DNA from: Microbacterium sp. SD291
GTDB taxonomy: Bacteria; Actinomycetota; Actinomycetes; Actinomycetales; Microbacteriaceae
Length of the DNA: 64,000 nt
Assembly (NCBI RefSeq): GCF_017355365.1
Contig: NZ_JADIJR010000013.1
Span: forward strand, 1 to 64,000
Direction: 5' to 3'
Of this stretch, positions 1-64,000 are shown one piece after another (positions within the stretch are counted from its first letter, which is position 1; each line of letters begins with the position of its first letter). The position numbers were made by a program, and so were the translations under genes. The notes beneath the pieces were generated by a model, which saw only the letters and a program-made list of their open reading frames with translations, made no database searches and was not told where the DNA came from.

Positions 1-447
1 ACCCCCACCGGATGTCCGAAGAGCCCCTTATCGACTTGAACCATCCCGAGCTCGGCGAGCTTCAGCATCCGACCTTGAATGAGAGCTTCCAGAAACCCGT
101 ACTCGTCCTCATCCTGGAAAGACTCCGCGATCTCGGGCTCGATCGCGACGATCAAGGCGCGCAGCAGGACGTCGCTGCTCATGAGTTCGTACCGGCCCGC
201 ACCCTCGCCGAGATTGACTAGCTCGTTCACGAACATGCCGTCACGGACGTCCTCGTCAGAGGTGGCCTTCAGCTAGAGACCGAAGTTCTGCAGCATCTGT
301 CGGTCTGCGAACTCCTCGCCCGCCGAGGATGGGCTCCTCGACGGAGTGCGCTTCGACGAGGTTGGCCGGCGAAAAGGCGGATGCTGGGGGCTGCGACGCA
401 TCACGCTTGCGGGACAGCATCCGCTCTGCCGCCTCATCGAGAGCCAT
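1..447 (-). pseudogene. Broken gene, continues past the left edge; product not recognised
   Basis: Read on the minus strand, a start at 447 (ATG preceded by GGGAG) opens a protein beginning MALDEAAERMLSRKRDASQP. Near 320-326 the frame shifts by one base in a GGCGGGCGA run. The continuation (EEFADRQMLQNFGL) then meets a TAG at 273-275. Beyond the stop, the same frame stays open to base 1 with protein-like composition, for example ALIVAIEPEIAESF and FLEALIQGRMLKLAELG. One frameshift plus one nonsense codon imply a decayed gene. I do not recognise the family. A sequencing error could explain the shift but would not explain the stop as well. Confidence 0.5.
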
Positions 448-751
448 GTGATCTCCCGCTGCGCCACGATCAGCGCCGCAGCGACCGGCCCTTTCGTGCG
501 AGCGGAATCAGATCGGATGCCACGGCCCTCGACTTCTTGCGGTGCCAGTCCGGAACCCTGGGCGTGCGAAGCGCGGATCTGAGGGCGAGATCGGTCAGTC
601 AGTCATCGAGCAGGCCGATGCTCACGCCGATCACATGCGACACCGCGGGCGAGTACGCCTTGATGTCGGCAGATGACGGGAGGATGGAGCGACGCCGTTT
701 CCACGGCAACGGATGCGTGTGAAGGCCAGGGGCTTTCGGAATGGGGATGCC
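448..751. other. No intact gene; possible minus-strand coding remnants
   Basis: No complete reading frame with a ribosome site is visible. Two short minus-strand stretches have protein-like composition and end in stops, one ending VSHVIGVSIGLLDD with its stop at 603-605 and one ending LIPLARKGRSLRR. They may be 3' remnants of genes that decayed together with the neighbour at 1-447. The segment also carries the leader of the gene that starts at 752. Confidence 0.3.
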
Positions 752-1996
752 ATGAGTGATGACAAGCGGAACACGGCCGAAGCGGCGAAGGCGCTCGGCA
801 TTCCGCCCGAACTGGTCGCTGAGAAGGCGAAGGAGATGGCGCAGGGTGAGGGGTTCCAGGCGCAGATCTTCAAGGCGATCGCCGTTCAGCGTCCGGTGGT
901 CCTCGAGTATCTGCGGGCCGTTCGGCGGGATAAGCCCGAAGCCTCCCCTGCCGATCTCCTGAAGGAGCTCGAGAGCCGATACGTCGCGACGGTGACGATC
1001 ACCAGCAGTGGCGTGGGTGCCTCAGCCGCGATCCCCGGTGTCGGCATCCCGATCGCGCTCGGACTCGGTGTAGCAGACCTCTTGTTCTTCTACGAGACGA
1101 GCGCGCTGTACGTGCTCGCGGTGGCTGAGCTTCACGGCATCCCCGTGACGGATCCGGACCGTGCGCGTCCGCTCGTCCTCGGCATGCTCCTCGGTCAGAA
1201 ATCGCAGAGCGAGGTGAGCAAGATGGTGCTGACCGCTCTCGGAGCAGGAGCGGCGGCGCAGGCCCGAAGCGCCGCCTCGAGCGTCGTCAGCAAGACGGCG
1301 CCGGGCGGATGGGGAGACGCGCTTGCGCAGCAGCTTCCCGATTCCGCTCTCGCGCCACTGACCATCGTCATCGGACGTGAGGCACTCAAACTCGGTGGGA
1401 AGCTCGGAGCCGGCACGCTGGGAAAGGCGATCCCGTTCGGGGTCGGGGCGGTCATCGGCGGAGTGGGCAGCTTCACCTTCGGCCGGGACGTCGTGAAGGC
1501 CTCGCGCCTCGCCTTCCCCGAGACGCCGAGCACCTTCCCGGAATGGCTCGAGGACTATGCGAAGCCGCAGCGCGAGCCGGCGGAGCCTTCGCGAGCAGCG
1601 GTCGCTCTCGAAGCCGCGGCCGGCAACGTGAAGGACTTCGGCGAGGGCGTCTGGAGCATGGTGGGTGCGGCCACCGAAGCGTTCCGTTCGGTCGATCTCG
1701 ACGGCGACGGCATCCCGGACGAGGCGCGAGCGCTGACGGCGGTGAAGCGTGCGGGGAGTGCCGTCGCGGGTACGGCGAGCAAGACTGCGGACGCCTTCCG
1801 CTCGGTGGATGTCGACGGGGACGGGATTCCGGACGACTCGCAGGCGCTCGCCGCGGTGAAGGGTGCAGGGAGTGCCGTGGCGGCTGCCGCAGAGAACGCA
1901 CGCGGAAAGATGGCGTCGCTGTTCAAGGGCAAGTCGAAGGCGACACAGGAAGAGGCGTCGTCGTCCGAGCCGAAGGCATCCGACGTCGCCGACTGA
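752..1996 (+). CDS. Hypothetical protein with two DxDGDG calcium-type loops
   Basis: This is a 414-residue protein of unrecognised family. The start at 752 (MSDDKRNT) is preferred over an in-frame ATG at 713 because the 13 extra residues look non-coding. The N-terminal 60 residues are helical and charged. The middle (about 90-270) is glycine/alanine-rich and hydrophobic, including runs such as GVGASAAIPGVGIPIALGLG, so it may contact membranes. The C-terminal part repeats a unit of about 40 residues twice. Each unit holds a loop, DLDGDGIPD near residue 315 and DVDGDGIPD near 353, followed by ALTAVK or ALAAVK and GAGSAVA. Such loops bind Ca2+ in EF-hand and thrombospondin-3-type proteins; calcium binding here is inferred. 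No signal peptide is visible. Confidence 0.7.
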   Translation: MSDDKRNTAEAAKALGIPPELVAEKAKEMAQGEGFQAQIFKAIAVQRPVVLEYLRAVRRDKPEASPADLLKELESRYVATVTITSSGVGASAAIPGVGIPIALGLGVADLLFFYETSALYVLAVAELHGIPVTDPDRARPLVLGMLLGQKSQSEVSKMVLTALGAGAAAQARSAASSVVSKTAPGGWGDALAQQLPDSALAPLTIVIGREALKLGGKLGAGTLGKAIPFGVGAVIGGVGSFTFGRDVVKASRLAFPETPSTFPEWLEDYAKPQREPAEPSRAAVALEAAAGNVKDFGEGVWSMVGAATEAFRSVDLDGDGIPDEARALTAVKRAGSAVAGTASKTADAFRSVDVDGDGIPDDSQALAAVKGAGSAVAAAAENARGKMASLFKGKSKATQEEASSSEPKASDVAD

Positions 1997-2051
1997 CGCA
2001 CGATCTCTGCGCACTATCTGCGAATGTCGGAGGCCAGAGTCATGATGGACT

Positions 2052-3635
2052 ATGGCAGTTTTCACCGACATCGCGTCGCTCGTCCCCACGCTGGGGGAGC
2101 GGCTCGGCGAGGGTGCATCGCTGACCGAGGCGACGGCGCTGATGGTGGAGATGACGGATGCCGAGGTCGTCGCGATCCTCCGTGAGGCGGTCGAAGTGAC
2201 GCGTCCTGCGGATCAGATCAGGGTGGTCGCGGCGGGGATCATCGCCGACCGCTCTTCGCGTGCGTCGGGTCATTCCGGGTTGGCACAGTCGCGGGGACAT
2301 GGGTCGCCTGCGAGTTTCGTGCAGCAGCTGACCGGGTCCACGAAGGGTGAGGCGTCTCGGGACGTGCGCGTCGGGCAGGCGCTGCTGGAGGGGGAGCGCG
2401 AGTCGGAAGCGGATGCTGGGGCGGAGGAGGCGCCACCCGATGACGGTGGTGCTGGTGCTGGCGCTGGCGGTGGCGGTGCGGATGCCGGGGCCGGTTCCCA
2501 TTCGGAGTCTGAAGCGGCCGCGGGGCGTGAGCGTCAGCCTCTGTGGCATGAGCCGCTGGGTGCGGCGCTGCGGTCAGGGGCGCTGACGGCGGCGCAGTAC
2601 GACGCGATCCGGCGGGGTCTGGGCGAGCCTCCTGTGCCCGCCGGCCTTCCCATCGATCTCCCGGCCGAGGAGTCGGCCGCGATCGCCCGCGCGATCCACG
2701 ACGCCTGGTTCCAGGCGGCGGAGCAACTGGTGGCAGAGGCGTCCGAGCGGACTGTCGAGGAGCTCGGGGCCGCGGCGCGGACGATCCGCGATCTGCTGGA
2801 TCCCGAAGGTGCGGAGGCGCGGTTCCTGGCTCGGTACGAGAAGAGGTCGCTCCGCATATGGCGGGATGCCGACGGGGTGCGGCATGCGTCGATCGCCTTC
2901 GAGGATGAGGGCGGCGCGTTCTTCACCGCGGCGTTCGAGGCGGCGATGCGGCCGCGTCGGGGTGGCCCGAGGTTCGTGGATTCCGAGGAGAAGGCGCGGG
3001 CGGCTGCTCTCGTCGATGACCCGCGCACGAACGATCAGCTCGCTTACGACCTGTTCATGGATCTGGTCAGGGCGGGAGTACTCGCCGATGCGGAGAGCGT
3101 GTTCGGCGCCCGTCAGGCGGGTGTCCGGCTGGTGCAGGTCGTGGCGGAGGACGGCACCCGCGCGCCGGTCGCGCACACGGAAGACGGGCTTCTCGCGCTC
3201 CCAGTTGGAGTGGTCGAACAGCGGGCGTGTGAGAGCGGATACGTGCCGGTCATGGTCGACTCGTGCGGCAACCCGCTCGATGTCGGCCGCGAACAGCGGC
3301 TGTTCACCACCCGGCAGCGGATCGCACTCGCGATCCGTGACGGCGGATGCCGGTGGCGAGGGTGCGACCGGCCCGCGTCATACTGCGAGGCGCATCACAT
3401 CGATGAATGGCACGCGGATTCGGGGCGGACCGACGTCGACCGCGGCATCCTGCTGTGCAGATTCCACCATATGAACCTGCACCACGGACGATGGCGGATC
3501 ACCCGTGACGGGAAGGGCGACTTCGTCCTGCATCACCGCGACGGCGAGCAGTTCGTGCTGCACCGCCGCGCCGCGCTCTCGTACGCGTGGGCCGGAATCG
3601 ACCCGCCCCCGAAGAGATTCAGGCCGGCGGCCTGA
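2052..3635 (+). CDS. DUF222/HNH endonuclease-signature protein (13E12 family type)
   Basis: The protein has 527 residues. The N-terminal and central region matches the helical DUF222 architecture of actinobacterial 13E12-type proteins. The C-terminus carries an HNH nuclease module from about residue 431 to 480: CRWRGCDRP, then CEAHHIDEWHADSGRTDVDRG, then LLCRFHHMNLHH. The paired cysteines (CxxxxC and C..C) are as expected for zinc binding, and the histidines for metal-dependent DNA cleavage. A low-complexity Gly/Ala/Asp linker at about residues 130-158 (GAGAGAGGGGADAGAG) splits the DUF222 part. Family members occur in many copies in Microbacteriaceae genomes and their role is unsettled, with mobile-DNA or repair functions proposed. 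It stands alone here, 55 bases after the preceding gene. Confidence 0.88.
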   Translation: MAVFTDIASLVPTLGERLGEGASLTEATALMVEMTDAEVVAILREAVEVTRPADQIRVVAAGIIADRSSRASGHSGLAQSRGHGSPASFVQQLTGSTKGEASRDVRVGQALLEGERESEADAGAEEAPPDDGGAGAGAGGGGADAGAGSHSESEAAAGRERQPLWHEPLGAALRSGALTAAQYDAIRRGLGEPPVPAGLPIDLPAEESAAIARAIHDAWFQAAEQLVAEASERTVEELGAAARTIRDLLDPEGAEARFLARYEKRSLRIWRDADGVRHASIAFEDEGGAFFTAAFEAAMRPRRGGPRFVDSEEKARAAALVDDPRTNDQLAYDLFMDLVRAGVLADAESVFGARQAGVRLVQVVAEDGTRAPVAHTEDGLLALPVGVVEQRACESGYVPVMVDSCGNPLDVGREQRLFTTRQRIALAIRDGGCRWRGCDRPASYCEAHHIDEWHADSGRTDVDRGILLCRFHHMNLHHGRWRITRDGKGDFVLHHRDGEQFVLHRRAALSYAWAGIDPPPKRFRPAA

Positions 3636-3880
3636 CATAGACGGGGTCCGCATCGGGGTCTCCGTCCGCGTCCCTGGCCGCAGCGTGATCCGATTGCGCT
3701 GCTTGATCCGATTGTGCTGCTTGGCACACAGCCTGCAGCGGTAGCGACTCGTTGCCATCTCGATGGGTGGCATGCACAGGCGTCGCCGCCTCAGCAGTTC
3801 GCCGCCGGAGGTCTTCGGCTCATTCTGCCGGCTCGCCGGCACGGCCGCGCTCGATCTCGCTCCGCTGGCACGCGACCGGA

Positions 3881-4020
3881 GCCGCCTTCGTCCGCCTTCG
3901 TCCGCCTTCGTCCGCCTTCGTCCGCCTTCGTCCGCCTTCGTCCGCCTTCGTCCGCCTTCGTCCGCCTTCGTCCGCCTTCGTCCGCCTTCGTCCGCCTTCG
4001 TCCGCCTTCGTCCGCGTTCG
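3881..4020. repeat. Tandem decamer array, unit TCCGCCTTCG, 12 perfect copies plus 2 variants
   Basis: Positions 3891-4010 hold 12 perfect head-to-tail copies of TCCGCCTTCG. One single-mismatch copy lies on each side (GCCGCCTTCG at 3881 and TCCGCGTTCG at 4011). Perfect identity of the inner copies indicates recent slippage expansion. The unit is not a multiple of three and the array lies between genes, so it is not a protein repeat. There are no spacers, which rules out a CRISPR array. Confidence 0.97.
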
Positions 4021-4148
4021 TCACCTTCGCCCTAATCCGCCGCGCGTCGACCGCCCGAGGTCTCCACGTGCGCGATCGCCCGACGGCAGGCGAGACCCGG
4101 AGCATCCGATGAATCATCCGAAACACGCTATGCAAGAACCTGCCCCGC

Positions 4149-4166
4149 ATGTAATATCTGTTACAT
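4149..4166. promoter_or_regulatory. Candidate operator upstream of the permease operon
   Basis: ATGTAA-TATCTG-TTACAT is a perfect 6+6 inverted repeat. A related word (TGAAACATACGTTACA, 12 of 16 positions identical to TGTAATATCTGTTACA here) lies just upstream of the RpiR regulator gene at 11920-11935. That suggests RpiR controls both itself and this operon. The link is inference from similarity and position. Confidence 0.45.
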
Positions 4167-4247
4167 CGTCACCCGAACTGACGATTTCCGCACGGTTTGA
4201 TTCACGTTCCCGGAGCGTCAGAGCAGACGCCGGATGAAAGGCCCGAA

Positions 4248-5699
4248 ATGACTTCAGTGACGAAAACGCAGCCGGAAGGCGCGCCGACTGCGGCACTCAC
4301 CCCGCGCAAGACACTCCGCCTCTGGGAGGTCGTCGCGATCTCGGTCGGCTTCATGGGACCCGTGATGGCCATGTCGCTCAACGGCATCGGCGTCGCCGGA
4401 CTCGTCGGCTCCGGCGTTCCGTTCACCTTCATCGTGTCGTTCCTCGGCACGATGCTCGTCGCCTACGCCTTCATCCGCCTCACGCGCTACATCACGCACG
4501 CGGGATCCGTCTACGCCCTCGCCGGCTCCACCCTCGGCCCGCGTGCCGGATTCTTCGGCGGCTTCGCGCTTCTCGGCACCTACATCTTCTTCGCGGTCTG
4601 CATCGCCGGAGCCTGCGGCGTGTTCTTCGAGGCGATGATGGCCGAATTCGGCGTCACCTTGCCGACCTGGACCTGGGTGATCATCCCCGTCGTGGTCGCC
4701 GTCTTCGCCCTGCTCCTCAACGTCCGCGAGTCGACCGTCACCGCCCGCACCCTGCTCGGCATCGGGTTCGTCGGCATCGCCGCGATGGTGATCCTCTCCA
4801 TCGTCATCATCGTTCGCGTGGCCAGCGGAGACGCCCCGGTCGAAACGGGTGTCGATCTCTCCGTCCTCCTTCCCGGCGACGCGCCGATCAGCGCCATCAT
4901 GACCGCCGCAGTCTTCGGCTTCCTGTCCTGGGCCGGGTTCGAATCGGGCGCCTCCCTGGGCGAGGAGACCCGCAACCCGAAGCGCGTCGTGCCACGCGCG
5001 CTGCTGCTCGCCGTCCTCGTCGCCGGCGTCATCTACGTGCTCGTCATGTTCGCCCAGACCATCGGGTTCGGCACCGATCAGAAGGGCGTCGAGGCCTTCG
5101 CCGGAGCATCCTCGACGCTCACCGCTCTCGCCTCGACCTACGTCGGCCAGTGGTTCGCAGTGCTCATCGCCATCTTCGCGTTCCTGGTCGCCTTCGCCTC
5201 GCTGCTCAGCTCCACCGCCGCGGCGGCCCGGCTGCTGTTCGCCCTCGCCCGCGACGGCTTCGGCCCCAAGGCCTTCGCGGCCACCAGCCCGAAGACCGGC
5301 GTCCCCGTGCACAGCACCGTGTTCGTCGTGGTGCTCACCGTCATCTTCGCCGTCGGCTTCGGACTCTTCGGCGCCACCTCGGTCGACGTGTACTACTGGT
5401 TCGCGACGATCGCGACCCTCTGCATGGTCGTCGCATACGGAATGACGTCAGTGGGCGTCATCAAGCACACGTTCTCCCGCGGCTCGAAGATCCCGAAATG
5501 GGAGATCATCATCCCCGTCCTGGGCATCGCGTTCCTCGCCTACGTGTACTTCATCCAGATCGCCGGTCAGGTGGCTCCCTACTCCTACTTCCCGTGGATC
5601 TCCGGCGCCTGGTGCCTCATCGGGCTCGCCATCATCCTGATCAAGCCCTCTCTCGCCGACCGGATCGGCTCGCGCCTGAGCACGGAAGACCTGGACTGA
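4248..5699 (+). CDS. APC-superfamily amino acid/polyamine permease
   Basis: This 483-residue integral membrane protein has about 12 hydrophobic helices and imports an amino acid or amine across the cytoplasmic membrane. The first helix carries the APC-type glycine-rich segment (EVVAISVGFMGPVMAMSLNGIG). The segment FGFLSWAGFESGASLGEETRNPKRVVPRA matches the family's conserved helix-6 to loop region (split here as FGFLSWAGFESG and GEETRNPKR). The start at 4248 is chosen because AAAGG lies about 8 bases upstream; an earlier TTG at 4197 has no such site. It opens an operon, with the ligase gene beginning 2 bases after its stop. That points to a substrate that is then gamma-glutamylated or deaminated. 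Exact substrate unknown. Confidence 0.88.
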   Translation: MTSVTKTQPEGAPTAALTPRKTLRLWEVVAISVGFMGPVMAMSLNGIGVAGLVGSGVPFTFIVSFLGTMLVAYAFIRLTRYITHAGSVYALAGSTLGPRAGFFGGFALLGTYIFFAVCIAGACGVFFEAMMAEFGVTLPTWTWVIIPVVVAVFALLLNVRESTVTARTLLGIGFVGIAAMVILSIVIIVRVASGDAPVETGVDLSVLLPGDAPISAIMTAAVFGFLSWAGFESGASLGEETRNPKRVVPRALLLAVLVAGVIYVLVMFAQTIGFGTDQKGVEAFAGASSTLTALASTYVGQWFAVLIAIFAFLVAFASLLSSTAAAARLLFALARDGFGPKAFAATSPKTGVPVHSTVFVVVLTVIFAVGFGLFGATSVDVYYWFATIATLCMVVAYGMTSVGVIKHTFSRGSKIPKWEIIIPVLGIAFLAYVYFIQIAGQVAPYSYFPWISGAWCLIGLAIILIKPSLADRIGSRLSTEDLD

Positions 5700-5701
5700 T
5701 C

Positions 5702-7063
5702 GTGAACGACCACAGCAGAAGCAACGACGACGCATCGAGCGCCGGAGCGGATGACATGCACCCCCAGCACGACGGCGATGAACTGATCTTCATCGCCACC
5801 ACCGACATCGCCGCCCGCACCAAGGGCCGCTCGATGCGGCTCGCCGACTTCGACGAGAACACCTCGCTCGGATGGGTTCCGGCGAACCTCGGGATCGGCT
5901 CGCTCGGGCACATCGTCGACGACATCCCCTACGGCTCCACCGGCGACCTGCGGCTCAAGCCCGATGCGACTTCGCACGCCCGCGTCGACGGCATCCCGGG
6001 TCGCCCTCCGCTGAACATCGTCTTCGCAGACCTGGTGAACACCGACGGATCACCGTGGGAGAGCTGCCCGCGCACCTTCCTGCGTGAGGCGGTCGAGCAG
6101 CTGCGCACCGAGTTCGGCATCACCACCCGCTCCTCGTTCGAGCACGAGTTCATGGACGTGAGCGCCAAGGGCGACCACCACCCGTTCTCCCTGCAGGCGT
6201 TCCGGCGTGCCGAGCCGATCGGCTCCGAGCTGATGGCGGTGCTGCATCGCGCCGGCCTCGAGCCCGAGACCTGGCTGCCCGAGTACGGCCGTCACCAGTA
6301 CGAGATCACCGTCGCGCCGACCGACCCCGTCGCTGCCGCGGACCGGGCGATTCTCGTCCGCGACATCGTCTACGACATCTTCGAAGCGCACGGACGCGAA
6401 GCCTCCTTCGCGCCTGTCGTCGCACCCGGAGAGACCGGGAACGGCGTGCACGTGCATTTCGGGCTCGACGACCTCGAGGGCAACACCCTCGTGTTCGACC
6501 CGTCACGCCCCGGCCGGATGTCGGAACTTGCCGGCAGCTTCGCCGCCGGCATCGTCCGCTACGGCCCTGCGATGGCCGCCCTGTTCGCTCCGCTCGCGAC
6601 CAGCTATCTCCGACTGGCGCCGCACAACTGGTCGACCGCCCGCTCGTTCCTCGGGCTGCAGAACCGCGAGGCGCTGCTGCGCATCTGCCCGACGAACGAG
6701 ATCGACGGCCGCGACCCCAGCCGGCAGCTGCACTTCGAGTTCCGTGGCGGCGACATCGGCGCCAACCCGTGGATCCTGCTCGGCATGATCCTGCGCGCCG
6801 GGATGCAGGGCCTGCGCGACGGCCTCCAGACACCCGAGATCGTGGAGGGCGAACTCGACCTCGAGGGCCGCCATGCCCACCTTGCCAAGCTGCCCCGCGA
6901 TCTCGAGCAGGCGCTCGAGATGCTCAAGGCCGACGAGGTCGTCTCCGGCTGGTTCTCGCCAGCCTTCCTCGCGACTTTCGAAGCCATCAAACGCGATGAG
7001 TTCGCCTCGGTGCAGGCGCGCTCGCTCGCCGAGCAGTGCGAGGTGTACGCCCGTGTCTACTGA
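5702..7063 (+). CDS. Glutamine-synthetase-like ligase (gamma-glutamyl-amine ligase type)
   Basis: The 453-residue protein starts with GTG at 5702. It has the glutamine synthetase catalytic fold: EHEFMD near residue 143 (glutamate/metal ligands), NGVHVHFGL near 249 (counterpart of the family's NG.GMHVH), RSFLGLQNREALLRI near 320 and FEFRGGDIGANPWILLG near 345. Divergence from canonical GlnA, and the location between a permease and hydrolases, argue for an ATP-dependent ligase joining glutamate to an amine or amino acid, as in GlnA3/PuuA/IpuC-type enzymes, rather than ammonia assimilation. The next gene overlaps its end. An internal ATG at 5755 is an alternative start. Confidence 0.82.
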   Translation: MNDHSRSNDDASSAGADDMHPQHDGDELIFIATTDIAARTKGRSMRLADFDENTSLGWVPANLGIGSLGHIVDDIPYGSTGDLRLKPDATSHARVDGIPGRPPLNIVFADLVNTDGSPWESCPRTFLREAVEQLRTEFGITTRSSFEHEFMDVSAKGDHHPFSLQAFRRAEPIGSELMAVLHRAGLEPETWLPEYGRHQYEITVAPTDPVAAADRAILVRDIVYDIFEAHGREASFAPVVAPGETGNGVHVHFGLDDLEGNTLVFDPSRPGRMSELAGSFAAGIVRYGPAMAALFAPLATSYLRLAPHNWSTARSFLGLQNREALLRICPTNEIDGRDPSRQLHFEFRGGDIGANPWILLGMILRAGMQGLRDGLQTPEIVEGELDLEGRHAHLAKLPRDLEQALEMLKADEVVSGWFSPAFLATFEAIKRDEFASVQARSLAEQCEVYARVY

Positions 7064-8288
7064 CGCGACCCCTGCCGAGGTCCCGCTGCTCGACCATCAC
7101 TGCCACGGCGTGACCACGGGCGAACTCGATCGCGCCGCCTTCGAATCGCTCATCACGGAATCCGACTGGGATGCTCCGGAAGGCACGACCCACTTCGACA
7201 CGCAGGTCGGCTTCGCGATCCGCCGGCACTGCGCGCCCGTGCTCGGACTCGAGCCGTTCGCGACCGCTGAGGAGTATCTGGCGCGACGCCGGGAGCTCGG
7301 CGGCGCCGAGGTCAGCAGAAGACTGCTGCGAGCGACCGGGATCAGCGACTACTTCATCGAGATCGGCCACCGGGCGGACGAGATCCTCGAGCCCGCGGAG
7401 ATGGCGGATGCCGGTGCGGCCCGCGCGTTCGAGATCGTTCGACTCGAGCGGCTCGCCGAGGAACTCGTGATCGACGGCATCCGCCCCGACGAGTTCCGGA
7501 GCGCATACGCACGCCTCCTCGACGAGCGGCTCCGCCGCGCGATCGGGGTGAAGTCGATCGCCGCCTACCGGATCGGACTCGATTTCGAGCCCGGACGGCC
7601 GACGACGGACGAGGTCGACGTCGCCGTCGCGCGCTGGGTCCGCGGGGCCGACGGCACCTCGCCGCTCGACGGCGACGTGCGCCTCGACGATCCGGTGATC
7701 ATCCGGCACCTGCTGTGGGCTGCGGTCGACCGGGCGTGCGCGATCCAGTTCCATATCGGCTACGGCGATGCCGACGTCGACCTGCACCGCTGCAACCCGC
7801 TGCTTCTCACCGAGTTCCTGCGTCAGACGCGCGCATCCGGGGCGCGGGTGATGCTGCTGCACTGCTACCCGTTCCACCGCGAAGCCGGCTACCTCGCCCA
7901 GGTGTTCCCGCACGTCTACTTCGACGTGGGACTCGCGATCAACTACACGGGTTCGCGTTCCGACGAGATCATCGCCGAGACCCTCGAGCTCGCCCCGTTC
8001 CACAAGATCCTGTTCTCCTCCGACGCCTTCGGCGCGGCAGAGCTGTACCACCTCGGTGCGCTGCTGTTCCGGCGAGGGCTGCAGCGGGCGCTGGACACCT
8101 TCTCCGAACGCGACGGCTGGCCTGCCGGCGAACGTTCACGAGTCACCGAACTCATCGCGTGGCGCAATGCGCGTCGCGCGTACCGGCTGGACGATGCGCT
8201 GTTCGCCGTGACCACCGGGTCGATCGGCGCCGATGGCAGGTCGATCCCCGACGGCCGGTCAGGGTCCCTCGCGCAGGAGACCTCGTGA
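7053..8288 (+). CDS. Amidohydrolase-family protein (FluG N-domain-like)
   Basis: The protein has 411 residues; the GTG at 7053 overlaps the ligase gene by 11 bases. It shows the TIM-barrel amidohydrolase pattern. LLDHHCHG near residue 11 supplies the HxH-type metal site. FHIGYGDADVDLHRCNP and MLLHCYPFHREAGYLA supply later histidines. ILFSSDAFGAAELYHLGA near residue 320 supplies the C-terminal aspartate strand. In fungal FluG and plant nodulin/GS-like proteins an amidohydrolase of this type is fused in front of a GS domain. Here the two are separate neighbouring genes in reverse order, so they probably act on the same gamma-glutamyl or amide compound. Substrate not known. Confidence 0.8.
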   Translation: MSTDATPAEVPLLDHHCHGVTTGELDRAAFESLITESDWDAPEGTTHFDTQVGFAIRRHCAPVLGLEPFATAEEYLARRRELGGAEVSRRLLRATGISDYFIEIGHRADEILEPAEMADAGAARAFEIVRLERLAEELVIDGIRPDEFRSAYARLLDERLRRAIGVKSIAAYRIGLDFEPGRPTTDEVDVAVARWVRGADGTSPLDGDVRLDDPVIIRHLLWAAVDRACAIQFHIGYGDADVDLHRCNPLLLTEFLRQTRASGARVMLLHCYPFHREAGYLAQVFPHVYFDVGLAINYTGSRSDEIIAETLELAPFHKILFSSDAFGAAELYHLGALLFRRGLQRALDTFSERDGWPAGERSRVTELIAWRNARRAYRLDDALFAVTTGSIGADGRSIPDGRSGSLAQETS

Positions 8289-9580
8289 GCCCGACCATCA
8301 CACGACTGACCGACCTGGCGACGCGCTGGAACATCGCACTCGCGCATGAGCTGCCGGCCGCCCGGCGGCTGCGCCGCGAGCTGCATGCCGCGCCGTGCCT
8401 GTCCGGTCACGAGCATCCGGCGCGCACGCGTATCGTCGAGGCGCTGAGCGACCTCATCGTGTTCGAGCAGACAGCGGATGCCGGAGCCGTCGGCCGTACG
8501 GGCCCCGCAGACGGGCCGGCCATCGCCGTCAGAGCAGAGCTCGACGCACTTCCGGTGACGGAGCTGACCGGCGCATCGTTCGCAGCCGTCGGCGGAGTGA
8601 TGCACGCGTGCGGTCACGATGTGCACCAGGCCGCGGTCGTCGCTCTGCTGCGGGCGGCCGAGCACCTCGATCTGCCGCTCGGCCTCGTCGGGCTGCTGCA
8701 GCCGCGTGAGGAGAGCTACCCCTCCGGGGCGCTGGAGATGGTCGAGGCCGGGGTGATCGAGCGGCACGGGATCGCGCACGTCATCGGCGCCCACGTGCAT
8801 CCGGGCGTGGCGCGAGGCGCGGTCGCCGCCGGCGGCGGCTTCATCAACGCGGCGGCGGACGAGATCGAGATCCGCGTCGAAGGCCGAGGCGGTCACGGCG
8901 CCTACCCGCACGACGCGAGCGACACCGTCGCTGCGATCGCGCACATCGCGCTCGGCATCCCCGAGGTGGTCCGACGTACGGTCAGCCCGCTGCGGCCGGC
9001 GCTGATCAGCGTCGGCACGCTCACCGCGGGGGAGGGGGCGGCCAACGTCCTGCCCGCCGAGGCGCGCATCTTCGCGACGATGCGCACCACCGACCCCGCG
9101 GATCGTTCGACGCTCTTCGACGCCGTGCGCGCGATGGCGGAGCGCACCGCCGCGGCCTACGGCACGACCGCGACGACCACGCGCATCGAGGGGGAGCCTG
9201 CGCTCATCAACGACGCGGCGCTGGCCGCCGGCGCGGATGACTGGCTGGCGCGCCTCGGCGTCGACGGCGCAGAGCCGATGCGATCTCTCGGTGCAGACGA
9301 CTTCTCGTACTTCTGCGATGCGGTTCCCTCGCTCATGCTGTTCGCCGGAGTGGAGACCCCCGGTGAGCACCCGCAGCCCGCGCTGCACCACCCGCGATTC
9401 CTGCCGGAGGATGACGCCGTCGATCTCGTCGCGCGCGCGCTGATGGCCGGCTACCTCGCCGCCGCCGAGCGTGTGCTCGGAATCGCACATCACCGCGGCG
9501 ACATCGCCGGATCGGGTGACACCGTCGGATCGGGCGAAAAGGCCGGATCGAGCGGCGCGGGGCCGGACGGCGAAGGGTGA
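8285..9580 (+). CDS. M20-family amidohydrolase/peptidase
   Basis: This is a 431-residue zinc hydrolase of the M20 aminoacylase/carboxypeptidase group. ACGHDVHQAA near residue 105 gives metal and active-site histidines, PREESYPSGALEMVEAG gives the catalytic glutamate region, GAHVHPGV gives the next ligand, and LGADDFSYF near 340 gives the conserved C-terminal motif. The dimerisation domain begins near GRGGHGAYPH. The GTGA overlap with the previous stop shows translational coupling. It probably hydrolyses an N-acyl or gamma-glutamyl amide produced in the same pathway. The C-terminal 25 residues (repeats of GSGD/GSGEK) are low complexity and probably unstructured. Confidence 0.85.
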   Translation: MSPTITRLTDLATRWNIALAHELPAARRLRRELHAAPCLSGHEHPARTRIVEALSDLIVFEQTADAGAVGRTGPADGPAIAVRAELDALPVTELTGASFAAVGGVMHACGHDVHQAAVVALLRAAEHLDLPLGLVGLLQPREESYPSGALEMVEAGVIERHGIAHVIGAHVHPGVARGAVAAGGGFINAAADEIEIRVEGRGGHGAYPHDASDTVAAIAHIALGIPEVVRRTVSPLRPALISVGTLTAGEGAANVLPAEARIFATMRTTDPADRSTLFDAVRAMAERTAAAYGTTATTTRIEGEPALINDAALAAGADDWLARLGVDGAEPMRSLGADDFSYFCDAVPSLMLFAGVETPGEHPQPALHHPRFLPEDDAVDLVARALMAGYLAAAERVLGIAHHRGDIAGSGDTVGSGEKAGSSGAGPDGEG

Positions 9581-10911
9581 CGGCTGCTGAACGGCTCATC
9601 GCGCGCGACGACGCCGTGATCGCGGGCGTGGAGAAGCTGCGGTTCTTCCCGCTCGCGGTGCAATCCGGCATGGGCGCGACGCTGCTCGAACCCGGAGGGC
9701 GGGAACTCATCGACCTCAGCGCGAGCTGGACGGCTTCCGGGTTCGGCCACGGCAACGCCGCGATCGCCGATGCCATCGCCCGTGCCGCGATCGATGCGCC
9801 GGGATCGTCGATCCTGTCGGCCAGCCACCCCGCCGCCGTCACTCTCGCCGAAGAGCTGCTCGCCCTCGTCCCGAGCGATCTGCCTGCGCGCGGGCGCCGG
9901 GTCTATCTCGGTCATGCCGGGACGGACGCCAACGACGTCGCGATCCGCGGATGCCGCCAGGCCACCGGACGCCCCGGCATCCTGGCGTTCCAGAACGGCT
10001 ATCACGGCGGTCTCGGAACGGCGCAGCGGGTCTCCGGCGTGCACGTGTCGGCGGGAGTGCCGGCCGACCCCGCCGTCACCTTCCTGCCCTATCCCGACCC
10101 GTACCGGCCGCACACCGGCGACCCGGCGACAGTCGTGGAGGACGTCCTCCGCCTCGCCGGCGCCGAACTCGCTCAGGCGGCGACAGCCGCAGTGATCGTC
10201 GAGCCGGTGCAGTCCGACGGCGGCGTCATCGTGCCACCGCAGGGCTTTCTCGCAGGTCTGCGCGAGCTGTGCGATCGGCACGGCGCCTACCTCATCATCG
10301 ACGAGGTGAAGGTGGGGCTCGGCCGCACAGGCCGCGTGCACGGATTCGAGCATGACGAGGTGATTCCCGACATCGTCACGCTGGGCAAGGCGCTCGGCGG
10401 CGGACTGCCGCTGTCGGCGACGATCGGCCCGGCGGCGGTGCTCGACGCACCGGTCGCCTCGGCGCTCATGACCACCACCGGCAACCCGATCTCCTGCGCT
10501 GCCGCGCTCGCCGTGCTGGAGATCGTCCGCGCGGGCGCCGCCACGGCGAACGCGAGCGAGCGCGGAGCACAGCTGAGGGGGCTGCTCGTCGAGTACGCGG
10601 ACAGCGGCCGGCCCGGTGCCGCGCGCATCGGCGACGTCCGCGGGCGCGGGCTCTCCATCGGCCTCGAACTCGTGATCGATCGCGTGTCAGCCGAGCCGGA
10701 TCCCGTCCTCACGGCCAAGGCGGTCTACCGCGCCTGGCAGCTCGGTGTCGTCGCCTACCCGGTGCGCGGCAACGTGATCGAGCTCACGCCGCCGCTGACC
10801 ATTTCGGCCGAGGCCGTCGAACAGGCGGCGAGCACGCTGATGGCCGCGCTGGACGACGCGGCGCGCGGCGTCGTGTCCGACGAGGAGATCGCGCCCTTCC
10901 AAGGCTGGTGA
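9577..10911 (+). CDS. Class III (omega-type) aminotransferase
   Basis: A 444-residue PLP enzyme. Visible class III motifs are the cofactor-lysine segment TLGKALGGGLPLSA (K271), LIIDEVKVGLGRTGRVHGFE with the conserved aspartate, and TTGNPISCAAALAVLEIV. It transfers an amino group, probably from an omega-amine or amino acid of the imported substrate, to a keto acid such as 2-oxoglutarate or pyruvate. It is the last gene of the operon and its GTG start overlaps the M20 stop in GTGA. Similarity to GABA, putrescine and taurine-pyruvate enzymes does not fix the substrate. Confidence 0.88.
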   Translation: MTAAERLIARDDAVIAGVEKLRFFPLAVQSGMGATLLEPGGRELIDLSASWTASGFGHGNAAIADAIARAAIDAPGSSILSASHPAAVTLAEELLALVPSDLPARGRRVYLGHAGTDANDVAIRGCRQATGRPGILAFQNGYHGGLGTAQRVSGVHVSAGVPADPAVTFLPYPDPYRPHTGDPATVVEDVLRLAGAELAQAATAAVIVEPVQSDGGVIVPPQGFLAGLRELCDRHGAYLIIDEVKVGLGRTGRVHGFEHDEVIPDIVTLGKALGGGLPLSATIGPAAVLDAPVASALMTTTGNPISCAAALAVLEIVRAGAATANASERGAQLRGLLVEYADSGRPGAARIGDVRGRGLSIGLELVIDRVSAEPDPVLTAKAVYRAWQLGVVAYPVRGNVIELTPPLTISAEAVEQAASTLMAALDDAARGVVSDEEIAPFQGW

Positions 10912-11028
10912 CCGCCGTACTCGGCGGGTGCAGACCGGCGGGCAGCAGCCAGCCCGGGTGGGCTCCGACGCGCGAGAGGGTCCGGTGCACTCGGCCACCG
11001 CAGAGAGCCCGGTCCCCGCGCGAGAACT

Positions 11029-11901
11029 TCAGTCCCCAGAGGGACGCGCCCGAAGCTCCTCCATCGCCTCGACGCGCTGCCTGCCCGTCTCGCCGAGCCG
11101 GTCGGTCACCCCGGCGATCACGGTCTCCACGACGGCCATCGCCGGAACCAGCGAGTCGAAGGGCGACGGGGCGTCGACGTTCGCGGGGAGAACCGTTCCG
11201 GCGGCATCCGCAGCAGGCGACATCCAACGATCCGTGAAGAGCACCAGATCGCCGCCACGCTCGGCGATGCGCCGGGAGAAGCGGACGATCTGCTGGTCAT
11301 AGCGCCGGTAGTCGAACACGACGAGCACGTCGCCGCGGCGCGTATCGGATATCGCCGCCAGGCGGGTGAACTCATCGGCCGGAACCACCTGGACGTCGGG
11401 CCGGAGGAGCATCAGGTGGGCACCCAGGTACTCGGCGAGGAGCTGGCTGAACCGCCCGCCGATCAGGCGGACGCGGCGGCGCGAGTCGGACAGCATGGCG
11501 ACGGTGCGCTCGAACTCGCTCTCCGGGAGGTCGTCGATGGTCGCCGCGATGCTCGCCGAGAAGATCCGCGACGACCGGGCGAGATCGCCGTCGCCGGAGC
11601 GCAGGTCGGCGCGACCGTACTGCTCGAGCGGGGAGCCGAGCCGTTCGTGCACCTCCCGCACGAGTCGTTTCTGGAAGGCGGGGTAGCCGCTGAAGCCGAG
11701 CCGGCTGACGAATCGGACCACGGTCGGGGGGCTGACGCTTGCCCGCTGGGCCAGTTCGGCGACAGTCTCGAGACCCGCGATCGGGTAGTTCGCGAGGATC
11801 GCGCGACCCACCTTCCGCTCGCCGGAGCTCAGAGATTCGAGCGATTCGCGCACCAGCGCGCTCAGCGGTCGATCGGTCGCCGATTCCGTCTCGTCAGTCA
11901 C
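11029..11901 (-). CDS. RpiR/MurR-family transcriptional regulator (HTH + SIS)
   Basis: The protein has 290 residues. The first 80 form the RpiR helix-turn-helix (LSSGERKVGRAILANYP, then VAELAQRASVSPPTVVRFVSR split over helices 2-3). A SIS sugar-isomerase-type effector domain covers about 125-255 (RRVRLIGGRFSQLLAEYLG, GDVLVVFDYRRYD). The start is GTG at 11901 with AGAGGTG directly upstream; an ATG at 11903 would stop at once. It lies 3 bases downstream of the LysR gene and converges on the aminotransferase gene, so it is the natural regulator of the 4248-10911 operon. A palindrome resembling the operon's upstream repeat lies at 11920-11935, suggesting autoregulation. Confidence 0.87.
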   Translation of the reverse strand: MTDETESATDRPLSALVRESLESLSSGERKVGRAILANYPIAGLETVAELAQRASVSPPTVVRFVSRLGFSGYPAFQKRLVREVHERLGSPLEQYGRADLRSGDGDLARSSRIFSASIAATIDDLPESEFERTVAMLSDSRRRVRLIGGRFSQLLAEYLGAHLMLLRPDVQVVPADEFTRLAAISDTRRGDVLVVFDYRRYDQQIVRFSRRIAERGGDLVLFTDRWMSPAADAAGTVLPANVDAPSPFDSLVPAMAVVETVIAGVTDRLGETGRQRVEAMEELRARPSGD

Positions 11902-11904
11902 ATC

Positions 11905-12852
11905 TCACCTCTTCGTGGGTGAAACATACGTTACACCGGCGCTCAGTCGCCCCTGCGTCGCCTGGTGGGCGATCGCGGTCCGCGTGAGGAGGTGCACGAT
12001 CTCATCGTCGAGGGTGGGCGCCGTCAGGAGAGCGATCTCTCGCGACAGCGCGGTTCCACGGATCTCCACGGTCGCCACGTCACGCAGGTCCGCCTGCTCG
12101 GGGAGGGCCAGCTCGGGGACCAGCGCCACGCCGAGACCTGCGGCGACATAGGCGGCGACGACCCGGTAGTCGTCGCTGCGGGGCCCGAGCCTCGGCTCGA
12201 AGCCGGCCGACCGGGCGGCGGCGAGGAGTGCGGCGTCGCCGGGGTCGTCCTCATCGGTGCCGAGGATCCACGGCTCGCCGCGGAAGTCCGCAATGCGGTG
12301 CGCGCGGGCGTCGGCCAGCGGATGCCGTGCCGGCACGATCAGCGAGAACCGCTCCCGGAAGAGGCTCGTGCGCCTGATGCCCGATGTCGTCCGGGTCGGC
12401 TCGCCCGGACGCTCGAAGATCACTGCGGCGTCGAGCGCGAGCCGATCGAGCAGGCCGGTGAGCTCGTGCAGCTCGCCCTCCGTGATCCGAGGCTCGTACC
12501 CCGTTTCGGTGAGCGCCCCGACGAGCCCCGGAAGCAGCCGCGCCGCGGCCGTCGGGAAGATCCCGAGGCGCATCCGCCTGCTCCCGGTGACGAGGGCTGC
12601 GGCGACGTCGGCGGTCGCCCGATCGGCGCGATCGAGGATCGCGACCGCGTGCGGGAGCCACAGGCGGCCGGCGACGGTCAGCCGCGTCCCGGAGCGGGAG
12701 CTCGCGACCACGGGCGCACCGGTCACCCGCTCGAGGCCGCGGATGTGGTGCGAGACCGTCGGCTGGCTCCACCCGAGTGCCTCGGCGGCCGCAAGGACCG
12801 AGCCGTGCTCGGCGACGGCCCGGAGGGCGAGAAGCTGGCGCAGATCGAGCAT
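11905..12852 (-). CDS. LysR-family transcriptional regulator
   Basis: This 315-residue protein has the typical LysR layout. The winged HTH covers residues 1-60 (LRQLLALRAVAEHGSVLAAAEALGWSQPTVSHHIRGLE, seen as LAAAEALGWSQPTVSHHIR). A periplasmic-binding-like effector domain follows from about 90 to 300 (MRLGIFPTAAARLLPGLV, GLGVALVPELALP). It is transcribed away from the decarboxylase gene that starts 84 bases to the right, the usual divergent LysR arrangement. A LysR-type motif lies in between (12867-12877). The likely target is the decarboxylase; the effector is unknown. Confidence 0.9.
   Translation of the reverse strand: MLDLRQLLALRAVAEHGSVLAAAEALGWSQPTVSHHIRGLERVTGAPVVASSRSGTRLTVAGRLWLPHAVAILDRADRATADVAAALVTGSRRMRLGIFPTAAARLLPGLVGALTETGYEPRITEGELHELTGLLDRLALDAAVIFERPGEPTRTTSGIRRTSLFRERFSLIVPARHPLADARAHRIADFRGEPWILGTDEDDPGDAALLAAARSAGFEPRLGPRSDDYRVVAAYVAAGLGVALVPELALPEQADLRDVATVEIRGTALSREIALLTAPTLDDEIVHLLTRTAIAHQATQGRLSAGVTYVSPTKR
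11920..11935. promoter_or_regulatory. Candidate RpiR operator upstream of its own gene
   Basis: TGAAACATACGTTACA is an imperfect inverted repeat inside the 3' end of the LysR gene, about 20 bases upstream of the RpiR GTG. It matches 12 of 16 bases of the repeat in front of the permease operon (4150-4165). Confidence 0.35.
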
Positions 12853-12866
12853 CCGGCATCCGTTCT

Positions 12867-12877
12867 ATAACTGGTAT
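12867..12877. promoter_or_regulatory. LysR-type binding motif in the divergent promoter
   Basis: ATAACTGGTAT is an interrupted AT-rich palindrome of the ATA-N5-TAT kind that fits the T-N11-A rule for LysR proteins. It sits 15 bases from the LysR start and 60 bases from the decarboxylase start. Confidence 0.4.
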
Positions 12878-12936
12878 GGATCCCTGAAGATTACTCGCTA
12901 TTCCGTATTCGACGCCAGCAACGGAGCATTGATGAC

Positions 12937-14460
12937 ATGACCACCGCGCTCCTCCACGCCGACTCGCCGCTCCTCGACGCCGCTGCCCCCGTGTCGTCGA
13001 CGCCGTACGCCGATGCCCTCGCCCGGTACGCAGCGCGCGACACGGTGCGACTCAACGTGCCGGGCCACGCGGCCGACCCGGATGCGGCACCTCGGCTGGC
13101 CGCGTACTTCGGGGAGGATCTGCTCCGCATGGACGTGCCGCCCCTGCTCGCGGGACTCGACAAGGGCGAGGGCAACCCGCTCGCCGAGTCTCTGCGTCTC
13201 GCCGCCGACGCCTTCGGCGCCCGCCGCACCTGGTTCCTCACCAACGGCGCCTCACAGGCCAACCGCATCGCGGCGCTCGCCCTCGCGGGGCTCGGCGACG
13301 CCGCGCAGCCCGTGGTCGCGCAGCGCAGCGCCCATTCATCGTTCTCCGACGGCATCATCCTCGGCGGCCTCTCGCCGCGCTTCGTGCAGCCCTCCATCGA
13401 CGGCTGGTTCGGCATCAACCACGGCGTCTCGCCGGCCGCCCTGCGTGACGCGCTCGCCGCGCTCGGCGACGAGAAGCCCAAGGGCGTATACCTGATCTCG
13501 CCCAGCTACTTCGGCGCCGTCGCGGATGTCGCCGGCCTCGCCGAGGTCGCGCATGAGGCGGGCGCCCCGCTCGTCGTGGACGCCGCCTGGGGCAGTCACT
13601 TCGGATTCCACGAGGACCTGCCGGAGAGCCCGCTGCGCCTCGGGGCGGACCTCATGGTGTCCAGCATCCACAAGCTCGGCGGCAGCCTCACCCAGTCGGC
13701 CATGCTGCACCTCGGGCACGGCACGTTCGCCGACGTGCTCGAGCCGCTGATCGACCGGGCCTTCAAGCTGGCGCAGTCGACCAGCGAGAGCTCGCTGCTG
13801 CTCGCCTCACTCGACATCGCCCGCGACTCCCTCCAGAACGGGCGCGACCGGATCGCGATGTCCATCGCCGCGGCGGACGAACTGCGTGATCGCATCCGCC
13901 GCGGCGGCCGGTTCCGCATCGTCAGCGACACCTTCGATCGCTTCGAGGACATCGCCGCCGTCGACCCCCTCCGGGTCTCGATCGACGTCGCGAGCGGAGG
14001 CGTGCACGGCCCGACTGCACGCGAGCTGCTGATGGAGCGCGACGGCGTCTACTTCGAGATCGCCACCGAGACCTGCATCGTCGCGGTGATCGCGCCCGGT
14101 GTCGTCCCCGACATCGGCCGCGTGATCGACGCCCTGCACGCACTGCCGGTCGATGCGGATGCCGCCGCCGACGTCGACGCCGTCGGCGCGCTGGGCGCTC
14201 TGCCCGCTCCGGGTCCGCTCGCGATGCTGCCGCGCGACGCGTTCCTTCGCGCTGCGGAGGCGGTGCCGATCGAGGATGCGATCGGACGAGTGTCGGCGGA
14301 TGCTCTCGCCGCGTACCCGCCCGGCATCCCGAACGTGCTGCCTGGGGAGGTCATCACCGAGGAGGTCGTGCGGTTCCTCCGGCACGTGGCAGCGACCCCC
14401 GGTGGCTACGTGCGCGGAGCGGTGGACCCCACGCTCGCGACCCTGTCCGTCGTCCGCTGA
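12937..14460 (+). CDS. Orn/Lys/Arg decarboxylase-family PLP enzyme
   Basis: A 507-residue fold-I PLP enzyme of the basic amino acid decarboxylase family. RLNVPGHAADPDA near residue 28, then TWFLTNGASQANRIAALAL near 92, form the entry and phosphate site. SPSYFGAVADVAGLAEVAH follows and PLVVDAAWGSHFGFH holds the PLP aspartate. SSIHKLGGSLTQSAMLH carries the Schiff-base lysine K246. The C-terminal domain ends with the conserved YPPGIPNVLPGE. It should decarboxylate arginine, lysine or ornithine to a di- or polyamine. It lacks the N-terminal response-regulator-like wing of large inducible decarboxylases, like the shorter Gram-positive forms. LysR control is likely. Its product could feed the upstream ligase/aminotransferase operon, but that is inference. 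Confidence 0.9.
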   Translation: MTTALLHADSPLLDAAAPVSSTPYADALARYAARDTVRLNVPGHAADPDAAPRLAAYFGEDLLRMDVPPLLAGLDKGEGNPLAESLRLAADAFGARRTWFLTNGASQANRIAALALAGLGDAAQPVVAQRSAHSSFSDGIILGGLSPRFVQPSIDGWFGINHGVSPAALRDALAALGDEKPKGVYLISPSYFGAVADVAGLAEVAHEAGAPLVVDAAWGSHFGFHEDLPESPLRLGADLMVSSIHKLGGSLTQSAMLHLGHGTFADVLEPLIDRAFKLAQSTSESSLLLASLDIARDSLQNGRDRIAMSIAAADELRDRIRRGGRFRIVSDTFDRFEDIAAVDPLRVSIDVASGGVHGPTARELLMERDGVYFEIATETCIVAVIAPGVVPDIGRVIDALHALPVDADAAADVDAVGALGALPAPGPLAMLPRDAFLRAAEAVPIEDAIGRVSADALAAYPPGIPNVLPGEVITEEVVRFLRHVAATPGGYVRGAVDPTLATLSVVR

Positions 14461-14466
14461 CCGGCG

Positions 14467-14703
14467 TCAGCGCCCGTCCAGCACCAGCAGCTCGCCGACC
14501 TCGCAGCTCAGCGCATCGCAGATCGCCCGCAGCGTGGAATAGCGGATCGCCCGCGCCCTGTCGTTCTTGAGCACCGACAGGTTCACGATGCTCACCCCGA
14601 CCTGGGCGCTCAGCTCGGTGAGGGTCATTCCGCGCTCGGCGAGCAGCTCGTCGAGCCGGCAGTGGATGCCGGTGAACTCGTCGTCGCTCTCGGCCGGGGT
14701 CAT
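14467..14703 (-). CDS. XRE-family (Cro/CI) HTH regulator
   Basis: A 78-residue single-domain DNA-binding protein. The helix-turn-helix reads LDELLAERGMTLTELSAQVG, then VSIVNLSVLKNDRARAI, then LRAICDALSCEVGELL. ATG at 14703 overlaps the stop of the upstream membrane-protein gene in ATGA. A small XRE regulator coupled to a DUF2975 membrane protein is a recurrent bacterial pair, in which the membrane partner is presumed to modulate the regulator. Repeated TTATCGA words before the pair (15317-15369) are probable binding sites. Confidence 0.88.
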   Translation of the reverse strand: MTPAESDDEFTGIHCRLDELLAERGMTLTELSAQVGVSIVNLSVLKNDRARAIRYSTLRAICDALSCEVGELLVLDGR

Positions 14704-15308
14704 ACCAGCCCCTCGGTGTCGCGCTGCAGGCGGTCGCCCACGACGAACACGGTGCCGATGATCGCGAGGGCGAACGCGGCCAGGAGGAACGGGAACGGCT
14801 CCACCGAGATGACCGCGGTGTCGAACGCGCCGTCGGTGACCTGCGCGATCGCGGCGTTCGCGAGCATGTTGTCGAAGAACCGCGACGCTGCGGCGCCGAG
14901 CAGGCCGATCACGCCGCCGCCCATCACGAGGCGCGTGTTGACCTTGCTGAACACGCGTCCGCGCAGGATGTTGCGGCTGAGCGCGAGAAGGCACGCCACC
15001 ACGCCGGTGATCGTGACGGCGAAGGCGATCTGAGCCAGGATGCCGGGGATGACACCCATGGTCATCAGCCCGTCGACGGTCACCACGCCCCGATCGACGA
15101 GGACGGGGAGTGTCTCGTCTCCGGCTGTCGCCTGCGCAGGGGCGTCGATGAACTCGGCGAGCACCTGCACCCGCCCGCCGGAGGCGAGTTCCGCGATCCG
15201 CACGACGGCCATGCAGATCGACGTCACGGCGATCCCGACCCCCGTGATCGCGAACAGGGCGAGCGAGACGATGTCGCCGGTGCTCAGGACCCGCTGCTGG
15301 TTCTTCAT
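14700..15308 (-). CDS. DUF2975-type four-helix membrane protein
   Basis: The 202-residue protein has four predicted transmembrane segments, near residues 13-38 (IVSLALFAITGVGIAVTSIC), 82-108, 125-145 and 168-190 (FPFLLAAFALAIIGTVFVVG). An extracytoplasmic loop lies between helices 1 and 2. The motif RNILRGRVFSKVNTRLV after helix 2 is typical of DUF2975 proteins. It is the first gene of the pair with the XRE regulator; function beyond that association is not established. Confidence 0.82.
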   Translation of the reverse strand: MKNQQRVLSTGDIVSLALFAITGVGIAVTSICMAVVRIAELASGGRVQVLAEFIDAPAQATAGDETLPVLVDRGVVTVDGLMTMGVIPGILAQIAFAVTITGVVACLLALSRNILRGRVFSKVNTRLVMGGGVIGLLGAAASRFFDNMLANAAIAQVTDGAFDTAVISVEPFPFLLAAFALAIIGTVFVVGDRLQRDTEGLV

Positions 15309-15316
15309 GACTACCC

Positions 15317-15369
15317 CTTATCGAATATCGTTGTTATCGACTTTCGTTAACATAACGACTGTCGATAAG
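15317..15369. promoter_or_regulatory. Repeated TTATCGA operator sites before the DUF2975/XRE pair
   Basis: CTTATCGA at 15317, GTTATCGAC at 15333 and its reverse complement form GTCGATAAG at 15361-15369 lie within about 50 bases. TCGTTAACATAACGA lies between the last two. The outer copies are inverted relative to each other. The AT-rich cluster sits immediately upstream of the ATG at 15308 and probably binds the XRE protein of this operon. Confidence 0.5.
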
Positions 15370-15384
15370 AACGTCAACCCCCGG

Positions 15385-15406
15385 CCCTTCGACAGGCTCA
15401 GGGACC
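15385..15406. repeat. Dispersed REP-like element, copy 1 (upstream of clpC)
   Basis: The sequence begins CCCTTCGACAGGCTCAGGGA and has complementary ends (CCCT...AGGG). A near-identical copy with one G moved lies at 18068-18089, directly after clpC. Words of this form are widely dispersed as intergenic repeats in high-GC bacteria. Confidence 0.7.
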
Positions 15407-15535
15407 CGGCGGGGCGGTATGCCCACGGCGAACACGGGCATGCAGCATCCGCCCGGTGGTTACTCTCGATGTATCAGCGCTTCGACCCTCTGCATCCCGA
15501 CACGGTGCATCGGGGAACGAACCAAGGAGTGAACA

Positions 15536-18061
<2,526 letters not shown>

Positions 18062-18067
18062 CCCCGG

Positions 18068-18089
18068 CCCTTCGACAGGGCTCAGGACC
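18068..18089. repeat. Dispersed REP-like element, copy 2 (downstream of clpC)
   Basis: CCCTTCGACAGGGCTCAGGA is followed by CC. It matches copy 1 at 15385-15406 except that the G of GGGACC has effectively moved next to GGCT. The two copies flank clpC in the same orientation. Confidence 0.7.
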
Positions 18090-18090
18090 A

Positions 18091-18122
18091 GAAAGGGCGG
18101 ATGCTGCGGCATCCGCCCTTTC
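18091..18122 (+). terminator. Perfect-stem terminator after clpC
   Basis: GAAAGGGCGGATGC, loop TGCG, GCATCCGCCCTTTC: a 14-bp perfect stem with a 4-base loop, starting 29 bases after the clpC stop. There is no long T tract, as is common in high-GC actinobacteria. It may act in both directions. Confidence 0.8.
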
Positions 18123-18192
18123 GGCGTTCTCAGGGGATCGGCGCGCCCGGGATCAGCAATCCGCCACGGGTGCGGGGTCCTAGTGTTGTCCT

Positions 18193-18696
18193 GTGAGCGA
18201 GTACATCGTCCGGTCGGCGCGCAGCACCGACATCGTCGGGATCCGGAACCTCCTGCAGCCGCTGGTGGAGCAGCGCATCCTGCTCGGCAAGGACCTCGCG
18301 GTGCTGTACGGCTCGGTGCAGGAGTTCGTGGTCGCGGAGTCCGGCGGCGAGCTGATCGCCTGCGGCGCCCTGCACGTGATCTGGGAGGACCTCGGCGAGG
18401 TGCGCACCCTGCTGGTGCGTGACGACTGGCTGCACCACGGCGTCGGCCGCGCGATCGTCGACCGGCTGGAGGACAACGCCGCCGCCCTCGGGCTCACCCG
18501 GCTGTTCTGCCTCACTTTCGAGGTCGAGTTCTTCGGCCGTCGCGGCTACGCCCCGATCGGCGAGCAGGTCGTCGACCCCGACGTCTACTCGCAGCTGCTG
18601 CGAAGCGGCGACGCCGGCGTCGAGGAGTTCCTCGACCTCGCGCACGTGAAGCCGAACACGCTCGGCAACACCAGGATGCTCAAGAGGCTCAACTAG
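18193..18696 (+). CDS. Amino-acid N-acetyltransferase (short GNAT-type N-acetylglutamate synthase)
   Basis: A 167-residue GNAT enzyme starting with GTG at 18193. Motif A reads VRTLLVRDDWLHHGVGRAIV near residues 74-93, with the acetyl-CoA-binding GVGRA loop. The C-terminal LTFEVEFFGRRGYAPIG is characteristic of stand-alone N-acetylglutamate synthases such as actinobacterial Rv2747-type ArgA. It would acetylate glutamate, the first arginine-pathway step, in organisms lacking a classical kinase-fused ArgA. It stands alone between clpC and an unrelated secreted-protein gene. A different amino acid acceptor cannot be excluded. Confidence 0.82.
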   Translation: MSEYIVRSARSTDIVGIRNLLQPLVEQRILLGKDLAVLYGSVQEFVVAESGGELIACGALHVIWEDLGEVRTLLVRDDWLHHGVGRAIVDRLEDNAAALGLTRLFCLTFEVEFFGRRGYAPIGEQVVDPDVYSQLLRSGDAGVEEFLDLAHVKPNTLGNTRMLKRLN

Positions 18697-18705
18697 CCTG
18701 GAGGC

Positions 18706-19380
18706 ATGCCCCGCCATTCCGCCGCCGTGTATCGTCGCCGGCGCCTGGTCCTTCTGGTCGCGCTTATCCTCTCGGTCGCGGTGATCGGGGTGTCGGCGTG
18801 GCTTCTGATCGCGCGGCCATGGGCGGGCGCGGCATCCGAAGCCGGTCCGACACCGTCGGCGCCGTCGGAAGAGGATTCTCCTTCGCCCTCCCCGAGCGCA
18901 GACGGCTCCGCATCGCCGTCGCCGTCGCCGTCGCCGTCGCCGGAGTCGAGCACGGAGCAGACGCCGGCGATCGTGGCGTGCAAGGCGAAGGATGTCGAGG
19001 TCACCGCCGTCACCGACGCCGAGACGTATCCCGCCGGCGTGCTCCCGCAGCTGTCGATCTCGCTGACCAATCGCAGCCAGACCGACTGCACGATCGACGT
19101 CGGATCGACCACGCAGGCGTTCACCGTCTCGAGCGGCGAGGACGTCTGGTGGCGCTCGACGGACTGCCAGGAGAACCCGAGCAGCATGATCGCGACGCTC
19201 GCCGCCGGCGCGACCGTCGTCAGCAAAGTACCCGTGACCTGGGATCGGACGCGATCGAGTGTCGAGACCTGTGCGCAGGAGAATCGGCCGCGTGCGCCCG
19301 GTGGAGGAGCGTCGTATCACGTGGGCGTCGAGATCGGCGGTTTCACGGCGGTCGCCACGAAGCAGATCTTCTTGTACTGA
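18706..19380 (+). CDS. Membrane-anchored or secreted protein with Ser/Pro linker
   Basis: A 224-residue protein with GGAGG just before ATG 18706. The N-terminus is basic (RRRRLVLL) and followed by one hydrophobic helix (residues about 13-36), so it is a type II anchor or signal sequence. A Ser/Pro/Glu-rich spacer follows to about residue 85 (SPSPSPSPSPESS). The extracytoplasmic domain (about 85-224) is a beta-rich fold with LSISLTNRSQTDCTIDVGST and cysteines near 91, 126, 147 and 190. It resembles DUF4232-like actinobacterial surface proteins, and function is unknown. The spacer would cross the peptidoglycan. Confidence 0.72.
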   Translation: MPRHSAAVYRRRRLVLLVALILSVAVIGVSAWLLIARPWAGAASEAGPTPSAPSEEDSPSPSPSADGSASPSPSPSPSPESSTEQTPAIVACKAKDVEVTAVTDAETYPAGVLPQLSISLTNRSQTDCTIDVGSTTQAFTVSSGEDVWWRSTDCQENPSSMIATLAAGATVVSKVPVTWDRTRSSVETCAQENRPRAPGGGASYHVGVEIGGFTAVATKQIFLY

Positions 19381-19538
19381 ACGCGAATACAGTATTGAAC
19401 AGGGCTTCTGTGGCTGACACTCGGTCAAACGTGCGATATCATTGAGTCGACTCTTGAGATTACGCGGCGGCATGCCATCCCCAGTGGCGTCGACTACAGC
19501 GTCCCCAGCGCTTCGACAATCGCCGTTCAAGAGTACGA

Positions 19539-19586
19539 GGGCCCTCTCGAGTACCCCAGTCCCCAATGGAGGACTCGAGAGGGCCC
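19539..19586 (+). promoter_or_regulatory. 14-bp perfect inverted repeat in the leader of the SseB-like gene
   Basis: GGGCCCTCTCGAGT (19539-19552) and ACTCGAGAGGGCCC (19573-19586) pair perfectly across a 20-base loop. The repeat ends 20 bases before the ATG at 19606. A competing pairing, AGTCC (19559-19563) with GGACT (19571-19575), uses part of the right arm. It could be a terminator of the upstream gene or an attenuator or translational control element. Confidence 0.6.
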
Positions 19587-19605
19587 CAATCGTTAAGCTG
19601 GTGGC

Positions 19606-20007
19606 ATGGCAGCGAAGAGGGCGAAGAAGAAGCCGGCACCCGAGGATTTCCGATCGGATGCTCTGGCGCTGGCCCTTGAGAAGAAGGACATCGCGGCCGT
19701 CGCGCTGGCTCTGCGCCACGGCACGACCGTCGTCCCGCTGATCAAGCCGGGCGCGCGGGACAACCCGCTCGACAGCGGCGAGGTCTGGACCTACCGCGAT
19801 CCGAGCACCGGCGACCTCGCGCTGCTGCTGTTCAGCGATGCGAGGAACAAACCGGACAACCTTCCACCCGGCGTCGGCATCTACTCCGCGGACTGGCTGC
19901 GCTCGTTCCTCACCGCGCACCCGATCACGACCGTCTTCCTCGACATCGCCGGCCCACACCCGATGCAGGCGTCCCCCGAGGAGCTGCTCAAGGCGCTCGA
20001 CGCCTGA
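19606..20007 (+). CDS. SseB-like domain protein
   Basis: A 133-residue soluble protein. After a lysine-rich start (MAAKRAKKKPAPEDF) it shows a compact alpha/beta pattern. DALALALEKKDIAAVALALR is followed by strands VVPLIKP and LALLLFSDA, then helix DWLRSFLTAHP and strand TVFLDIAG. The order and the PEELLKAL ending resemble SseB N-terminal-type domains common in actinobacteria. No enzyme signature is visible and the role is unknown. It follows an unusually strong leader hairpin and is followed by a repeat-rich gap before the convergent radA. Confidence 0.6.
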   Translation: MAAKRAKKKPAPEDFRSDALALALEKKDIAAVALALRHGTTVVPLIKPGARDNPLDSGEVWTYRDPSTGDLALLLFSDARNKPDNLPPGVGIYSADWLRSFLTAHPITTVFLDIAGPHPMQASPEELLKALDA

Positions 20008-20323
20008 TCGGGTTCGCACACCAGCGTCGCGGGGTCAGAAATGCATCGCCGTCGCCGTGCGGGGTCAGAAAAGCTTCGCCGTCGCCCTGTGGGGTCAGAA
20101 AAGCTTCGCCGAACACGTTGGCAGAGGCTCTTTTGACCCCGAACCGTGCGGGCACCGGCACCGGCACGGGCACCGGCACCGGCACGGACGAGGCGCAGAC
20201 GCGCCGCGCAACGCGCCAGCACGCACGACGTCCGCGCGGACGAAGGGCGCGCGGATGCTCTGGGCGCGGACGCAATAGGCGCGGCGTGTACCCGCAGACG
20301 CCCCGCCCGCCCGGCAGCGCATC
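20008..20323. other. 316-base repeat-rich gap between convergent genes
   Basis: No gene is supported. The gap holds three 30-bp tandem units (20031-20120), a terminator-like inverted repeat (GGGGTCAGAAAAGC at 20091 against GCTCTTTTGACCCC at 20127-20140), a hexanucleotide tract of GGCACC/GGCACG words (about 20149-20187), and GCG-rich sequence up to the radA stop. Confidence 0.7.
20031..20120. repeat. Three 30-bp tandem units (GGGGTCAGAA...)
   Basis: Units at 20031, 20061 and 20091 all begin GGGGTCAGAA, followed by ATGCATCGCC or AAGCTTCGCC and a diverging last 10 bases. The third unit forms the left arm of a terminator-like hairpin with 20127-20140, so the array may be duplicated terminator sequence. 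Confidence 0.85.
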
Positions 20324-21691
20324 TCAGAACGGCGGGATGTCGTCCTCGCTGCGCCGGGACGTGCTGCGCGATCGCACGTCGCCGAGGGCCGCACGCAGCG
20401 TCTTGGAGCGGTCGTCGACGACCTGCTCGTAGCCGAGGCGCGACGCCTCCGAGCGGCGCTGCGCCGACTGCGTCACCGGCCGGATCTCGCCGGCCAGGCT
20501 CAGCTCGCCGACAGCGGCGACGGTGCGCGGCACCGCGCTGTTCTGGATCGACCCGGCCACGGCGATCGCGATCGCGAGGTCTGCCGCCGGCTCGGTGAAG
20601 CGCACGCCGCCGACCGTGGACACGTAGACGTCGAGGTTGCTGGTCTTGATCCCGGCGCGGCGCTCGAGCACGGCCAGCACCATCGCCACCCGGGAAGAGT
20701 CGAGCCCGTGCACCACGCGCCGCGGATTCGGGGCGGTCGTGTTGATCGTGAGCGCCTGCACCTCGACGGGCAGCGCGCGCCGACCCTCCAGCGCGATCGC
20801 GACACACGTTCCGGGCTCGGTGGTGCCCTGTGAGAGGAACAGCCCTGACGGGTCGGGGACCTCGCTGATGCCGTCTCCGGTCATCTCGAAGCATCCGACC
20901 TCGTCCGTCGGGCCGAAGCGGTTCTTCAGCGCGCGGATGAACCGCAGCGACGTCTGCCTGTCACCCTCGAAGTGGCACACCACGTCGACCAGGTGCTCGA
21001 GCATCCGCGGGCCTGCGACCTGGCCGTCCTTCGTGACGTGCCCGACGATGATGATCGGCAGGCTCCGCTCTTTCGCCACCCGGATCAGCGTCGCCGCCAC
21101 CTCGCGCACCTGACTCGGCTGCCCGGCTGCGCCGTCGATCAGCGACGACGAGACCGTCTGCACCGAGTCGACGATCACGAGCTGCGGCTGCACCGCGTCG
21201 ATGTGCCCGAGAATCGTGGCGAGGTCGGTCTCGCTCGCCAGGTACAGCTCATCGTGCAGGGCGCCGGTGCGCTCGGCGCGCAGCCGCACCTGCGCCGGCG
21301 ACTCCTCGGCGCTCGCGTAGAGCACGCGTCGTCCGGCTCGCGCGGCCTGCGCCGCCACCTCGAGCAGCAGGGTCGACTTGCCGACTCCCGGCTCGCCGCT
21401 GAGCAGGATCGCAGCCCCCGGCACGATGCCGCCGCCCAGGACGCGGTCGAACTCGCCCACCCCGCTGGTGCGGCGAGGGGCGTCCTCCGTGGTGATCTGC
21501 GTGATCGGGCGAGCGGCGCGATCCGCCGTCGGCGCGAGCGCCGTCACCCGGCTCAGGATGCCGGTCTGCGCCGCCTGCTCCTGGACCGTTCCCCACTGCT
21601 GGCACTCGCCGCATCGGCCGACCCACTTCGCCGTCGTCCACCCGCATTCCGTGCAGACGAACGCGGGGGGAGCGGGTTTGCGGACAGCCAT
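20324..21691 (-). CDS. radA: DNA repair protein RadA (Sms)
   Basis: A 455-residue RecA-related ATPase acting in recombination and branch migration. The N-terminal zinc finger is CTECGWTTAKWVGRCGEC (residues about 13-30). Walker A GEPGVGKST is near 101 and Walker B LVIVDSVQT near 175. The RadA-specific KNRFGPTDE is near 257. The C-terminal Lon-like domain carries GLDSSRVAMVLAVLERRAG and GGVRFTEPAADLAIA. Length and motif order are standard. It is transcribed toward the 20008-20323 gap and away from cydA. Confidence 0.97.
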   Translation of the reverse strand: MAVRKPAPPAFVCTECGWTTAKWVGRCGECQQWGTVQEQAAQTGILSRVTALAPTADRAARPITQITTEDAPRRTSGVGEFDRVLGGGIVPGAAILLSGEPGVGKSTLLLEVAAQAARAGRRVLYASAEESPAQVRLRAERTGALHDELYLASETDLATILGHIDAVQPQLVIVDSVQTVSSSLIDGAAGQPSQVREVAATLIRVAKERSLPIIIVGHVTKDGQVAGPRMLEHLVDVVCHFEGDRQTSLRFIRALKNRFGPTDEVGCFEMTGDGISEVPDPSGLFLSQGTTEPGTCVAIALEGRRALPVEVQALTINTTAPNPRRVVHGLDSSRVAMVLAVLERRAGIKTSNLDVYVSTVGGVRFTEPAADLAIAIAVAGSIQNSAVPRTVAAVGELSLAGEIRPVTQSAQRRSEASRLGYEQVVDDRSKTLRAALGDVRSRSTSRRSEDDIPPF

Positions 21692-21788
21692 GCACTCAGG
21701 CTATCGCCGGCATCCGACATCCCTATCACCAGGAGTGGATACCGGGGATGCCCCCTCGGGATAATCGAATCAAGAAGGAGAGATGCTC

Positions 21789-23204
21789 ATGGAATGGCTT
21801 GACCCGCTGGTCCTCTCCCGATGGCAGTTCGGGCTGACGACCGTCTACCACTACCTGTTCGTGCCGCTCACGATCGGCATGGTCACGGTCGCCGCGATCT
21901 TCCAGACCGTGTGGGTGCGCACCGGCAGGATCGAGTACCTGCACCTGACCCGCTTCTTCGGGAAGATCTTCCTCATCAACTTCGCGATGGGCGTCGTCAC
22001 CGGCATCGTCCAGGAGTTCCAGTTCGGCATGAACTGGTCGGACTACTCCCGCTTCGTCGGCGATGTGTTCGGCGCCCCGCTCGCCTTCGAGGGCCTGCTC
22101 GCGTTCTTCTTCGAGGCGACGTTCATCGGCCTGTGGATCTTCGGCTGGGACAAGCTCCCGCAGAAGCTGCACCTCGCCACGATCTGGTGCACCGCTGTCG
22201 GCAGCATCCTGTCGGCGTACTTCATCATCGCCGCCAACGCGTTCATGCAGAACCCGGTCGGCTACGTCTACAACCCCGAGACGAACCGCGCCGAGCTCAC
22301 CGACATCTGGGCGCTGCTGACCAACCCGGTCGCGCTCGCCGCCTTCCCGCACACGATCTTCGGCGCCTTCATGTTCGCCGCCGGAGTCGTCATCTCGGTG
22401 TCGGCCTGGCACCTGGCGCGCGGCCAGCACCTCGACACCATGCGCATCTCGCTGAAGTTCGGCCTCTGGGCGATGATCTTCTCCACCGCCGGCGTCTTCC
22501 TCACCGGCGATCAGCTCGGCCTCGCGATGTACGCCGCGCAGCCCATGAAGATGGCGGCCGCGGAGGCGACCTTCAACACGGTCTGCGGCTACGACGCGTC
22601 GTTCAGCCTGTTCACGCTCGGCACCCCCGACGGCAGCTCCGAGCTGTTCTCGATCCGCGTGCCCTATCTGCTGTCGCTGCTGTCCACCCACTCGCTCGAC
22701 GAGTGCGTGCACGGCATCCGCGATCTGAACGCCGAGTACGCGCAGACGTTCGCCGACACCGGGATGACCGATTTCGCACCGGTGCTGTGGATCACCTACT
22801 GGGCGTTCCGCTGGATGATCGGCCTCGGCACCCTCGCCGGCCTCGTCGCCGTCGTCGGCCTGTGGATCACCCGCAAGGGCGCCAAGAAGCCGCCGGCTCC
22901 GTGGATGTGGAAGCTCGCGATCTGGTCGTTCCCGCTCGGCCTCGCCGCCAACATCATGGGCTGGGTCTTCACCGAGATGGGCCGCCAGCCCTGGCTGGTG
23001 TTCGGCCTGATGACCACCCGTGACGGCGTCTCGCCCGGCGTCAGCGGAGTGGAGGTGCTGATCTCGCTGATCGCCTTCACCGCGATCTACGCGGCCCTCG
23101 CCGTCGTCGAGATCCGGCTGATCATCCGCGCGGCGCAGAAGGGCCCCGACACCGAAGAGCAGCCCCACGAGGAGACGGCACAAGTGTCGTCGGTCGTGTA
23201 CTGA
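21789..23204 (+). CDS. cydA: Cytochrome bd oxidase subunit I
   Basis: A 471-residue membrane subunit that carries hemes b558, b595 and d and oxidises quinol while reducing O2. WQFGLTTVYHYLFVPLTIG gives the axial histidine near residue 21. NFAMGVVTGIVQEFQFGMNW and FFFEATFIGLWIFGWDKLP are the core helices. The quinol-site GRQPWLVFG lies near 395. The Q-loop is short, as in Gram-positive enzymes. ATG 21789 is preferred because AAGGAG is 8 bases away; ATG 21783 is only 2 bases from it. It is the first gene of cydABDC. Confidence 0.96.
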   Translation: MEWLDPLVLSRWQFGLTTVYHYLFVPLTIGMVTVAAIFQTVWVRTGRIEYLHLTRFFGKIFLINFAMGVVTGIVQEFQFGMNWSDYSRFVGDVFGAPLAFEGLLAFFFEATFIGLWIFGWDKLPQKLHLATIWCTAVGSILSAYFIIAANAFMQNPVGYVYNPETNRAELTDIWALLTNPVALAAFPHTIFGAFMFAAGVVISVSAWHLARGQHLDTMRISLKFGLWAMIFSTAGVFLTGDQLGLAMYAAQPMKMAAAEATFNTVCGYDASFSLFTLGTPDGSSELFSIRVPYLLSLLSTHSLDECVHGIRDLNAEYAQTFADTGMTDFAPVLWITYWAFRWMIGLGTLAGLVAVVGLWITRKGAKKPPAPWMWKLAIWSFPLGLAANIMGWVFTEMGRQPWLVFGLMTTRDGVSPGVSGVEVLISLIAFTAIYAALAVVEIRLIIRAAQKGPDTEEQPHEETAQVSSVVY

Positions 23205-23218
23205 GAGAGGAATCGGAC

Positions 23219-24235
23219 ATGGAATACATGTGGTTCTGGATCGTCGCCTTCCTCTTCGTGGGCTACTTCGTGCTCGACGGGTTCGACTTCGGCGTCGGCA
23301 TGTCGCTGCCGTTCCTCGGTCGCGACGACGTGGCAAGGCGCCAGGTCATCAACACGATCGGCCCGGTGTGGGACCTGAACGAGACCTGGGTCATCGTCGC
23401 CGGTGCCTGCCTGTTCGCCTCGTTCCCGGAGTGGTACGCGACGCTGTTCAGCGGCTTCTACCTGCCGCTGCTGCTGATCCTGCTCGCGCTGATCCTGCGC
23501 GGAGTGTCGTTCGAGTACCGTCACCAGCGCGACAGCCTCCGCTGGAAGGCCGGCTTCGACCGGATGATCGTGATCGGCTCCGTCGTCCCCGCGCTGCTGT
23601 GGGGCGTCGCCTTCGGCAACATCGTGCAGGGCGTTGCGCTGGATGATTCTCACGTCTATGTCGGGGGAGTGCTCGCGCTGCTGAACCCGTACGCGCTGCT
23701 CACCGGCGTCACCACGCTGCTGCTGTTCTTCCTGCATGGGGCGCTGTTCGTGGCGCTGAAGACCGACGGCGAGGTGCAGCAGGGTGCGCGCCGGCTCGTG
23801 AAGGCGGCGGCTGCGCCGGCGATCGCCGTCGCAGCGGGGACGGTCGTGTGGACGATCATCATCGCGGCCGGGCGTGAAGCGCCGCTGCTGTGGTTCGTGA
23901 TCGCGTGCGGTGCGGGAGCTGCGGTCGCGCTGCTCGCCGCGGTCGTCCTGTCGCTGCGCGGACTCGACGGCCGGGCGTTCGCCGCCGCCGCGGTCACGAT
24001 CGCGCTCGCCGTGGTGATGCTGTTCGCGGCGCTGTTCCCCTACGTGATGCCGTCGACGCTCGGGCATCACCTCACAATCGAGAACGCGTCGAGCACGCCG
24101 TATACGCTTCAGATCATGAGCTGGACTGCATTGATCGCGCTTCCCCTGGTGCTCGCATACCAGGCGTGGACGTACTGGGTGTTCCGCAAGCGCGTCACCC
24201 GCAGCTCGATCGAGGCGGCCCCGGCGCACACGTGA
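23219..24235 (+). CDS. cydB: Cytochrome bd oxidase subunit II
   Basis: A 338-residue subunit with about 8 transmembrane helices that partners CydA. The N-terminal WFWIVAFLFVGYFVLDGFDF and GPVWDLNETWVIVAGA are diagnostic, as is GVSFEYRHQRDS near residue 98. It begins 14 bases after cydA with an AGAGAGGAA ribosome site. A terminator-like hairpin follows at 24275-24306, so cydAB may be made in excess of cydDC. Confidence 0.96.
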   Translation: MEYMWFWIVAFLFVGYFVLDGFDFGVGMSLPFLGRDDVARRQVINTIGPVWDLNETWVIVAGACLFASFPEWYATLFSGFYLPLLLILLALILRGVSFEYRHQRDSLRWKAGFDRMIVIGSVVPALLWGVAFGNIVQGVALDDSHVYVGGVLALLNPYALLTGVTTLLLFFLHGALFVALKTDGEVQQGARRLVKAAAAPAIAVAAGTVVWTIIIAAGREAPLLWFVIACGAGAAVALLAAVVLSLRGLDGRAFAAAAVTIALAVVMLFAALFPYVMPSTLGHHLTIENASSTPYTLQIMSWTALIALPLVLAYQAWTYWVFRKRVTRSSIEAAPAHT

Positions 24236-24274
24236 GATTCAGCCGGCATCACCACCGTTCCCGTCGCGAAAACG

Positions 24275-24306
24275 CCCGCTTCGGAGCGGTGGAAGCGGGT
24301 CTTTCT
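24275..24306 (+). terminator. Hairpin with short T-rich tail between cydB and cydD
   Basis: CCCGCTTC, 9-base loop, GAAGCGGG, then TCTTTCT. It lies 40 bases after the cydB stop and 27 bases before cydD. It could terminate cydAB or attenuate read-through into cydDC. Confidence 0.6.
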
Positions 24307-24332
24307 GCGACCGGAACGAGGGGTGGTGCACG

Positions 24333-26123
24333 ATGAAGCCGGTGGACCCGCGGTTGCTGAGGTACGCGGCAGCGGCGCGGGGGTTCCTCGCGGCATCCGC
24401 TCTGATCGGCATGGTGCAGACGGCGGTGACGGTCACGTTCGCCTGGATGCTGACGGATGCCGTGACCGGCGCGCTCGCGGGGCGCGACGTCACGGCATCA
24501 CTGCTGTGGCTGCTGGGGCTGGCGGCTCTCCGCGGACTCCTGCTCGCCGGATCGGATGCCGCGGGCACCCGCGCCGCCGCGCGCACCGGCATGCAGCTGC
24601 GCGCGGCCCTGATCTCCGCGGTCGGGAAGCTCGGACCGGGCTGGCTGGCGCAGCGGAGCCAGGCGGGTCTCGCGGTGACGGCCGGGCACGGGCTGGAGGC
24701 GCTGGACGCCTATTTCGCCCGGTACATCCCGCAGCTGGTGCTCACCGTGATCGCAACTCCGGTGCTGCTCGCGGTGATGTGGTGGCAGGACTGGCCGAGC
24801 GGCCTCACCGCCCTGATCACGCTGCCGCTGATCCCGCTCTTCCTGATCCTGATCGGCATGGCCACCCGCACCGTGCAGCGGCGGCAGTGGCAGACGCTGC
24901 AGCGGCTCGCGGCGCGGTTCGCCGACACCGTGCAGGGGCTCTCCACGCTGCGGCTGTTCGGCCGCGACCGCCGCGCGGCCGACCGCATCGAGCAGACCGC
25001 CGACGAGTATCGCCGCGAGACCATGAAGGTGCTGCGGTTCTCGTTCCTCTCCGGGTTCGCGATGGAACTGCTGGCGTCGCTCGCGGTCGCGCTGATCGCG
25101 GTCTCGGTCGGCTTCCGCCTGCTCGCGGGAGATCTGTCGCTCGAAGTCGGGCTGTTCGTGCTGCTGCTGGCCCCTGAGGCGTTCCTGCCGATCCGCCAGG
25201 TCGGCGTGCAATTCCACGCGGCTGCCGAGGGGGTGGCCGCGACGGAGGACGTGTTCGAGGTGCTGGACGCGGCGGGGGCTCGCTCAGTGCCGGCGGGCGT
25301 GGGTCGAGGGCCGGCGGGCGCGGGCCTGGGGCCGGTGGGCGCCGCTCCGGTTGCGGCGCGCGTGGACTCCCGGGCGGCGGCCGTGGACTCCCGGCCGGCG
25401 GCCGCGCGCCACAACTCCGGAGAATCGGCGCCGGAATCGCCCGGAAGGGCCGGAACAGGACCGAAGCCGGGCGGATCACCGGAGTTGTGGCAGCAGGCGG
25501 GGGAGCACCGGGGCCGTCTCGTCGTCTCCGATCTCCGCGTGCGCGACCTGCCGCCGGTGTCGTTCGCTGCGGAGCCCGGCACGATCACGCTCATCGAGGG
25601 CCCGAGCGGGGCGGGCAAGTCCAGCCTGCTCGCGGCTCTCCGCGGTGCGGTCGAGTTCGACGGCGCCGCGGAGCTCGGCGGAGTGGACGTGCGCGACCTC
25701 GGCCCCGCCCGCTGGCTCGCCTGGGCCGGTCAGCGTCCGCAGCTCAGCCGCGGCACGATCGCGCAGAACGTCGCCCTCGGAGATGCAGTGCCGGATGCCG
25801 ACAGCATCCGCCGCGCTCTGGAAGACGCGTGCGCGACCGATCTCGACCCGGCCGCAGAGCTGGGCGTGCAGGGGAGCGGGCTCTCCGGCGGGCAGGCGCA
25901 GCGGGTCGCCGTGGCGCGAGCCCTCTACCGGCAGGCTGCGGACCCGGCGAGGATCCTGGCGCTCGATGAGCCGTCCAGCGCCCTCGATGCCGAAACCGAG
26001 TCGCGGCTGTGGCGGTCGCTGCGCGCGCGGGCGGATGCCGGTGCCACGATCGTGCTCGTCTCGCACCGCCGCTCGGCGCGGGTGATCGCCGATCAGGTCG
26101 TCGGGCTGGGGGTGCGCGCATGA
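24333..26123 (+). CDS. cydD: ABC exporter CydD, cysteine/glutathione type, for bd oxidase assembly
   Basis: A 596-residue half-transporter that works with CydC to export reduced thiols needed for cytochrome bd assembly. Six transmembrane helices cover residues 1-300 (PLIPLFLILIGMATRTVQRR, APEAFLPIRQVGVQFHAAAEG). The ATPase domain has Walker A GPSGAGKSS near 422, signature LSGGQAQRVAVARAL and Walker B ILALDEPSSALD. Unusually, about 75 residues of Gly/Pro/Ala-rich sequence (about 311-389) separate the two domains, including an in-frame duplicated VDSRAAA/VDSRPAA. The stop overlaps cydC in ATGA. Confidence 0.93.
   Translation: MKPVDPRLLRYAAAARGFLAASALIGMVQTAVTVTFAWMLTDAVTGALAGRDVTASLLWLLGLAALRGLLLAGSDAAGTRAAARTGMQLRAALISAVGKLGPGWLAQRSQAGLAVTAGHGLEALDAYFARYIPQLVLTVIATPVLLAVMWWQDWPSGLTALITLPLIPLFLILIGMATRTVQRRQWQTLQRLAARFADTVQGLSTLRLFGRDRRAADRIEQTADEYRRETMKVLRFSFLSGFAMELLASLAVALIAVSVGFRLLAGDLSLEVGLFVLLLAPEAFLPIRQVGVQFHAAAEGVAATEDVFEVLDAAGARSVPAGVGRGPAGAGLGPVGAAPVAARVDSRAAAVDSRPAAARHNSGESAPESPGRAGTGPKPGGSPELWQQAGEHRGRLVVSDLRVRDLPPVSFAAEPGTITLIEGPSGAGKSSLLAALRGAVEFDGAAELGGVDVRDLGPARWLAWAGQRPQLSRGTIAQNVALGDAVPDADSIRRALEDACATDLDPAAELGVQGSGLSGGQAQRVAVARALYRQAADPARILALDEPSSALDAETESRLWRSLRARADAGATIVLVSHRRSARVIADQVVGLGVRA
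25362..25403 (+). repeat. In-frame 21-bp tandem duplication in the CydD linker
   Basis: Two adjacent 21-base units (25362-25382 and 25383-25403) differ at one position and encode VDSRAAA and VDSRPAA. They lie in the low-complexity linker between membrane and ATPase domains, which also contains PAGVGRGPAGAGLGPVGA-like repeats. Confidence 0.85.
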
Positions 26124-27784
26124 CCCGCCGTGCCGACCTCCTCCGTCTCGCCCAGCCGCCGCCGCGGCGCTTCCTGCCGGGTCTCATCTGGGGTGCTGTG
26201 TCCGCGGCCGCAGCGGTGAGCCTCCTCGCGGTGAGCGGCTGGCTGATCGTGAGCGCCTCGATCGTCGACTCTCTCGTGCCGCTGTCGATCGCTGTGGTCG
26301 GAGTGCGCTTCTTCGCGGTGACGCGCGCCGTCACCCGGTACCTCGAGCGGCTGAGCGGCCACGACGCGGCGCTGCGTCAGCTCGCACGGACCAGGGCCGA
26401 CATGGTCCGCCGCCTCATCCCGCTTTCGCCTGCCGGCCTCGGACGCACCGATCACGGGCGGGTGCTGTCGGCGCTCGTGGACGACGTCGAGAACCTGCAG
26501 AACCTGCCGCTGCGGGTGGTGCAGCCGCTCGCCGTGGCCGGGGTCGTCGCCGTGGGCGCGATCGGCTTCACGGCGTTCGTGTCACCGGTGGCCGCGGCGA
26601 CGCTGGCCGTCTGCCTGATCCTGGCGGCCTCGGCGGCGATCGGCCTCGGCTGGCTGTTCGGATCGCGCGCCGAGGCCGCCGTATCCGTGCGTCGAGGAGA
26701 GCTGTCTGCGGCGCTCGTCGACTACTTCGGCAGCCTCGATGTGCTGATCGCGTACGGCGCCGAGAACGATGCGCGCGAGCGGGTGCGGCGCGCGGATGCC
26801 GACCTCCGCCAGGCCGTGAGCAGGGCTTCGCTCGCGCAGGCCGTCGCGGCCGGAGTCGTCGCCGTCGTGGCAGGCGCAGCATCCGTCTGGGCGCTCGCCG
26901 CGGCAGCTCCCGGGCTCGGGTCCGGGGCGATCGACGGCCCGTGGCTTGCCGTCGTGGTGCTCGTGCCGATGGTCGTGTTCGAGGTGTTCGGCGCGGTACC
27001 GGTCGCCGCGGCATCCTGGCGCGGCGTGCGCGCGAGCGCCGATCGCATCGTCGACGTGCTGCCCGAGCGGATGCCGGAGGAGCTGCGCGACGACGACGGC
27101 ATCGACGTGACCTTCGATGAGACGCCGGCTCTGCGGCTGCGCGGGGTGCGGGCGCACTGGCCGGGCGGGGCTCCGGCGCTGCGGGGCGTCGACCTGGACC
27201 TGCAACCCGGTGAGCGGGTGCTGGTGGCGGGACCGAGCGGCGCGGGCAAGAGCTCGCTGGCCGCGGCTCTCGTCGGATTCCTGCGGGTCGACGGCGAGTA
27301 TTCCGTCGGCGGCATGGAAGCGCAGTCGCTGTCGGGAGAGACGCTGCGACGCACGATCGGGCTGTGCGAGCAGAACCCGCAGCTGTTCGATGAGGACATC
27401 AGGCAGAACCTGCTGTTCGCGCGCGACACGGCGACGGATGCCGAGCTGCTCGACGTGCTCGACCGGGTCGGTCTCGGCGCGTGGGTGCGCGAGCGTGGCG
27501 GACTCGATGCCAGGGTGGGCGACCGCGGCGGCCTCGTATCGGGCGGGCAGGCGCAGCGGATCGCCCTCGCCCGGGCGCTGCTTCGCGGGTTCCCGGTGCT
27601 CGTGCTCGATGAGCCGACGGCGGGCGTCGACCCCGAGGCATCCGATGCGCTGCTCGCCGATCTGCTGCGCGCGGCGGGGGAGCAGTCGGTGCTCCTGATC
27701 TCGCACGTCGACCCGCCGGCGGGCACGGTCGACCGGGTGGTCCGCCTCGAGGGCGGCCGGACGGCGCCCGCCCCGGGGCGCTGA
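26120..27784 (+). CDS. cydC: ABC exporter CydC, partner of CydD
   Basis: A 554-residue half-transporter whose ATG at 26120 overlaps the cydD stop. The membrane domain covers about residues 1-320 (VSLLAVSGWLIVSASIVDSL, ITRYLERLSGHDAALR-like segment VTRYLERLSGHDAALRQLA). The ATPase has Walker A GPSGAGKSS near 370, Q-loop CEQNPQLFDEDIRQNLLFA, signature VSGGQAQRIALARAL and Walker B VLVLDEPTAGVDPEA. Together with CydD it completes the bd oxidase assembly module. It is the last gene of the cluster, followed by a 19-bp repeat array. Confidence 0.93.
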   Translation: MTRRADLLRLAQPPPRRFLPGLIWGAVSAAAAVSLLAVSGWLIVSASIVDSLVPLSIAVVGVRFFAVTRAVTRYLERLSGHDAALRQLARTRADMVRRLIPLSPAGLGRTDHGRVLSALVDDVENLQNLPLRVVQPLAVAGVVAVGAIGFTAFVSPVAAATLAVCLILAASAAIGLGWLFGSRAEAAVSVRRGELSAALVDYFGSLDVLIAYGAENDARERVRRADADLRQAVSRASLAQAVAAGVVAVVAGAASVWALAAAAPGLGSGAIDGPWLAVVVLVPMVVFEVFGAVPVAAASWRGVRASADRIVDVLPERMPEELRDDDGIDVTFDETPALRLRGVRAHWPGGAPALRGVDLDLQPGERVLVAGPSGAGKSSLAAALVGFLRVDGEYSVGGMEAQSLSGETLRRTIGLCEQNPQLFDEDIRQNLLFARDTATDAELLDVLDRVGLGAWVRERGGLDARVGDRGGLVSGGQAQRIALARALLRGFPVLVLDEPTAGVDPEASDALLADLLRAAGEQSVLLISHVDPPAGTVDRVVRLEGGRTAPAPGR

Positions 27785-27860
27785 GCTGCAAGAGCGCCCG
27801 CGACCTGGTGTCATGCGGCGGAGAGGGGCGTTTCGTCTCGCTTCGCTTCGCTCGCTCAAG

Positions 27861-27955
27861 GACCGGAACGCCGCGCAACGACCGGAACGCCGCGCAACGA
27901 CCGGAACTCCGGTCAACGACCGGAACGCCGCTCAACCACCAGAACTCCGGTCAGC
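27861..27955. repeat. Five 19-bp tandem units between cydC and moaA
   Basis: GACCGGAACGCCGCGCAAC occurs perfectly at 27861 and 27880. Three variants follow at 27899, 27918 and 27937. The last unit overlaps the final codons and stop of the convergent moaA. It may double as a terminator region. Confidence 0.9.
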
Positions 27956-29006
27956 CGCCGATCGCGTTCATGCCGCGTGCGGGCTGGAGGAACGACGGGT
28001 CGTTGATCGCGTGCCCCGGCAGCTTCGCCCAGATGCAGCGGCGGAGCACCTCGTCGATCTCGGCATCCGTCGCCTGTGCATCGCGCAGCACGGGAAGCAG
28101 ATCGAACTCGTCCGTCGAGAACAGGCAGTTGCGCAGCTGGCCGTCGGCCGTGAGCCGGAGACGGTCGCAGTCGCCGCAGAACGGCGCGGTGACCGAGGCG
28201 ATCACGCCCACCGTGCCGCCCCCGTCGAGGCTCCACCGCTCGGCGGGAGCGCCGCCTCGCCCGGGGATCTCGGTCAGCGTCCAGCGCTCCGAGAGCTTCC
28301 CGAGGATCTCCTCGCGGGTGATCATCCGGTTGCGATCCCAGGTGTGCCCGGCATCCAGCGGCATCTGCTCGATGAAGCGCAGCTCCGCGCCGGACCCGAC
28401 GGCGAACTCCACGAGGTCGCACAGCTCGTCTTCGTTCACGTCGCGCATCGCGACCGCGTTCAGCTTGAGGGGGCGGATGCCGGATGCCGCGGCCGCCGCG
28501 ATCCCGAGCAGCACCTCGTCGAGCCGGTCCCTTCGCGTGAGAGCTGCGAACCGCTCGGCCTGCAGCGTGTCGATCGAGATGTTCAGTCGGGCGAGGCCCG
28601 CGTCGATCAGCTCGTCGAGGACCTCCGGCAGACGGATGCCGTTCGTCGTCATCGCGATCTGCACCGGGCCGTCCGCGGTCTCGATCGCGGAGAGCCTGCG
28701 CACGACGTCGACGATGTCGCGACGCAGCAGCGGCTCGCCGCCCGTGAGCCGGAACGTCGTGATCCCGGCGGACGCTGCGACCGTGGCGACCCGGACGATC
28801 TCGTCGACCGTGAGGATCGACTCACGCGCCAGCCACTCGTTCCCCTGCTCGGGCATGCAGTACGTGCAGCGCAGCGAACAGCGGTCCGTGAGCGAGATGC
28901 GCAGATCGCGGTGGACACGGCTGTGCGTGTCGACGAGAGGCGATCCGGGGGCGAAGACAGGAGCCTCAGGCATCCGCCGTCCGATCGTCACAGGGACAGC
29001 CGTCAT
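27951..29006 (-). CDS. moaA: GTP 3',8-cyclase MoaA
   Basis: A 351-residue radical-SAM enzyme that converts GTP to 3',8-cH2GTP, the first step of molybdenum cofactor synthesis. Residues C43, C47 and C50 (CSLRCTYC) bind the SAM cluster. LTGGEPLLRRDI follows. The C-terminal cluster segment PFCGDCDRLRLTADGQLRNC binds the second 4Fe-4S near GTP. The C-terminus ends in the functional Gly-Gly (AIGG). It is transcribed separately from the plus-strand moe/moa genes, with the modABC genes behind it. Confidence 0.96.
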   Translation of the reverse strand: MTAVPVTIGRRMPEAPVFAPGSPLVDTHSRVHRDLRISLTDRCSLRCTYCMPEQGNEWLARESILTVDEIVRVATVAASAGITTFRLTGGEPLLRRDIVDVVRRLSAIETADGPVQIAMTTNGIRLPEVLDELIDAGLARLNISIDTLQAERFAALTRRDRLDEVLLGIAAAAASGIRPLKLNAVAMRDVNEDELCDLVEFAVGSGAELRFIEQMPLDAGHTWDRNRMITREEILGKLSERWTLTEIPGRGGAPAERWSLDGGGTVGVIASVTAPFCGDCDRLRLTADGQLRNCLFSTDEFDLLPVLRDAQATDAEIDEVLRRCIWAKLPGHAINDPSFLQPARGMNAIGG

Positions 29007-29103
29007 CGACTCATCCCTTCCCGGGCAGAGCGTCTGACCGATCCTCGAAGTTTACCCGCGCTTGATGGGGGTCGGCCGGGAGTGTCCGTGCGTGACCCCG
29101 CCC

Positions 29104-29844
29104 TCAGCGTGCCGAGGCGGCGACCGCGGCAGCGAACGAGGTCGCCGGCGACGAGAGCACATCGGCGACCGCGGCATCCTGGACGATGAGTCCGCCCTCC
29201 AGGATGACGAGGCGCTCGGCGAGTGACTGGGCGTCGAGGATGCCGTGCGAGACGACGATCGCGGTCGTGTGCAGCTGCTCGCGCACGACTTCGCGCAGCT
29301 GCGCCGCGGCCTCGACGTCGAGCGAGGTGAACGGCTCGTCCAGGAGCAGCACCCGCGGACGAGCGGCGAGCGCGCGGGCGAGCGCGACGCGCTGCCGCTG
29401 CCCGCCGGACAGCTCGTCGGGCCGGCGCCCGCCGAGCCCGTCCAGGCCGATGCGGGTCATCCATTCCGCGCCGATCGTGCGCGAGTCGGCGCGGGCGACG
29501 CCGTTCGCGCGCGCCCCGAACGCGATATTCTCGGCCGCCGACAGGTGCGGGAAGAGCAGCGCGTCCTGGCCGAGCATCCCGATCGCGCGGCGTGACGGAG
29601 GCGTGTGCCGTCCGTCGCCGGCGAGCCGGGTGCCGTCGAGATCGACGTGCCCGTGATCGAGTCTGCGGAGTCCGGCGAGGGCCTCGACGAGCGTGGTCTT
29701 GCCCGCGCCGCTCGGCCCCATGACGGCGACCACCTCGCCGGGTGCGAGCCGCAGCGCGACGTCGAGGCCGGCGTGCGCGACGACGACTCGGGCATCGAGC
29801 GCGCCCGCGGTTGTTCCCGTACCGCTCCGATCGGCGCCGCTCAC
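29104..29844 (-). CDS. modC: Molybdate-type ABC importer ATPase (ModC-like, no TOBE domain)
   Basis: A 246-residue ABC ATPase with GTG start overlapping the permease stop. Walker A GPSGAGKTT is near residue 40, signature LSGGQRQRVALARALAARP near 135 and Walker B VLLLDEPFTSLD follows. At this length it ends right after the ATPase core, so the molybdate-binding TOBE/Mop domain normally found at the ModC C-terminus is absent. A Mop domain is instead encoded in the gene at 31640-32029. Location next to modA/modB and moaA supports molybdate or tungstate transport. Confidence 0.88.
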   Translation of the reverse strand: MSGADRSGTGTTAGALDARVVVAHAGLDVALRLAPGEVVAVMGPSGAGKTTLVEALAGLRRLDHGHVDLDGTRLAGDGRHTPPSRRAIGMLGQDALLFPHLSAAENIAFGARANGVARADSRTIGAEWMTRIGLDGLGGRRPDELSGGQRQRVALARALAARPRVLLLDEPFTSLDVEAAAQLREVVREQLHTTAIVVSHGILDAQSLAERLVILEGGLIVQDAAVADVLSSPATSFAAAVAASAR

Positions 29845-30650
29845 CGGATCGCCCCCGGGCGCCAGGCGCGGACCACCAGCAGCACGACGACGGCCGTCAG
29901 CAGCAGCAGGATCGACAGGGCGACGGCGGTCTCGCGTCCGGCACCCGCGCCGTTGAAGGCGGTGTAGATCGCCAGGGGCATGGTCTGCGTGACGCCGGGT
30001 GCATTGCCGGCGAACAGCGCCGTGGCGCCGAACTCGCCGATCGCGCGGGCGAAGCAGAGGATCACGCCGGCCACGATCCCCGGTGCCGCCAGCGGCAGCG
30101 TGACCCGCCAGAGCACGACGGCCGGTCGCGCACCGAGGGTCGCTGCCGTGCGCTCGTACCGGCTGCCGGTGCTGCGGATCGTCCCCTCGACCGCGAGCAC
30201 CAGGAACGGCAGCGCGACGAAGGCCTGCGCGAGCACGACGGCGACGGGGGTGAACGGGATGCCGGTGCCGAACCACTCGGCGATCAGGCCGCCGAGCGGG
30301 CTCGTGCGCCCGAACAGGAACAGCAGCGCGACGCCGCCGACCATCGGCGGCAGCACCAGCGGCACCGCGACGAGCGCGCGCAGCAGCGCCGAGGCGCGTG
30401 GACCGGAGCGCGCGATCAGCAGCGCGAGCGGGATGCCGAGCAGCACGCACAGCGCGGTCGCGGCGAGGCCCGTGACGATGGACAGCCGCAGCGCGTCGAG
30501 CGCCGCGGGCGAGGTGATGTCCTGCCAGAGCGTCGGCCAGGACGCGCGGGTGAGCAGCGCGAGCAGCGGCAGCACCAGCAGCGCCACTCCGAGCACGGCG
30601 GGCGCGATGAGCAGGAACGGGGTCCCGGCCCCGGTGTCAGCGCGACGCAT
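29841..30650 (-). CDS. modB: Molybdate ABC transporter permease (ModB-like)
   Basis: A 269-residue membrane protein with about 6 helices. The permease EAA-type loop is YERTAATLGARPAVVLWRVT, near residue 165, followed by LPLAAPGIVAGVILCFARAIGEFGATALFAG. The FARAIGEFGAT segment is characteristic of molybdate and sulfate permeases. ATG 30650 has GGGAGA upstream; an earlier in-frame ATG at 30686 is possible. It couples to the ATPase gene through GTGA. The 147 bases separating it from modA contain a 31-bp-period repeat. Confidence 0.9.
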   Translation of the reverse strand: MRRADTGAGTPFLLIAPAVLGVALLVLPLLALLTRASWPTLWQDITSPAALDALRLSIVTGLAATALCVLLGIPLALLIARSGPRASALLRALVAVPLVLPPMVGGVALLFLFGRTSPLGGLIAEWFGTGIPFTPVAVVLAQAFVALPFLVLAVEGTIRSTGSRYERTAATLGARPAVVLWRVTLPLAAPGIVAGVILCFARAIGEFGATALFAGNAPGVTQTMPLAIYTAFNGAGAGRETAVALSILLLLTAVVVLLVVRAWRPGAIR

Positions 30651-30736
30651 CAGGGTCTCCCGTGCCTGCGAGCGCCGCAGGGGCACGCATCAGCCGGCCT
30701 CCGGGTGCAGTTGGTGCCGCCTGCTGGTGCGGGAAG

Positions 30737-30788
30737 CGGCACGAACTGCGCCCGGAGCGCGGAGACCCGGCACGAACTGCGCCCGGAG
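30737..30788. repeat. 21-bp direct repeat, period 31, between modA and modB
   Basis: Two identical 21-base copies begin CGGCACGAACTGCGCCCGGA, at 30737-30757 and 30768-30788. The intervening 10 bases read CGCGGAGACC. A weaker related word (GTGCAGTTGGTGCCG) lies just before, at about 30710. Confidence 0.85.
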
Positions 30789-30797
30789 ACCAGCCGC

Positions 30798-31643
30798 TCA
30801 CGGCGCACCGAATCCGTGCGCGGCGAGGATCCGCTGACCGTCGACACCGAGCACGAACTCCACGAACGCGCGGCCGGCGTCGGTCGCCTCGTCGAGGGCG
30901 ACGATCGGATAGCTGTTCACCACGTCAGCCGCACCCTCCGGTGCGAAGCTCTCCACGGCGTCGTCGTCGAGCACGTCGGTGGCGTAGACGAGCCCGGCAT
31001 CCGCCTCGCCCGCCGCGATCTTCTGCAGCACCGCCGAGACGTTCTGCTCAAGGCTCGCCGGCTTCACGGTGATGCCGGCGGCTTCGAGCAGTCTCTGCGA
31101 TGCCGCGCCGCAAGGCACCTCCGGCGCGCACAGCACAGTGGTGGCCTCGGCGAGGTCGGCGAGCGACTCGATGCGCCCCGGGTTCCCGGCAGGCACCGCC
31201 ACCACGAGGGAGTTGGTCGCGAACGTGTGCGGATCGTCGGCGAGGCCGGCATCCGTCAGCGTCGCCATGGTGCGCTCATCGGCGGTGGCGAGCACGTCGG
31301 CGTGCGCGCCCTCGAGCAGCTGGGTGACGAGGATGCTCGAGCCGTCGTACACGATCGGCGTGAGATCGACCCCGGGATGCTCGGCCGTGAACTCCGCCGC
31401 GATCTCATCGAACGCCGAGCCGAGGGAGGCCGCGGCGAAGATCGTGACCTCGCCCGACAGGGCATCGCCATCGGAAGGAGGAGGAGCGGATGCCGGGGCG
31501 GCGGAGCATCCCGTGAAGAGGATCGTCGTGATCGCGAGCATCCCGGCCAGCGACCCGGTGCGCAACCCCGCGAGCGCGGATGGCGACCATCCGGGGTCCG
31601 CGGTGGCGGCAGTAGCGCCGGGGCGGCTCGCGGACGCCCTCAT
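30798..31643 (-). CDS. modA: Molybdate-binding lipoprotein (ModA-like)
   Basis: A 281-residue extracytoplasmic solute-binding protein. A lipoprotein signal ends in LFTGC with the lipidated cysteine C46. The ModA fold follows: EVTIFAAASLGSAFDEIA, YDGSSILVTQLLEGAHADVLATADE, NSLVVAVPAGNPGRI, CAPEVPCGAASQRLLEAAG and GLVYATDV. Those serine- and alanine-rich loops surround oxyanion sites in the family. Its ATG overlaps the stop of the HTH-Mop gene in ATGA, so the regulator/Mop protein, modA, modB and modC form one minus-strand operon. Confidence 0.93.
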   Translation of the reverse strand: MRASASRPGATAATADPGWSPSALAGLRTGSLAGMLAITTILFTGCSAAPASAPPPSDGDALSGEVTIFAAASLGSAFDEIAAEFTAEHPGVDLTPIVYDGSSILVTQLLEGAHADVLATADERTMATLTDAGLADDPHTFATNSLVVAVPAGNPGRIESLADLAEATTVLCAPEVPCGAASQRLLEAAGITVKPASLEQNVSAVLQKIAAGEADAGLVYATDVLDDDAVESFAPEGAADVVNSYPIVALDEATDAGRAFVEFVLGVDGQRILAAHGFGAP

Positions 31644-32029
31644 GCCGGGGTCTCCACGATCACGGTGGTGGCCTTCACGAGCGCGACGGCGAGCGAGCCC
31701 GGTCGGAGATCGAGCTCACGCACGGCCTCGGCTGACATCAGCGACACCAGGCGATGCGGCCCCGACTGGATGTCGACCTGCGCCATGACGCCGTCGATCT
31801 GCACGCGGGTCACGAGCCCGGTGAAGCGGTTGCGTGCGCTGGAGAGCCGGTCCGCCGGATCGCGAGGTGCTTCGGCCAGCATCACTGCATGCTGCGCGAG
31901 GGCCTCTCCGGGGATCCGCGCGGGAGAGTCGCCCGTGACCGGCAGAGCGCCCTGGTCGATCCAGCGCCGGACGGTGTCATCGCTGACGCCCAGCAGCCGT
32001 GCGGCCTCGGAGATGCGGAAGGTGCTCAT
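31640..32029 (-). CDS. HTH-Mop protein (molybdate-responsive regulator or molybdate store)
   Basis: A 129-residue protein. Residues 1-50 are a MerR/excisionase-type HTH (FRISEAARLLGVSDDTVRRW, then IDQGALPV). Residues about 65-129 are a single Mop/TOBE domain (SARNRFTGLVTRVQIDGVMA, VDIQSGPHRLVSLMS, VALVKATTVIVE), the fold that binds molybdate in ModE and molbindins. It leads the modABC operon and lies divergent from the moeB-like gene. It could repress one or both when molybdate is bound. Similar HTH-TOBE proteins occur beside actinobacterial mod genes. Confidence 0.85.
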   Translation of the reverse strand: MSTFRISEAARLLGVSDDTVRRWIDQGALPVTGDSPARIPGEALAQHAVMLAEAPRDPADRLSSARNRFTGLVTRVQIDGVMAQVDIQSGPHRLVSLMSAEAVRELDLRPGSLAVALVKATTVIVETPA

Positions 32030-32056
32030 TGTTCGAGACTACGGCCATGCATCCGC

Positions 32057-32083
32057 AGATCAAAGGAATTGTGCGTCTGATCT
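32057..32083. promoter_or_regulatory. Candidate operator in the divergent mod/moe promoter
   Basis: AGATCA (32057-32062) and TGATCT (32078-32083) form an inverted repeat with a 15-base spacer in the 142-base gap between the HTH-Mop gene and the moeB-like gene. Flanking bases extend it partly (CCGCAGATCA against TGATCTCCGC). The local HTH-Mop protein is the obvious candidate binder. Confidence 0.4.
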
Positions 32084-32171
32084 CCGCATCTACGGTGAAA
32101 ACAGGAGCATCGCGAGGAGTGTGCCGCGTAATCCGACGCCATGCTGCGCAGGGGCGGGATAGCCTGAGCGC

Positions 32172-33422
32172 ATGCCCCTGCCACCGCTGGTCGAACCCGT
32201 CGCCGCGCTCAGCGCCGACGAGGCGACGCGTGCGGCACGGCACCTCGTGCTGGCGGACCTCGGAGAGATCGGACAGCGCCGCCTCCGGGCCGCGCACGTC
32301 GCCGTCATCGGCGCGGGAGGCCTCGGCTCGCCCGCCGTGCTCGCGCTCGCCGCAGCCGGGATCGGCACTCTGACCGTCATCGACGACGACGTGGTCGAGC
32401 TCTCGAACCTGCAGCGCCAGGTGCTGCACAGCCTCAGCGATGTCGGCGCGCCGAAGGTCGACAGCGCGGTCCGCGCCGCGGCCGGCCTCTCGCCCGAGAC
32501 GACCGTGCGGCCGGTGCGCGAACGGCTCACCCCCGGTAACGCCGCGTCCTTGCTGGCGGGTGCCGATCTGGTGCTCGACGGCTCGGACTCGTTCGAGACG
32601 AGGGCGGCCGTCGCGGCGGCCTGCGAGCAGCTCGGCGTGCCGCTGGTGTGGGGCGTCGTGCAGGAGTTCGCCGCGCAGGTCACCGTCTTCTGGTCGGCGC
32701 CGCCCGCCGGCGCCACCCCGGTCGTGCTGTCGGACCTCTACCCGCCGGGGGAGGTCGGCGAGCTGCCGAGCTGCGCGGCCGTCGGCGTGCTCGGCGCGCT
32801 CTGCCTCCAGGTCGGATCGGTGCTGGCGATGGAGGCCATCAAGCTCATCGCCGGGATCGGCGAGCCGCTCCTCGGCCGGGTTCTCCTGATCGACGCGCTC
32901 CGCGGACGGATGAGCGAGGTGCCGCTGCGGCCGGCGCAGCATCCCGCCTCGGCATCGATCCGGCAATCGGCCTCCGCACCGGCCCGGGCCACCACAGCCC
33001 CCGAGCCTCCGCACATCACTGTCGCCGCACTCGAGGCCGAGATCGCGTCCGGTGCGGTCGTCCTCGATGTCCGCGAGCTCGCCGAGGTCGCCCGCGGCAT
33101 GATCCCAGGCGCCCGCCATGTTCCGCTGGCCGACGTGCTCCGCGATCCGTCCGCGCTCACGGCGGCGCCGCGAGGCGACGGCGACTGGGTCGCTGCGCCC
33201 GCGCGAGCCGACGTCGACCGGCCCGACGCAGCCGCCGACCCCTCACGGGCCGACGCCGATCGGCCCGCCGAAGAGCGGATCGTCGTCGTCTGCCAGGTGG
33301 GTGCACGTGCGCGTCGCGCGGCCGTCGCGCTGCGGGAAGCGGGGGCGGATGCCGTGGTGCTGACCGGTGGCATGGACGCGTGGAGTGCCGATGAGCGAGC
33401 CCCGATGAGCGAGCCCCGATGA
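32172..33422 (+). CDS. MoeB/ThiF-type adenylyltransferase with C-terminal rhodanese domain
   Basis: A 416-residue E1-like enzyme that would adenylate the MoaD C-terminus and, through its rhodanese domain, help supply sulfur. The nucleotide fold is AAHVAVIGAGGLGSPAVLALA, then DDDVVELSNLQRQVLHS with LVLDGSDSFETRA. A catalytic-type cysteine lies in ELPSCAAVGVLGAL. The usual structural zinc CxxC pairs are not visible. The rhodanese part (about 280-410) contains VLDVRELAEVARGMIPGARH and VVVCQVGARARRA with the active cysteine. It begins the plus-strand moe/moa run. Confidence 0.87.
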   Translation: MPLPPLVEPVAALSADEATRAARHLVLADLGEIGQRRLRAAHVAVIGAGGLGSPAVLALAAAGIGTLTVIDDDVVELSNLQRQVLHSLSDVGAPKVDSAVRAAAGLSPETTVRPVRERLTPGNAASLLAGADLVLDGSDSFETRAAVAAACEQLGVPLVWGVVQEFAAQVTVFWSAPPAGATPVVLSDLYPPGEVGELPSCAAVGVLGALCLQVGSVLAMEAIKLIAGIGEPLLGRVLLIDALRGRMSEVPLRPAQHPASASIRQSASAPARATTAPEPPHITVAALEAEIASGAVVLDVRELAEVARGMIPGARHVPLADVLRDPSALTAAPRGDGDWVAAPARADVDRPDAAADPSRADADRPAEERIVVVCQVGARARRAAVALREAGADAVVLTGGMDAWSADERAPMSEPR

Positions 33423-33471
33423 GCGAACCCCGATGTGCGAACCCGAAGGGCGAACCCCGATGAATGAGCTG
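33389..33471 (+). repeat. Six 14-bp tandem units spanning the moeB-like stop and moeA start
   Basis: CGATGAGCGAGCCC occurs at 33389 and 33403. Variants follow at 33417, 33431, 33445 (13 bases) and 33458. Each full unit carries an ATGA, the kind of overlap used for translational coupling. The moeB-like stop (33420-33422) is in unit 3 and the moeA ATG (33460) in unit 6. Confidence 0.88.
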
Positions 33472-34683
33472 AGAACGGTCGAGGAGCAGCTCGAGACGGT
33501 GCTCGCGCGGGTGCGCGCGCTGGACTCGCGCACACTCCCGCTCGCCGAGGCATCCGGGTTCACGCTGGCGGCCCCGGCGACCGCGGTCAACCCGGTGCCG
33601 GCGTTCGACAACTCCGCCATGGACGGCTTCGCGGTGCGCTTCGCCGACGTGGCGACGGCATCCGGATCCGCACCGGTGACCCTGCGCGTCGTGGCAGACG
33701 TCCCCGCCGGCAGCGCCGAGGACCCGCGGATCGAGCCCGGCACCGTCGCGCGCATCATGACCGGTGCGGCGCTGCCGGCGGATGCCGACACGATCGTGCC
33801 GTTCGAGGACACCGCGGGCGGCCTCGCCGACTCACTCGGCGAGATCGTCGTGCTGCAGGCCCCCCGAATCGAGGGGGCGCACGTGCGCCGCACCGGCGCC
33901 GATGCCCACGCGGGAGCGACGGTGCTGGGCGCGGGCACGCTTCTCGGTGCGCGGCAGCTCTCAGCGCTCGCCTCGGTCGGCATCGCCGAGGTCGAGGTCG
34001 CGCGGCGCCCGGTCGTGGCCGTCGTGTCGACCGGATCCGAGCTCGTGGCCCCGGGGCAGCCGCTGTCGCGCGGTCAGATCCCGGAGTCGAACGGCCTGCT
34101 GCTCGCCGGGCTCGCCGCCGACGCGGGCGCCGACGTCGTGTTCCGCGAGGTGGTCGGCGACGAGGGCGACGGACCGGCCGAGGCCGTCGCGAGGGCGACC
34201 GCGCTGGGCGCGGATGCCGTGATCTTCTCCGGCGGGGTCAGCGCCGGCGCCTACGAGGCCGTGCGGCAGAGCCTCGGCGACGTGATGGACTTCGTCAAGG
34301 TCGCGATGCAGCCGGGAAAGCCGCAGGGCTTCGGCGCGACCGCCGAGGGGATGCTGCTCTTCGGCCTCCCCGGCAATCCGGTCAGCGCCGCCGTGTCGTT
34401 CGAGGCCTTCGTGCGCCCGGCGCTGCTGCGCATGCAGGGCCGCGCCGAGATCGAGCGCCCGGTGCGCCGGCTTCCCGCCGGGGCCGACTGGCGCACGCCG
34501 CCCGGCCGGCGCCAGTACCTCCCCGCCGTGATCGACGCGGAGGGCCGGGTGAGGCCGGCGACCAGAGGCGGCTCCGGATCGCACCTGTCGGTCGGCCTGG
34601 GCGCCGCCACCGCGTACGCCATCGTCCCCGCCGACGTCGAGCAGGTCTCGGCCGGCGATCTCATCCAAGTCTGGGAGCTGTGA
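33460..34683 (+). CDS. moeA: Molybdopterin molybdenumtransferase MoeA
   Basis: A 407-residue enzyme that inserts molybdate into adenylated molybdopterin. PAFDNSAMDGFAVRF near residue 48, GTVARIMTGAALPADADTIV near 99, VVSTGSELVAPGQPLSRGQI near 190, VIFSGGVSAGAYEAV and FGLPGNPVSAAVSFEAFVRP are the standard MoeA motifs in order. The C-terminal domain IV follows. ATG 33460 (MNELRT) is chosen from the homologous N-terminus. An upstream ATG at 33433 lies in the 14-bp repeat and is probably not used. Confidence 0.95.
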   Translation: MNELRTVEEQLETVLARVRALDSRTLPLAEASGFTLAAPATAVNPVPAFDNSAMDGFAVRFADVATASGSAPVTLRVVADVPAGSAEDPRIEPGTVARIMTGAALPADADTIVPFEDTAGGLADSLGEIVVLQAPRIEGAHVRRTGADAHAGATVLGAGTLLGARQLSALASVGIAEVEVARRPVVAVVSTGSELVAPGQPLSRGQIPESNGLLLAGLAADAGADVVFREVVGDEGDGPAEAVARATALGADAVIFSGGVSAGAYEAVRQSLGDVMDFVKVAMQPGKPQGFGATAEGMLLFGLPGNPVSAAVSFEAFVRPALLRMQGRAEIERPVRRLPAGADWRTPPGRRQYLPAVIDAEGRVRPATRGGSGSHLSVGLGAATAYAIVPADVEQVSAGDLIQVWEL

Positions 34684-35156
34684 TGACCTTCACCCACCTC
34701 GATTCCGCCGGTCGCGCCCGCATGGTCGACGTGACCGACAAGCAGCCCACCGTCCGCGCGGCCACGGCCGCGGGCTTCGTGCGCTGCTCCCCGGAGACCG
34801 TCGCGCTGCTGCGAGACGGCGCAGTGCCCAAGGGCGACGTGCTCGCGGTCGCCCGCATCGCCGGCATCCAGGCCGCCAAGCGCACGCCGGAGCTGCTGCC
34901 GCTCGCGCACGTGATCGGCGTGCACGGGGCCGTCGTCGACCTCGAGGTCGAGGATGCAGGGGTGTCGATCTCGGCGACCGTCCGCACCGCCGACCGCACC
35001 GGCGTCGAGATGGAGGCGCTCACCGCCGTCTCGGTCGCCGCCCTCGCCGTCGTCGACATGATCAAGGGCGTCGACCGCTCCGTCACGATCGAGAACGTGC
35101 GGATCGTCGCCAAGGAGGGCGGGCGCAGCGGATCATGGCGACGCCCGGGGGAGTGA
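34683..35156 (+). CDS. moaC: Cyclic pyranopterin monophosphate synthase MoaC
   Basis: A 157-residue enzyme that converts the MoaA product into cPMP. Motifs MVDVTDKQPTVRAATAAGFV, KGDVLAVARIAGIQAAKRTP, LLPLAHVIGVHG, RTGVEMEALTAVSVAALAVVDMIK and MIKGVDRSVTIENVRI carry the catalytic lysine, histidine and aspartate. ATG 34683 overlaps the moeA stop by one base; the GTG at 34680 is an alternative. The 3' end overlaps the MobA-like gene by about 22 bases. Confidence 0.96.
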   Translation: MTFTHLDSAGRARMVDVTDKQPTVRAATAAGFVRCSPETVALLRDGAVPKGDVLAVARIAGIQAAKRTPELLPLAHVIGVHGAVVDLEVEDAGVSISATVRTADRTGVEMEALTAVSVAALAVVDMIKGVDRSVTIENVRIVAKEGGRSGSWRRPGE

Positions 35157-35749
35157 CCTCGCCGGCCACCGCCTCGCTCGGTGCCGTCCTCATCGTCGGA
35201 GGCGAGGGACGGCGGATGGGCGGCCTCGCGAAGCCGCTGCTGGTGCTCGGCGGGCGCACGCTGCTCGAGCGGGCCGTCGACGCGCTCGCGGCCGCCGGCG
35301 CCGCGCCGATCGTGGCGGTCGGACCGATGCTCGATGAGGCACTGCCGGTGGTCTGGGCGCGGGAGGAGCCGGCGTTCGGAGGCCCGGCGGCCGCGCTCGC
35401 CGCGGGAGTCCGCGAGGTGCCGGCCGAATGGATCTGCGTCCTCGCCGGCGACCTCGCACGGCCGGAGGACGTCGTCGAGCGGCTCGCCTTGCTGCTGTCG
35501 GAAGGGACGGATGCCGACGGCATCGCGTTCACGGCCGACGGACGGGAGCAGTGGCTCGCGGGGGTCTACCGCGCAGCATCCGTCCGCCGGGTGCTCACCG
35601 GCCGCGGCACGCTCGAGAACGCGTCGGTGAGGTCCGTCCTCGGAGGGCTCGCGATCGACTGGATCGTGGACGATGATGGAGTCACCCGCGACATCGACTC
35701 GCTCGCCGACCTGGATCGCGCGCGCACCGAACCAGAGGAGTCATCATGA
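35135..35749 (+). CDS. mobA: MobA-like molybdenum cofactor guanylyltransferase
   Basis: A 204-residue nucleotidyltransferase with the MobA loop GAVLIVGGEGRRMGGLAKPL near residue 16, an FGGPAAALAAGV segment and CVLAGDLARPE with the metal-binding aspartate. It would transfer GMP from GTP to molybdopterin to make the bis-MGD type cofactor. ATG 35135 overlaps moaC; a GTG at 35153 inside the moaC stop is an alternative start. It is followed by a small DUF6457-like gene overlapping in ATGA, a pairing seen in actinobacterial Moco clusters. Confidence 0.87.
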   Translation: MATPGGVTSPATASLGAVLIVGGEGRRMGGLAKPLLVLGGRTLLERAVDALAAAGAAPIVAVGPMLDEALPVVWAREEPAFGGPAAALAAGVREVPAEWICVLAGDLARPEDVVERLALLLSEGTDADGIAFTADGREQWLAGVYRAASVRRVLTGRGTLENASVRSVLGGLAIDWIVDDDGVTRDIDSLADLDRARTEPEESS

Positions 35750-36021
35750 GCGACCGCACACTCCCCCCGGAGGCGCTGGAAGACTGGTCGGCCGAGCTGC
35801 GGGAGCGCTTCGGCCTCGCTGAGCAGGACGTGCCGATCGCGCTCATCCTCGACCTCGCCCGTGACGTCGCGAACGGCGTCGCGCGTCCCGCCGCCCCGTT
35901 CAGCGCTTTCGTCGCCGGGCTCGTGGCCGGCCGTGCCGGCGGGTCGCCGGAGGACGTCCGCGAGGCGGTCGCCGCGATCGTCGAGCTCGCGAACGCGCGC
36001 GCCGCGAGCGGGGAGAGCTGA
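35746..36021 (+). CDS. Small DUF6457-like protein of Moco clusters
   Basis: A 91-residue helical protein: LEDWSAELRERFGLAEQD, then IALILDLARDVANGVARPAAPFSAF (two segments), then VAGRAGGSPEDVREAVAAIV. The pattern WxxxLxxxLG...ILDLAR(D/E)VAHxVxRPAAPxTxF is that of DUF6457. It is found next to, or fused with, MobA in actinobacteria, so it is presumed to assist cofactor guanylylation. Biochemical role unknown. It overlaps mobA by ATGA and abuts moaD. Confidence 0.8.
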   Translation: MSDRTLPPEALEDWSAELRERFGLAEQDVPIALILDLARDVANGVARPAAPFSAFVAGLVAGRAGGSPEDVREAVAAIVELANARAASGES

Positions 36022-36255
36022 GTGGCGACCGTCCGTTATTTCGCGGCGGCGCAGGATGCCGCGGGCGTCGAGTCCGAGACGTCGGATGCCGTGACGCTGG
36101 GCGCGCTGAAGGCGGCCCTGGTCGAGACGCACCCCGGGCTGGCGGCGATCATCGGCCGCTGCGCGCTGCTGGTGGACGGCGCGCGGGTCGGCGACGAGTT
36201 CGCGCTCGCGGATGCCGGGACGGTCGACGTCCTGCCGCCCTTCGCCGGCGGGTGA
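36022..36255 (+). CDS. moaD: Molybdopterin synthase small subunit MoaD
   Basis: A 77-residue ubiquitin-like sulfur carrier that starts with GTG directly after the previous stop. VRYFAAAQDAAGVE opens the fold and VDVLPPFAGG closes it. The terminal Gly-Gly is the site thiocarboxylated by the MoeB-like enzyme at 32172. It partners MoaE, encoded convergently 10 bases downstream. Confidence 0.95.
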   Translation: MATVRYFAAAQDAAGVESETSDAVTLGALKAALVETHPGLAAIIGRCALLVDGARVGDEFALADAGTVDVLPPFAGG

Positions 36256-36265
36256 GCGCGAGGCC

Positions 36266-36700
36266 TCAGCCGCCGATGCCCTTCCAGGCCGTCGTGCCGT
36301 CGGCCTCGACCTGACGCTTCCACACCGGCAGGTCGCGCTTGATGGCCTCGATGACCTCGCGGCAGACGACGAACGCCTCGTCGCGGTGCGCTGCGGCCAC
36401 GGCGATCATGACCGCGGCGTCGCCGACGCCGAGGTGCCCGATCCGGTGACTCACCGCGATCGTCGCGTCGCCGCTCGCACCGGCCCCAGCTGCCTTCTCC
36501 GCGATCGCGCGGAGGGTCCGCTCGGCATCCGGGTGCGCGGTGTATTCGAGAGCGACGACCTCGCCCGCGGCATCCGGATCGTGATCGCGGACCCGCCCGA
36601 TGAAGGTCGTGACCGCGCCGGCGTGCGCGTCGTCGATCGCGGCGAGGTGCGCGTCGAGCGACAGCGCGGTGTCGCTGATGGCGGCGAGTGCGACGGTCAT
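36266..36700 (-). CDS. moaE: Molybdopterin synthase large subunit MoaE
   Basis: A 144-residue subunit that converts cPMP to molybdopterin with MoaD. GAVTTFIGRVRDHD near residue 29, LEYTAHPDAERTL, ISHRIGHLGVGDAAVMIAVAA (seen as AVSHRIGHLGVGDAAVMIAV), and CREVIEAIKRDLPVWKRQV with the active-site lysines are all present. ATG 36700 overlaps the mog stop by ATGA. It converges on moaD, so the two subunits come from opposite transcripts. Confidence 0.95.
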   Translation of the reverse strand: MTVALAAISDTALSLDAHLAAIDDAHAGAVTTFIGRVRDHDPDAAGEVVALEYTAHPDAERTLRAIAEKAAGAGASGDATIAVSHRIGHLGVGDAAVMIAVAAAHRDEAFVVCREVIEAIKRDLPVWKRQVEADGTTAWKGIGG

Positions 36701-37173
36701 CGGTGGTCCTCTCCGTCGAGCTGGGCGATCACGTGGCCGGCGACCGACAGGATGACCGGCATCCCGTCGGACACCCCTGACGGCGAGCCGGGGAGATTCA
36801 CCACGAGAGCGTTCCCGGCGACTCCGGCGAGACCGCGGGTGAGCAGCGCGACCGGCTTGACGGCGGCGCCCTGTCGGCGCAGCTCCTCCGGGATGCCGGG
36901 GATCTGCCTGTCCAGCACGCGCGCTGTGCCCTCCGGGGTGGCGTCCCTCGGGGCGACCCCGGTGCCGCCGGTGGTCACGATGAGCCGGATGCCGGAGGCC
37001 AGGAGCCCCCGGAGCGCGCCTTCGACGGCATCCGCTCCGTCCGGCACGATCATGGCGTCCTCGCAGTCGAACCCCGCCGTGCGGAGCGCCGCGACGGCGA
37101 TCGGGCCTGCCGTGTCTGCGCGCGTGCCGGCGGAGGAGCGATCCGACACCGTGAGGACTGCTGCGGAGGTCAT
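36697..37173 (-). CDS. mog: MoaB/Mog-type molybdopterin adenylyltransferase
   Basis: A 158-residue protein. AAVLTVSDRSSAGTRADTAG at the N-terminus, IRLIVTTGGTGVAPRDATPE near 64 with the TTGGTG substrate loop, and NALVVNLPGSPSGVSDGM near 122 define the MogA/MoaB family, which adenylates molybdopterin before MoeA inserts molybdenum. It lies 21 bases downstream of the oxygenase-like gene on the same strand and overlaps moaE. Confidence 0.93.
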   Translation of the reverse strand: MTSAAVLTVSDRSSAGTRADTAGPIAVAALRTAGFDCEDAMIVPDGADAVEGALRGLLASGIRLIVTTGGTGVAPRDATPEGTARVLDRQIPGIPEELRRQGAAVKPVALLTRGLAGVAGNALVVNLPGSPSGVSDGMPVILSVAGHVIAQLDGEDHR

Positions 37174-37194
37174 GTACTGAGAGTAACGCCGACC

Positions 37195-37971
37195 TCAGAT
37201 GCTGAGGTCGGGACGCGGCTCCATCACGGTGCCCAGCGCCTCGAATGCGAGGCGCCGCTCCTCGATGCGGCGGTGCAGCTCGATCTGGGCGGCGTCGACG
37301 ATCTGCGGGTCGATGCCGGCGGTCGGCGGATGCGGGTCGCCGTGGTGCGCGGCGATGTAGGCGTCGAGCTCGGGGCCGGAGGTCCACGAGGTGATCAGGG
37401 CATACCGGGGCGCGGCGCCGCGGTGCCAGACGGCGTGCCAGAAGCGCTGCGTGTCGACCACGATGCGGGAGCCGGCGCGCAGCGGCAGGCGGATCTCGCT
37501 CGCCGGTTCGAACCGGTCGGATCGGAGGATCAGCATCGACTCCACGTCATCCGACAGGTTGAAGAAGCCGCGCACCACCCAGCCGGATCCCTCGTCGTTG
37601 AGGCGGTTGTTGTCGTCCTGGTGCAGGTTGTAGATCGCGTCGGCGTACTCGTTGGGCTGCAGCTCGATCACCCGGCACCGGCCGACGCCCGCGCCAGGCT
37701 CGAGAGCGCGCCGCTGCAGGGTCGGCGCGATCGCGATCTGCGACTCGACCCAGACGCCGTCCTTGTCGGTGCGCGGCGGTGTGTGGTTCCAGAAGCCGTT
37801 GCAGTCGATCTCGCCCGCGTAGCTCGCGAGCGGCGCGAACCGGGTGATGCCGGAGGAGCGCCAGCCGACGTACTCCAGGTCGAGCCACTCGGCGGGGTCT
37901 GCGGCCTGGTCGTGGTCGTCGAGCACGACGTAGCCGGTCTCGGCCAGCGCCGCTGACGTGATGAATCCCAT
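37195..37971 (-). CDS. 2OG-Fe(II) oxygenase-like protein, probably iron-regulated
   Basis: A 258-residue protein. YNLHQDDNNRLNDEG near residue 116 supplies an HxD-type iron pair. RFWHAVWHRGAAPRYALITS near 180 supplies the distal histidine and the arginine for 2-oxoglutarate. The arrangement and the double-stranded-helix pattern (FFNLSDDVESMLILR, LRAGSRIVVDTQ) resemble the 2OG-Fe dioxygenase family that includes free-amino-acid hydroxylases such as the isoleucine hydroxylase IDO. Substrate unknown. An iron box lies 22 bases before the ATG. It could be co-transcribed with mog and moaE, which begin 21 bases downstream. Confidence 0.65.
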   Translation of the reverse strand: MGFITSAALAETGYVVLDDHDQAADPAEWLDLEYVGWRSSGITRFAPLASYAGEIDCNGFWNHTPPRTDKDGVWVESQIAIAPTLQRRALEPGAGVGRCRVIELQPNEYADAIYNLHQDDNNRLNDEGSGWVVRGFFNLSDDVESMLILRSDRFEPASEIRLPLRAGSRIVVDTQRFWHAVWHRGAAPRYALITSWTSGPELDAYIAAHHGDPHPPTAGIDPQIVDAAQIELHRRIEERRLAFEALGTVMEPRPDLSI

Positions 37972-37993
37972 GCCGTGTGTCCCTCCGTGCCGG

Positions 37994-38007
37994 TTAGGCC
38001 ATCCTAA
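37994..38007. promoter_or_regulatory. DtxR/IdeR-type iron box
   Basis: TTAGG-CCAT-CCTAA, extended to GTTAGG/CCTAAC, is the TTAGG-N4-CCTAA core of actinobacterial iron-repressor boxes. It is 22 bases upstream of the oxygenase-like start at 37971 and 86 bases upstream of the divergent GntR gene. It probably gives iron-repressed expression of the oxygenase. Confidence 0.65.
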
Positions 38008-38092
38008 CTCTTCGATCGGCTCCCGCCGGGGGTGCTTCGCACCACGAGCCCGCTAGTACCATGTGCCGTATGACACTCGGACGGGGGCGCTC

Positions 38093-38758
38093 ATGAGCGA
38101 GTACGCGACGCAGCTCACACCTGCGGAGAGCCTTCGCGAGCAGGTCGAGACACAGCTCGCATCGCGCGTCGTCTCCGGAGTGATCCCGCCAGGGCACGTG
38201 CTGACGGTGCCGACGCTCGCCGCCGATTTCGGCGTCAGCGCGACGCCTGTCCGCGAGGCGATGCTGAACCTCGCCCGTCGCGGGTTCCTCCGCCCCATCC
38301 GCAATCGCGGCTTCGAGGTCACCGAGGTCTCGCCCGACGAGCTGCGAGAGCTCGGCGAGGTGCGGATGCTGCTGGAGGCGCCGCCGATGGCCCGGATCGC
38401 CGGGACCCTCGACGCCGAGACCGAGACCCTGCTCCGCGATCTCGCCGACAGGATCGTCGAGGCCGGACGCGAGGGCCGATTCGACGAGTACCTGGCCGTC
38501 GACACGGAGTTCCACCTGCGCATCCTCGAGTGCGCGGGCAACCGCAAGCTGGTCGAGACGGTTCGCGAGCTGCGGCAGCAGACCCGCCTGGTCGGCCTCG
38601 TGCATCTGGCGGAGACGGACACCCTGATGTCGACGGCGCTGGAGCACGCCGAGCTCGTCGATCTTCTGGTCGCGGGCGATGGCGCGGGAGCGGAGGCGCT
38701 GATGAGGCGCCACATCGGTCACGTCGGCGGTGTGTGGAGCGGGCACGGGGAGGACTGA
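38093..38758 (+). CDS. GntR-family regulator (FCD domain), probable hydroxyproline-locus regulator
   Basis: A 221-residue FadR-type protein. The winged HTH covers residues about 10-75: VVSGVIPPGHVLTVPTLAAD, FGVSATPVREAMLNLARRGF and IRNRGFEVTEVS. The FCD effector domain follows, with metal-binding residues suggested by EFHLRILECAGN and a HAELVDLLVAGD...HIGHV ending. ATG 38093 has GGGGG upstream and is preferred over ATG 38063. A hairpin terminates the gene. A shared word in front of the importer and the deaminase genes (38817 and 46657) is its likely operator. Confidence 0.88.
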   Translation: MSEYATQLTPAESLREQVETQLASRVVSGVIPPGHVLTVPTLAADFGVSATPVREAMLNLARRGFLRPIRNRGFEVTEVSPDELRELGEVRMLLEAPPMARIAGTLDAETETLLRDLADRIVEAGREGRFDEYLAVDTEFHLRILECAGNRKLVETVRELRQQTRLVGLVHLAETDTLMSTALEHAELVDLLVAGDGAGAEALMRRHIGHVGGVWSGHGED

Positions 38759-38767
38759 CCGCGGACG

Positions 38768-38798
38768 AGCCCCGATGCCGGTGATCGGAATCGGGGCT
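38768..38798 (+). terminator. Hairpin after the GntR gene
   Basis: AGCCCCGAT (38768-38776) pairs perfectly with ATCGGGGCT (38790-38798) across a 13-base loop, starting 10 bases after the GntR stop. There is no T tract. Confidence 0.55.
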
Positions 38799-38816
38799 AT
38801 CGCTCAGTGCTCGCGG

Positions 38817-38834
38817 TGAGTAATGTGTCACATG
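38817..38834. promoter_or_regulatory. Candidate GntR operator at the importer promoter
   Basis: TGAGTAATGTGTCACATG overlaps the AT-rich promoter region 44 bases before the binding-protein ATG. The first 16 bases match the word at 46657 (TGAGTAATATGTTACA) at 14 positions. Confidence 0.5.
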
Positions 38835-38877
38835 CTATCAAGTGGTCAATTGCAATGACGCATACCTGGAGGCTCTC

Positions 38878-40062
38878 ATGAAGACCCGCACACAGCGCAC
38901 CCGCAAGCTTCTCGTCCTCGCCGCCGCGACCGGCGTGCTCCTCGCCACGGCCGGCTGCTCCGGCGGCCTCGGCGGGAGCGATGACGGAGGCTCCGACGAG
39001 TCGGGCACGATCAAGCTCGGCATGCTCGCGCCGTTCTCCGGCAGCGAGTCGGCCTTCGGCGAGTACATGCAGAACGGCGCGCAGCTCGCGATCGACGAGA
39101 TCAACGCCGACGGCGGGATCGACGGACGCGAGCTCGAGCTGCAGGTCGAGGACGACGCCTGCGACGCGACAGCGGCGGTCGCCGCGGCGAACAAGCTCGT
39201 GACGGAGGGCATCGTCGCCTCCGTCGGCGGCTACTGCTCGGGCGCGACGCTGCCGACGCTGCCGATCTTCGACGAGGCCGGCGTCCCGATGGTGATCCCG
39301 GCGGCGAACTCGAACGAGCTGGTCAAGCAGGGGCTTCCCGGCGTGTTCCTCATCAACGGCACCGGCACCCAGCAGGCCGCCGCAGCCGTCGCCTACGCCG
39401 AGAAGAGCGGCATGGAGAACGTCGCGGTGATCGACGACGCGACCGCGTACTCGGCCGACCTCGCGGCATCCTTCGTCGCGCAGGCCGAAGAGGCGGGGCT
39501 CACCGTCTCGTTCGAGGCGACGGTCACCCCCGGCGAGAACGACTACTCGGCCGTCGCCACGCAGCTCGCCGGCGAGAAGCCGGAGCTGGTGTACTGGACC
39601 GGCTACTACCAGGAGGGCGGCCTGATCGTCCGCCAGGCGACGGATGCCGGCTACACCGGCGCCTTCCTCGTCGGAGACGGCTCGGTCGACGCGAAGTTCG
39701 CGGAGATCGCGGGCGACGGGTACACCGAGAACGTCCTCGGCACGTTCACGCAGACGCCCGACATGATCGAGGGCGCCGACGCCTGGATCGCCGACTACGA
39801 GGAGCTCGCGGGTGCCGCGCCCGGGCCGTACTCGACGCAGTCGTACGACGCCGTGCGGGTGATCGCGCAGGCGATCGAGGACGCGGGGAGCACCGAGTTC
39901 GAGGAGGTCGTGGCCGCTCTCGAGGGGCTGAATGACTTCGACACCTTCGCAGGCCCGCTCACGTTCACGAAGGACCACACGCTCTCGGGCGGCGGCTTCG
40001 TGATCGTCGGCATCGACCCGGCGACCGGCGCGTTCATCCTCGAAGACGACCTGCAGGACTGA
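38878..40062 (+). CDS. LIV-type ABC transporter substrate-binding lipoprotein
   Basis: A 394-residue extracytoplasmic binding protein of the branched-chain amino acid (LivJ) type. ATG 38878 follows GGAGG. A lipoprotein signal ends at LATAGC with C27. The mature fold shows TIKLGMLAPFSGSESAFGEY, QLAIDEINADGGIDGRELEL, DDACDATAAVAAANKLV, and YSTQSYDAVRVIAQAIEDAG near the C-terminus. The location immediately before a hydroxyproline pathway suggests hydroxyproline or a related imino acid or peptide as ligand rather than leucine. Confidence 0.9.
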   Translation: MKTRTQRTRKLLVLAAATGVLLATAGCSGGLGGSDDGGSDESGTIKLGMLAPFSGSESAFGEYMQNGAQLAIDEINADGGIDGRELELQVEDDACDATAAVAAANKLVTEGIVASVGGYCSGATLPTLPIFDEAGVPMVIPAANSNELVKQGLPGVFLINGTGTQQAAAAVAYAEKSGMENVAVIDDATAYSADLAASFVAQAEEAGLTVSFEATVTPGENDYSAVATQLAGEKPELVYWTGYYQEGGLIVRQATDAGYTGAFLVGDGSVDAKFAEIAGDGYTENVLGTFTQTPDMIEGADAWIADYEELAGAAPGPYSTQSYDAVRVIAQAIEDAGSTEFEEVVAALEGLNDFDTFAGPLTFTKDHTLSGGGFVIVGIDPATGAFILEDDLQD

Positions 40063-40129
40063 CTGGCGAGCGGGGCGGCCGAGCCGCCCCGCTCCGTCGG
40101 CGTCCGAAAGACGCGGAAGGACATCCGCA

Positions 40130-41020
40130 GTGATGCAACTCATCTGGAACGGCCTGATCGTCGGCTCGTTCTACGCACTCGTCGCACTCGGCTACAGCAT
40201 GGTCTACGGGATCATCAAGCTGCTGAACTTCGCGCACGGCGACATCTACATGCTCGGCGCGTTCACCGGCTTCGCCACCCTGTCCGCGTTCGGCATCTCG
40301 AGCGAATCATCGATCCCGCTGCTGCTGGTCATCATGCTGCTGTCGATGGTCACGACCGGCCTGATCGGCGTCGGCATCGAGCGCATCGCCTACCGGCCGC
40401 TGCGGCGCAGCCCGCGGCTGGCGGTGCTGATCACCGCGATCGGCGTCTCGTTCACGCTGGAGTACGCGGTCAGGCAGATCTTCGGCCCGAACCCCGAGGC
40501 GTTCCCGGTGCGGCTGGAGTCGAGCGGATTCGACTTCGCCGGCATGCGGATCACCGCCGCGCAGATCGTGCTCGTGGTCATCGCCGGCGTGCTGATGCTG
40601 GTGCTCGCGCACGTCGTCGAGCGCACGCGCCAGGGGCGGGCGATGCGCGCGATCGCACTCGACCCGCAGGGCGCCCAGCTGATGGGCATCAACGTCAACC
40701 GGGTCATCGCGACCGTGTTCTTCATCGGCTCGGCGCTCGCCGGTGCCGCGGGCGTCATGGCCGGCGCCTACTACGGCTCGATCGACTTCCTGATGGGGTT
40801 CATGATCGGGCTCAAAGCCTTCACCGCCGCCGTGATCGGCGGCATCGGCAACCTGTACGGCGCGATGCTCGGCGGGCTGCTGCTGGGCCTGCTCGAATCG
40901 TTCGGCTCGGCGTGGTTCGGCGGCGAGTGGCGCGACGTGTTCTCCTTCGCCTTCCTGATCCTCTTCCTCACCTTCAAACCGACCGGACTCCTCGGCGCCC
41001 GCGTCGTAGAGAGGATGTGA
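40130..41020 (+). CDS. LIV-type ABC permease 1 (LivH-like)
   Basis: A 296-residue membrane protein with about 8 helices. The N-terminal IWNGLIVGSFYALVALGYSM and IIKLLNFAHGDIYMLGAF are diagnostic of LivH permeases, as is VERTRQGRAMRAIALDPQGA near 160. GTG 40130 lies 9 bases after AAGGA; ATG 40133 is an alternative. It is the second gene of the importer operon, with the next permease following after one base. Confidence 0.93.
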   Translation: MMQLIWNGLIVGSFYALVALGYSMVYGIIKLLNFAHGDIYMLGAFTGFATLSAFGISSESSIPLLLVIMLLSMVTTGLIGVGIERIAYRPLRRSPRLAVLITAIGVSFTLEYAVRQIFGPNPEAFPVRLESSGFDFAGMRITAAQIVLVVIAGVLMLVLAHVVERTRQGRAMRAIALDPQGAQLMGINVNRVIATVFFIGSALAGAAGVMAGAYYGSIDFLMGFMIGLKAFTAAVIGGIGNLYGAMLGGLLLGLLESFGSAWFGGEWRDVFSFAFLILFLTFKPTGLLGARVVERM

Positions 41021-41021
41021 C

Positions 41022-42170
41022 ATGCCCGGCATCTCGACACCGCTGCGCGACGCCCCGCTGCGCGCACCGTCCCCGCTGTTCGACCGCCGGCCCGCGGCGC
41101 ACGGCATCCTCTCCTCCCAGCCGGGCTTCATGCGCGCCCTCGGCGGCCTGTGCGTCGTGCTGCTGGTGGTGCTGCCGTTCCTCGACGCATCCCGCTACAC
41201 GATGTCGATCGCCACCAGCGCGCTCATCTACGTGATGCTCTGCATGGGACTGAACGTCGTCGTCGGATACGCGGGACTCCTCGATCTCGGCTATATCGCC
41301 TTCTTCGCGGTCGGCGCGTACATCTCCGGCATCCTCACGACAGAGCTCGGCTGGCCGATGTGGGCGGCGCTGCCGGCGACCATCCTCGCCTGCATCCTCG
41401 CCGGCATCGTCGTCGGCACACCCACCCTGCGGCTGCGCAGCGACTACCTCGCGATCGTCACCCTCGGCTTCGGCGAGATCATCCGCATCACGGCGAACAA
41501 CCTCGAGATCACCGGCGGCCCCTCGGGGATCCACGGCATCCCGACCTGGTCGTTCGGCGACTGGAGCTTCGCCGACGGCTTCAGCCTGTTCGGGATCGAG
41601 TTCCCGCAGCGCGTGGTGTTCTACTACTTCGTCGCCGCGATCGTCGTGCTCGTCGGGGTCATCGGCGCCGGCCGTCTCGCCAGGGGTCGGCTCGGCCGCG
41701 CCTGGAAGGCGGTTCGCGACGACGAGGACGCCGCCGAGGCGATGGGCATCAACACCTACGTCGCCAAGATCACCGCGTACATCATCGGCGCGGTCTGGGC
41801 GGGCATCGCCGGGCAGCTGATGGCGACGCACCTGTCGGCGATCAGCCCGAACAGCTTCCAGTTCCTGTACTCGGCCCTGATCCTGATGGCCGTCGTGCTC
41901 GGCGGGATGGGATCGACGCCCGGCGTCATCATCGGCGCGCTGTTCGTATCCCTGGCGCCCGAGCTGCTGCGGGAGTTCTCGGAGTGGCGGTTCCTGATCT
42001 TCGGCGTGCTGCTGATCGTGGTCATGCTGTTCCGCCCGTCGGGTCTCTGGCCTGCCACCGCTGTTCTCCCGTGGCTGCGGCGCAAGCGCCCCGTCCCGCC
42101 TCCGACGGCCGGTTTCGCGGCGGTGCCGGCGGGCGACGAGAACATCGACGACAGTGAGGGGGCGCGATGA
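41022..42170 (+). CDS. LIV-type ABC permease 2 (LivM-like)
   Basis: A 382-residue membrane protein. LCMGLNVVVGYAGLLDLGYIAFFAVGAYISGIL (two segments) and the loop GRLGRAWKAVRDDEDAAEAMGINT are characteristic of LivM. An N-terminal extension of about 35 residues (residues 1-35, proline-rich) precedes the first helix, and a hydrophilic tail of about 35 residues ends the protein. Its last codons overlap the ATPase start in ATGA. Confidence 0.93.
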   Translation: MPGISTPLRDAPLRAPSPLFDRRPAAHGILSSQPGFMRALGGLCVVLLVVLPFLDASRYTMSIATSALIYVMLCMGLNVVVGYAGLLDLGYIAFFAVGAYISGILTTELGWPMWAALPATILACILAGIVVGTPTLRLRSDYLAIVTLGFGEIIRITANNLEITGGPSGIHGIPTWSFGDWSFADGFSLFGIEFPQRVVFYYFVAAIVVLVGVIGAGRLARGRLGRAWKAVRDDEDAAEAMGINTYVAKITAYIIGAVWAGIAGQLMATHLSAISPNSFQFLYSALILMAVVLGGMGSTPGVIIGALFVSLAPELLREFSEWRFLIFGVLLIVVMLFRPSGLWPATAVLPWLRRKRPVPPPTAGFAAVPAGDENIDDSEGAR

Positions 42171-43108
42171 CCGCGCTGCTCGAGGTCAAGGACCTCCGGC
42201 TGCAGTTCGGCGGCGTCAAGGCCGTCGACGGCCTGAGCTTCTCGGTCGAGGCGGGGGAGATCCTCGCGGTGATCGGGCCGAACGGCGCTGGCAAGACCAG
42301 TGCCTTCAACTGCATCTCGGCGTTCTACCTGCCCACCTCGGGCTCGGTGGTCTTCGACGGCAACAGCATCGTCCGCGAGCCCCCGGCGATCTGGCGCACC
42401 CTGCGGCTGGTCGACCTGCTGCAGAGCTTCGGCTTCTACCGCGTGCTGCCGTCCCGCGTGACGAAGTGGGGGATGGCGCGCACGTTCCAGAACCTGCGGC
42501 TGTTCCGCGAGCTCAGCGTCATCGACAACATCAAGACCGCGATGCACGCCAACCTGCGCGAGGGGGTCTGGGCGACGCTGCTGCACACGCCCGGGTACCT
42601 GCGAGCCGAGCAGGAGTGCACGGAGCAGGCCAGAGGCTGGTTGGACTTCGTCGGCTTCACCGGCGACGAGGACCTCTACGTCACGCAGCTGCCGTACGGC
42701 GAGCAGCGGAGGGTGGAGATCGCGCGGGCCCTCGCGAGCGGGCCCAAGCTGCTGCTGCTGGACGAGCCGGCCGCCGGCCTGAACTTCAACGAGAAGCAGG
42801 CCCTGATGCAGCTGATCCGGCGCATCCGCGACCTCGGCGTCGCGGTCGTGCTGATCGAGCACGACATGGGCCTGATCATGGAGCTCGCCGAGCGGATCGT
42901 GGTGCTCAACTACGGCAAGGAGATCGCCGTCGGCACACCGCAGGAGATCAAGAACGATCCGGTCGTGATCGAGGCGTACCTCGGCGTCGACGAGGAGCCG
43001 CTCGATGAGACGAAGCTGCAGACCGGCACCGTCGACCTCTCGCTGCTCGCCGAACCGGCGCGTGAGACGCGCAAGACCCGTGAGACCCGGGGGAGGAAGG
43101 ACCGATGA
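42167..43108 (+). CDS. LIV-type ABC ATPase 1 (LivG-like)
   Basis: A 313-residue ATPase. Walker A GPNGAGKTS is near residue 41. The LivG-specific ARTFQNLRLFRELSVIDNI lies in the helical region, with an expanded insert near 75-105. The signature position reads LPYGEQRRVEIARALASGP, and Walker B is LLLLDEPAAGLN. A charged tail of about 45 residues beyond the usual end (RETRKTRETRGRKDR) is unusual. It overlaps the next ATPase gene in ATGA. Confidence 0.94.
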   Translation: MTALLEVKDLRLQFGGVKAVDGLSFSVEAGEILAVIGPNGAGKTSAFNCISAFYLPTSGSVVFDGNSIVREPPAIWRTLRLVDLLQSFGFYRVLPSRVTKWGMARTFQNLRLFRELSVIDNIKTAMHANLREGVWATLLHTPGYLRAEQECTEQARGWLDFVGFTGDEDLYVTQLPYGEQRRVEIARALASGPKLLLLDEPAAGLNFNEKQALMQLIRRIRDLGVAVVLIEHDMGLIMELAERIVVLNYGKEIAVGTPQEIKNDPVVIEAYLGVDEEPLDETKLQTGTVDLSLLAEPARETRKTRETRGRKDR

Positions 43109-43815
43109 GGATGCTCTCCGTCGAGGCCGCCGACGTCTACTACGGGCGTGTGCACGCGCTGCGCGAGCTCAGCTTCGAGGTGCGCGAAGGCGAGATCGTC
43201 TGCCTGCTCGGCAACAACGGCGCCGGCAAGTCCACGACCATGAACATGCTCTCGGGGCTCGTCCGCCCGAAGTCGGGGGTCGTGCGATGGGGCGAACTGG
43301 ACCTCGCGACCGCGAAGCCGTGGGACATCGTGTCGGCGGGCCTCATCCACGTTCCAGAGGGGCGGCGGATCTTCTCGACCATGACGGTGCACGAGAACCT
43401 GCTGCTCGGCGGTTACACGGTGCGCGACCAGAAGCTCGTCGTCGAGCGCGTCGAGCAGGTGTACGCCCTGATGCCCCGGCTCGCCGAGCGTCGCCGTCAG
43501 CAGGGCGGCACCCTCTCCGGCGGCGAGCAGCAGATGGTCGCGATCGGCCGCGCGATCGTCGGCGGGCCGAAGCTGCTCCTGCTGGACGAGCCGTCGATGG
43601 GGCTCGCGCCGCTCGTGGTGAAGCAGGTGATGGAGACCATCCAGGCGGTCAACGCGCAGGGCACCACGGTGCTGCTGGTCGAGCAGAACGCGCGTGCGGC
43701 GCTGAAGATCGCCGACCGCGCATACGTCATCGAGACGGGCCAGACGACGCTGTCAGGACCCGCGGCCGACCTCGCCGCCGACGCCAGGGTCATCGATGCG
43801 TACCTCGGCGGCTGA
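43105..43815 (+). CDS. LIV-type ABC ATPase 2 (LivF-like)
   Basis: A 236-residue ATPase. YYGRVHALRELSFEVREGEI, Walker A GNNGAGKST near residue 37, LIHVPEGRRIFSTMTVHENL (LivF-typical), signature LSGGEQQMVAIGRAIVGGP and Walker B LLLLDEPSMGLAPLVVKQ are present. It completes a five-gene importer. The dehydrogenase genes follow after 51 bases on the same strand. Confidence 0.95.
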   Translation: MRMLSVEAADVYYGRVHALRELSFEVREGEIVCLLGNNGAGKSTTMNMLSGLVRPKSGVVRWGELDLATAKPWDIVSAGLIHVPEGRRIFSTMTVHENLLLGGYTVRDQKLVVERVEQVYALMPRLAERRRQQGGTLSGGEQQMVAIGRAIVGGPKLLLLDEPSMGLAPLVVKQVMETIQAVNAQGTTVLLVEQNARAALKIADRAYVIETGQTTLSGPAADLAADARVIDAYLGG

Positions 43816-43866
43816 ACGGGCGATGACTGAACCGACTATGAAGGTACAGAACCGGAGGAGCATGCA

Positions 43867-45024
43867 GTGCGGGTGGTGGTGATCGGCGCGGGCATCATCG
43901 GCGCGGCCTGCGCTCTCGAGCTCGCGGAGCGCGGTGCCGACGTGGTGGTCGTCGACCGCACCGGCGTCGCCGCCGAGACCTCGAGCCGCTGCGAGGGGAA
44001 CCTGCTCGTCAGCGACAAGGAACCAGGCCCGGAGGCGGATCTCGCGATCGCGTCGAACGTGCTGTGGCGCGACCTGGCCGCGCGGCTCGATGCGGACCGA
44101 CCGCCGGGGCAGCCGGCGACGGAATTCGAGGCGAAGGGCGGGATCGTCGTCGCGTTCCCCGGTGGCGAGGGCGCGCTCGAGAGCTTCGCGGCGGCGCAGC
44201 GGGGCATCGGCATCCGGGCGGATCCTCTGGACGCAGCAGCGCTCCGCGCGGCCGAGCCGCACCTCGCCCCCGACGTCGCCCTCGCGATGCACTACCCGGA
44301 CGACGCGCAGCTGCAGCCGTCGACCGCGACGCAGGCGCTGCTGGCGACCGCGCTGCGCCTCGGCGCCACGCTCCGCATCGCCGAGGTCACCGGTGCCGTG
44401 ATGCGCGACGGGCGCCTCCGCGGCATCGACACGGATGCCGGGATCATCGAGGCCGACGCGGTGGTGAACTGCGCCGGGCCCTGGTCCGGCGAGGTGGCGG
44501 CGCGGCTCGGCGCGCGGCTGGACATCAGGCCGCGGCGGGGCGTGATCCTGGTCACCGCGCCGATGCCGCAGCGGGTCTTCCACAAGGTCTACGACAGCGA
44601 CTACGTGGGCGCGGTCGGCTCGGGGGATGCCGCGCTGCAGACCTCGACCGTCGTGGAGTCCACACCGGGCGGCACCGTGCTGATCGGCTCGAGCCGCGAG
44701 CGCGTCGGGTTCGACGAGCATCCCGGTGTCGCGCCGTCGATCGAGATCGCGGCCAAGGCGATCCGGCTGTTCCCGTTCCTGGCGCAGACCACGCTGCTGC
44801 GGAGCTACTTCGGCTTTCGCCCCTATGCACCCGACCACCTGCCGGTGATCGGCGCCGACCCTGCGGTCGACGGGCTGTTCCACGCCACCGGTCACGAGGG
44901 CGCGGGCATCGGCCTGGCGCCGGCGACGGCATCCCTGATCTCGCACGCCGTGCTGGGAGCCGCGACCGCACTCGATCCCGCTCCGTTCCTCCCCGGACGC
45001 GCGAGCCTGCAGGAGGCCTCATGA
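43867..45024 (+). CDS. FAD-dependent oxidoreductase, D-hydroxyproline dehydrogenase catalytic subunit type
   Basis: A 385-residue DAO-family flavoprotein starting with GTG 43867 after GGAGGAG. The N-terminal dinucleotide motif is VVVIGAGIIGAACALELAER. A C-terminal FAD segment reads HATGHEGAGIGLAPATASL. Of the three consecutive subunits this is the HcnC/OoxB-like one that oxidises the imino acid. With the [2Fe-2S] and NAD-binding-fold partners it fits the heterotrimeric D-hydroxyproline dehydrogenase (Pseudomonas LhpBEF type), which forms 1-pyrroline-4-hydroxy-2-carboxylate. Opine or other imino acid oxidase is the alternative. Confidence 0.85.
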   Translation: MRVVVIGAGIIGAACALELAERGADVVVVDRTGVAAETSSRCEGNLLVSDKEPGPEADLAIASNVLWRDLAARLDADRPPGQPATEFEAKGGIVVAFPGGEGALESFAAAQRGIGIRADPLDAAALRAAEPHLAPDVALAMHYPDDAQLQPSTATQALLATALRLGATLRIAEVTGAVMRDGRLRGIDTDAGIIEADAVVNCAGPWSGEVAARLGARLDIRPRRGVILVTAPMPQRVFHKVYDSDYVGAVGSGDAALQTSTVVESTPGGTVLIGSSRERVGFDEHPGVAPSIEIAAKAIRLFPFLAQTTLLRSYFGFRPYAPDHLPVIGADPAVDGLFHATGHEGAGIGLAPATASLISHAVLGAATALDPAPFLPGRASLQEAS

Positions 45025-45263
45025 TCAGCATCACCGTCGACGAGGAGTGGTTCGAGGGCCGGGACGGCCAGACGATCGCCGGCGTGCTGATCGGGTCGGG
45101 CCGGATCACGTGGCGCACCGCGCAGACGGGAGAGCGCGGCGTGTTCTGCGGGATCGGCGTCTGCCACGACTGCCTCGTCACGGTGAACGGGCTGCCCGGC
45201 GTGCGCGCGTGCCAGCGCACGGCCGGTGACGGCGACGTGATCGAGAGCGAGGTGCGCGCATGA
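45021..45263 (+). CDS. [2Fe-2S] small subunit of the D-hydroxyproline dehydrogenase-type complex
   Basis: An 80-residue ferredoxin-like subunit. Its ATG at 45021 overlaps the preceding stop, and its own stop overlaps the next gene in ATGA. The cluster cysteines are in FCGIGVCHDCLVTVNG, with a fourth at VRACQR. It corresponds to the HcnA/OoxX-type small subunit and moves electrons between the two flavoprotein subunits. Confidence 0.88.
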   Translation: MISITVDEEWFEGRDGQTIAGVLIGSGRITWRTAQTGERGVFCGIGVCHDCLVTVNGLPGVRACQRTAGDGDVIESEVRA

Positions 45264-46618
45264 CCCTGGTCGCCGTGCTCGGCGGAGGACCGGCCGGCCT
45301 CGCGGCCGCGCAGTCGGCGCTCGCCGCCGGCGCCGAGGTCACTCTCCTCGACGAGGGGACCGGCCTCGGCGGTCAGTTCTGGCGGCACCACGAGATGCTG
45401 ACCGACCCCCGGCTGACGCACGGCCGGGCACGGTTCGACCGGCTTCGCGCCGCCCTCCAGCGGGCGACCGTGCACACCGGGGCGAGCGTGTGGTCGGCCG
45501 AGGTCGGCGCATCGGTCACGCTCCGCGCGCTGATCGGCGACGTCGACGGCCAGGACCGGCGCCCGCTCGACATTCAGGCGGATGCCGTGGTCGTGGCCAC
45601 CGGCGCGCACGACCTGGCGCTGCCGGTGCCGGGGTGGACGCTGCCGGGTGTCACCACGGCCGGCGCCGCGCAGGCGCTCGCCAAGCGCGATGGGGTGAGC
45701 GTCGGGCGGCGGACCGTCGTCAGCGGCGCCGGTCCCTTCCTGCTGCCGGTCGCGCAGTCGCTCGCGCTCACCGGATCCGAAGTCGTGGGCGTGCACGAGG
45801 CGTCGCGCCTCGGCGCGCTCGCGGCCGGGTGGCTGCCGCGGCCGTGGCAGCTCGCCGGGAAGGCGGGCGAGCTCGTCGAGTACGTCACGGCTCTCGCCAG
45901 GCACGGCATCCCGTACCGCACGGGCAGCGCGGTCGTGCGCATCCTCGGCGACAGCAGGGTCGAGGCCGCCGTGGTCGCATCGCTGGACGCCGAATGGCGC
46001 CCGATCGCCGGCTCCGAGCGGGAGATCGCCTGCGATGCGGTCGCGCTCGGGCACGGTTTCACCCCTCGCCTTGAGGCGGCGCTCTCGCTGGGCTGCGCGC
46101 TCGGGGGCGGCAGGAGGTCCCGCTTCGTGATGGTCGACGACGAGCAGCGCACCAGCGTCGCGCAGGTGTTCGCGGCCGGCGAGGTCACCGGGATCGGCGG
46201 CGCGGATGCCGCGCTCGCCGAGGGCGCGATCGCCGGGTTCCTCGCGGCGGGCGGCGCGATCGACGACCCCCGGCTCCGCGGGCCGCTCGCGGTGCGGCGG
46301 CGGATGCGCGCGTTCGCGGCGCGGCTCGAGCGGGCGCACGGCATCCGCCCCGGGTGGACCGCGTGGCTCGACGACGACACCGTCGTCTGCCGCTGCGAGG
46401 CGGTGACCAGGCGGGTGATCGCGCAGAGCGCCGATGCTCCGGGGCGCGCCATGAAGCTCGCGAGCCGGGCCGGTCTCGGCCCATGCCAGGGGCGGACGTG
46501 CGGTCATGCCGTGGAGGAGATCGTGTCGCAGGCGGGCGGGACGCCTGCGGGATTCGATCGGAGACCGCTGCTCGCGCCGATCCGGCTCGGGGAGCTGGCG
46601 GATCGCGGGGGAGCCTGA
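45260..46618 (+). CDS. FAD/NAD-fold subunit with BFD-like [2Fe-2S] domain, D-hydroxyproline dehydrogenase type
   Basis: A 452-residue HcnB/OoxA-like subunit. VAVLGGGPAGLAAAQSALAA at residues 3-22 is the FAD motif; VVVATGAHDLALPVPG and VFAAGEVTGIGGADAALAEG are typical of the family. The C-terminal part has VCRCEAVTRRV and LGPCQGRTCG, the four-cysteine pattern of bacterioferritin-associated-ferredoxin-like domains. It ends the importer/dehydrogenase run. A promoter with the shared operator word follows at 46657. Confidence 0.88.
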   Translation: MTLVAVLGGGPAGLAAAQSALAAGAEVTLLDEGTGLGGQFWRHHEMLTDPRLTHGRARFDRLRAALQRATVHTGASVWSAEVGASVTLRALIGDVDGQDRRPLDIQADAVVVATGAHDLALPVPGWTLPGVTTAGAAQALAKRDGVSVGRRTVVSGAGPFLLPVAQSLALTGSEVVGVHEASRLGALAAGWLPRPWQLAGKAGELVEYVTALARHGIPYRTGSAVVRILGDSRVEAAVVASLDAEWRPIAGSEREIACDAVALGHGFTPRLEAALSLGCALGGGRRSRFVMVDDEQRTSVAQVFAAGEVTGIGGADAALAEGAIAGFLAAGGAIDDPRLRGPLAVRRRMRAFAARLERAHGIRPGWTAWLDDDTVVCRCEAVTRRVIAQSADAPGRAMKLASRAGLGPCQGRTCGHAVEEIVSQAGGTPAGFDRRPLLAPIRLGELADRGGA

Positions 46619-46656
46619 CCGGAGGCGAGAAACTCCTTGCGACAGCATCCACCCGC

Positions 46657-46680
46657 TGAGTAATATGTTACACATTACTC
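46657..46680. promoter_or_regulatory. Candidate GntR operator at the deaminase promoter
   Basis: TGAGTAATATGTTACACATT continues into ACTC. GAGTAAT and ATTACTC form a perfect inverted repeat around TGTTACA. The 5' half is nearly identical to the importer-promoter word at 38817. It lies about 50 bases before the ATG at 46729. Confidence 0.55.
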
Positions 46681-46728
46681 TTCAATGAAGACTTCGATCA
46701 TGAACAGCTACGAGAGAATGGAATCCTG

Positions 46729-47658
46729 ATGAACGGCACGATGGACCTGGGCGGCGTGGTCGTCGCGACGACCCTCGCATTCAAGGAGGACGCGTCTGCG
46801 CCCGCGGGCCTCGCCGTGGACTACGACCGCTTCGCCGAGCACGTCGACTTCCTGATGGCGAACGGATGCCACGGCGTCGGCCCGAACGGATCGCTGGGCG
46901 AGTACTCCTCGCTCACCGACGAGGAGCGCCGCCGGGTGATCCAGGTCGCGGTCGAGGCCGTCGACGGGCGCGGCATCGTCGTCGCCGGCGCGCACGGCGT
47001 CGGCAGCCACCAGGCGCGCAAGTGGGCGGAGATCGCCAGGGAGGACGGCGCCGACGGCGTGCTGCTCCTGCCGCCGACGGTCTACCGCGCCAACGAGCGC
47101 GAGGTCATCGCGCACTTCGAGGAGGTCGCCAAGGCGGGGCTGCCGATCATGGCGTACAACAACCCGTTCGACACGAAGGTCGACCTGGTCCCGTCGCTCG
47201 TCGCGAAGCTCGCCGAGATCCCCGAGGTCGTCGCGATCAAGGAGTTCTCCGGTGATGTGCGCCGGGTCTACGAGATCAAGGAGCTGTGCGACATCGACAT
47301 CATCGCCGGCGCCGACGACGTGCTGTTCGAGCTGATGGTCAACGGCGCGGTCGGCTGGTTCGCCGGCTACCCGAACGCCTTCCCGCGCGAGGCTGTCGAG
47401 CTCTACAACCTCTGCAAGGACGCCCACTGGCACGAGGCGAAGGCCCTGTACGAGCAGCTGGTCGCCGTCTTCCGCTGGGATTCGCGCACCGAGTTCGTGC
47501 AGGCGATCAAGCTGTCGATGGACATCTGCGGCAACTCCTACGGCGGGCCGACGCGTCCGCCGCGCGGACCGCTCAGCGATGAGCAGCGCGCCCAGGTCAC
47601 CGCCGACACCGAGCGCGCGCTGGCCGCGCTCGCGGCACGCACGGCGGCGGTCGCCTGA
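46729..47658 (+). CDS. DapA-family lyase, probable 1-pyrroline-4-hydroxy-2-carboxylate deaminase
   Basis: A 309-residue class I aldolase-fold enzyme. GCHGVGPNGSLGEYSSLTDE near residue 46 (in place of the canonical GTTGE loop), IMAYNNPFD with Y143, and VVAIKEFSGD with the Schiff-base lysine K171 define the family. In the D-hydroxyproline route this enzyme deaminates and dehydrates Pyr4H2C to alpha-ketoglutarate semialdehyde. Flanking epimerase and semialdehyde dehydrogenase genes support this over dihydrodipicolinate synthase. The last base of its stop is the first base of the next ATG. Confidence 0.86.
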   Translation: MNGTMDLGGVVVATTLAFKEDASAPAGLAVDYDRFAEHVDFLMANGCHGVGPNGSLGEYSSLTDEERRRVIQVAVEAVDGRGIVVAGAHGVGSHQARKWAEIAREDGADGVLLLPPTVYRANEREVIAHFEEVAKAGLPIMAYNNPFDTKVDLVPSLVAKLAEIPEVVAIKEFSGDVRRVYEIKELCDIDIIAGADDVLFELMVNGAVGWFAGYPNAFPREAVELYNLCKDAHWHEAKALYEQLVAVFRWDSRTEFVQAIKLSMDICGNSYGGPTRPPRGPLSDEQRAQVTADTERALAALAARTAAVA

Positions 47659-48659
47659 TGCGCGGGCGCCGGGTGATCCAGGCGGTCGACTCGCACACCG
47701 AGGGGATGCCCACACGGGTCGTCACGGGTGGCGTCGGACGGATCCCCGGCGCCACCATGAACGACCGCCGGCTGCACGCCATGGAGCACCTCGACGGGCT
47801 CCGCGGCTTCCTGATGAACGAGCCGCGCGGCCACGCCGCGATGTCCGGTGCGCTGCTGCAGCCGCCGGCGCGCGACGACGCCGACTGGGGCGTCGTGTTC
47901 ATCGAGGCATCCGGGTTCCTGCCGATGTGCGGGCACGGCACCATCGGCGTGGCCACCGTGCTCGTGGAGACGGGCATGGTCGAAGTCACCGAGCCGGTGA
48001 CCGAGATCCGTCTCGACGTGCCGGCCGGGCTCGTGATCGCCCGCGTGCGGGTCGAGGGCGGGCGTGCGGTGGACGTGACCATCGAGAACGTGCCGAGTTT
48101 CGTCGACCGGCTGGATGAGCGCATCGAGGTGCCAGGCCTCGGCGAGATCGAGTACTCGGTCGCGTTCGGGGGCAACTACTACGCCCTGGTCGAGCTCGAC
48201 CAGGTCGGGCTCCCGTTCGATCGCGCCCGCAAGGACGAGATCGCCGCGGCCGGTCTCGCCATCATGGACGCGATCAACGAGCAGGCGCCGCCGGTGCATC
48301 CGACGCTCTCCGGAGCGAACCACGTGCACCACGTCGAGTTCATCGCACCAGGGTCGGATGCCGTGCGCTCCCGCCATGCGATGGCGATCCACCCCGGCTG
48401 GTTCGACCGGTCGCCGTGCGGCACCGGCACCAGCGCACGCATGGCCGAGCTGCACGCGCGCGGGGAACTGGCGCTGGACGCGCCGTTCGTGAACGAGTCG
48501 TTCATCGGCACCGAATTCACCGGGCGCCTGATCGCCGAGACCACCGTGGGCGATCGTCCCGCGGTGATCCCCACCATCACCGGGCGGGCCTGGATCACCG
48601 GGCTCGGCCAGTACCTGCTCGATGAGAGCGACCCGTTCCCCGAGGGGTTCATCTTCTAA
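47658..48659 (+). CDS. Proline racemase-family 4-hydroxyproline 2-epimerase
   Basis: A 333-residue enzyme that would interconvert trans-4-hydroxy-L-proline and cis-4-hydroxy-D-proline. The two catalytic cysteines are C91 in LPMCGHGTIG and C254 in DRSPCGTGTSARMAEL. The Cys/Cys pair fits epimerase/racemase activity rather than the Thr/Cys trans-3-hydroxyproline dehydratases. QAVDSHTEGMPTRVVTGG opens the fold. It overlaps the deaminase stop by one base. Confidence 0.88.
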   Translation: MRGRRVIQAVDSHTEGMPTRVVTGGVGRIPGATMNDRRLHAMEHLDGLRGFLMNEPRGHAAMSGALLQPPARDDADWGVVFIEASGFLPMCGHGTIGVATVLVETGMVEVTEPVTEIRLDVPAGLVIARVRVEGGRAVDVTIENVPSFVDRLDERIEVPGLGEIEYSVAFGGNYYALVELDQVGLPFDRARKDEIAAAGLAIMDAINEQAPPVHPTLSGANHVHHVEFIAPGSDAVRSRHAMAIHPGWFDRSPCGTGTSARMAELHARGELALDAPFVNESFIGTEFTGRLIAETTVGDRPAVIPTITGRAWITGLGQYLLDESDPFPEGFIF

Positions 48660-48669
48660 TGGAGGAATC

Positions 48670-50175
48670 GTGACCGACACCACCGTGACCGACAGCACCG
48701 CGACCAGCGCGCGCCCGATCTCCGAGGTGGCCGCTGCGGCCGCGGGCGCGGCGCGTGCGTTCGCCCGCACGAGCCCCCGCGATCGCGGTGCGGCGCTCGT
48801 CGCCGTCGCCGACGCGCTGGATGCCGCGGCCGGCGACCTCATCGCGATCGCGATGCGCGAGACCGGCCTCGCCGAGGCGCGGCTCACCGGAGAGCTGCGG
48901 CGCACGTCGTGGCAGCTCCGGCTCTTCGCCGACACGATCGTCGACGGCGCCTACCTCGACGTGCGCATCGACGACGCCGACCCCGAGTACGTGATCGGCC
49001 CGCGGCCGGACCTCCGCCGGATGCTGGAGCCGGTGGGGCCGGTGCTGAACTTCGCGGCATCCAACTTCCCGTTCGCCTTCTCCGTGGCCGGCGGCGATTC
49101 CGCCGCCGCGCTCGCCGCCGGCTGCCCGCTCGTGGTCAAGGCGCACTCGGGGCACCTCGAGCTCTCCCGCCGGACGGCGTCGGTCGTGGCGTCCGCGCTG
49201 CGCGAGGCGGGGATGCCGGAGGGCGTGTTCCAGCTCATCGAGGGCCAGGAGAACGGCGTCGAGCTGCTGAAGGACGAGCGCATCCGCGCCGCCGCGTTCA
49301 CCGGCTCCACGCATGTCGGCCGGCTGCTCGCCGACATCGCGGCATCCCGCCCGGTGCCGATCCCCTTCTACGGCGAGCTCGGCAGCGTGAACCCGGTCTA
49401 CGCGACCTATGCGGATGACGCGCTGCTCAGCGCCTTCGTCGCTTCGGTCTCGGGCTCGGCAGGGCAGCTGTGCACCAAGCCAGGGTTCCTGTTCGTGCCC
49501 GAGGGTGCGGAACTCGACGCCGTGACCGCGGCCGCGACCGGGGTCGGCGAGCACCGCCTGCTGAACCCGGGCATCGGCCGGGCGTTCACTCAGCGCCGTG
49601 CCGACGTGCTCGGTGCCGACGGCGTCACGGTGCTCAGCGAGGGCGAGGTGCGGGCGGATGACGAGGGGCAGACGTACGCGACCCCGACCGTCGTGACGGT
49701 CGATGTCGACGCGCTTCTCGCCAACCGCGAGGCGCTGCTGGAGGAGTCGTTCGGGCCGCTCTCCGTGATCGTGCGCTACCGCGATGCCGCCGGGCTGCCG
49801 GCCCTGCACGAGGAGCTGTTCCCCGGCAACCTGACCTCCACCGTGCATGCGCGCGCGGAGGAGCTGGCCGACGGGTCGCTCCGCGACCTCGTCGACAGCC
49901 TCGCCGAGACGAGCGGCCGGGTGCTCTTCGGCGGCTGGCCCACCGGGGTCTCGGTGACGCCGGCGATGCAGCATGGCGGGCCGTACCCGGCCACCACGAG
50001 CGATGCCACGAGCGTCGGTACCGCGTCGATCACGCGATTCCTGCGCGGAGTCTCCTACCAGGGGGCACCGCAGGACCTGCTGCCCGCGCCGCTGCGCGAT
50101 GAGAATCCGTGGAGGGTGCCGCAGCGGCGAAGCGCCGCGGGGCAGTCGACGACCTGGGGCGCGTTCGCGCGCTGA
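48670..50175 (+). CDS. Aldehyde dehydrogenase, probable alpha-ketoglutarate semialdehyde dehydrogenase
   Basis: A 501-residue NAD(P)-dependent enzyme. GTG 48670 follows GGAGGAA. VLNFAASNFPFAFSVAGGDS and CPLVVKAHSGHLELS form the nucleotide site. GSTHVGRLLADIAASRPVPI and FYGELGSVNP (E236) follow. The nucleophile C268 lies in GSAGQLCTKPGFLF. The sequence NFPFAFSVAGGDS with GSAGQLCTKPG is typical of KGSA dehydrogenases, which oxidise the deaminase product to 2-oxoglutarate. It ends the plus-strand hydroxyproline genes. Confidence 0.88.
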   Translation: MTDTTVTDSTATSARPISEVAAAAAGAARAFARTSPRDRGAALVAVADALDAAAGDLIAIAMRETGLAEARLTGELRRTSWQLRLFADTIVDGAYLDVRIDDADPEYVIGPRPDLRRMLEPVGPVLNFAASNFPFAFSVAGGDSAAALAAGCPLVVKAHSGHLELSRRTASVVASALREAGMPEGVFQLIEGQENGVELLKDERIRAAAFTGSTHVGRLLADIAASRPVPIPFYGELGSVNPVYATYADDALLSAFVASVSGSAGQLCTKPGFLFVPEGAELDAVTAAATGVGEHRLLNPGIGRAFTQRRADVLGADGVTVLSEGEVRADDEGQTYATPTVVTVDVDALLANREALLEESFGPLSVIVRYRDAAGLPALHEELFPGNLTSTVHARAEELADGSLRDLVDSLAETSGRVLFGGWPTGVSVTPAMQHGGPYPATTSDATSVGTASITRFLRGVSYQGAPQDLLPAPLRDENPWRVPQRRSAAGQSTTWGAFAR

Positions 50176-50218
50176 GGTCGTCCTGCCCGCGGTGGCGGCG
50201 CGGGGGAGTGCGCGGCGG

Positions 50219-51412
50219 TCAGCCCAGAACGCGGCCGCCGTGCACGACCATGCGTCGTGCGGAGGGATCCCACAGCACACGCGGATCGCTGATGGGATCG
50301 GCGCTGAGCAGCACGGCGTCGCCGTATGCGCCGGCCCCCAGGTGCCCGAGTGCGAGGTCGCCGATGAGCTCGCCATTGACCGCGGTCATCGAGTTCAGCG
50401 TCGCCGCGGCTCCTGATGCTTCGATCTGCAGGCGGATGCCGCACAGCTGGTCATCTTCGAGATCGCCCATCAGGTCGGTGCCGAAGCCGACCCGGACGCC
50501 GGCCTCGTGGGCGAGGCGCACAGCGTCCTGGCCCTTCGAGAGCACCTCGGAGTTCTTCGCGAGCGATGTCGCGTTGAGCCCGATCTGCGCGCCGCGGCGA
50601 TCCATGGCGTCGTAGGCGGCGAGAGTGGGAACGAGGAAGGCGCCCAGTTCGGCCATGCGCCCGGCAGTGGCGCGGTCGATCAGGTTGCCGTGCTCGATCG
50701 AGCGGATGCCGTTCTCGATCGCGTGGCGCACTGCTTCGACCGAGTATGCGTGGGCGGCGACGTAGCTGCCGCGGCGCTGCGCCTCGTCGACGACCGCGCA
50801 CAGCTCTTCGGATGAGTACTGGGGGTTGCGGATGGGATCGGTGAGTGAGAACACTCCGCCGGATGCCATGACCTTGATGGCGTGCGCGCCGGTGCGAAAA
50901 CGATCGCGCACGGCCAGCCGCAGTGCGTCGACGCCGTCGGCGATTTCGCACATGTGGCCGTGCGCGAAGCAGACGTCGACATGCGCGGCGCGGGGGTCGC
51001 CGTGTCCGCCGGTCTGGCTGAGCGCGGGGCCGGTGAAGTGGTAGCGCGGCGAGGGGAACAGGTCTGCGTCGATCGCGCGAGCCAGTCCGATGTCGCCGCC
51101 GGCGACGTCGCGCACGGTGGTGAAGCCGCGGTGCAGTGCGGCCGTGAGTCGCTTCGCGCCGTTGATGGCGGCAAAGCTGAGCGGACCCCGCTCGTTCTCG
51201 AAGCCGTCCATGCTCGTCGCGTAGGCGTGGAAGTGCGCGTCGATCAGGCCCGGGATCAGCCAGCCGCCGGTGCCGTCGACTTCTTCGGATTCCGCCGCCA
51301 GGGCCGTATCATCGTCGACGACCACGCCGTCGACGATTCGCACATCGCGCGGGCTGAAGCCCGAACCGTCCCATACCTGGGCGCCGGTGATCGTGAGCGA
51401 TCCGGTCTTCAT
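50219..51412 (-). CDS. Metal-dependent amidohydrolase (prolidase/Xaa-dipeptidase type)
   Basis: A 397-residue cytoplasmic hydrolase of the imidazolonepropionase-like group. WLIPGLIDAHFHAYATSMDG near residue 45 gives the HxH pair. AIKVMASGGVFSLTD near 162 gives the carbamylated-lysine segment (K in IKVMASGG). YVAAHAYSVEAVRHAIENGI and SIEHGNLID give later histidines. VGFGTDLMG gives the aspartate. Related proteins are dipeptidases or prolidases. In this context it may release hydroxyproline or proline from imidodipeptides, which is inference. ATG 51412 has GAGGGG upstream. It is third in the minus-strand operon that starts at 53463. Confidence 0.82.
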   Translation of the reverse strand: MKTGSLTITGAQVWDGSGFSPRDVRIVDGVVVDDDTALAAESEEVDGTGGWLIPGLIDAHFHAYATSMDGFENERGPLSFAAINGAKRLTAALHRGFTTVRDVAGGDIGLARAIDADLFPSPRYHFTGPALSQTGGHGDPRAAHVDVCFAHGHMCEIADGVDALRLAVRDRFRTGAHAIKVMASGGVFSLTDPIRNPQYSSEELCAVVDEAQRRGSYVAAHAYSVEAVRHAIENGIRSIEHGNLIDRATAGRMAELGAFLVPTLAAYDAMDRRGAQIGLNATSLAKNSEVLSKGQDAVRLAHEAGVRVGFGTDLMGDLEDDQLCGIRLQIEASGAAATLNSMTAVNGELIGDLALGHLGAGAYGDAVLLSADPISDPRVLWDPSARRMVVHGGRVLG

Positions 51413-51422
51413 CGCATTCCCC

Positions 51423-51454
51423 TCGTCTGGTGAGTCAATCGTCTGGTGAGTCAA
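51423..51454. repeat. Perfect 16-bp tandem duplication at an operon junction
   Basis: TCGTCTGGTGAGTCAA occurs twice head to tail (51423-51438 and 51439-51454). It fills the gap between the second racemase-family stop (51460) and the amidohydrolase start (51412). Confidence 0.95.
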
Positions 51455-51459
51455 TGGTG

Positions 51460-52443
51460 TCAGCGCAGGCTGAACCCGCGGGTCAGCGGGTCGTCGTGGT
51501 CGAGCTCGAACGTGGACGACCCGGTGCGGTAGGCCATGCCGCGCACCTCCGGGATGACGCCGGCCGCAGTGCGTTCGGCGATCCGGGCCAGGAATCGGGT
51601 GCCGATGATCGAGTCGTGGGTGAGCTCCTCGCCGTCAGCGAGCTGACCGGATGCCGCGAGCATCGCGACGCGTGCGGCCGTGCCGGAGCCGCACGGGCTG
51701 CGGTCGACCTCGCCGTCGGCGAACACCGTGACGTTCCGCTGCCAGGGGCCGCGGTCCGTGCGGCCGAGGTCGTCGAACAGGATGGTGCCGTACACGCCGG
51801 AGAGCCGCGCGTCGGCGAGCTGCGCTGCCGGGTGCTGGTCGAGCGCCCACTTGATCTCCCGGCCGATCGCGATGAGGTCGGCGGTGTGCGCGGGCGCCAC
51901 CTCGAGGCCGAGCGCGCCGGCTGGCAGGGTCGCGTAGACGGCGCCGCCGAAGACCAGGTCGACGTCGACATCGCCGCGGGTGGTGTGCAGGCGGATGCCG
52001 CGCTCGAGCACGCGCGACTCGACGCTGCGGAACACGATCTCCTCGATCCGGCCGCCGCTCTGGTGCACGCGGGCCTGCACTCGGCCGCTCGGCACGTCGA
52101 TCGTGACCACCGTTTCGCCGTCGGGGTCGGAAGGCACTCTTCCGGTGCGCACGGCCCAGGCGCCGAGGGCGATCGTGCCGTGGCCGCAGGCCGTGGAGAA
52201 GCCGTCCTTGTGCCAGAACAGCACACCGAGGTCGGCACCGTCGTCGTCGGGCGGGGTGATGAAGCCGCCGTACATGTCGTCGTGGCCGCGGGGTTCGAGG
52301 CACAGGAACCGGCGGATCTCGTCGGCCTCCCCGGTCATCGCGTGCACGCGGCGTGCCGCGACGGTCGGACCGGTCGTCGGCACGCCCTCGACGATGCGGA
52401 ACGGCTCGCCGGCCGTGTGCCAGTCCTCGACGGTCCAGTGCAT
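51460..52443 (-). CDS. Second proline racemase-family protein (Cys/Cys type)
   Basis: A 327-residue paralogue of the gene at 47658. Catalytic cysteines are C86 in STACGHGTIALG and C251 in DRSPCGSGTAARV. VEDWHTAGEPFRIVEGVP opens the fold. The first cysteine excludes the usual trans-3-hydroxyproline dehydratase pattern, so racemisation or epimerisation of proline or another hydroxyproline isomer is likely. AAGGAG precedes the ATG at 52443. A 16-bp repeat array separates it from the upstream cyclodeaminase-family gene. Confidence 0.87.
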   Translation of the reverse strand: MHWTVEDWHTAGEPFRIVEGVPTTGPTVAARRVHAMTGEADEIRRFLCLEPRGHDDMYGGFITPPDDDGADLGVLFWHKDGFSTACGHGTIALGAWAVRTGRVPSDPDGETVVTIDVPSGRVQARVHQSGGRIEEIVFRSVESRVLERGIRLHTTRGDVDVDLVFGGAVYATLPAGALGLEVAPAHTADLIAIGREIKWALDQHPAAQLADARLSGVYGTILFDDLGRTDRGPWQRNVTVFADGEVDRSPCGSGTAARVAMLAASGQLADGEELTHDSIIGTRFLARIAERTAAGVIPEVRGMAYRTGSSTFELDHDDPLTRGFSLR

Positions 52444-52460
52444 TGTGCTCCTTGGTGGTC

Positions 52461-52540
52461 CTCTGCGGTTCAGTGGCTCTGCGGTTCAGTGGCTCTGCGG
52501 TTCAGCGGCTCTGCGGATCAGCGGCTCTGCGGATCAGACG
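52461..52540. repeat. Five 16-bp tandem units (CTCTGCGGTTCAGTGG)
   Basis: CTCTGCGGTTCAGTGG occurs perfectly at 52461 and 52477. Variants at 52493, 52509 and 52525 carry C for T and A for T changes. The array fills the gap between the cyclodeaminase-family stop (52534-52536) and the racemase-family start (52443), overlapping the last codons of the former. Confidence 0.93.
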
Positions 52541-53463
52541 GCGAGGCGCGCGACGGCGAGGTCCTGCCACCCCATGCCGCACGTCTTCACGATGCGAGGG
52601 CGATCGGTCGCCGGGGCCACGGCGCCGGTGAACAGCTCGTGCATGGTGATGAGATCGGCGGGCGACAGCATCCCGGCGGCGATCGCGCCGATGACGTCTC
52701 CCGCCTCGGTGCGGGCCACGCGTCTGCTCTCGACGACGACCTGCGAGCGGCCGAGGAGGGCGGGGTCGAGTTCGGTGCGGTCGGGTTCGTGGGAGCCGAT
52801 CGCGATGATCGTCGCGTCGTCGCGGACGAGGGCGGCCGGGAACAGGGGAGTGGATGCCGTCGTGGCGCACACGATGAGGTCGGCGCTGCGGACGTCGGCT
52901 GCGGTGCCGACGGCGAGGTCGGCGTCGGGCGCGAACGCCCGAGCGGCTTCGACGGCGGCGCGTGCCCTGGTGTCGTCCCGGCCGATCATGCGCACGGTGC
53001 GCAACGGGCGGATGGCGGCGATGGCCTCGACATGGCGCACGGCCTGCGGTCCGCTGCCGAAGATCACCAGGTCGCCGGCATCCGGTCGGGCGAGAGGATC
53101 GGCAGCGGCGGCGGAGACGGCAGGGGTGCGCAGGCTGGTCAGCGCGGTGCCGTCGATCAGCGCCGTGGGGGTGAGGGTGTCGCCGTCGAGGAGGACGTAG
53201 ACGGCCTGGATGCGCTCCAGGCCGCGGGCGGGGTTACCCGGCGCGACGCTCGCGAGCTTCTGGCCGACCGCGCCGCCGACGGCTGCGGGCATCAGCAGGA
53301 GCTGGCCGCCGGGAACGTCTTCGATCGTGCGCGGCAGGTCGTACTCCGGGTCGAAGCCGCTTCGAAGGGTCTCCTGGATCGCGGCGATCGCGGCTGCCAT
53401 GCTGACCCGCTCGGAGAGTTCGCGGGCGGGGACCAGGGTGAGAGCGGCAATGACGTCGACCAT
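52534..53463 (-). CDS. Ornithine cyclodeaminase/mu-crystallin-family reductase
   Basis: A 309-residue NAD(P)-dependent enzyme. PGGQLLLMPAAVGGAVGQKL and ALIDGTALTSLRTPAVSAAA form the substrate part. VIFGSGPQAVRHVEAIAAIR near residue 135 is the Rossmann glycine motif. IIAIGSHEPDRTELDPALLG follows. Members next to hydroxyproline genes are 1-pyrroline-2-carboxylate or 1-piperideine-2-carboxylate reductases that produce proline. True ornithine cyclodeaminase is less likely in this context. It is first in the minus-strand operon. Confidence 0.85.
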   Translation of the reverse strand: MVDVIAALTLVPARELSERVSMAAAIAAIQETLRSGFDPEYDLPRTIEDVPGGQLLLMPAAVGGAVGQKLASVAPGNPARGLERIQAVYVLLDGDTLTPTALIDGTALTSLRTPAVSAAAADPLARPDAGDLVIFGSGPQAVRHVEAIAAIRPLRTVRMIGRDDTRARAAVEAARAFAPDADLAVGTAADVRSADLIVCATTASTPLFPAALVRDDATIIAIGSHEPDRTELDPALLGRSQVVVESRRVARTEAGDVIGAIAAGMLSPADLITMHELFTGAVAPATDRPRIVKTCGMGWQDLAVARLAV

Positions 53464-53509
53464 GCCCCCATGCTAGGGGGTGGTGTGTGATATGGCACTG
53501 GGCTGTGGT

Positions 53510-55414
53510 CTACGTGTGGCCTGCGGATCCGCGGATTCGCGCAGCAGGCCTCGGGTGACGTAAGCTTGTCCGCGGTGACGTGTCCGAGCGGCCGAAGGTG
53601 CAACTCTCGAAAAGTTGTGTAGGGTAACCCCCTACCGTGGGTTCAAATCCCACCGTCACCGCCAAGTTGTACACGTTGGAACCCCCGGTAAACGAAAGTT
53701 TGCCGGGGGTTTTGCTTTCCCGGTTTCCGGCTGCTGGTTGGGCTGAAGGGCGGCTTGTCGCGCCACTTCGCGCCGTGTGTCGCCCGTTCGCGGCAAGGAC
53801 GGCTGGATGGGCCAGTTCAGCCACTGCCGCCACGGGTGGGGCGTATTCGGCCTCGAGCACAATCTCTCGTTCTTGCGGATCATCAGGCTCATCGATGATG
53901 TCGATGCGGATGCTCGTGAACACCGCCTGGTTGAGGAGGCGCTTGGTGTGCTCGGAGACCGTGCTGTAGAGGTCGCCGGCTTTGCTCATGAGGCCTATGA
54001 CCGTGTCGACGTGTTCGCGCATGAGCAACGTGTCGGTTTCGGAGGCGCGGATGATCCGTTCCGCTGCGGCAATCTCGGCGGAAACCTGATCTTGTCGTGG
54101 TCTGATGTCTTCGGCAGCGATGACACCGTCAAGGTAAGCATCGATGAGCCGCTGCTTCTTCGTCTGGAGGGCGCGCAGGCGCTTGCGCTGTGTCCCGGCG
54201 AGCTTCTCGGCCTCGGTGCTCTCGGTATCAAGGATGCTGTGCGCAGTAGCGCGTGCGACGGTTGTCTCTTCAGGGGTGAATTGCACACGGGTGTCCCATT
54301 CGCGTTGCATGGCGTGCTCGACGTCTTCGACAGGGACGTAAGGCAGGTCGCAGGTGGTGCGGCCGGTGTGCCTGCCGAGGCAGAAGAAGTAGCTGTAGAC
54401 GCCGCCACGACCTCGGGAGTGTCCGTAGCCCATGCGTCCGCTGCAACGGTTGCAGAGCAGCCGCCCTTTGAGGGGGTGGTCGTGCTTCCATGCCCGGTCT
54501 CCGGCCAGGCGTCGGCCAGAGAGTAGCGACTGGACCTGATACCAGGTGTCATCGTCGATGAGTGCTTCGTGAGCGCCGTCGTAGACCACGCCGTGGTAGA
54601 TGATCTTCCCGATGTAATACGGGTTCTTCAGGAGGCGATGCACCTGAGAATTGCTCAGCGCCTTGCCTTCGTACTTCCTCGTTTTCCGGCTTTTCAATCC
54701 CCGCTCGGCGAGGAGGTCGGTCAGGGTCGTGATGCTGACATCGCCAGTGGCGTAGGTGCGATATGCCCAAGTGATGTGCTCGGCACGCTCCGGATCGAGC
54801 ATGATGCCTTTGATCTCGACGCCTTCGGTACGGGCGAGGGTGTTGAGATAGCCGATCGGTGCGACACCATGGGTGCCGCCGCCCCTGGCTTTCTGTTCCA
54901 TTCCCTTCATGGCCTCGGTGGCGACGTTCGAGGAGTAGTACTCATTCATCGCTGCCGTTACGGTGCGCTGGAATCGGCCTGCCGTGGTGTCGTCAAAGCG
55001 CTCGGTGACGGACTCCAGTTTCGCGCCCGTCTGCTTGATAGCAAGAAAAAGCGCCGCATCGTCAGCGGTGTTGCGTGCCAGGCGGTCGAGCTTGTGCACG
55101 ATCACGTACCCGACCTGGTGCACCTTGATGTACTCGAGGAGTGCCTGGAGTCCTGGGCGGTCGGTCGTGCGGGCGGACTCGCCTGCGTCGATGAACTGCT
55201 CAACGACCTCGGCGCCGAGGTCGTGCGCGTGACGGGTGCAGTACTCGCGCTGGGCAGGCAATGAGTACCCTTCCGGTTCGCCGTTCTTCCGTGCCTGACG
55301 AGAGGTCGACACACGCGCGTAGATCACGGCGCGCTTCATCCGAGCCGTTCTCACTTCCGTCACCTCGTCGGTAGACGGGAGTCCGATCGCCTGGGCAACA
55401 AGTTGATTTTTCAT
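53510..55414 (-). CDS. Large serine recombinase (integrase) reading antisense through tRNA-Ser
   Basis: A 634-residue frame. ATG 55414 has AAGGAGGG 8-9 bases upstream. The resolvase domain begins at RAVIYARVSTSRQ with nucleophile S36 and includes VIVHKLDRLARNTADD. The recombinase domain has LKNPYYIGKIIYHGVVYDGA. A zinc ribbon (LLCNRCSGRMGYG...CDLP) and a coiled coil (residues about 400-450) follow, as in phage-type integrases. Native-looking sequence ends around residue 560. The frame then runs across the tRNA terminator and, from about residue 584 to 614, antisense through the tRNA (giving VGFEPTVGG), stopping at 53510. Confidence 0.88.
   Translation of the reverse strand: MKNQLVAQAIGLPSTDEVTEVRTARMKRAVIYARVSTSRQARKNGEPEGYSLPAQREYCTRHAHDLGAEVVEQFIDAGESARTTDRPGLQALLEYIKVHQVGYVIVHKLDRLARNTADDAALFLAIKQTGAKLESVTERFDDTTAGRFQRTVTAAMNEYYSSNVATEAMKGMEQKARGGGTHGVAPIGYLNTLARTEGVEIKGIMLDPERAEHITWAYRTYATGDVSITTLTDLLAERGLKSRKTRKYEGKALSNSQVHRLLKNPYYIGKIIYHGVVYDGAHEALIDDDTWYQVQSLLSGRRLAGDRAWKHDHPLKGRLLCNRCSGRMGYGHSRGRGGVYSYFFCLGRHTGRTTCDLPYVPVEDVEHAMQREWDTRVQFTPEETTVARATAHSILDTESTEAEKLAGTQRKRLRALQTKKQRLIDAYLDGVIAAEDIRPRQDQVSAEIAAAERIIRASETDTLLMREHVDTVIGLMSKAGDLYSTVSEHTKRLLNQAVFTSIRIDIIDEPDDPQEREIVLEAEYAPPVAAVAELAHPAVLAANGRHTARSGATSRPSAQPAAGNRESKTPGKLSFTGGSNVYNLAVTVGFEPTVGGYPTQLFESCTFGRSDTSPRTSLRHPRPAARIRGSAGHT
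53574..53664 (+). tRNA. tRNA-Ser (anticodon CGA), CCA encoded
   Basis: The acceptor stem GGTGACG pairs with CGTCACC, with discriminator G and CCA following. The anticodon arm is CAACT-CTCGAAA-AGTTG with anticodon CGA. A long variable arm (TAGGG-TAAC-CCCTA) marks a class II serine tRNA. The T arm is GTGGG-TTCAAAT-CCCAC. The gene is 91 bases including CCA. A strong terminator follows at 53680. Confidence 0.96.
53680..53714 (+). terminator. Intrinsic terminator after tRNA-Ser
   Basis: AACCCCCGGTAAAC, loop GAAA, GTTTGCCGGGGGTT, then TTG: a 14-bp stem with one G-T pair, 15 bases downstream of the tRNA. It also lies within the antisense recombinase frame, near residues 567-578. Confidence 0.9.
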
Positions 55415-55787
55415 AAGGGATGCCCTCCTTTCTGCCTGATGGAGGGAGGTTTTCCGAGGTTCCCTCTCGAGGTGGCCCTCGGACGATAGCTCCGAATGCG
55501 AAACGAGTCAATGTACGAGTCGCTCCTGAGGCAAAAACTACAACAGTGGACATTTGTTCGAATGGCCAACGTTAAGTGGACCACCAAAGAGTGACTCGCT
55601 CACCAGGTACCTGACCGGCCTCGAGGCACGCGAAGAAACTGCGCGAATGCGCAGTGAGTCCCGTCCTGTTTCGGCCAGATCCCATTTGTCTAGGACGAAT
55701 GGCCAATCGTCTGTCCACTGAAGTACCTACAGACGATGGAGATATCCCTCGATACGTTGAAGGCTCATTCATCTGAAAGGGGTAAGG
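55415..55787. other. 373-base non-coding region of the element, with repeated words
   Basis: No gene is supported. CGAATGGCCAA occurs at 55559 and 55696, each preceded within 15 bases by CATTTGT. AGTGGAC occurs at 55546 and 55575 and its complement GTCCACT at 55713. This AT-richer spacer between divergent genes probably holds both promoters and may include recombinase or regulator binding sites. Confidence 0.45.
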
Positions 55788-55848
55788 ATGGTCCAGCAGA
55801 CGACGACCCGCACTCACGGTCGCCTCACTTATTGCAACAACCGTACTT

Positions 55849-56799
55849 GTGGCATCCGGGGGAGTCGCGGCATCGGCAGACGACACCGTGACCAGTCCGA
55901 TCGAGGCCCTCGAGACCGTAATGTCCCTGTCGAGTAGCGAATCAACGGCGGTTCTCGACGAGGTGGCAAATGTGTCGACGGACGAGAGCGGTAGCGCAGC
56001 CATCGAGGCTGAGGTCAACGACGTCGAAGTAATCATCCCGACGAGCGCATCCGACCCGATCTCGCTGACGTTCGCAACCGGTAGCGCCTTCGCGGTCGAC
56101 CTTCCAGCTGGCGAGCAGTCAGCAGACGCCAGTGCCCTTGAGCCCGGTGTGGTGGCATTCGATGCGGGCACGTTCACAACGATCCCGGTGGTCAAAGACG
56201 ATGGCTCGGTTCAGATCGCAACGGTCCTCGATGGCCCAGAGTCCCCGACTGCGTATGAGTACGGCATCACCATTGCAGGTGGCGGCAGCCTCTCGTTGAC
56301 GGATGAGGGCGTCGTCCTCGTCACTGGGGCCGACGGGAAACTCACGGGTGCAGTCGCTCCGGCCTGGGCGCTCGATGCGGACGGTCGCAATGTCCCCACT
56401 CGCTACGAAGTTCAGGGCGACACGCTCGTTCAGATCGTCGACCACACTGAGGGGAGCTTCTCGTACCCGATCGTGGCTGATCCGTGGATGGGCGGTAACC
56501 TGTTCGATCGAATGAATACGGGCTCGTGGAACAGCCAGCCCCGATACTCGCTCTTCCGTAGCACCTGGGGTGCGGTCGTCAGCGGCTACGCGACCGCGAC
56601 GCCGATCTTCCTCTCTGCGGGGTGGTCGGAGGCCGTGTCGCGTTGGCCCGTCCTGACGAGCAAGGAGACGCTGCACCAGCAGTACGACTGCCACGCGTTC
56701 TATGCAATCCTTAAGCCTGACTCCTGGAACCTGGAGAAGGCTCGTTCAAACAATTCCGGTTGGGGCTCCACGATCGCCTCACACTGGTGCAACTGGTGA
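55849..56799 (+). CDS. DUF2599-like secreted protein with signal peptide out of frame
   Basis: A 316-residue frame beginning at GTG 55849, inside the hydrophobic part of a signal peptide. Going upstream the same frame reads SLIATTVLVASGGVAASAD but has no start codon before a TAA. A good ATG with AAGGGGTAAGG lies at 55788 in another frame (MVQQTTTR). Removing one base near 55804-55810 would join them, so a one-base insertion is likely. The body is acidic and beta-rich. The C-terminus (QYDCHAFYAILKPDSWNLEK, then TIASHWCNW) matches the DUF2599 pattern of actinobacterial exported proteins. Function unknown. Confidence 0.65.
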   Translation: MASGGVAASADDTVTSPIEALETVMSLSSSESTAVLDEVANVSTDESGSAAIEAEVNDVEVIIPTSASDPISLTFATGSAFAVDLPAGEQSADASALEPGVVAFDAGTFTTIPVVKDDGSVQIATVLDGPESPTAYEYGITIAGGGSLSLTDEGVVLVTGADGKLTGAVAPAWALDADGRNVPTRYEVQGDTLVQIVDHTEGSFSYPIVADPWMGGNLFDRMNTGSWNSQPRYSLFRSTWGAVVSGYATATPIFLSAGWSEAVSRWPVLTSKETLHQQYDCHAFYAILKPDSWNLEKARSNNSGWGSTIASHWCNW

Positions 56800-56807
56800 G
56801 GTGAATC

Positions 56808-57056
56808 ATGCGAACTCTATCTCTGTGCCTTTTGTCCGCCGGCGTCGCGCTCATAATCGCATTCGGAATCGTTACGTTCGAGGCCGGAATGATCCTCGAC
56901 GAAACCGGCGGTAACGGCCGGTTCCTGGCGGGTCAGGCAGTCATCGGCCTGAGTGGAGTCGTGCTCCTGCTCCTCGGCCTCGCTCTGTTTATCCTGTGGG
57001 CAAAGCGGCACTATCCAGTAGAAGCGCCGAACGCAAAGCCGGTGCATGCCAGCTGA
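56808..57056 (+). CDS. Small two-helix membrane protein
   Basis: An 82-residue protein starting 9 bases after the DUF2599-like stop. There are two hydrophobic helices, at about 4-24 (LSLCLLSAGVALIIAFGIV) and 42-66 (AVIGLSGVVLLLLGLALFIL). A short loop (EAGMILDETGGNGRF) separates them and a basic cytoplasmic end follows. Family not recognised. Tight linkage to a secreted protein gene on a mobile element resembles effector/immunity or secretion-helper pairs; this is speculative. Confidence 0.6.
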   Translation: MRTLSLCLLSAGVALIIAFGIVTFEAGMILDETGGNGRFLAGQAVIGLSGVVLLLLGLALFILWAKRHYPVEAPNAKPVHAS

Positions 57057-57311
57057 CTGAATCCACTGAATCGCCGGTCGACTCCTTCACTGCGAGTCGG
57101 CCGGCGCTTCGATTTGTCCTACTCGCTCAATCCGCATCCTCATCGCGCTGGACGGTGCCGGGTCCTACGTGAACGCCTCGGTGCAGATCGGGCATCCGGC
57201 ACACGTGCGGGTCGTGGCGGATGTGGCGGAGTGGTCGCTCGGGCTCGAGCCAGGCGCTCTGCGGGCGGCGATCGACGGGCAGACCTAGACTCGGTCGGCG
57301 AGCCGGCCCGC
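57057..57311 (+). other. Possible 3' gene remnant at the right edge of the element
   Basis: A plus-strand frame ending at TAG 57286-57288 reads IRILIALDGAGSYVNASVQI, then GHPAHVRVVADVAEWSLGLE and PGALRAAIDGQT. Its codon usage is that of the host, but it has no plausible start. It may be the truncated end of a host gene cut by element insertion, or a short unannotated protein. An inverted repeat CGCCGGTCGACT...AGTCGGCCGGCG (57073-57104) just before it could be a terminator. Confidence 0.35.
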
Positions 57312-58997
57312 TCACTCCGTCGCGAGATCCTCGACGGGCGCCGCGGCGATGGATGTGCGGGAGGTGCGAACGCCCGCGCGGTCGAGCATCGACGGAGACG
57401 GCGTCGAAGCGGCCAGTGCGGCGCTGAAGTCCGCTCCTGGGATGCGGAGCAGCCGGCACTCGGTCGCGGCCGTCACGGTCGCAGACCGTGCGGCGTCGTC
57501 GAGGAGACCGATCTCCCCGACATAGCCGGGCGTTGCGACATCGGGCAGGTCGATCGCGACGCCGTCGTCGCGCACGGCGCTGATCTGCAGCATCCCGTCG
57601 GTGAGCACCCACAGCGCGTCGGACGGGTCGCCCTGCCGGATGATGGTCTCCCCGGCCTGCACCGTGCGCTCTTCGACGGCTTCGGCAAGGTGCTCCAGGA
57701 GGCTGCGCGGCGCGCCGGCGAAGAGGTCCAGCTGTTCGAGGACGCTCGTGTACGGCGCGAGCCGGGCGGCCTTCTGCGCCATGTCCTTGTCGATCCGCAG
57801 CAGGACAGGCACCCCGATGAGGCCGAGCAGCGGCACGCCGAGGCCGATCGCGGCGAACGCCCAGCCGATCCCGAACTGCGCGAGCAGCCAGCTGCCGAGG
57901 ATGGAGGTCAGCACCGCGCTGGCGAGGATCATCACGTCCACGGTGCCGATCACCCGCCCGAGAACGTCACGCGGCAGGTCGCGCTGGAGGGTGGTGAAGG
58001 CGAGGACGTCGACGATCACCATCCCGACGCCCGACACGACCTGCAGCAGCAGAGCGCTCGGGATGGATCCGACGAAGACGGATATCCACAGTGGCACGCA
58101 CTGGATGACGAGCGCACCCGTGATGAGCAGGGTCAGCCGCCTCGACCCGGTGAGGCGCTGAGCGAGGCCCGCGACGATCACGCTGCCCAGGGCGTTGGCG
58201 GCGAGCAGCAGGCTGTATCCCGCGACGCCGCCGTCCAGGTGCTCGGCGAGCGACGGCAGCAGCACGGTCGCGGAGCTGGCGACGGCCGAGTCGAGCACGA
58301 GGAACATCGTGAGCACGAGCGCCTTGTGGTGCTTGCCGAGCGCTGCGACGCCAGACACCCACTGGGTGAAGGCGCCGCCGCCGGGTTCGGCGCTGCCCCG
58401 TGATCGCACCCGCAGCGTCCGGTACAGAAGAGCTGCGACGACGAAGCTCGCCGCATTGATCAGGATGCCCCAGACGGGCTCACCGACCAGCAGCAGGACG
58501 GCGCCGATCCCCGGTCCGACGACCACGATCACGCTCTCCAGCACCGCGAACAAGGCGTTCGCCGCCACCAGATCGGATTCGGGGACAGTCTCGGGGATGA
58601 GCGCTCCGGATGCCGCCCTCACCGGCGAGCACACGGCCGTGAGCAGCGCCGCCGCGAGCAGGAGCAGCCACAGCGGGGCGTCGAACACGACGAGCGTCGC
58701 GATGCCCAGCGTCACGAACGCGGCGAGGATCGCGCTGACCATCAGCACCATCCGCCGGTCGTAGCGGTCGGCGAGCACACCGGCGTAACCGCCGCACAGC
58801 ATCCCGACGATCCAGCGGACGGTGACGAGCGCCGCGATCCAGCCGGCGGAATGCGTGCGCTCGAAGACGTAGGAGATGAGGACGACGTTATAAGCCCAGG
58901 ATGCTCCGCCGTCCGCGATGAACGCCAGCGCGAGGGTGCGCAGGTCGTGATGTCTCAGCGCGGCGGTGAATCGCGGCTTCGCGACACGAGTTGCCAT
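57312..58997 (-). CDS. MFS transporter with C-terminal cyclic-nucleotide-binding domain
   Basis: A 561-residue protein. Residues 1-420 are an MFS_3-type 12-helix transporter, with the loop motif GVLADRYDRRMVLMVSA near 72. Residues about 435-540 are a cNMP-binding beta roll: RTVQAGETIIRQGDPSDALW, VLTDGMLQISA, GYVGEIGLLDDAARSATVTA and TECRLLRIPG. The GEIGLLDDAARSATV phosphate-binding cassette is present. Binding of cAMP or a related nucleotide could gate transport. Substrate unknown. Stand-alone gene. Confidence 0.88.
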   Translation of the reverse strand: MATRVAKPRFTAALRHHDLRTLALAFIADGGASWAYNVVLISYVFERTHSAGWIAALVTVRWIVGMLCGGYAGVLADRYDRRMVLMVSAILAAFVTLGIATLVVFDAPLWLLLLAAALLTAVCSPVRAASGALIPETVPESDLVAANALFAVLESVIVVVGPGIGAVLLLVGEPVWGILINAASFVVAALLYRTLRVRSRGSAEPGGGAFTQWVSGVAALGKHHKALVLTMFLVLDSAVASSATVLLPSLAEHLDGGVAGYSLLLAANALGSVIVAGLAQRLTGSRRLTLLITGALVIQCVPLWISVFVGSIPSALLLQVVSGVGMVIVDVLAFTTLQRDLPRDVLGRVIGTVDVMILASAVLTSILGSWLLAQFGIGWAFAAIGLGVPLLGLIGVPVLLRIDKDMAQKAARLAPYTSVLEQLDLFAGAPRSLLEHLAEAVEERTVQAGETIIRQGDPSDALWVLTDGMLQISAVRDDGVAIDLPDVATPGYVGEIGLLDDAARSATVTAATECRLLRIPGADFSAALAASTPSPSMLDRAGVRTSRTSIAAAPVEDLATE

Positions 58998-59080
58998 TCC
59001 CGCATCCTGATCTCACGCGCGATCACGCGCATCGGTGAGATCACTGAAGTTCGAGCGTGACCGCGGGCCGGAAGTCCGTG

Positions 59081-59287
59081 TCAGGCGGAACCGGGAGGCA
59101 GCTTGTCGACGCCGTGTCGCTTCGGCTTGTCCGGCTCGGCCTCGGTCGCCGGTGAGGCGTGCTCAGGGGCCTGCGGAGGGTCTGCGGCCGGATAGCCCGG
59201 CTCTTCGCCGTCGGTCGCCTCGTCGCGCTCCTCGGCCGGCGGGAGGTGGTCCCGCGGCTGCGTGATGTCGTCTGGATTGCGTGCCAT
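59081..59287 (-). CDS. Small acidic, proline-rich hypothetical protein
   Basis: A 68-residue protein (MARNPDDITQPRDHLPPAEE, then ERDEATDGEEPGYPAADPPQ) ending KRHGVDKLPPGSA. The composition predicts disorder. No motif or family is recognised. The start is the only ATG consistent with this composition; the frame continues upstream to 59365 but with host-noncoding character. Real but unknown small proteins of this kind are common in Microbacteriaceae. Confidence 0.5.
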   Translation of the reverse strand: MARNPDDITQPRDHLPPAEERDEATDGEEPGYPAADPPQAPEHASPATEAEPDKPKRHGVDKLPPGSA

Positions 59288-59432
59288 GAGCCCAGATTCC
59301 GCCCGCCGGCATCCGCTCGCCAGGGGGTTGTGAAGACGGGGCTCGTGTGGTTGGAGATCGCGCACGACGAGCAGCCCCTCGATCCTCGGGGGAAGTGGGA
59401 TCGCGGGGCTGCTCGCAGCTCGTGCGCGCGGA

Positions 59433-59915
59433 TCAGCCCCTCACGGGTGCAACCCCGATGGCCCGCTCGCGCAGCTTGCCCAGCGCTCCGGCCGCCGGCA
59501 GGTGCTCCCAGTCGCCGGCCGTGGCCTCCAGTCCGATCGCGAGCCCGAGCGCGTAGTCCGCGTAGAAGTTCGGGACCGTCTTCAGCGCCGTCCGCCACGG
59601 GATCGGATCCGGCCCCTCCGGCAGCGGCGGGAACGGCTCCGGCTCCGGCGGGCAGATGTCGGGGATGTCGTCGAACGCGACGCCCAGCAATCGCGCAGTG
59701 CCGGCGGCCTGGACCACGGCGTACGCGGTCCTGAGGCCGTACCGCACGCCCACCGCAGCCTCGGCGGGCGGCAGGGGCTGCGGGTTCAGGGCGACCGAGT
59801 TCACAGTCCTCCCGAGCGGACCGTTCGGACCGATGATCTCCTCCCACAGGGCGGGATGCCGGTTCGCGAGTATCGCCCACAGAGCCGTCTCGCGCAGTGA
59901 CTTCCTGGGTGCCAT
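59433..59915 (-). CDS. LNPQPLPP-motif hypothetical protein of the protease locus
   Basis: A 160-residue protein; AAGGAGGG lies 8 bases before ATG 59915. VNSVALNPQPLPPAEAAVG near residue 40 contains the LNPQPLPP motif. A second proline-rich stretch ICPPEPEPFPPLPEGPDPIP is near 95. Helical segments follow, ending YADYALGLAIGLEATAGDWE. No enzyme signature is visible. It is divergent from the small gene at 60098, and its promoter region carries the GTATCA word shared with that gene and the sigma gene, so it probably belongs to the same regulon. Confidence 0.7.
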   Translation of the reverse strand: MAPRKSLRETALWAILANRHPALWEEIIGPNGPLGRTVNSVALNPQPLPPAEAAVGVRYGLRTAYAVVQAAGTARLLGVAFDDIPDICPPEPEPFPPLPEGPDPIPWRTALKTVPNFYADYALGLAIGLEATAGDWEHLPAAGALGKLRERAIGVAPVRG

Positions 59916-60011
59916 GTCGGCGCCCTCCTTCCGGTCCGCGACGGCGGACCCTCATGGCTGCAGGGGCCGGGGACGACCCGCGACCCGGGTCACAGTGCAA
60001 GAGAGCCCGCG

Positions 60012-60052
60012 CACCGCCTTGATACATCGCAGCGGCACGTATCAGGGCGACC
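60012..60052. promoter_or_regulatory. Inverted pair of GTATCA words in the divergent promoter
   Basis: On the minus strand ATGTATCAAGGCG (centred near 60018) faces the gene at 59915. On the plus strand ACGTATCAGGGCG (60038-60050) faces the gene at 60098. TGATAC and GTATCA form the two arms (60020-60025 and 60039-60044). A third copy precedes the sigma gene at 60399. Confidence 0.6.
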
Positions 60053-60097
60053 GGCATATCGCTCTCCGCTTCTGAGATGAACGAAGGAGACCGGATC

Positions 60098-60382
60098 ATG
60101 AACACAGCAGTCCCACCCCGCCTCGAGGAGGCGGTCGACCGTCTCTCCCGCACCGTCGGGGCTCTCCTGGGCGGTACACCCGGAGCGCAGGAGGTCATCT
60201 GCAGTCTGGATTTCGCGGCGGCGGAGGCGCTCGCCGAAGTGCTCGAGGCCGGCCGGCACGGCGATGTCGCCGCGCGTCTCATGCATCGCTGGGCTGTCAC
60301 GGAACCGGATTGGGACGAAGAGTACGGCGACGTCATCCGCCGGTGGCTCGCCCTCGACGTCGGGTCGATCCCGGCTCGCTGA
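60098..60382 (+). CDS. Small hypothetical protein upstream of the sigma factor
   Basis: A 94-residue acidic helical protein. ATG 60098 has AAGGAGA 8 bases upstream, which decides against ATG 60077. LEEAVDRLSRTVGALLGG forms helix 1. LDFAAAEALAEVLEAGRHGD follows, then ARLMHRWAVTEPDWDEEYGD. No family is recognised. Shared upstream words with the sigma gene suggest co-regulation. An adaptor or anti-sigma role is possible but unsupported by motif. Confidence 0.6.
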   Translation: MNTAVPPRLEEAVDRLSRTVGALLGGTPGAQEVICSLDFAAAEALAEVLEAGRHGDVAARLMHRWAVTEPDWDEEYGDVIRRWLALDVGSIPAR

Positions 60383-60398
60383 AGAATCTTCCGCGGAC

Positions 60399-60412
60399 AT
60401 GTATCAGGAGCG
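60399..60412 (+). promoter_or_regulatory. GTATCAGG word before the sigma-factor gene
   Basis: ATGTATCAGGAGCG lies about 40 bases before the likely sigma ATG. It matches ACGTATCAGGGCG at 60038 and, on the other strand, ATGTATCAAGGCG near 60012-60024. Confidence 0.55.
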
Positions 60413-60451
60413 CTCTACCGCTCTCTACCCGGTGTGGACACAATTGACCGT

Positions 60452-61060
60452 ATGACGCAGGAGGGGGCCGTTGCGGCGGTCGATTCCACGGAGCCCGCGC
60501 GCTGGGAACGCGCGGGCTCCCTCTTCTCACGCTGGCGCGAAGGCGACGGGCGTGCGATGGACGAGCTCGTGCGGCTCATGACGCCGTCGCTGTGGCACAT
60601 CGTGCGCGCCTACGGGCTCGATGCCGCGCTCGCGCAGGACGTCGTGCAGACGACCTGGCTGACGCTCGTCCGCCGGCACGACTCGATCATCGATCCGCGG
60701 GCGATCTCGGGATGGCTGACGATGTGCGCGCGCCGCGAGGCGTGGCGCGTGGGCAAGGGGCAGCGGCGCGACGGCGCGACCGACGCGGACTCGCTCGAGC
60801 CGCGCCTGCCCGCGCACGAGTCGGCCGAGCAGACCGCCGAGGTGCAGGACGACAGCCGCCGGCTGTGGAGCTGCGTGCGGACGCTCGACGAGCGATGCCA
60901 GCGACTGCTGCGGGTCGTCGCTTTCGAGGAGCGCCCCGACTACGCGCGCATCGCGACGGACCTCCGGATGCCGATCGGGTCGATCGGGCCGACGCGTCAG
61001 CGGTGTCTCGGCAAGCTCCGCGCCCTGCTCGAGGGCGACGGCTGGGGAGGAAGATCATGA
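60452..61060 (+). CDS. Sigma-70-family (ECF-like) RNA polymerase sigma factor
   Basis: A 202-residue factor. Region 2 is FSRWREGDGRAMDELVRLMT, then LAQDVVQTTWLTLVRRHDSI and the DNA-contacting ISGWLTMCARREAWRVGK. Region 4 is CVRTLDERCQRLLRVVAFEE, then YARIATDLRMPIGSIGPTRQ and RCLGKLRALL. ATG 60452 is chosen by homology; a GTG at 60434 is in frame. No ribosome site is obvious, so a leaderless transcript is possible. Codons 13-23 encode a perfect hairpin (60490-60520). The next gene overlaps its stop. Such factors lead actinobacterial subtilase/TPR-CHAT gene sets. Confidence 0.87.
   Translation: MTQEGAVAAVDSTEPARWERAGSLFSRWREGDGRAMDELVRLMTPSLWHIVRAYGLDAALAQDVVQTTWLTLVRRHDSIIDPRAISGWLTMCARREAWRVGKGQRRDGATDADSLEPRLPAHESAEQTAEVQDDSRRLWSCVRTLDERCQRLLRVVAFEERPDYARIATDLRMPIGSIGPTRQRCLGKLRALLEGDGWGGRS
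60490..60520 (+). promoter_or_regulatory. Perfect 12-bp hairpin inside the 5' end of the sigma gene
   Basis: GGAGCCCGCGCG (60490-60501), loop CTGGGAA, CGCGCGGGCTCC (60509-60520), then CTCTTCTC. It begins 38 bases into the coding region and has intrinsic-terminator-like form. It could attenuate transcription or slow early translation. Confidence 0.6.
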
Positions 61061-61533
61061 CCAGGGACGATGGGGCCCGAAGCCCGGACGCCGCGCTGTT
61101 CGCGCGGCTTCGCGAGACGTGGGAGGCCGCCGATCCGGTGCCGGACGATCTCGTCGACCGGATGGTCGCCGCCGTCGCGGTCGAGGATCTGTCGCGCGCG
61201 TACGAGCTGCTGACGCTCGTCGAGGCGACGCCGCTCGCGGTGGTCCGCGGTGAGACCGACACCGCGACCCTGCAGTTCAGCGACGGGCAGACCAGCGTGC
61301 TGCTGCACGTGACAGCGACCGAGGACGGCTCCCGCCGCGTCGACGGGTGGGTGGATGCCGAGGCGCTCGCCATCCGCCTCGCGCAGGGCGAGCGGGACTG
61401 GCCGGCCGTCGCCGGCGAGCACGGGCGCTTCCAGTTCGACTCGATCCCGGCAGGGGTCTCGAGGCTGCGCATCGTCGTGCGCGGCGGCGACGGCGACCTG
61501 CACGAGTTCCAGACCCCGCAGTTCGAAGTGTGA
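61057..61533 (+). CDS. Beta-sandwich (carboxypeptidase-regulatory-like) partner of the sigma factor
   Basis: A 158-residue protein with GGGAGGAAG before ATG 61057, overlapping the sigma stop in ATGA. The N-terminal helical part is LFARLRETWEAADPVPDDLV, then DRMVAAVAVEDLSRAYELLT. The rest is beta-rich and ends GRFQFDSIPAGVSRLRIVVR and EFQTPQFEV, the FxFxxIPxGxxRL pattern of Cna-B/CarboxypepD_reg-type folds. No transmembrane helix is present. Coupling to a sigma gene suggests an anti-sigma or sensor role, by position only. Confidence 0.7.
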   Translation: MTRDDGARSPDAALFARLRETWEAADPVPDDLVDRMVAAVAVEDLSRAYELLTLVEATPLAVVRGETDTATLQFSDGQTSVLLHVTATEDGSRRVDGWVDAEALAIRLAQGERDWPAVAGEHGRFQFDSIPAGVSRLRIVVRGGDGDLHEFQTPQFEV

Positions 61534-61546
61534 GTGAGGAGAAGCC

Positions 61547-63082
61547 GTGAGCGATCAGGACGCGACGATGAGGGACCCGGACGACTGGCGGGAGGTGCGG
61601 CGCTTCGCGCTGCTCGACCCCTCCGGCGAGGTCCCCGGCTCGGTCTTCCCGACGCTGTACGTCGCCGACGAGCTCCTGGTTCACACCGCCGAGGCGGACC
61701 CGCGTGCGATCGAGGAGCTGCGCGCTCTGGCTGCGAAGGCGGGCTGGGCGCTCGACCTCGACGCGGAGGACGGCGGGGTCGAGGGCCCTCGCTCCGACCC
61801 GAAGCGCCGCCGCGCGCCTCGCCGCTCGCGCGGGGCGAGCACATCGGTCCTGCTGCATCTCGGCGTGGCATCCGACGCGGATCGCGTGGTCGCGACCCCC
61901 GACGCGTGGGCTCTGCTGCGTCAGGCGCGGCGCAGCGACTGGGGCCGGAGGGGCATCGGCCTCAATCACGTGCTGACCACCGACACGATCGGGCTCAACC
62001 CGTTCAAAGCCAATCCGTTCAAGGCGAACCCGTTCAAAGCGAACCCTTTCAAGGCGAATCCGTTCAAGGCGAACGCCGGCACCGTGGGGATCGGCAGCTA
62101 CGGCGACCTCGGCACCGGCGGCCTGCAGCCGGTGACCTACCTCGGGCCGGCTCCCGCACGCCGCCACCCGAACGCGACCCCGCCGATCGTCGCGGTGTTC
62201 GACACAGGCGCGGGAGAGCATCCGTGGCTCGCGGATGCCGTGATCGAGCCCCGGCTCCGCTCGGGCGAGCCCATCGGGATCGACCCGGCGTCGCCGACGG
62301 ATCCGGAGCGCGACCCATCGCTCGCCGAGCCGCTGGACGGGATCTTCGACGACGCGGCGGGGCACGGCACATTCATCGCCGGCATCATCCGCCAGGAGTG
62401 CCCTGATGCCATGATCCTGCCGGCGCGGATCGCCGACGGCGAGGGCGTGATCCTCGAGAACGACCTGATCGGGGCGCTCGGGCGGCTCGTGGAGTTCATG
62501 GACGACACCACCCTCGAGAAGAAGCGCGGCGGCTCCAGGGTCGCGGTGCTGAATCTCTCGTTCAGCTACTACCACGAGACCCCGGACGACCCTGGCACGG
62601 TGTCCGAACTCGGACGGCTTCTCGACGAGATCCGCGGGCGGGGCTGCGCCGTGGTCTGCTCCGCGGGGAACGAGGCGACATCGAGACCGACCTATCCCGC
62701 CGCGATCCCCGCCGAGAAGCCGGACCTGCACGTGTCGGTCGGCGCGCTGAACCCCTCGGACCGCTCCGTGGCGCTGTTCTCGAACGTCGGAGACTGGGTC
62801 GAGGTGTACGCGCCGGGCGTCTCGCTGCTCTCCACGGTGCCGGTCGCGTTCGAGGGCGGGATCCAGGCCGGAACGAGGGATGACGGTCACGGCCGTCGCC
62901 GGCAGACGCTGGACGTCGACGACTTCCGCGGCGGATTCGGGGTGTGGAGCGGCACGTCGTTCGCCGCGCCCGTCGTCGCGGGTCGCATCGCGGCGCAGAT
63001 CGTGGCGGGCGAGAGCCCCGATGCCGCGAAGAAGATCGTGGTGAGCGAACTCGCCGGACGGGACCGCTCGCGGATGGAGTGA
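61547..63082 (+). CDS. Intracellular S8 (subtilisin-family) protease with NPFKA repeats
   Basis: A 511-residue protein starting with GTG 61547 after AGGAGAAG. There is no signal peptide or membrane helix, so it should act in the cytoplasm. The catalytic triad is D219 in VAVFDTGAG, H273 in GHGTFIAGI and S471 in GTSFAAPVVAG. The oxyanion asparagine is in CSAGNEATS. A 150-residue N-terminal prodomain-like region precedes five NPFKA repeats (151-175), which stand between it and the protease. Position after the sigma and beta-sandwich genes and before a TPR/CHAT gene suggests a proteolytic signalling cascade. Confidence 0.9.
   Translation: MSDQDATMRDPDDWREVRRFALLDPSGEVPGSVFPTLYVADELLVHTAEADPRAIEELRALAAKAGWALDLDAEDGGVEGPRSDPKRRRAPRRSRGASTSVLLHLGVASDADRVVATPDAWALLRQARRSDWGRRGIGLNHVLTTDTIGLNPFKANPFKANPFKANPFKANPFKANAGTVGIGSYGDLGTGGLQPVTYLGPAPARRHPNATPPIVAVFDTGAGEHPWLADAVIEPRLRSGEPIGIDPASPTDPERDPSLAEPLDGIFDDAAGHGTFIAGIIRQECPDAMILPARIADGEGVILENDLIGALGRLVEFMDDTTLEKKRGGSRVAVLNLSFSYYHETPDDPGTVSELGRLLDEIRGRGCAVVCSAGNEATSRPTYPAAIPAEKPDLHVSVGALNPSDRSVALFSNVGDWVEVYAPGVSLLSTVPVAFEGGIQAGTRDDGHGRRRQTLDVDDFRGGFGVWSGTSFAAPVVAGRIAAQIVAGESPDAAKKIVVSELAGRDRSRME
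61997..62071 (+). repeat. Five NPFKA coding repeats
   Basis: Five 15-base units encode NPFKA exactly but use varied synonymous codons: AAC/AAT, CCG/CCT, AAA/AAG and GCC/GCG. The repeat is therefore conserved at the protein level rather than being a fresh DNA duplication. It lies between the N-terminal region and the S8 domain. Confidence 0.93.
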
Positions 63083-63102
63083 TCACGCGCCATCCTGAGA
63101 GC

Positions 63103-64000
63103 ATGAAGCTGTCCGCCGCAGAGCTGCACCGTCAGGGACGTGCTCATCTGAACGCGGGACGGAACGCGGCGGCGCGACGCGTGCTGAAGCTCGCCGCCGA
63201 GCGGACGGACGACCAGGACCTGCGCGCCCGCATCGCCGGCTCGCTCGCCGCGCTGACGATCCGCCAGGGGGATCCGGAAGCCGCCGAGCAGCTGTGCCGC
63301 GAGGCGCTGGCGCTGCCGGGGGTGTCCGACGGCACGGCGGCGATCGTGTACGGTCAGCTCGGCCTCCTCGCCCTCGAGCGCGGCGCGCTGGACGAGGCGG
63401 TGACGCTGCTCGATCGCGGGATCACCGGGATCGGCGAGGAGGCGGAGTACCGGGCGCCCATGCTGGTCAACCGCAGCGTCGCGCACAGCCAGGCCGGGCG
63501 GCTCGCGGCGGCGCGGGCGGACGTCGAGGCGGCGGCGGACGACTACCGCACGGTCGGGGGCGAAGTGGAGCGGGCGATGGCGATGCACAACGCCGGCTAC
63601 ATCGCTCTGCTCGAGGGCGACCTGATCGCCGCGCTGGACACCATGGGCGAGGCCCGCGGCGCGCTCGCCGCGGCATCCGCCGTGAACGCGGCGATCTGCG
63701 ACCTGGACCGCGCAGAGGTGCTGCGGGATGCCGGGCTCGCTCGGGAGGCCGAGCGCAGCCTCGAGCGCGTCGTCGCGGTGTTCGGCGCGAACCGGATGCG
63801 GCAGGCGAAGGGCGAGGCGCAGTTCCATCTGGCACGGTCGCTGCTCACGCATACGCCGGCGAAGGCCGTGGCCGCCGCATCCGCCGCCGCCCGCACCTTC
63901 CGCGCGGTCGGCAGCGATTGGTGGGCGCTGCGCGCTGACGGGCTGCGCCTGCGCGCGCGGCTGATCGCGGAGCGCGACGTGCCCGGTGGCGGGCGGAGGA
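63103..64000 (+). CDS. TPR-repeat protein, probably CHAT-protease type, truncated by the window end
   Basis: This frame is open from ATG 63103 (GAGAG upstream) to the end of the window, 299 codons with no stop. It consists of TPR-like helical pairs: AELHRQGRAHLNAGRNAAAR near residue 5, AIVYGQLGLLALERGALDEA near 85, VNRSVAHSQAGRLAAARADV near 125, AMHNAGYIALLEGDLIAALD near 163, and CDLDRAEVLRDAGLAREAER near 203. In actinobacteria, proteins with this TPR pattern beside a sigma/S8 gene pair usually end in a caspase-like CHAT domain. That part lies outside the window and is inferred. Confidence 0.8.
   Translation, partial: MKLSAAELHRQGRAHLNAGRNAAARRVLKLAAERTDDQDLRARIAGSLAALTIRQGDPEAAEQLCREALALPGVSDGTAAIVYGQLGLLALERGALDEAVTLLDRGITGIGEEAEYRAPMLVNRSVAHSQAGRLAAARADVEAAADDYRTVGGEVERAMAMHNAGYIALLEGDLIAALDTMGEARGALAAASAVNAAICDLDRAEVLRDAGLAREAERSLERVVAVFGANRMRQAKGEAQFHLARSLLTHTPAKAVAAASAAARTFRAVGSDWWALRADGLRLRARLIAERDVPGGGRR

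Follow-up and report, generated by a model that had tools for sequence, protein, structure and literature searches.

The window analysed here, 64,000 nucleotides of Microbacterium sp. SD291 corresponding to bases 1-64000 of a 97,890-base contig, ends within a run of four co-oriented genes for a sigma factor, a beta-sandwich protein, an S8 protease and a TPR protein, preceded by a gene for a small protein and a divergent gene for a protein with an LNPQPLPP motif (Table 1). Every gene listed in an earlier note made from the letters alone is present where it had been placed, the sigma and beta-sandwich genes overlap by ATGA, and the TPR gene does run off the window, with its stop codon past the edge; for the small protein, the second ATG is the likely start. 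No signal-peptide- or membrane-like stretch was found in any protein examined at the locus, and searches with PADLOC, NCBIfam and Pfam left the window's small, LNPQPLPP and beta-sandwich proteins without a name. The S8 protein further contains a tandem array of five NPFKA units, which the earlier note did not mention.

Table 1. Features of the sigma factor/protease locus
Feature	Position	Strand	Basis
LNPQPLPP-motif protein, 160 aa	59433..59915	-	Pfam: no known family
Promoter-like motif TGTATCA-N16-CTC of LNPQPLPP gene	60001..60026	-	motif scan
Promoter-like motif CGTATCA-N17-CTC of small gene	60038..60064	+	motif scan
Small protein, 94 aa	60098..60382	+	Pfam: no known family
Promoter-like motif TGTATCA-N16-CTC of sigma cassette	60400..60425	+	
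ECF-type sigma factor, 202 aa, ECF54-like by gene context	60452..61060	+	Sigma70_r2, TIGR02937, context
Two-helix + beta-sandwich protein, 158 aa, candidate sigma-binding partner	61057..61533	+	AlphaFold2 model
Leaderless pro-subtilisin (S8), 511 aa	61547..63082	+	PF00082, structure matches
S8 prodomain, residues 37-145	61655..61981	+	AF2 model, alignment to 3whi
Tandem array NPFKA x5, residues 151-175, prodomain/catalytic junction	61997..62071	+	
S8 catalytic domain, residues 199-505, D219/H273/S471	62141..63061	+	
TPR-CHAT protease, 820 aa	63103..65565 (window ends 64000)	+	PF12770

The sigma factor is a small protein with sigma-70 regions 2 and 4, as in the ECF type, and matched PF04542 (Sigma70_r2; 31.3 bits, E = 1.8e-7, Pfam cut-off 24) and TIGR02937 (NCBIfam sigma70-ECF; 56.2 bits over residues 35-191, cut-off 42.9). 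When the contig was followed past position 64000, the TPR protein was found to end in a CHAT domain (PF12770, 2.5e-21) whose His/Cys dyad (H699, C739) is invariant in 21 homologues, as expected of a predicted protease; its TPR repeats score below the Pfam cut-offs, and its structure matches are to generic TPR proteins. The pairing of two proteases with a sigma factor suggested earlier is supported by the S8 and CHAT domains and by the two sigma families, both of which score above cut-off. The relevant passages of a 2022 review describe carboxypeptidase, subtilase and CHAT genes around the ECF54 sigma factors of Actinobacteria (a group from Huang 2015 and Casas-Pastor 2021, as cited there), propose proteolytic control, and take these sigma factors to work without an anti-sigma factor (PMC8999054). 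The cassette has an ECF sigma gene beside carboxypeptidase-regulatory-like, subtilase and CHAT genes, and by gene context, not by phylogenetic placement of the sigma protein, it is of the ECF54 type. The earlier description of the system as undescribed is not supported, because those passages already list this neighbourhood together with proteolytic regulation; they mention neither the junction array nor the RNA candidate reported below, nor that LNPQPLPP is linked to the regulon. For years ECF54-type loci have been catalogued and their sigma factors presumed to be under protease control, with no handle on the mechanism.

The neighbourhood survey that the note had called for identified a conserved unit, though in shuffled orders. 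Sigma, beta-sandwich, S8 and TPR-CHAT genes were all present in 39 of 40 S8-anchored neighbourhoods. Of 134 loci, 106 had all four families, their genes arranged in at least eight ways as to order and orientation; conversely, among 23 genomes picked by the beta-sandwich model alone, a sigma gene was nearby in 20, a CHAT gene in 16 and an S8 gene in 14. Judged from these genomes, the four-gene unit occurs across Actinomycetota. A promoter-like motif, TGTATCA-N16/17-CTC, precedes the leading gene of the cassette at 62 of 67 loci and was counted 127 times in 73 loci (2.8 expected), pointing to autoregulation of the sigma cassette. That the genes are mere neighbours without joint function has nothing to recommend it beyond the general rule that adjacent genes need not interact, and we regard it as practically negligible given a co-occurrence that survives many rearrangements across families and a promoter motif common to these genes.

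The shared promoter words noticed earlier were likewise genuine: the LNPQPLPP and small genes have the promoter type of the sigma cassette, the motif also precedes a downstream TCAD7-CHAT/hydrolase operon, and a protein similar to the small protein stands behind it at another locus (L118). LNPQPLPP homologues were detected in 6 of 148 same-genus genomes, mostly at loci unlinked to the cassette, with the motif just upstream in 6 of 6; a literature search for LNPQPLPP found nothing. As the protein is missing from the other neighbourhoods retrieved, it does not hold up as a conserved structural partner, and its gene more plausibly belongs to the regulon, as a predicted target of the cassette sigma factor. 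A large genome-wide regulon was considered and rejected, since the strict motif averages about 3.3 per genome in 16 cassette-bearing versus 1.3 in 16 cassette-free Microbacterium genomes, so that most of the excess lies at the cassette itself. In many relatives, though not at the SD291 locus, the CHAT gene is followed by a motif-driven structured intergenic RNA candidate, which corresponds to no Rfam family and whose outer stem was not recovered by automatic alignment. The searchable literature contained no match for the junction array, the promoter motif or the RNA candidate, with the proviso that Huang 2015 or Casas-Pastor 2021 may contain a predicted ECF54 promoter.

The S8 protein matched PF00082 (E = 5e-22), and the intact triad reported earlier (D219, H273, S471) is invariant in sets of 22 and 36 homologues, as is the oxyanion residue N375, within a subtilisin fold. 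The best structure matches of its AF2 model were unautoprocessed pro-subtilisins and PCSK9; residues 40-509 align to unautoprocessed pro-subtilisin E (3whi residues 7-350, Z 29.4), and residue 1 of mature subtilisins aligns at model residue 197-199. N-terminal to this point lies a well-predicted strand-helix-strand-strand-helix-strand domain, with His141 invariant among homologues, which is packed as in unautoprocessed zymogens and so resembles an I9-type prodomain, by predicted structure only. Sequence and model together support a leaderless pro-subtilisin with a disordered array at the junction (pLDDT < 50 over model residues 148-177). It resembles pro-subtilisins and fervidolysin-type S8 proteases in prodomain fold, catalytic domain and junction position, but has no signal peptide, and its junction has grown into a run of identical peptides.

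Such arrays occur in about 88 of 140 S8 homologues, compared with 3 of 2800 shuffles, as 3-12 tandem copies of a 5-7-residue unit that is identical within a protein and differs between species, with about 60 different units in all. The DNA copies of NPFKA differ only synonymously; across arrays, pS was 0.49 and pN 0.013 (pN/pS 0.03), the low pN being partly favoured by a detection rule of at most one mismatch per unit, and codon differences between copies are almost random (0.36 versus 0.41 for random draws). Pro is followed by F, Y, H, L, I, M or W in 82 of 89 cases, a kind of P2-P1 pair that subtilisins readily cut (AAPF substrates); covariation of the residue behind Pro with the S8 S1-pocket columns gave nothing above background. 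S8 homologues of Streptomyces, Actinomadura and Saccharopolyspora lie in the same cassette without an array, which is therefore not obligatory. A second protein sharing the peptide as a cleavage site is unlikely, NPFKA being confined to the array in its own genome, and the CHAT protease was rejected as the array cutter since clan CD enzymes are specific for Arg/Lys and many units lack a basic residue. A search for subtilase junction repeats in the literature returned one unrelated paper only.

The AlphaFold2 model of the beta-sandwich protein (pLDDT 84.9) consists of two helices followed by eight strands, in support of its earlier label. Residues D26, P27, P29, R64, G97 and F125 are invariant in the family, and 14 of 39 members match CarboxypepD_reg; no PDB relative had E < 0.001, and no solved anti-sigma factor matched significantly. 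From the ATGA gene coupling and the two-helix N-terminus, we consider it a candidate sigma-binding partner. A comparable arrangement is the Type III-E Craspase (Csx29, Csx30, CASP-sigma), where the genes for a TPR-CHAT protease, an ECF-like sigma factor and a partner of that sigma factor likewise occur together and the protease relieves sigma inhibition, Csx29 cleaving the inhibitor (PMC10028731). The cassette TPR-CHAT protein, in contrast, had no NCBIfam match to the Csx29 model, no Cas7-11 or Csx30 was identified, and a subtilase takes part.

We favour, as falling just on the probable side, an autoregulated cytoplasmic switch of the ECF54 type that combines an S8 zymogen with a TPR-CHAT protease, and in which the array is a substrate for self-cleavage. 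The sigma factor would be kept inactive, with the ATGA-coupled helix/beta-sandwich protein as the likeliest inhibitor, until a stimulus trips both proteases, TPR-CHAT being activated through its TPR domain; TPR-CHAT and/or S8 would then cleave the sigma partner. With the earlier note, we infer that cleavage activates or frees the sigma factor, which, as the promoter sequences suggest, would read TGTATCA-N16/17-CTC promoters, amplifying its own cassette and driving a regulon of few members, most of them nearby (in SD291, the LNPQPLPP and small genes together with the TCAD7-CHAT/hydrolase operon). If each array copy is a self-cleavage site, S8 activation would consume the array and free several copies of one peptide. 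The Csx29 precedent and the proteolytic control proposed for ECF54 speak for this reading; against it count the array-free cassettes, the lack of covariation between array and S1 pocket, the failure of the beta-sandwich protein to match a solved anti-sigma factor significantly, and the review's assumption that ECF54 sigma factors do without one. The motif offers a reporter and a regulon, and the array a concrete handle on ECF54-type control, its short, species-specific peptides being synthesisable.

The place of the array between prodomain and catalytic domain, the Pro-aromatic pattern of most units and a variable copy number (NPFKA x5 here, x7 at locus L107) would suit a timer or tether: the array would only lengthen the junction and keep it open to cleavage, or its several substrate-like copies would occupy the active site, which would set how readily S8 activates, and the released pieces would lack a target; this is possible but tentative, as such a role needs neither identical copies nor the replacement of whole units between species with scrambled codons. 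In a second reading, S8 self-cleavage would release 3-12 copies of a 5-7-residue peptide whose binding to the TPR domain switches on TPR-CHAT, a circuit akin in its logic to the RRNPP pheromone systems but confined to the cell. The strict identity and length of the units, the neighbouring TPR protein and fast unit turnover (24% of pairs differ at < 10% and 66% at 10-20% catalytic divergence) are consistent with it, the last because peptide and receptor would stay insulated from those of other strains or paralogues; at loci with two S8/TPR-CHAT pairs, each pair's unit is kept across genera (GPFTSG/GPFTSG, HPMYDG/HPLYDG), and the CHAT proteins pair off as the units do. RRNPP(A) systems also combine TPR proteins with short linear peptides matured by subtilisin-type proteases, and several pheromones in one propeptide are known there (PMC11343458). 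Their propeptides, however, are small and secreted, whereas the would-be peptide here sits inside a 511-aa intracellular protease without a signal-peptide-like stretch and the receptor role of the TPR domain is putative; there is no export signal, array-free cassettes still have TPR-CHAT, and the TPR-unit pairing may reflect phylogeny. We hold a peptide signal to be rather unlikely, and equally doubtful the full circuit in which the zymogen carries a multi-copy signal and strain-specific peptides activate TPR-CHAT, which frees the ECF sigma factor. Fast-changing, identical peptides at the point where proteases of this kind cut themselves suggest a so far unnoticed signalling step, and if the peptides do signal, two unrelated protease types would form a pheromone-like circuit inside the bacterial cytoplasm.

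Short Pro-aromatic motifs commonly serve for docking, and short peptides are known ligands of TPR domains. Uncut copies might instead bind TPR-CHAT, the beta-sandwich protein or the sigma factor multivalently while S8 degrades sigma directly and keeps the system off; such degradation is proposed for ECF54 in the review passages (PMC8999054). The array, however, lies where pro-subtilisins self-cleave, and placing S8 and sigma behind one motif would be unusual for a constitutive brake; docking seems to us improbable, more so than a peptide signal.

Returning to the favoured switch, its cassette was also compared with the EACC-caspase and ternary conflict systems (Kaur 2020, 2021). None of their named constant components was recognised in the four genes, whose Pfam matches include no EACC domain (the library may lack some EACC families). 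The likeness lies in the association of caspase-fold peptidases with alpha/beta hydrolases, and the operon downstream of the cassette encodes a TCAD7-CHAT protein together with a DUF7379 hydrolase-like protein.

The four-gene cassette of Microbacterium sp. SD291 (sigma factor, beta-sandwich protein, S8 protease and TPR protein) is a real, conserved system. Every gene listed in the earlier note was found in the window, and the CHAT domain it had predicted past position 64000 was located on the 97,890-base contig, whose first 64,000 bases are the window, C-terminal in the TPR protein (PF12770, 2.5e-21), which ends at position 65565 beyond the window edge. With the S8 protein as query, matches were obtained in 80 of 149 Microbacterium-genus genomes and 25 of 395 class genomes, the nearest named relatives being from Microbacterium, and sigma, beta-sandwich, S8 and TPR-CHAT genes occurred together in 39 of 40 neighbourhoods fetched around S8 matches, where S8 presence is guaranteed by construction. 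When a beta-sandwich model was the starting point, 23 of 296 phylum genomes matched, with sigma nearby in 20, CHAT in 16 and S8 in 14. Named host genomes included Nocardioides, Cellulosimicrobium, Knoellia, Asanoa, Amycolatopsis, Nonomuraea, Actinomadura, Streptomyces, Saccharopolyspora and Acidimicrobiia, and in Chloroflexota the gene sets were at least partial. What proved conserved was the gene set and not the order that the earlier note proposed to survey, which varied (sigma-sandwich-S8-CHAT; S8-sigma-sandwich-CHAT; CHAT divergent from S8-sigma-sandwich; others). Nor is the system undescribed: as a 2022 review states, the carboxypeptidase, subtilase and CHAT proteins conserved around ECF54 sigma factors have led to the proposal that these factors are controlled by proteolysis (PMC8999054), so the neighbourhood was already known. 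CarboxypepD_reg (carboxypeptidase regulatory-like domain) matched 14 of 39 beta-sandwich family members, which would explain the review's word "carboxypeptidase". New relative to that neighbourhood are a junction array, promoter-defined outputs and an RNA candidate.

In the first 41 loci, most S8 proteins carried a perfect tandem short-peptide repeat after the N-terminal domain and before the catalytic Asp: five copies of NPFKA in our strain, and NPFTG, NPYGST, APFTRG, HPITGG, GYGDGV, SPFFA, NPAYQG and about 60 other units elsewhere. Arrays of at least three units were present in about 88 of 140 S8 homologues versus 3 of 2,800 shuffled sequences, two further matches being probably due to chance. 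Copies within an array often differed synonymously (pS 0.49) and seldom in their amino acids (pN 0.013); codon difference was 0.36, close to the 0.41 obtained when codons are drawn at random from the usage of that gene, so most arrays do not stem from fresh duplication of DNA, although a few look recent (e.g. SPFFA in locus L157). The identity of the copies would thus appear to be kept by selection. Units turned over quickly, differing in 24% of pairs at <10% catalytic divergence, 66% at 10-20% and 93% at 20-30%.

The AlphaFold2 model of our S8 protein (pLDDT 83.8) has its prodomain at residues 37-144; residues 148-177 are modelled with low confidence, and the subtilisin domain lies beyond 199. 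Its best structure matches included unautoprocessed pro-subtilisin E, pro-Tk-subtilisin and PCSK9 with its prodomain. Mature subtilisins align from model residue 197-199 onwards, so that in this model the array occupies the self-processing junction. The residue after Pro was F, Y, H, L, I, M or W at 82 of 89 array Pro positions, and subtilisins accept such residues at P1 after a P2 proline; the copies may thus be self-cleavage sites. Covariation between array and S1 pocket was looked for and not found, and would not be needed for an exchange of F, Y and L. Array peptides might act as signals: the peptides are short and linear, their units are strain-specific and the neighbouring protein is a TPR protein, features that recall the logic of RRNPP systems, in which propeptides with multiple pheromones are known (PMC11343458). 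Two loci (L138, L141) each contained two S8/TPR-CHAT pairs with different arrays, and each pair's unit was retained across genera, the proteins pairing off likewise, which is no more than suggestive of signalling.

Anatomy, catalytic residues, conservation and promoter motif are all evident from sequence or model, and the cassette is best read as a cytoplasmic sigma switch that regulates itself and includes an S8 zymogen together with a TPR-CHAT protease. The beta-sandwich protein would be the sigma partner, removed by a protease in analogy to Csx29, which removes Csx30 (PMC10028731); the array would be cut by S8 itself. We infer this partner role, the self-cleavage, the order of events and the stimulus.

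The motif NGTATCA-N16/17-CTC lay upstream of the first cassette gene in 62 of 67 motif-bearing loci, and 127 copies were observed in 73 loci versus 2.8 expected; from this position, our sigma factor presumably reads it. The promoter words that the earlier note saw shared by the small gene and the divergent LNPQPLPP gene are this motif, which in the window also precedes the sigma cassette and, just outside it, a second operon encoding a TCAD7-CHAT protein and a DUF7379-domain protein that reads as alpha/beta hydrolase-like, a pair resembling those that caspases and hydrolases form in ternary conflict systems. A few kb upstream of the cassette lies an apparent large serine recombinase (53510-55414, minus strand). 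The window also encodes, at 57312-58997 (minus strand), an apparent MFS transporter whose C-terminal domain resembles cyclic-nucleotide-binding domains.

In 37 loci the motif occurred at most 130 bases past the TPR-CHAT stop, and in 33 loci examined no clear gene came next but a stretch of about 180 bases in which CTGGGGA boxes recur. This sequence can fold into hairpins whose loops are GGGG and has a strong terminator-like hairpin at its end, with compensatory changes in the terminator and one loop hairpin and single-sequence folding energies only mildly better than shuffles. It had no match in an Rfam search and is absent after the TPR-CHAT gene of our strain; in the relatives it may be a noncoding RNA that belongs to the sigma regulon.

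Features located downstream of the TPR-CHAT gene
Feature	Coordinates	Strand	Position	Motif
Second operon	contig 65837-69598 (L002, own contig region: 7337-11098)	same as cassette	after TPR-CHAT	CGTATCA-N16-CTC in front
Intergenic RNA candidate	L062:9011-9190; L107:12994-13173; L119:13117-13296; about 30 other loci		after TPR-CHAT gene	

LNPQPLPP homologues were found in 6 of 148 genus genomes, four at other loci, with the motif just upstream of all six, so the protein is likely an output of the sigma factor rather than, as the earlier note's cascade had it, a component of the switch. Judged by strict genome-wide motif counts, the regulon is probably small and mostly local. In our genome, the motif also precedes two uncharacterised genes of 471 and 301 codons without a Pfam match (motif sites G000:C38:11868-11893 and G000:C78:16526-16551). 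In the closest relative (G551), a gene divergent from LNPQPLPP encodes a motif-preceded second subtilase, which has a prodomain of the fervidolysin type and a CarboxypepD_reg domain (L239:2168-3481), and at locus L118 (13633, 13815) a homologue of the 94-aa small protein stands back to back with a vWA-like protein, with the motif before each.
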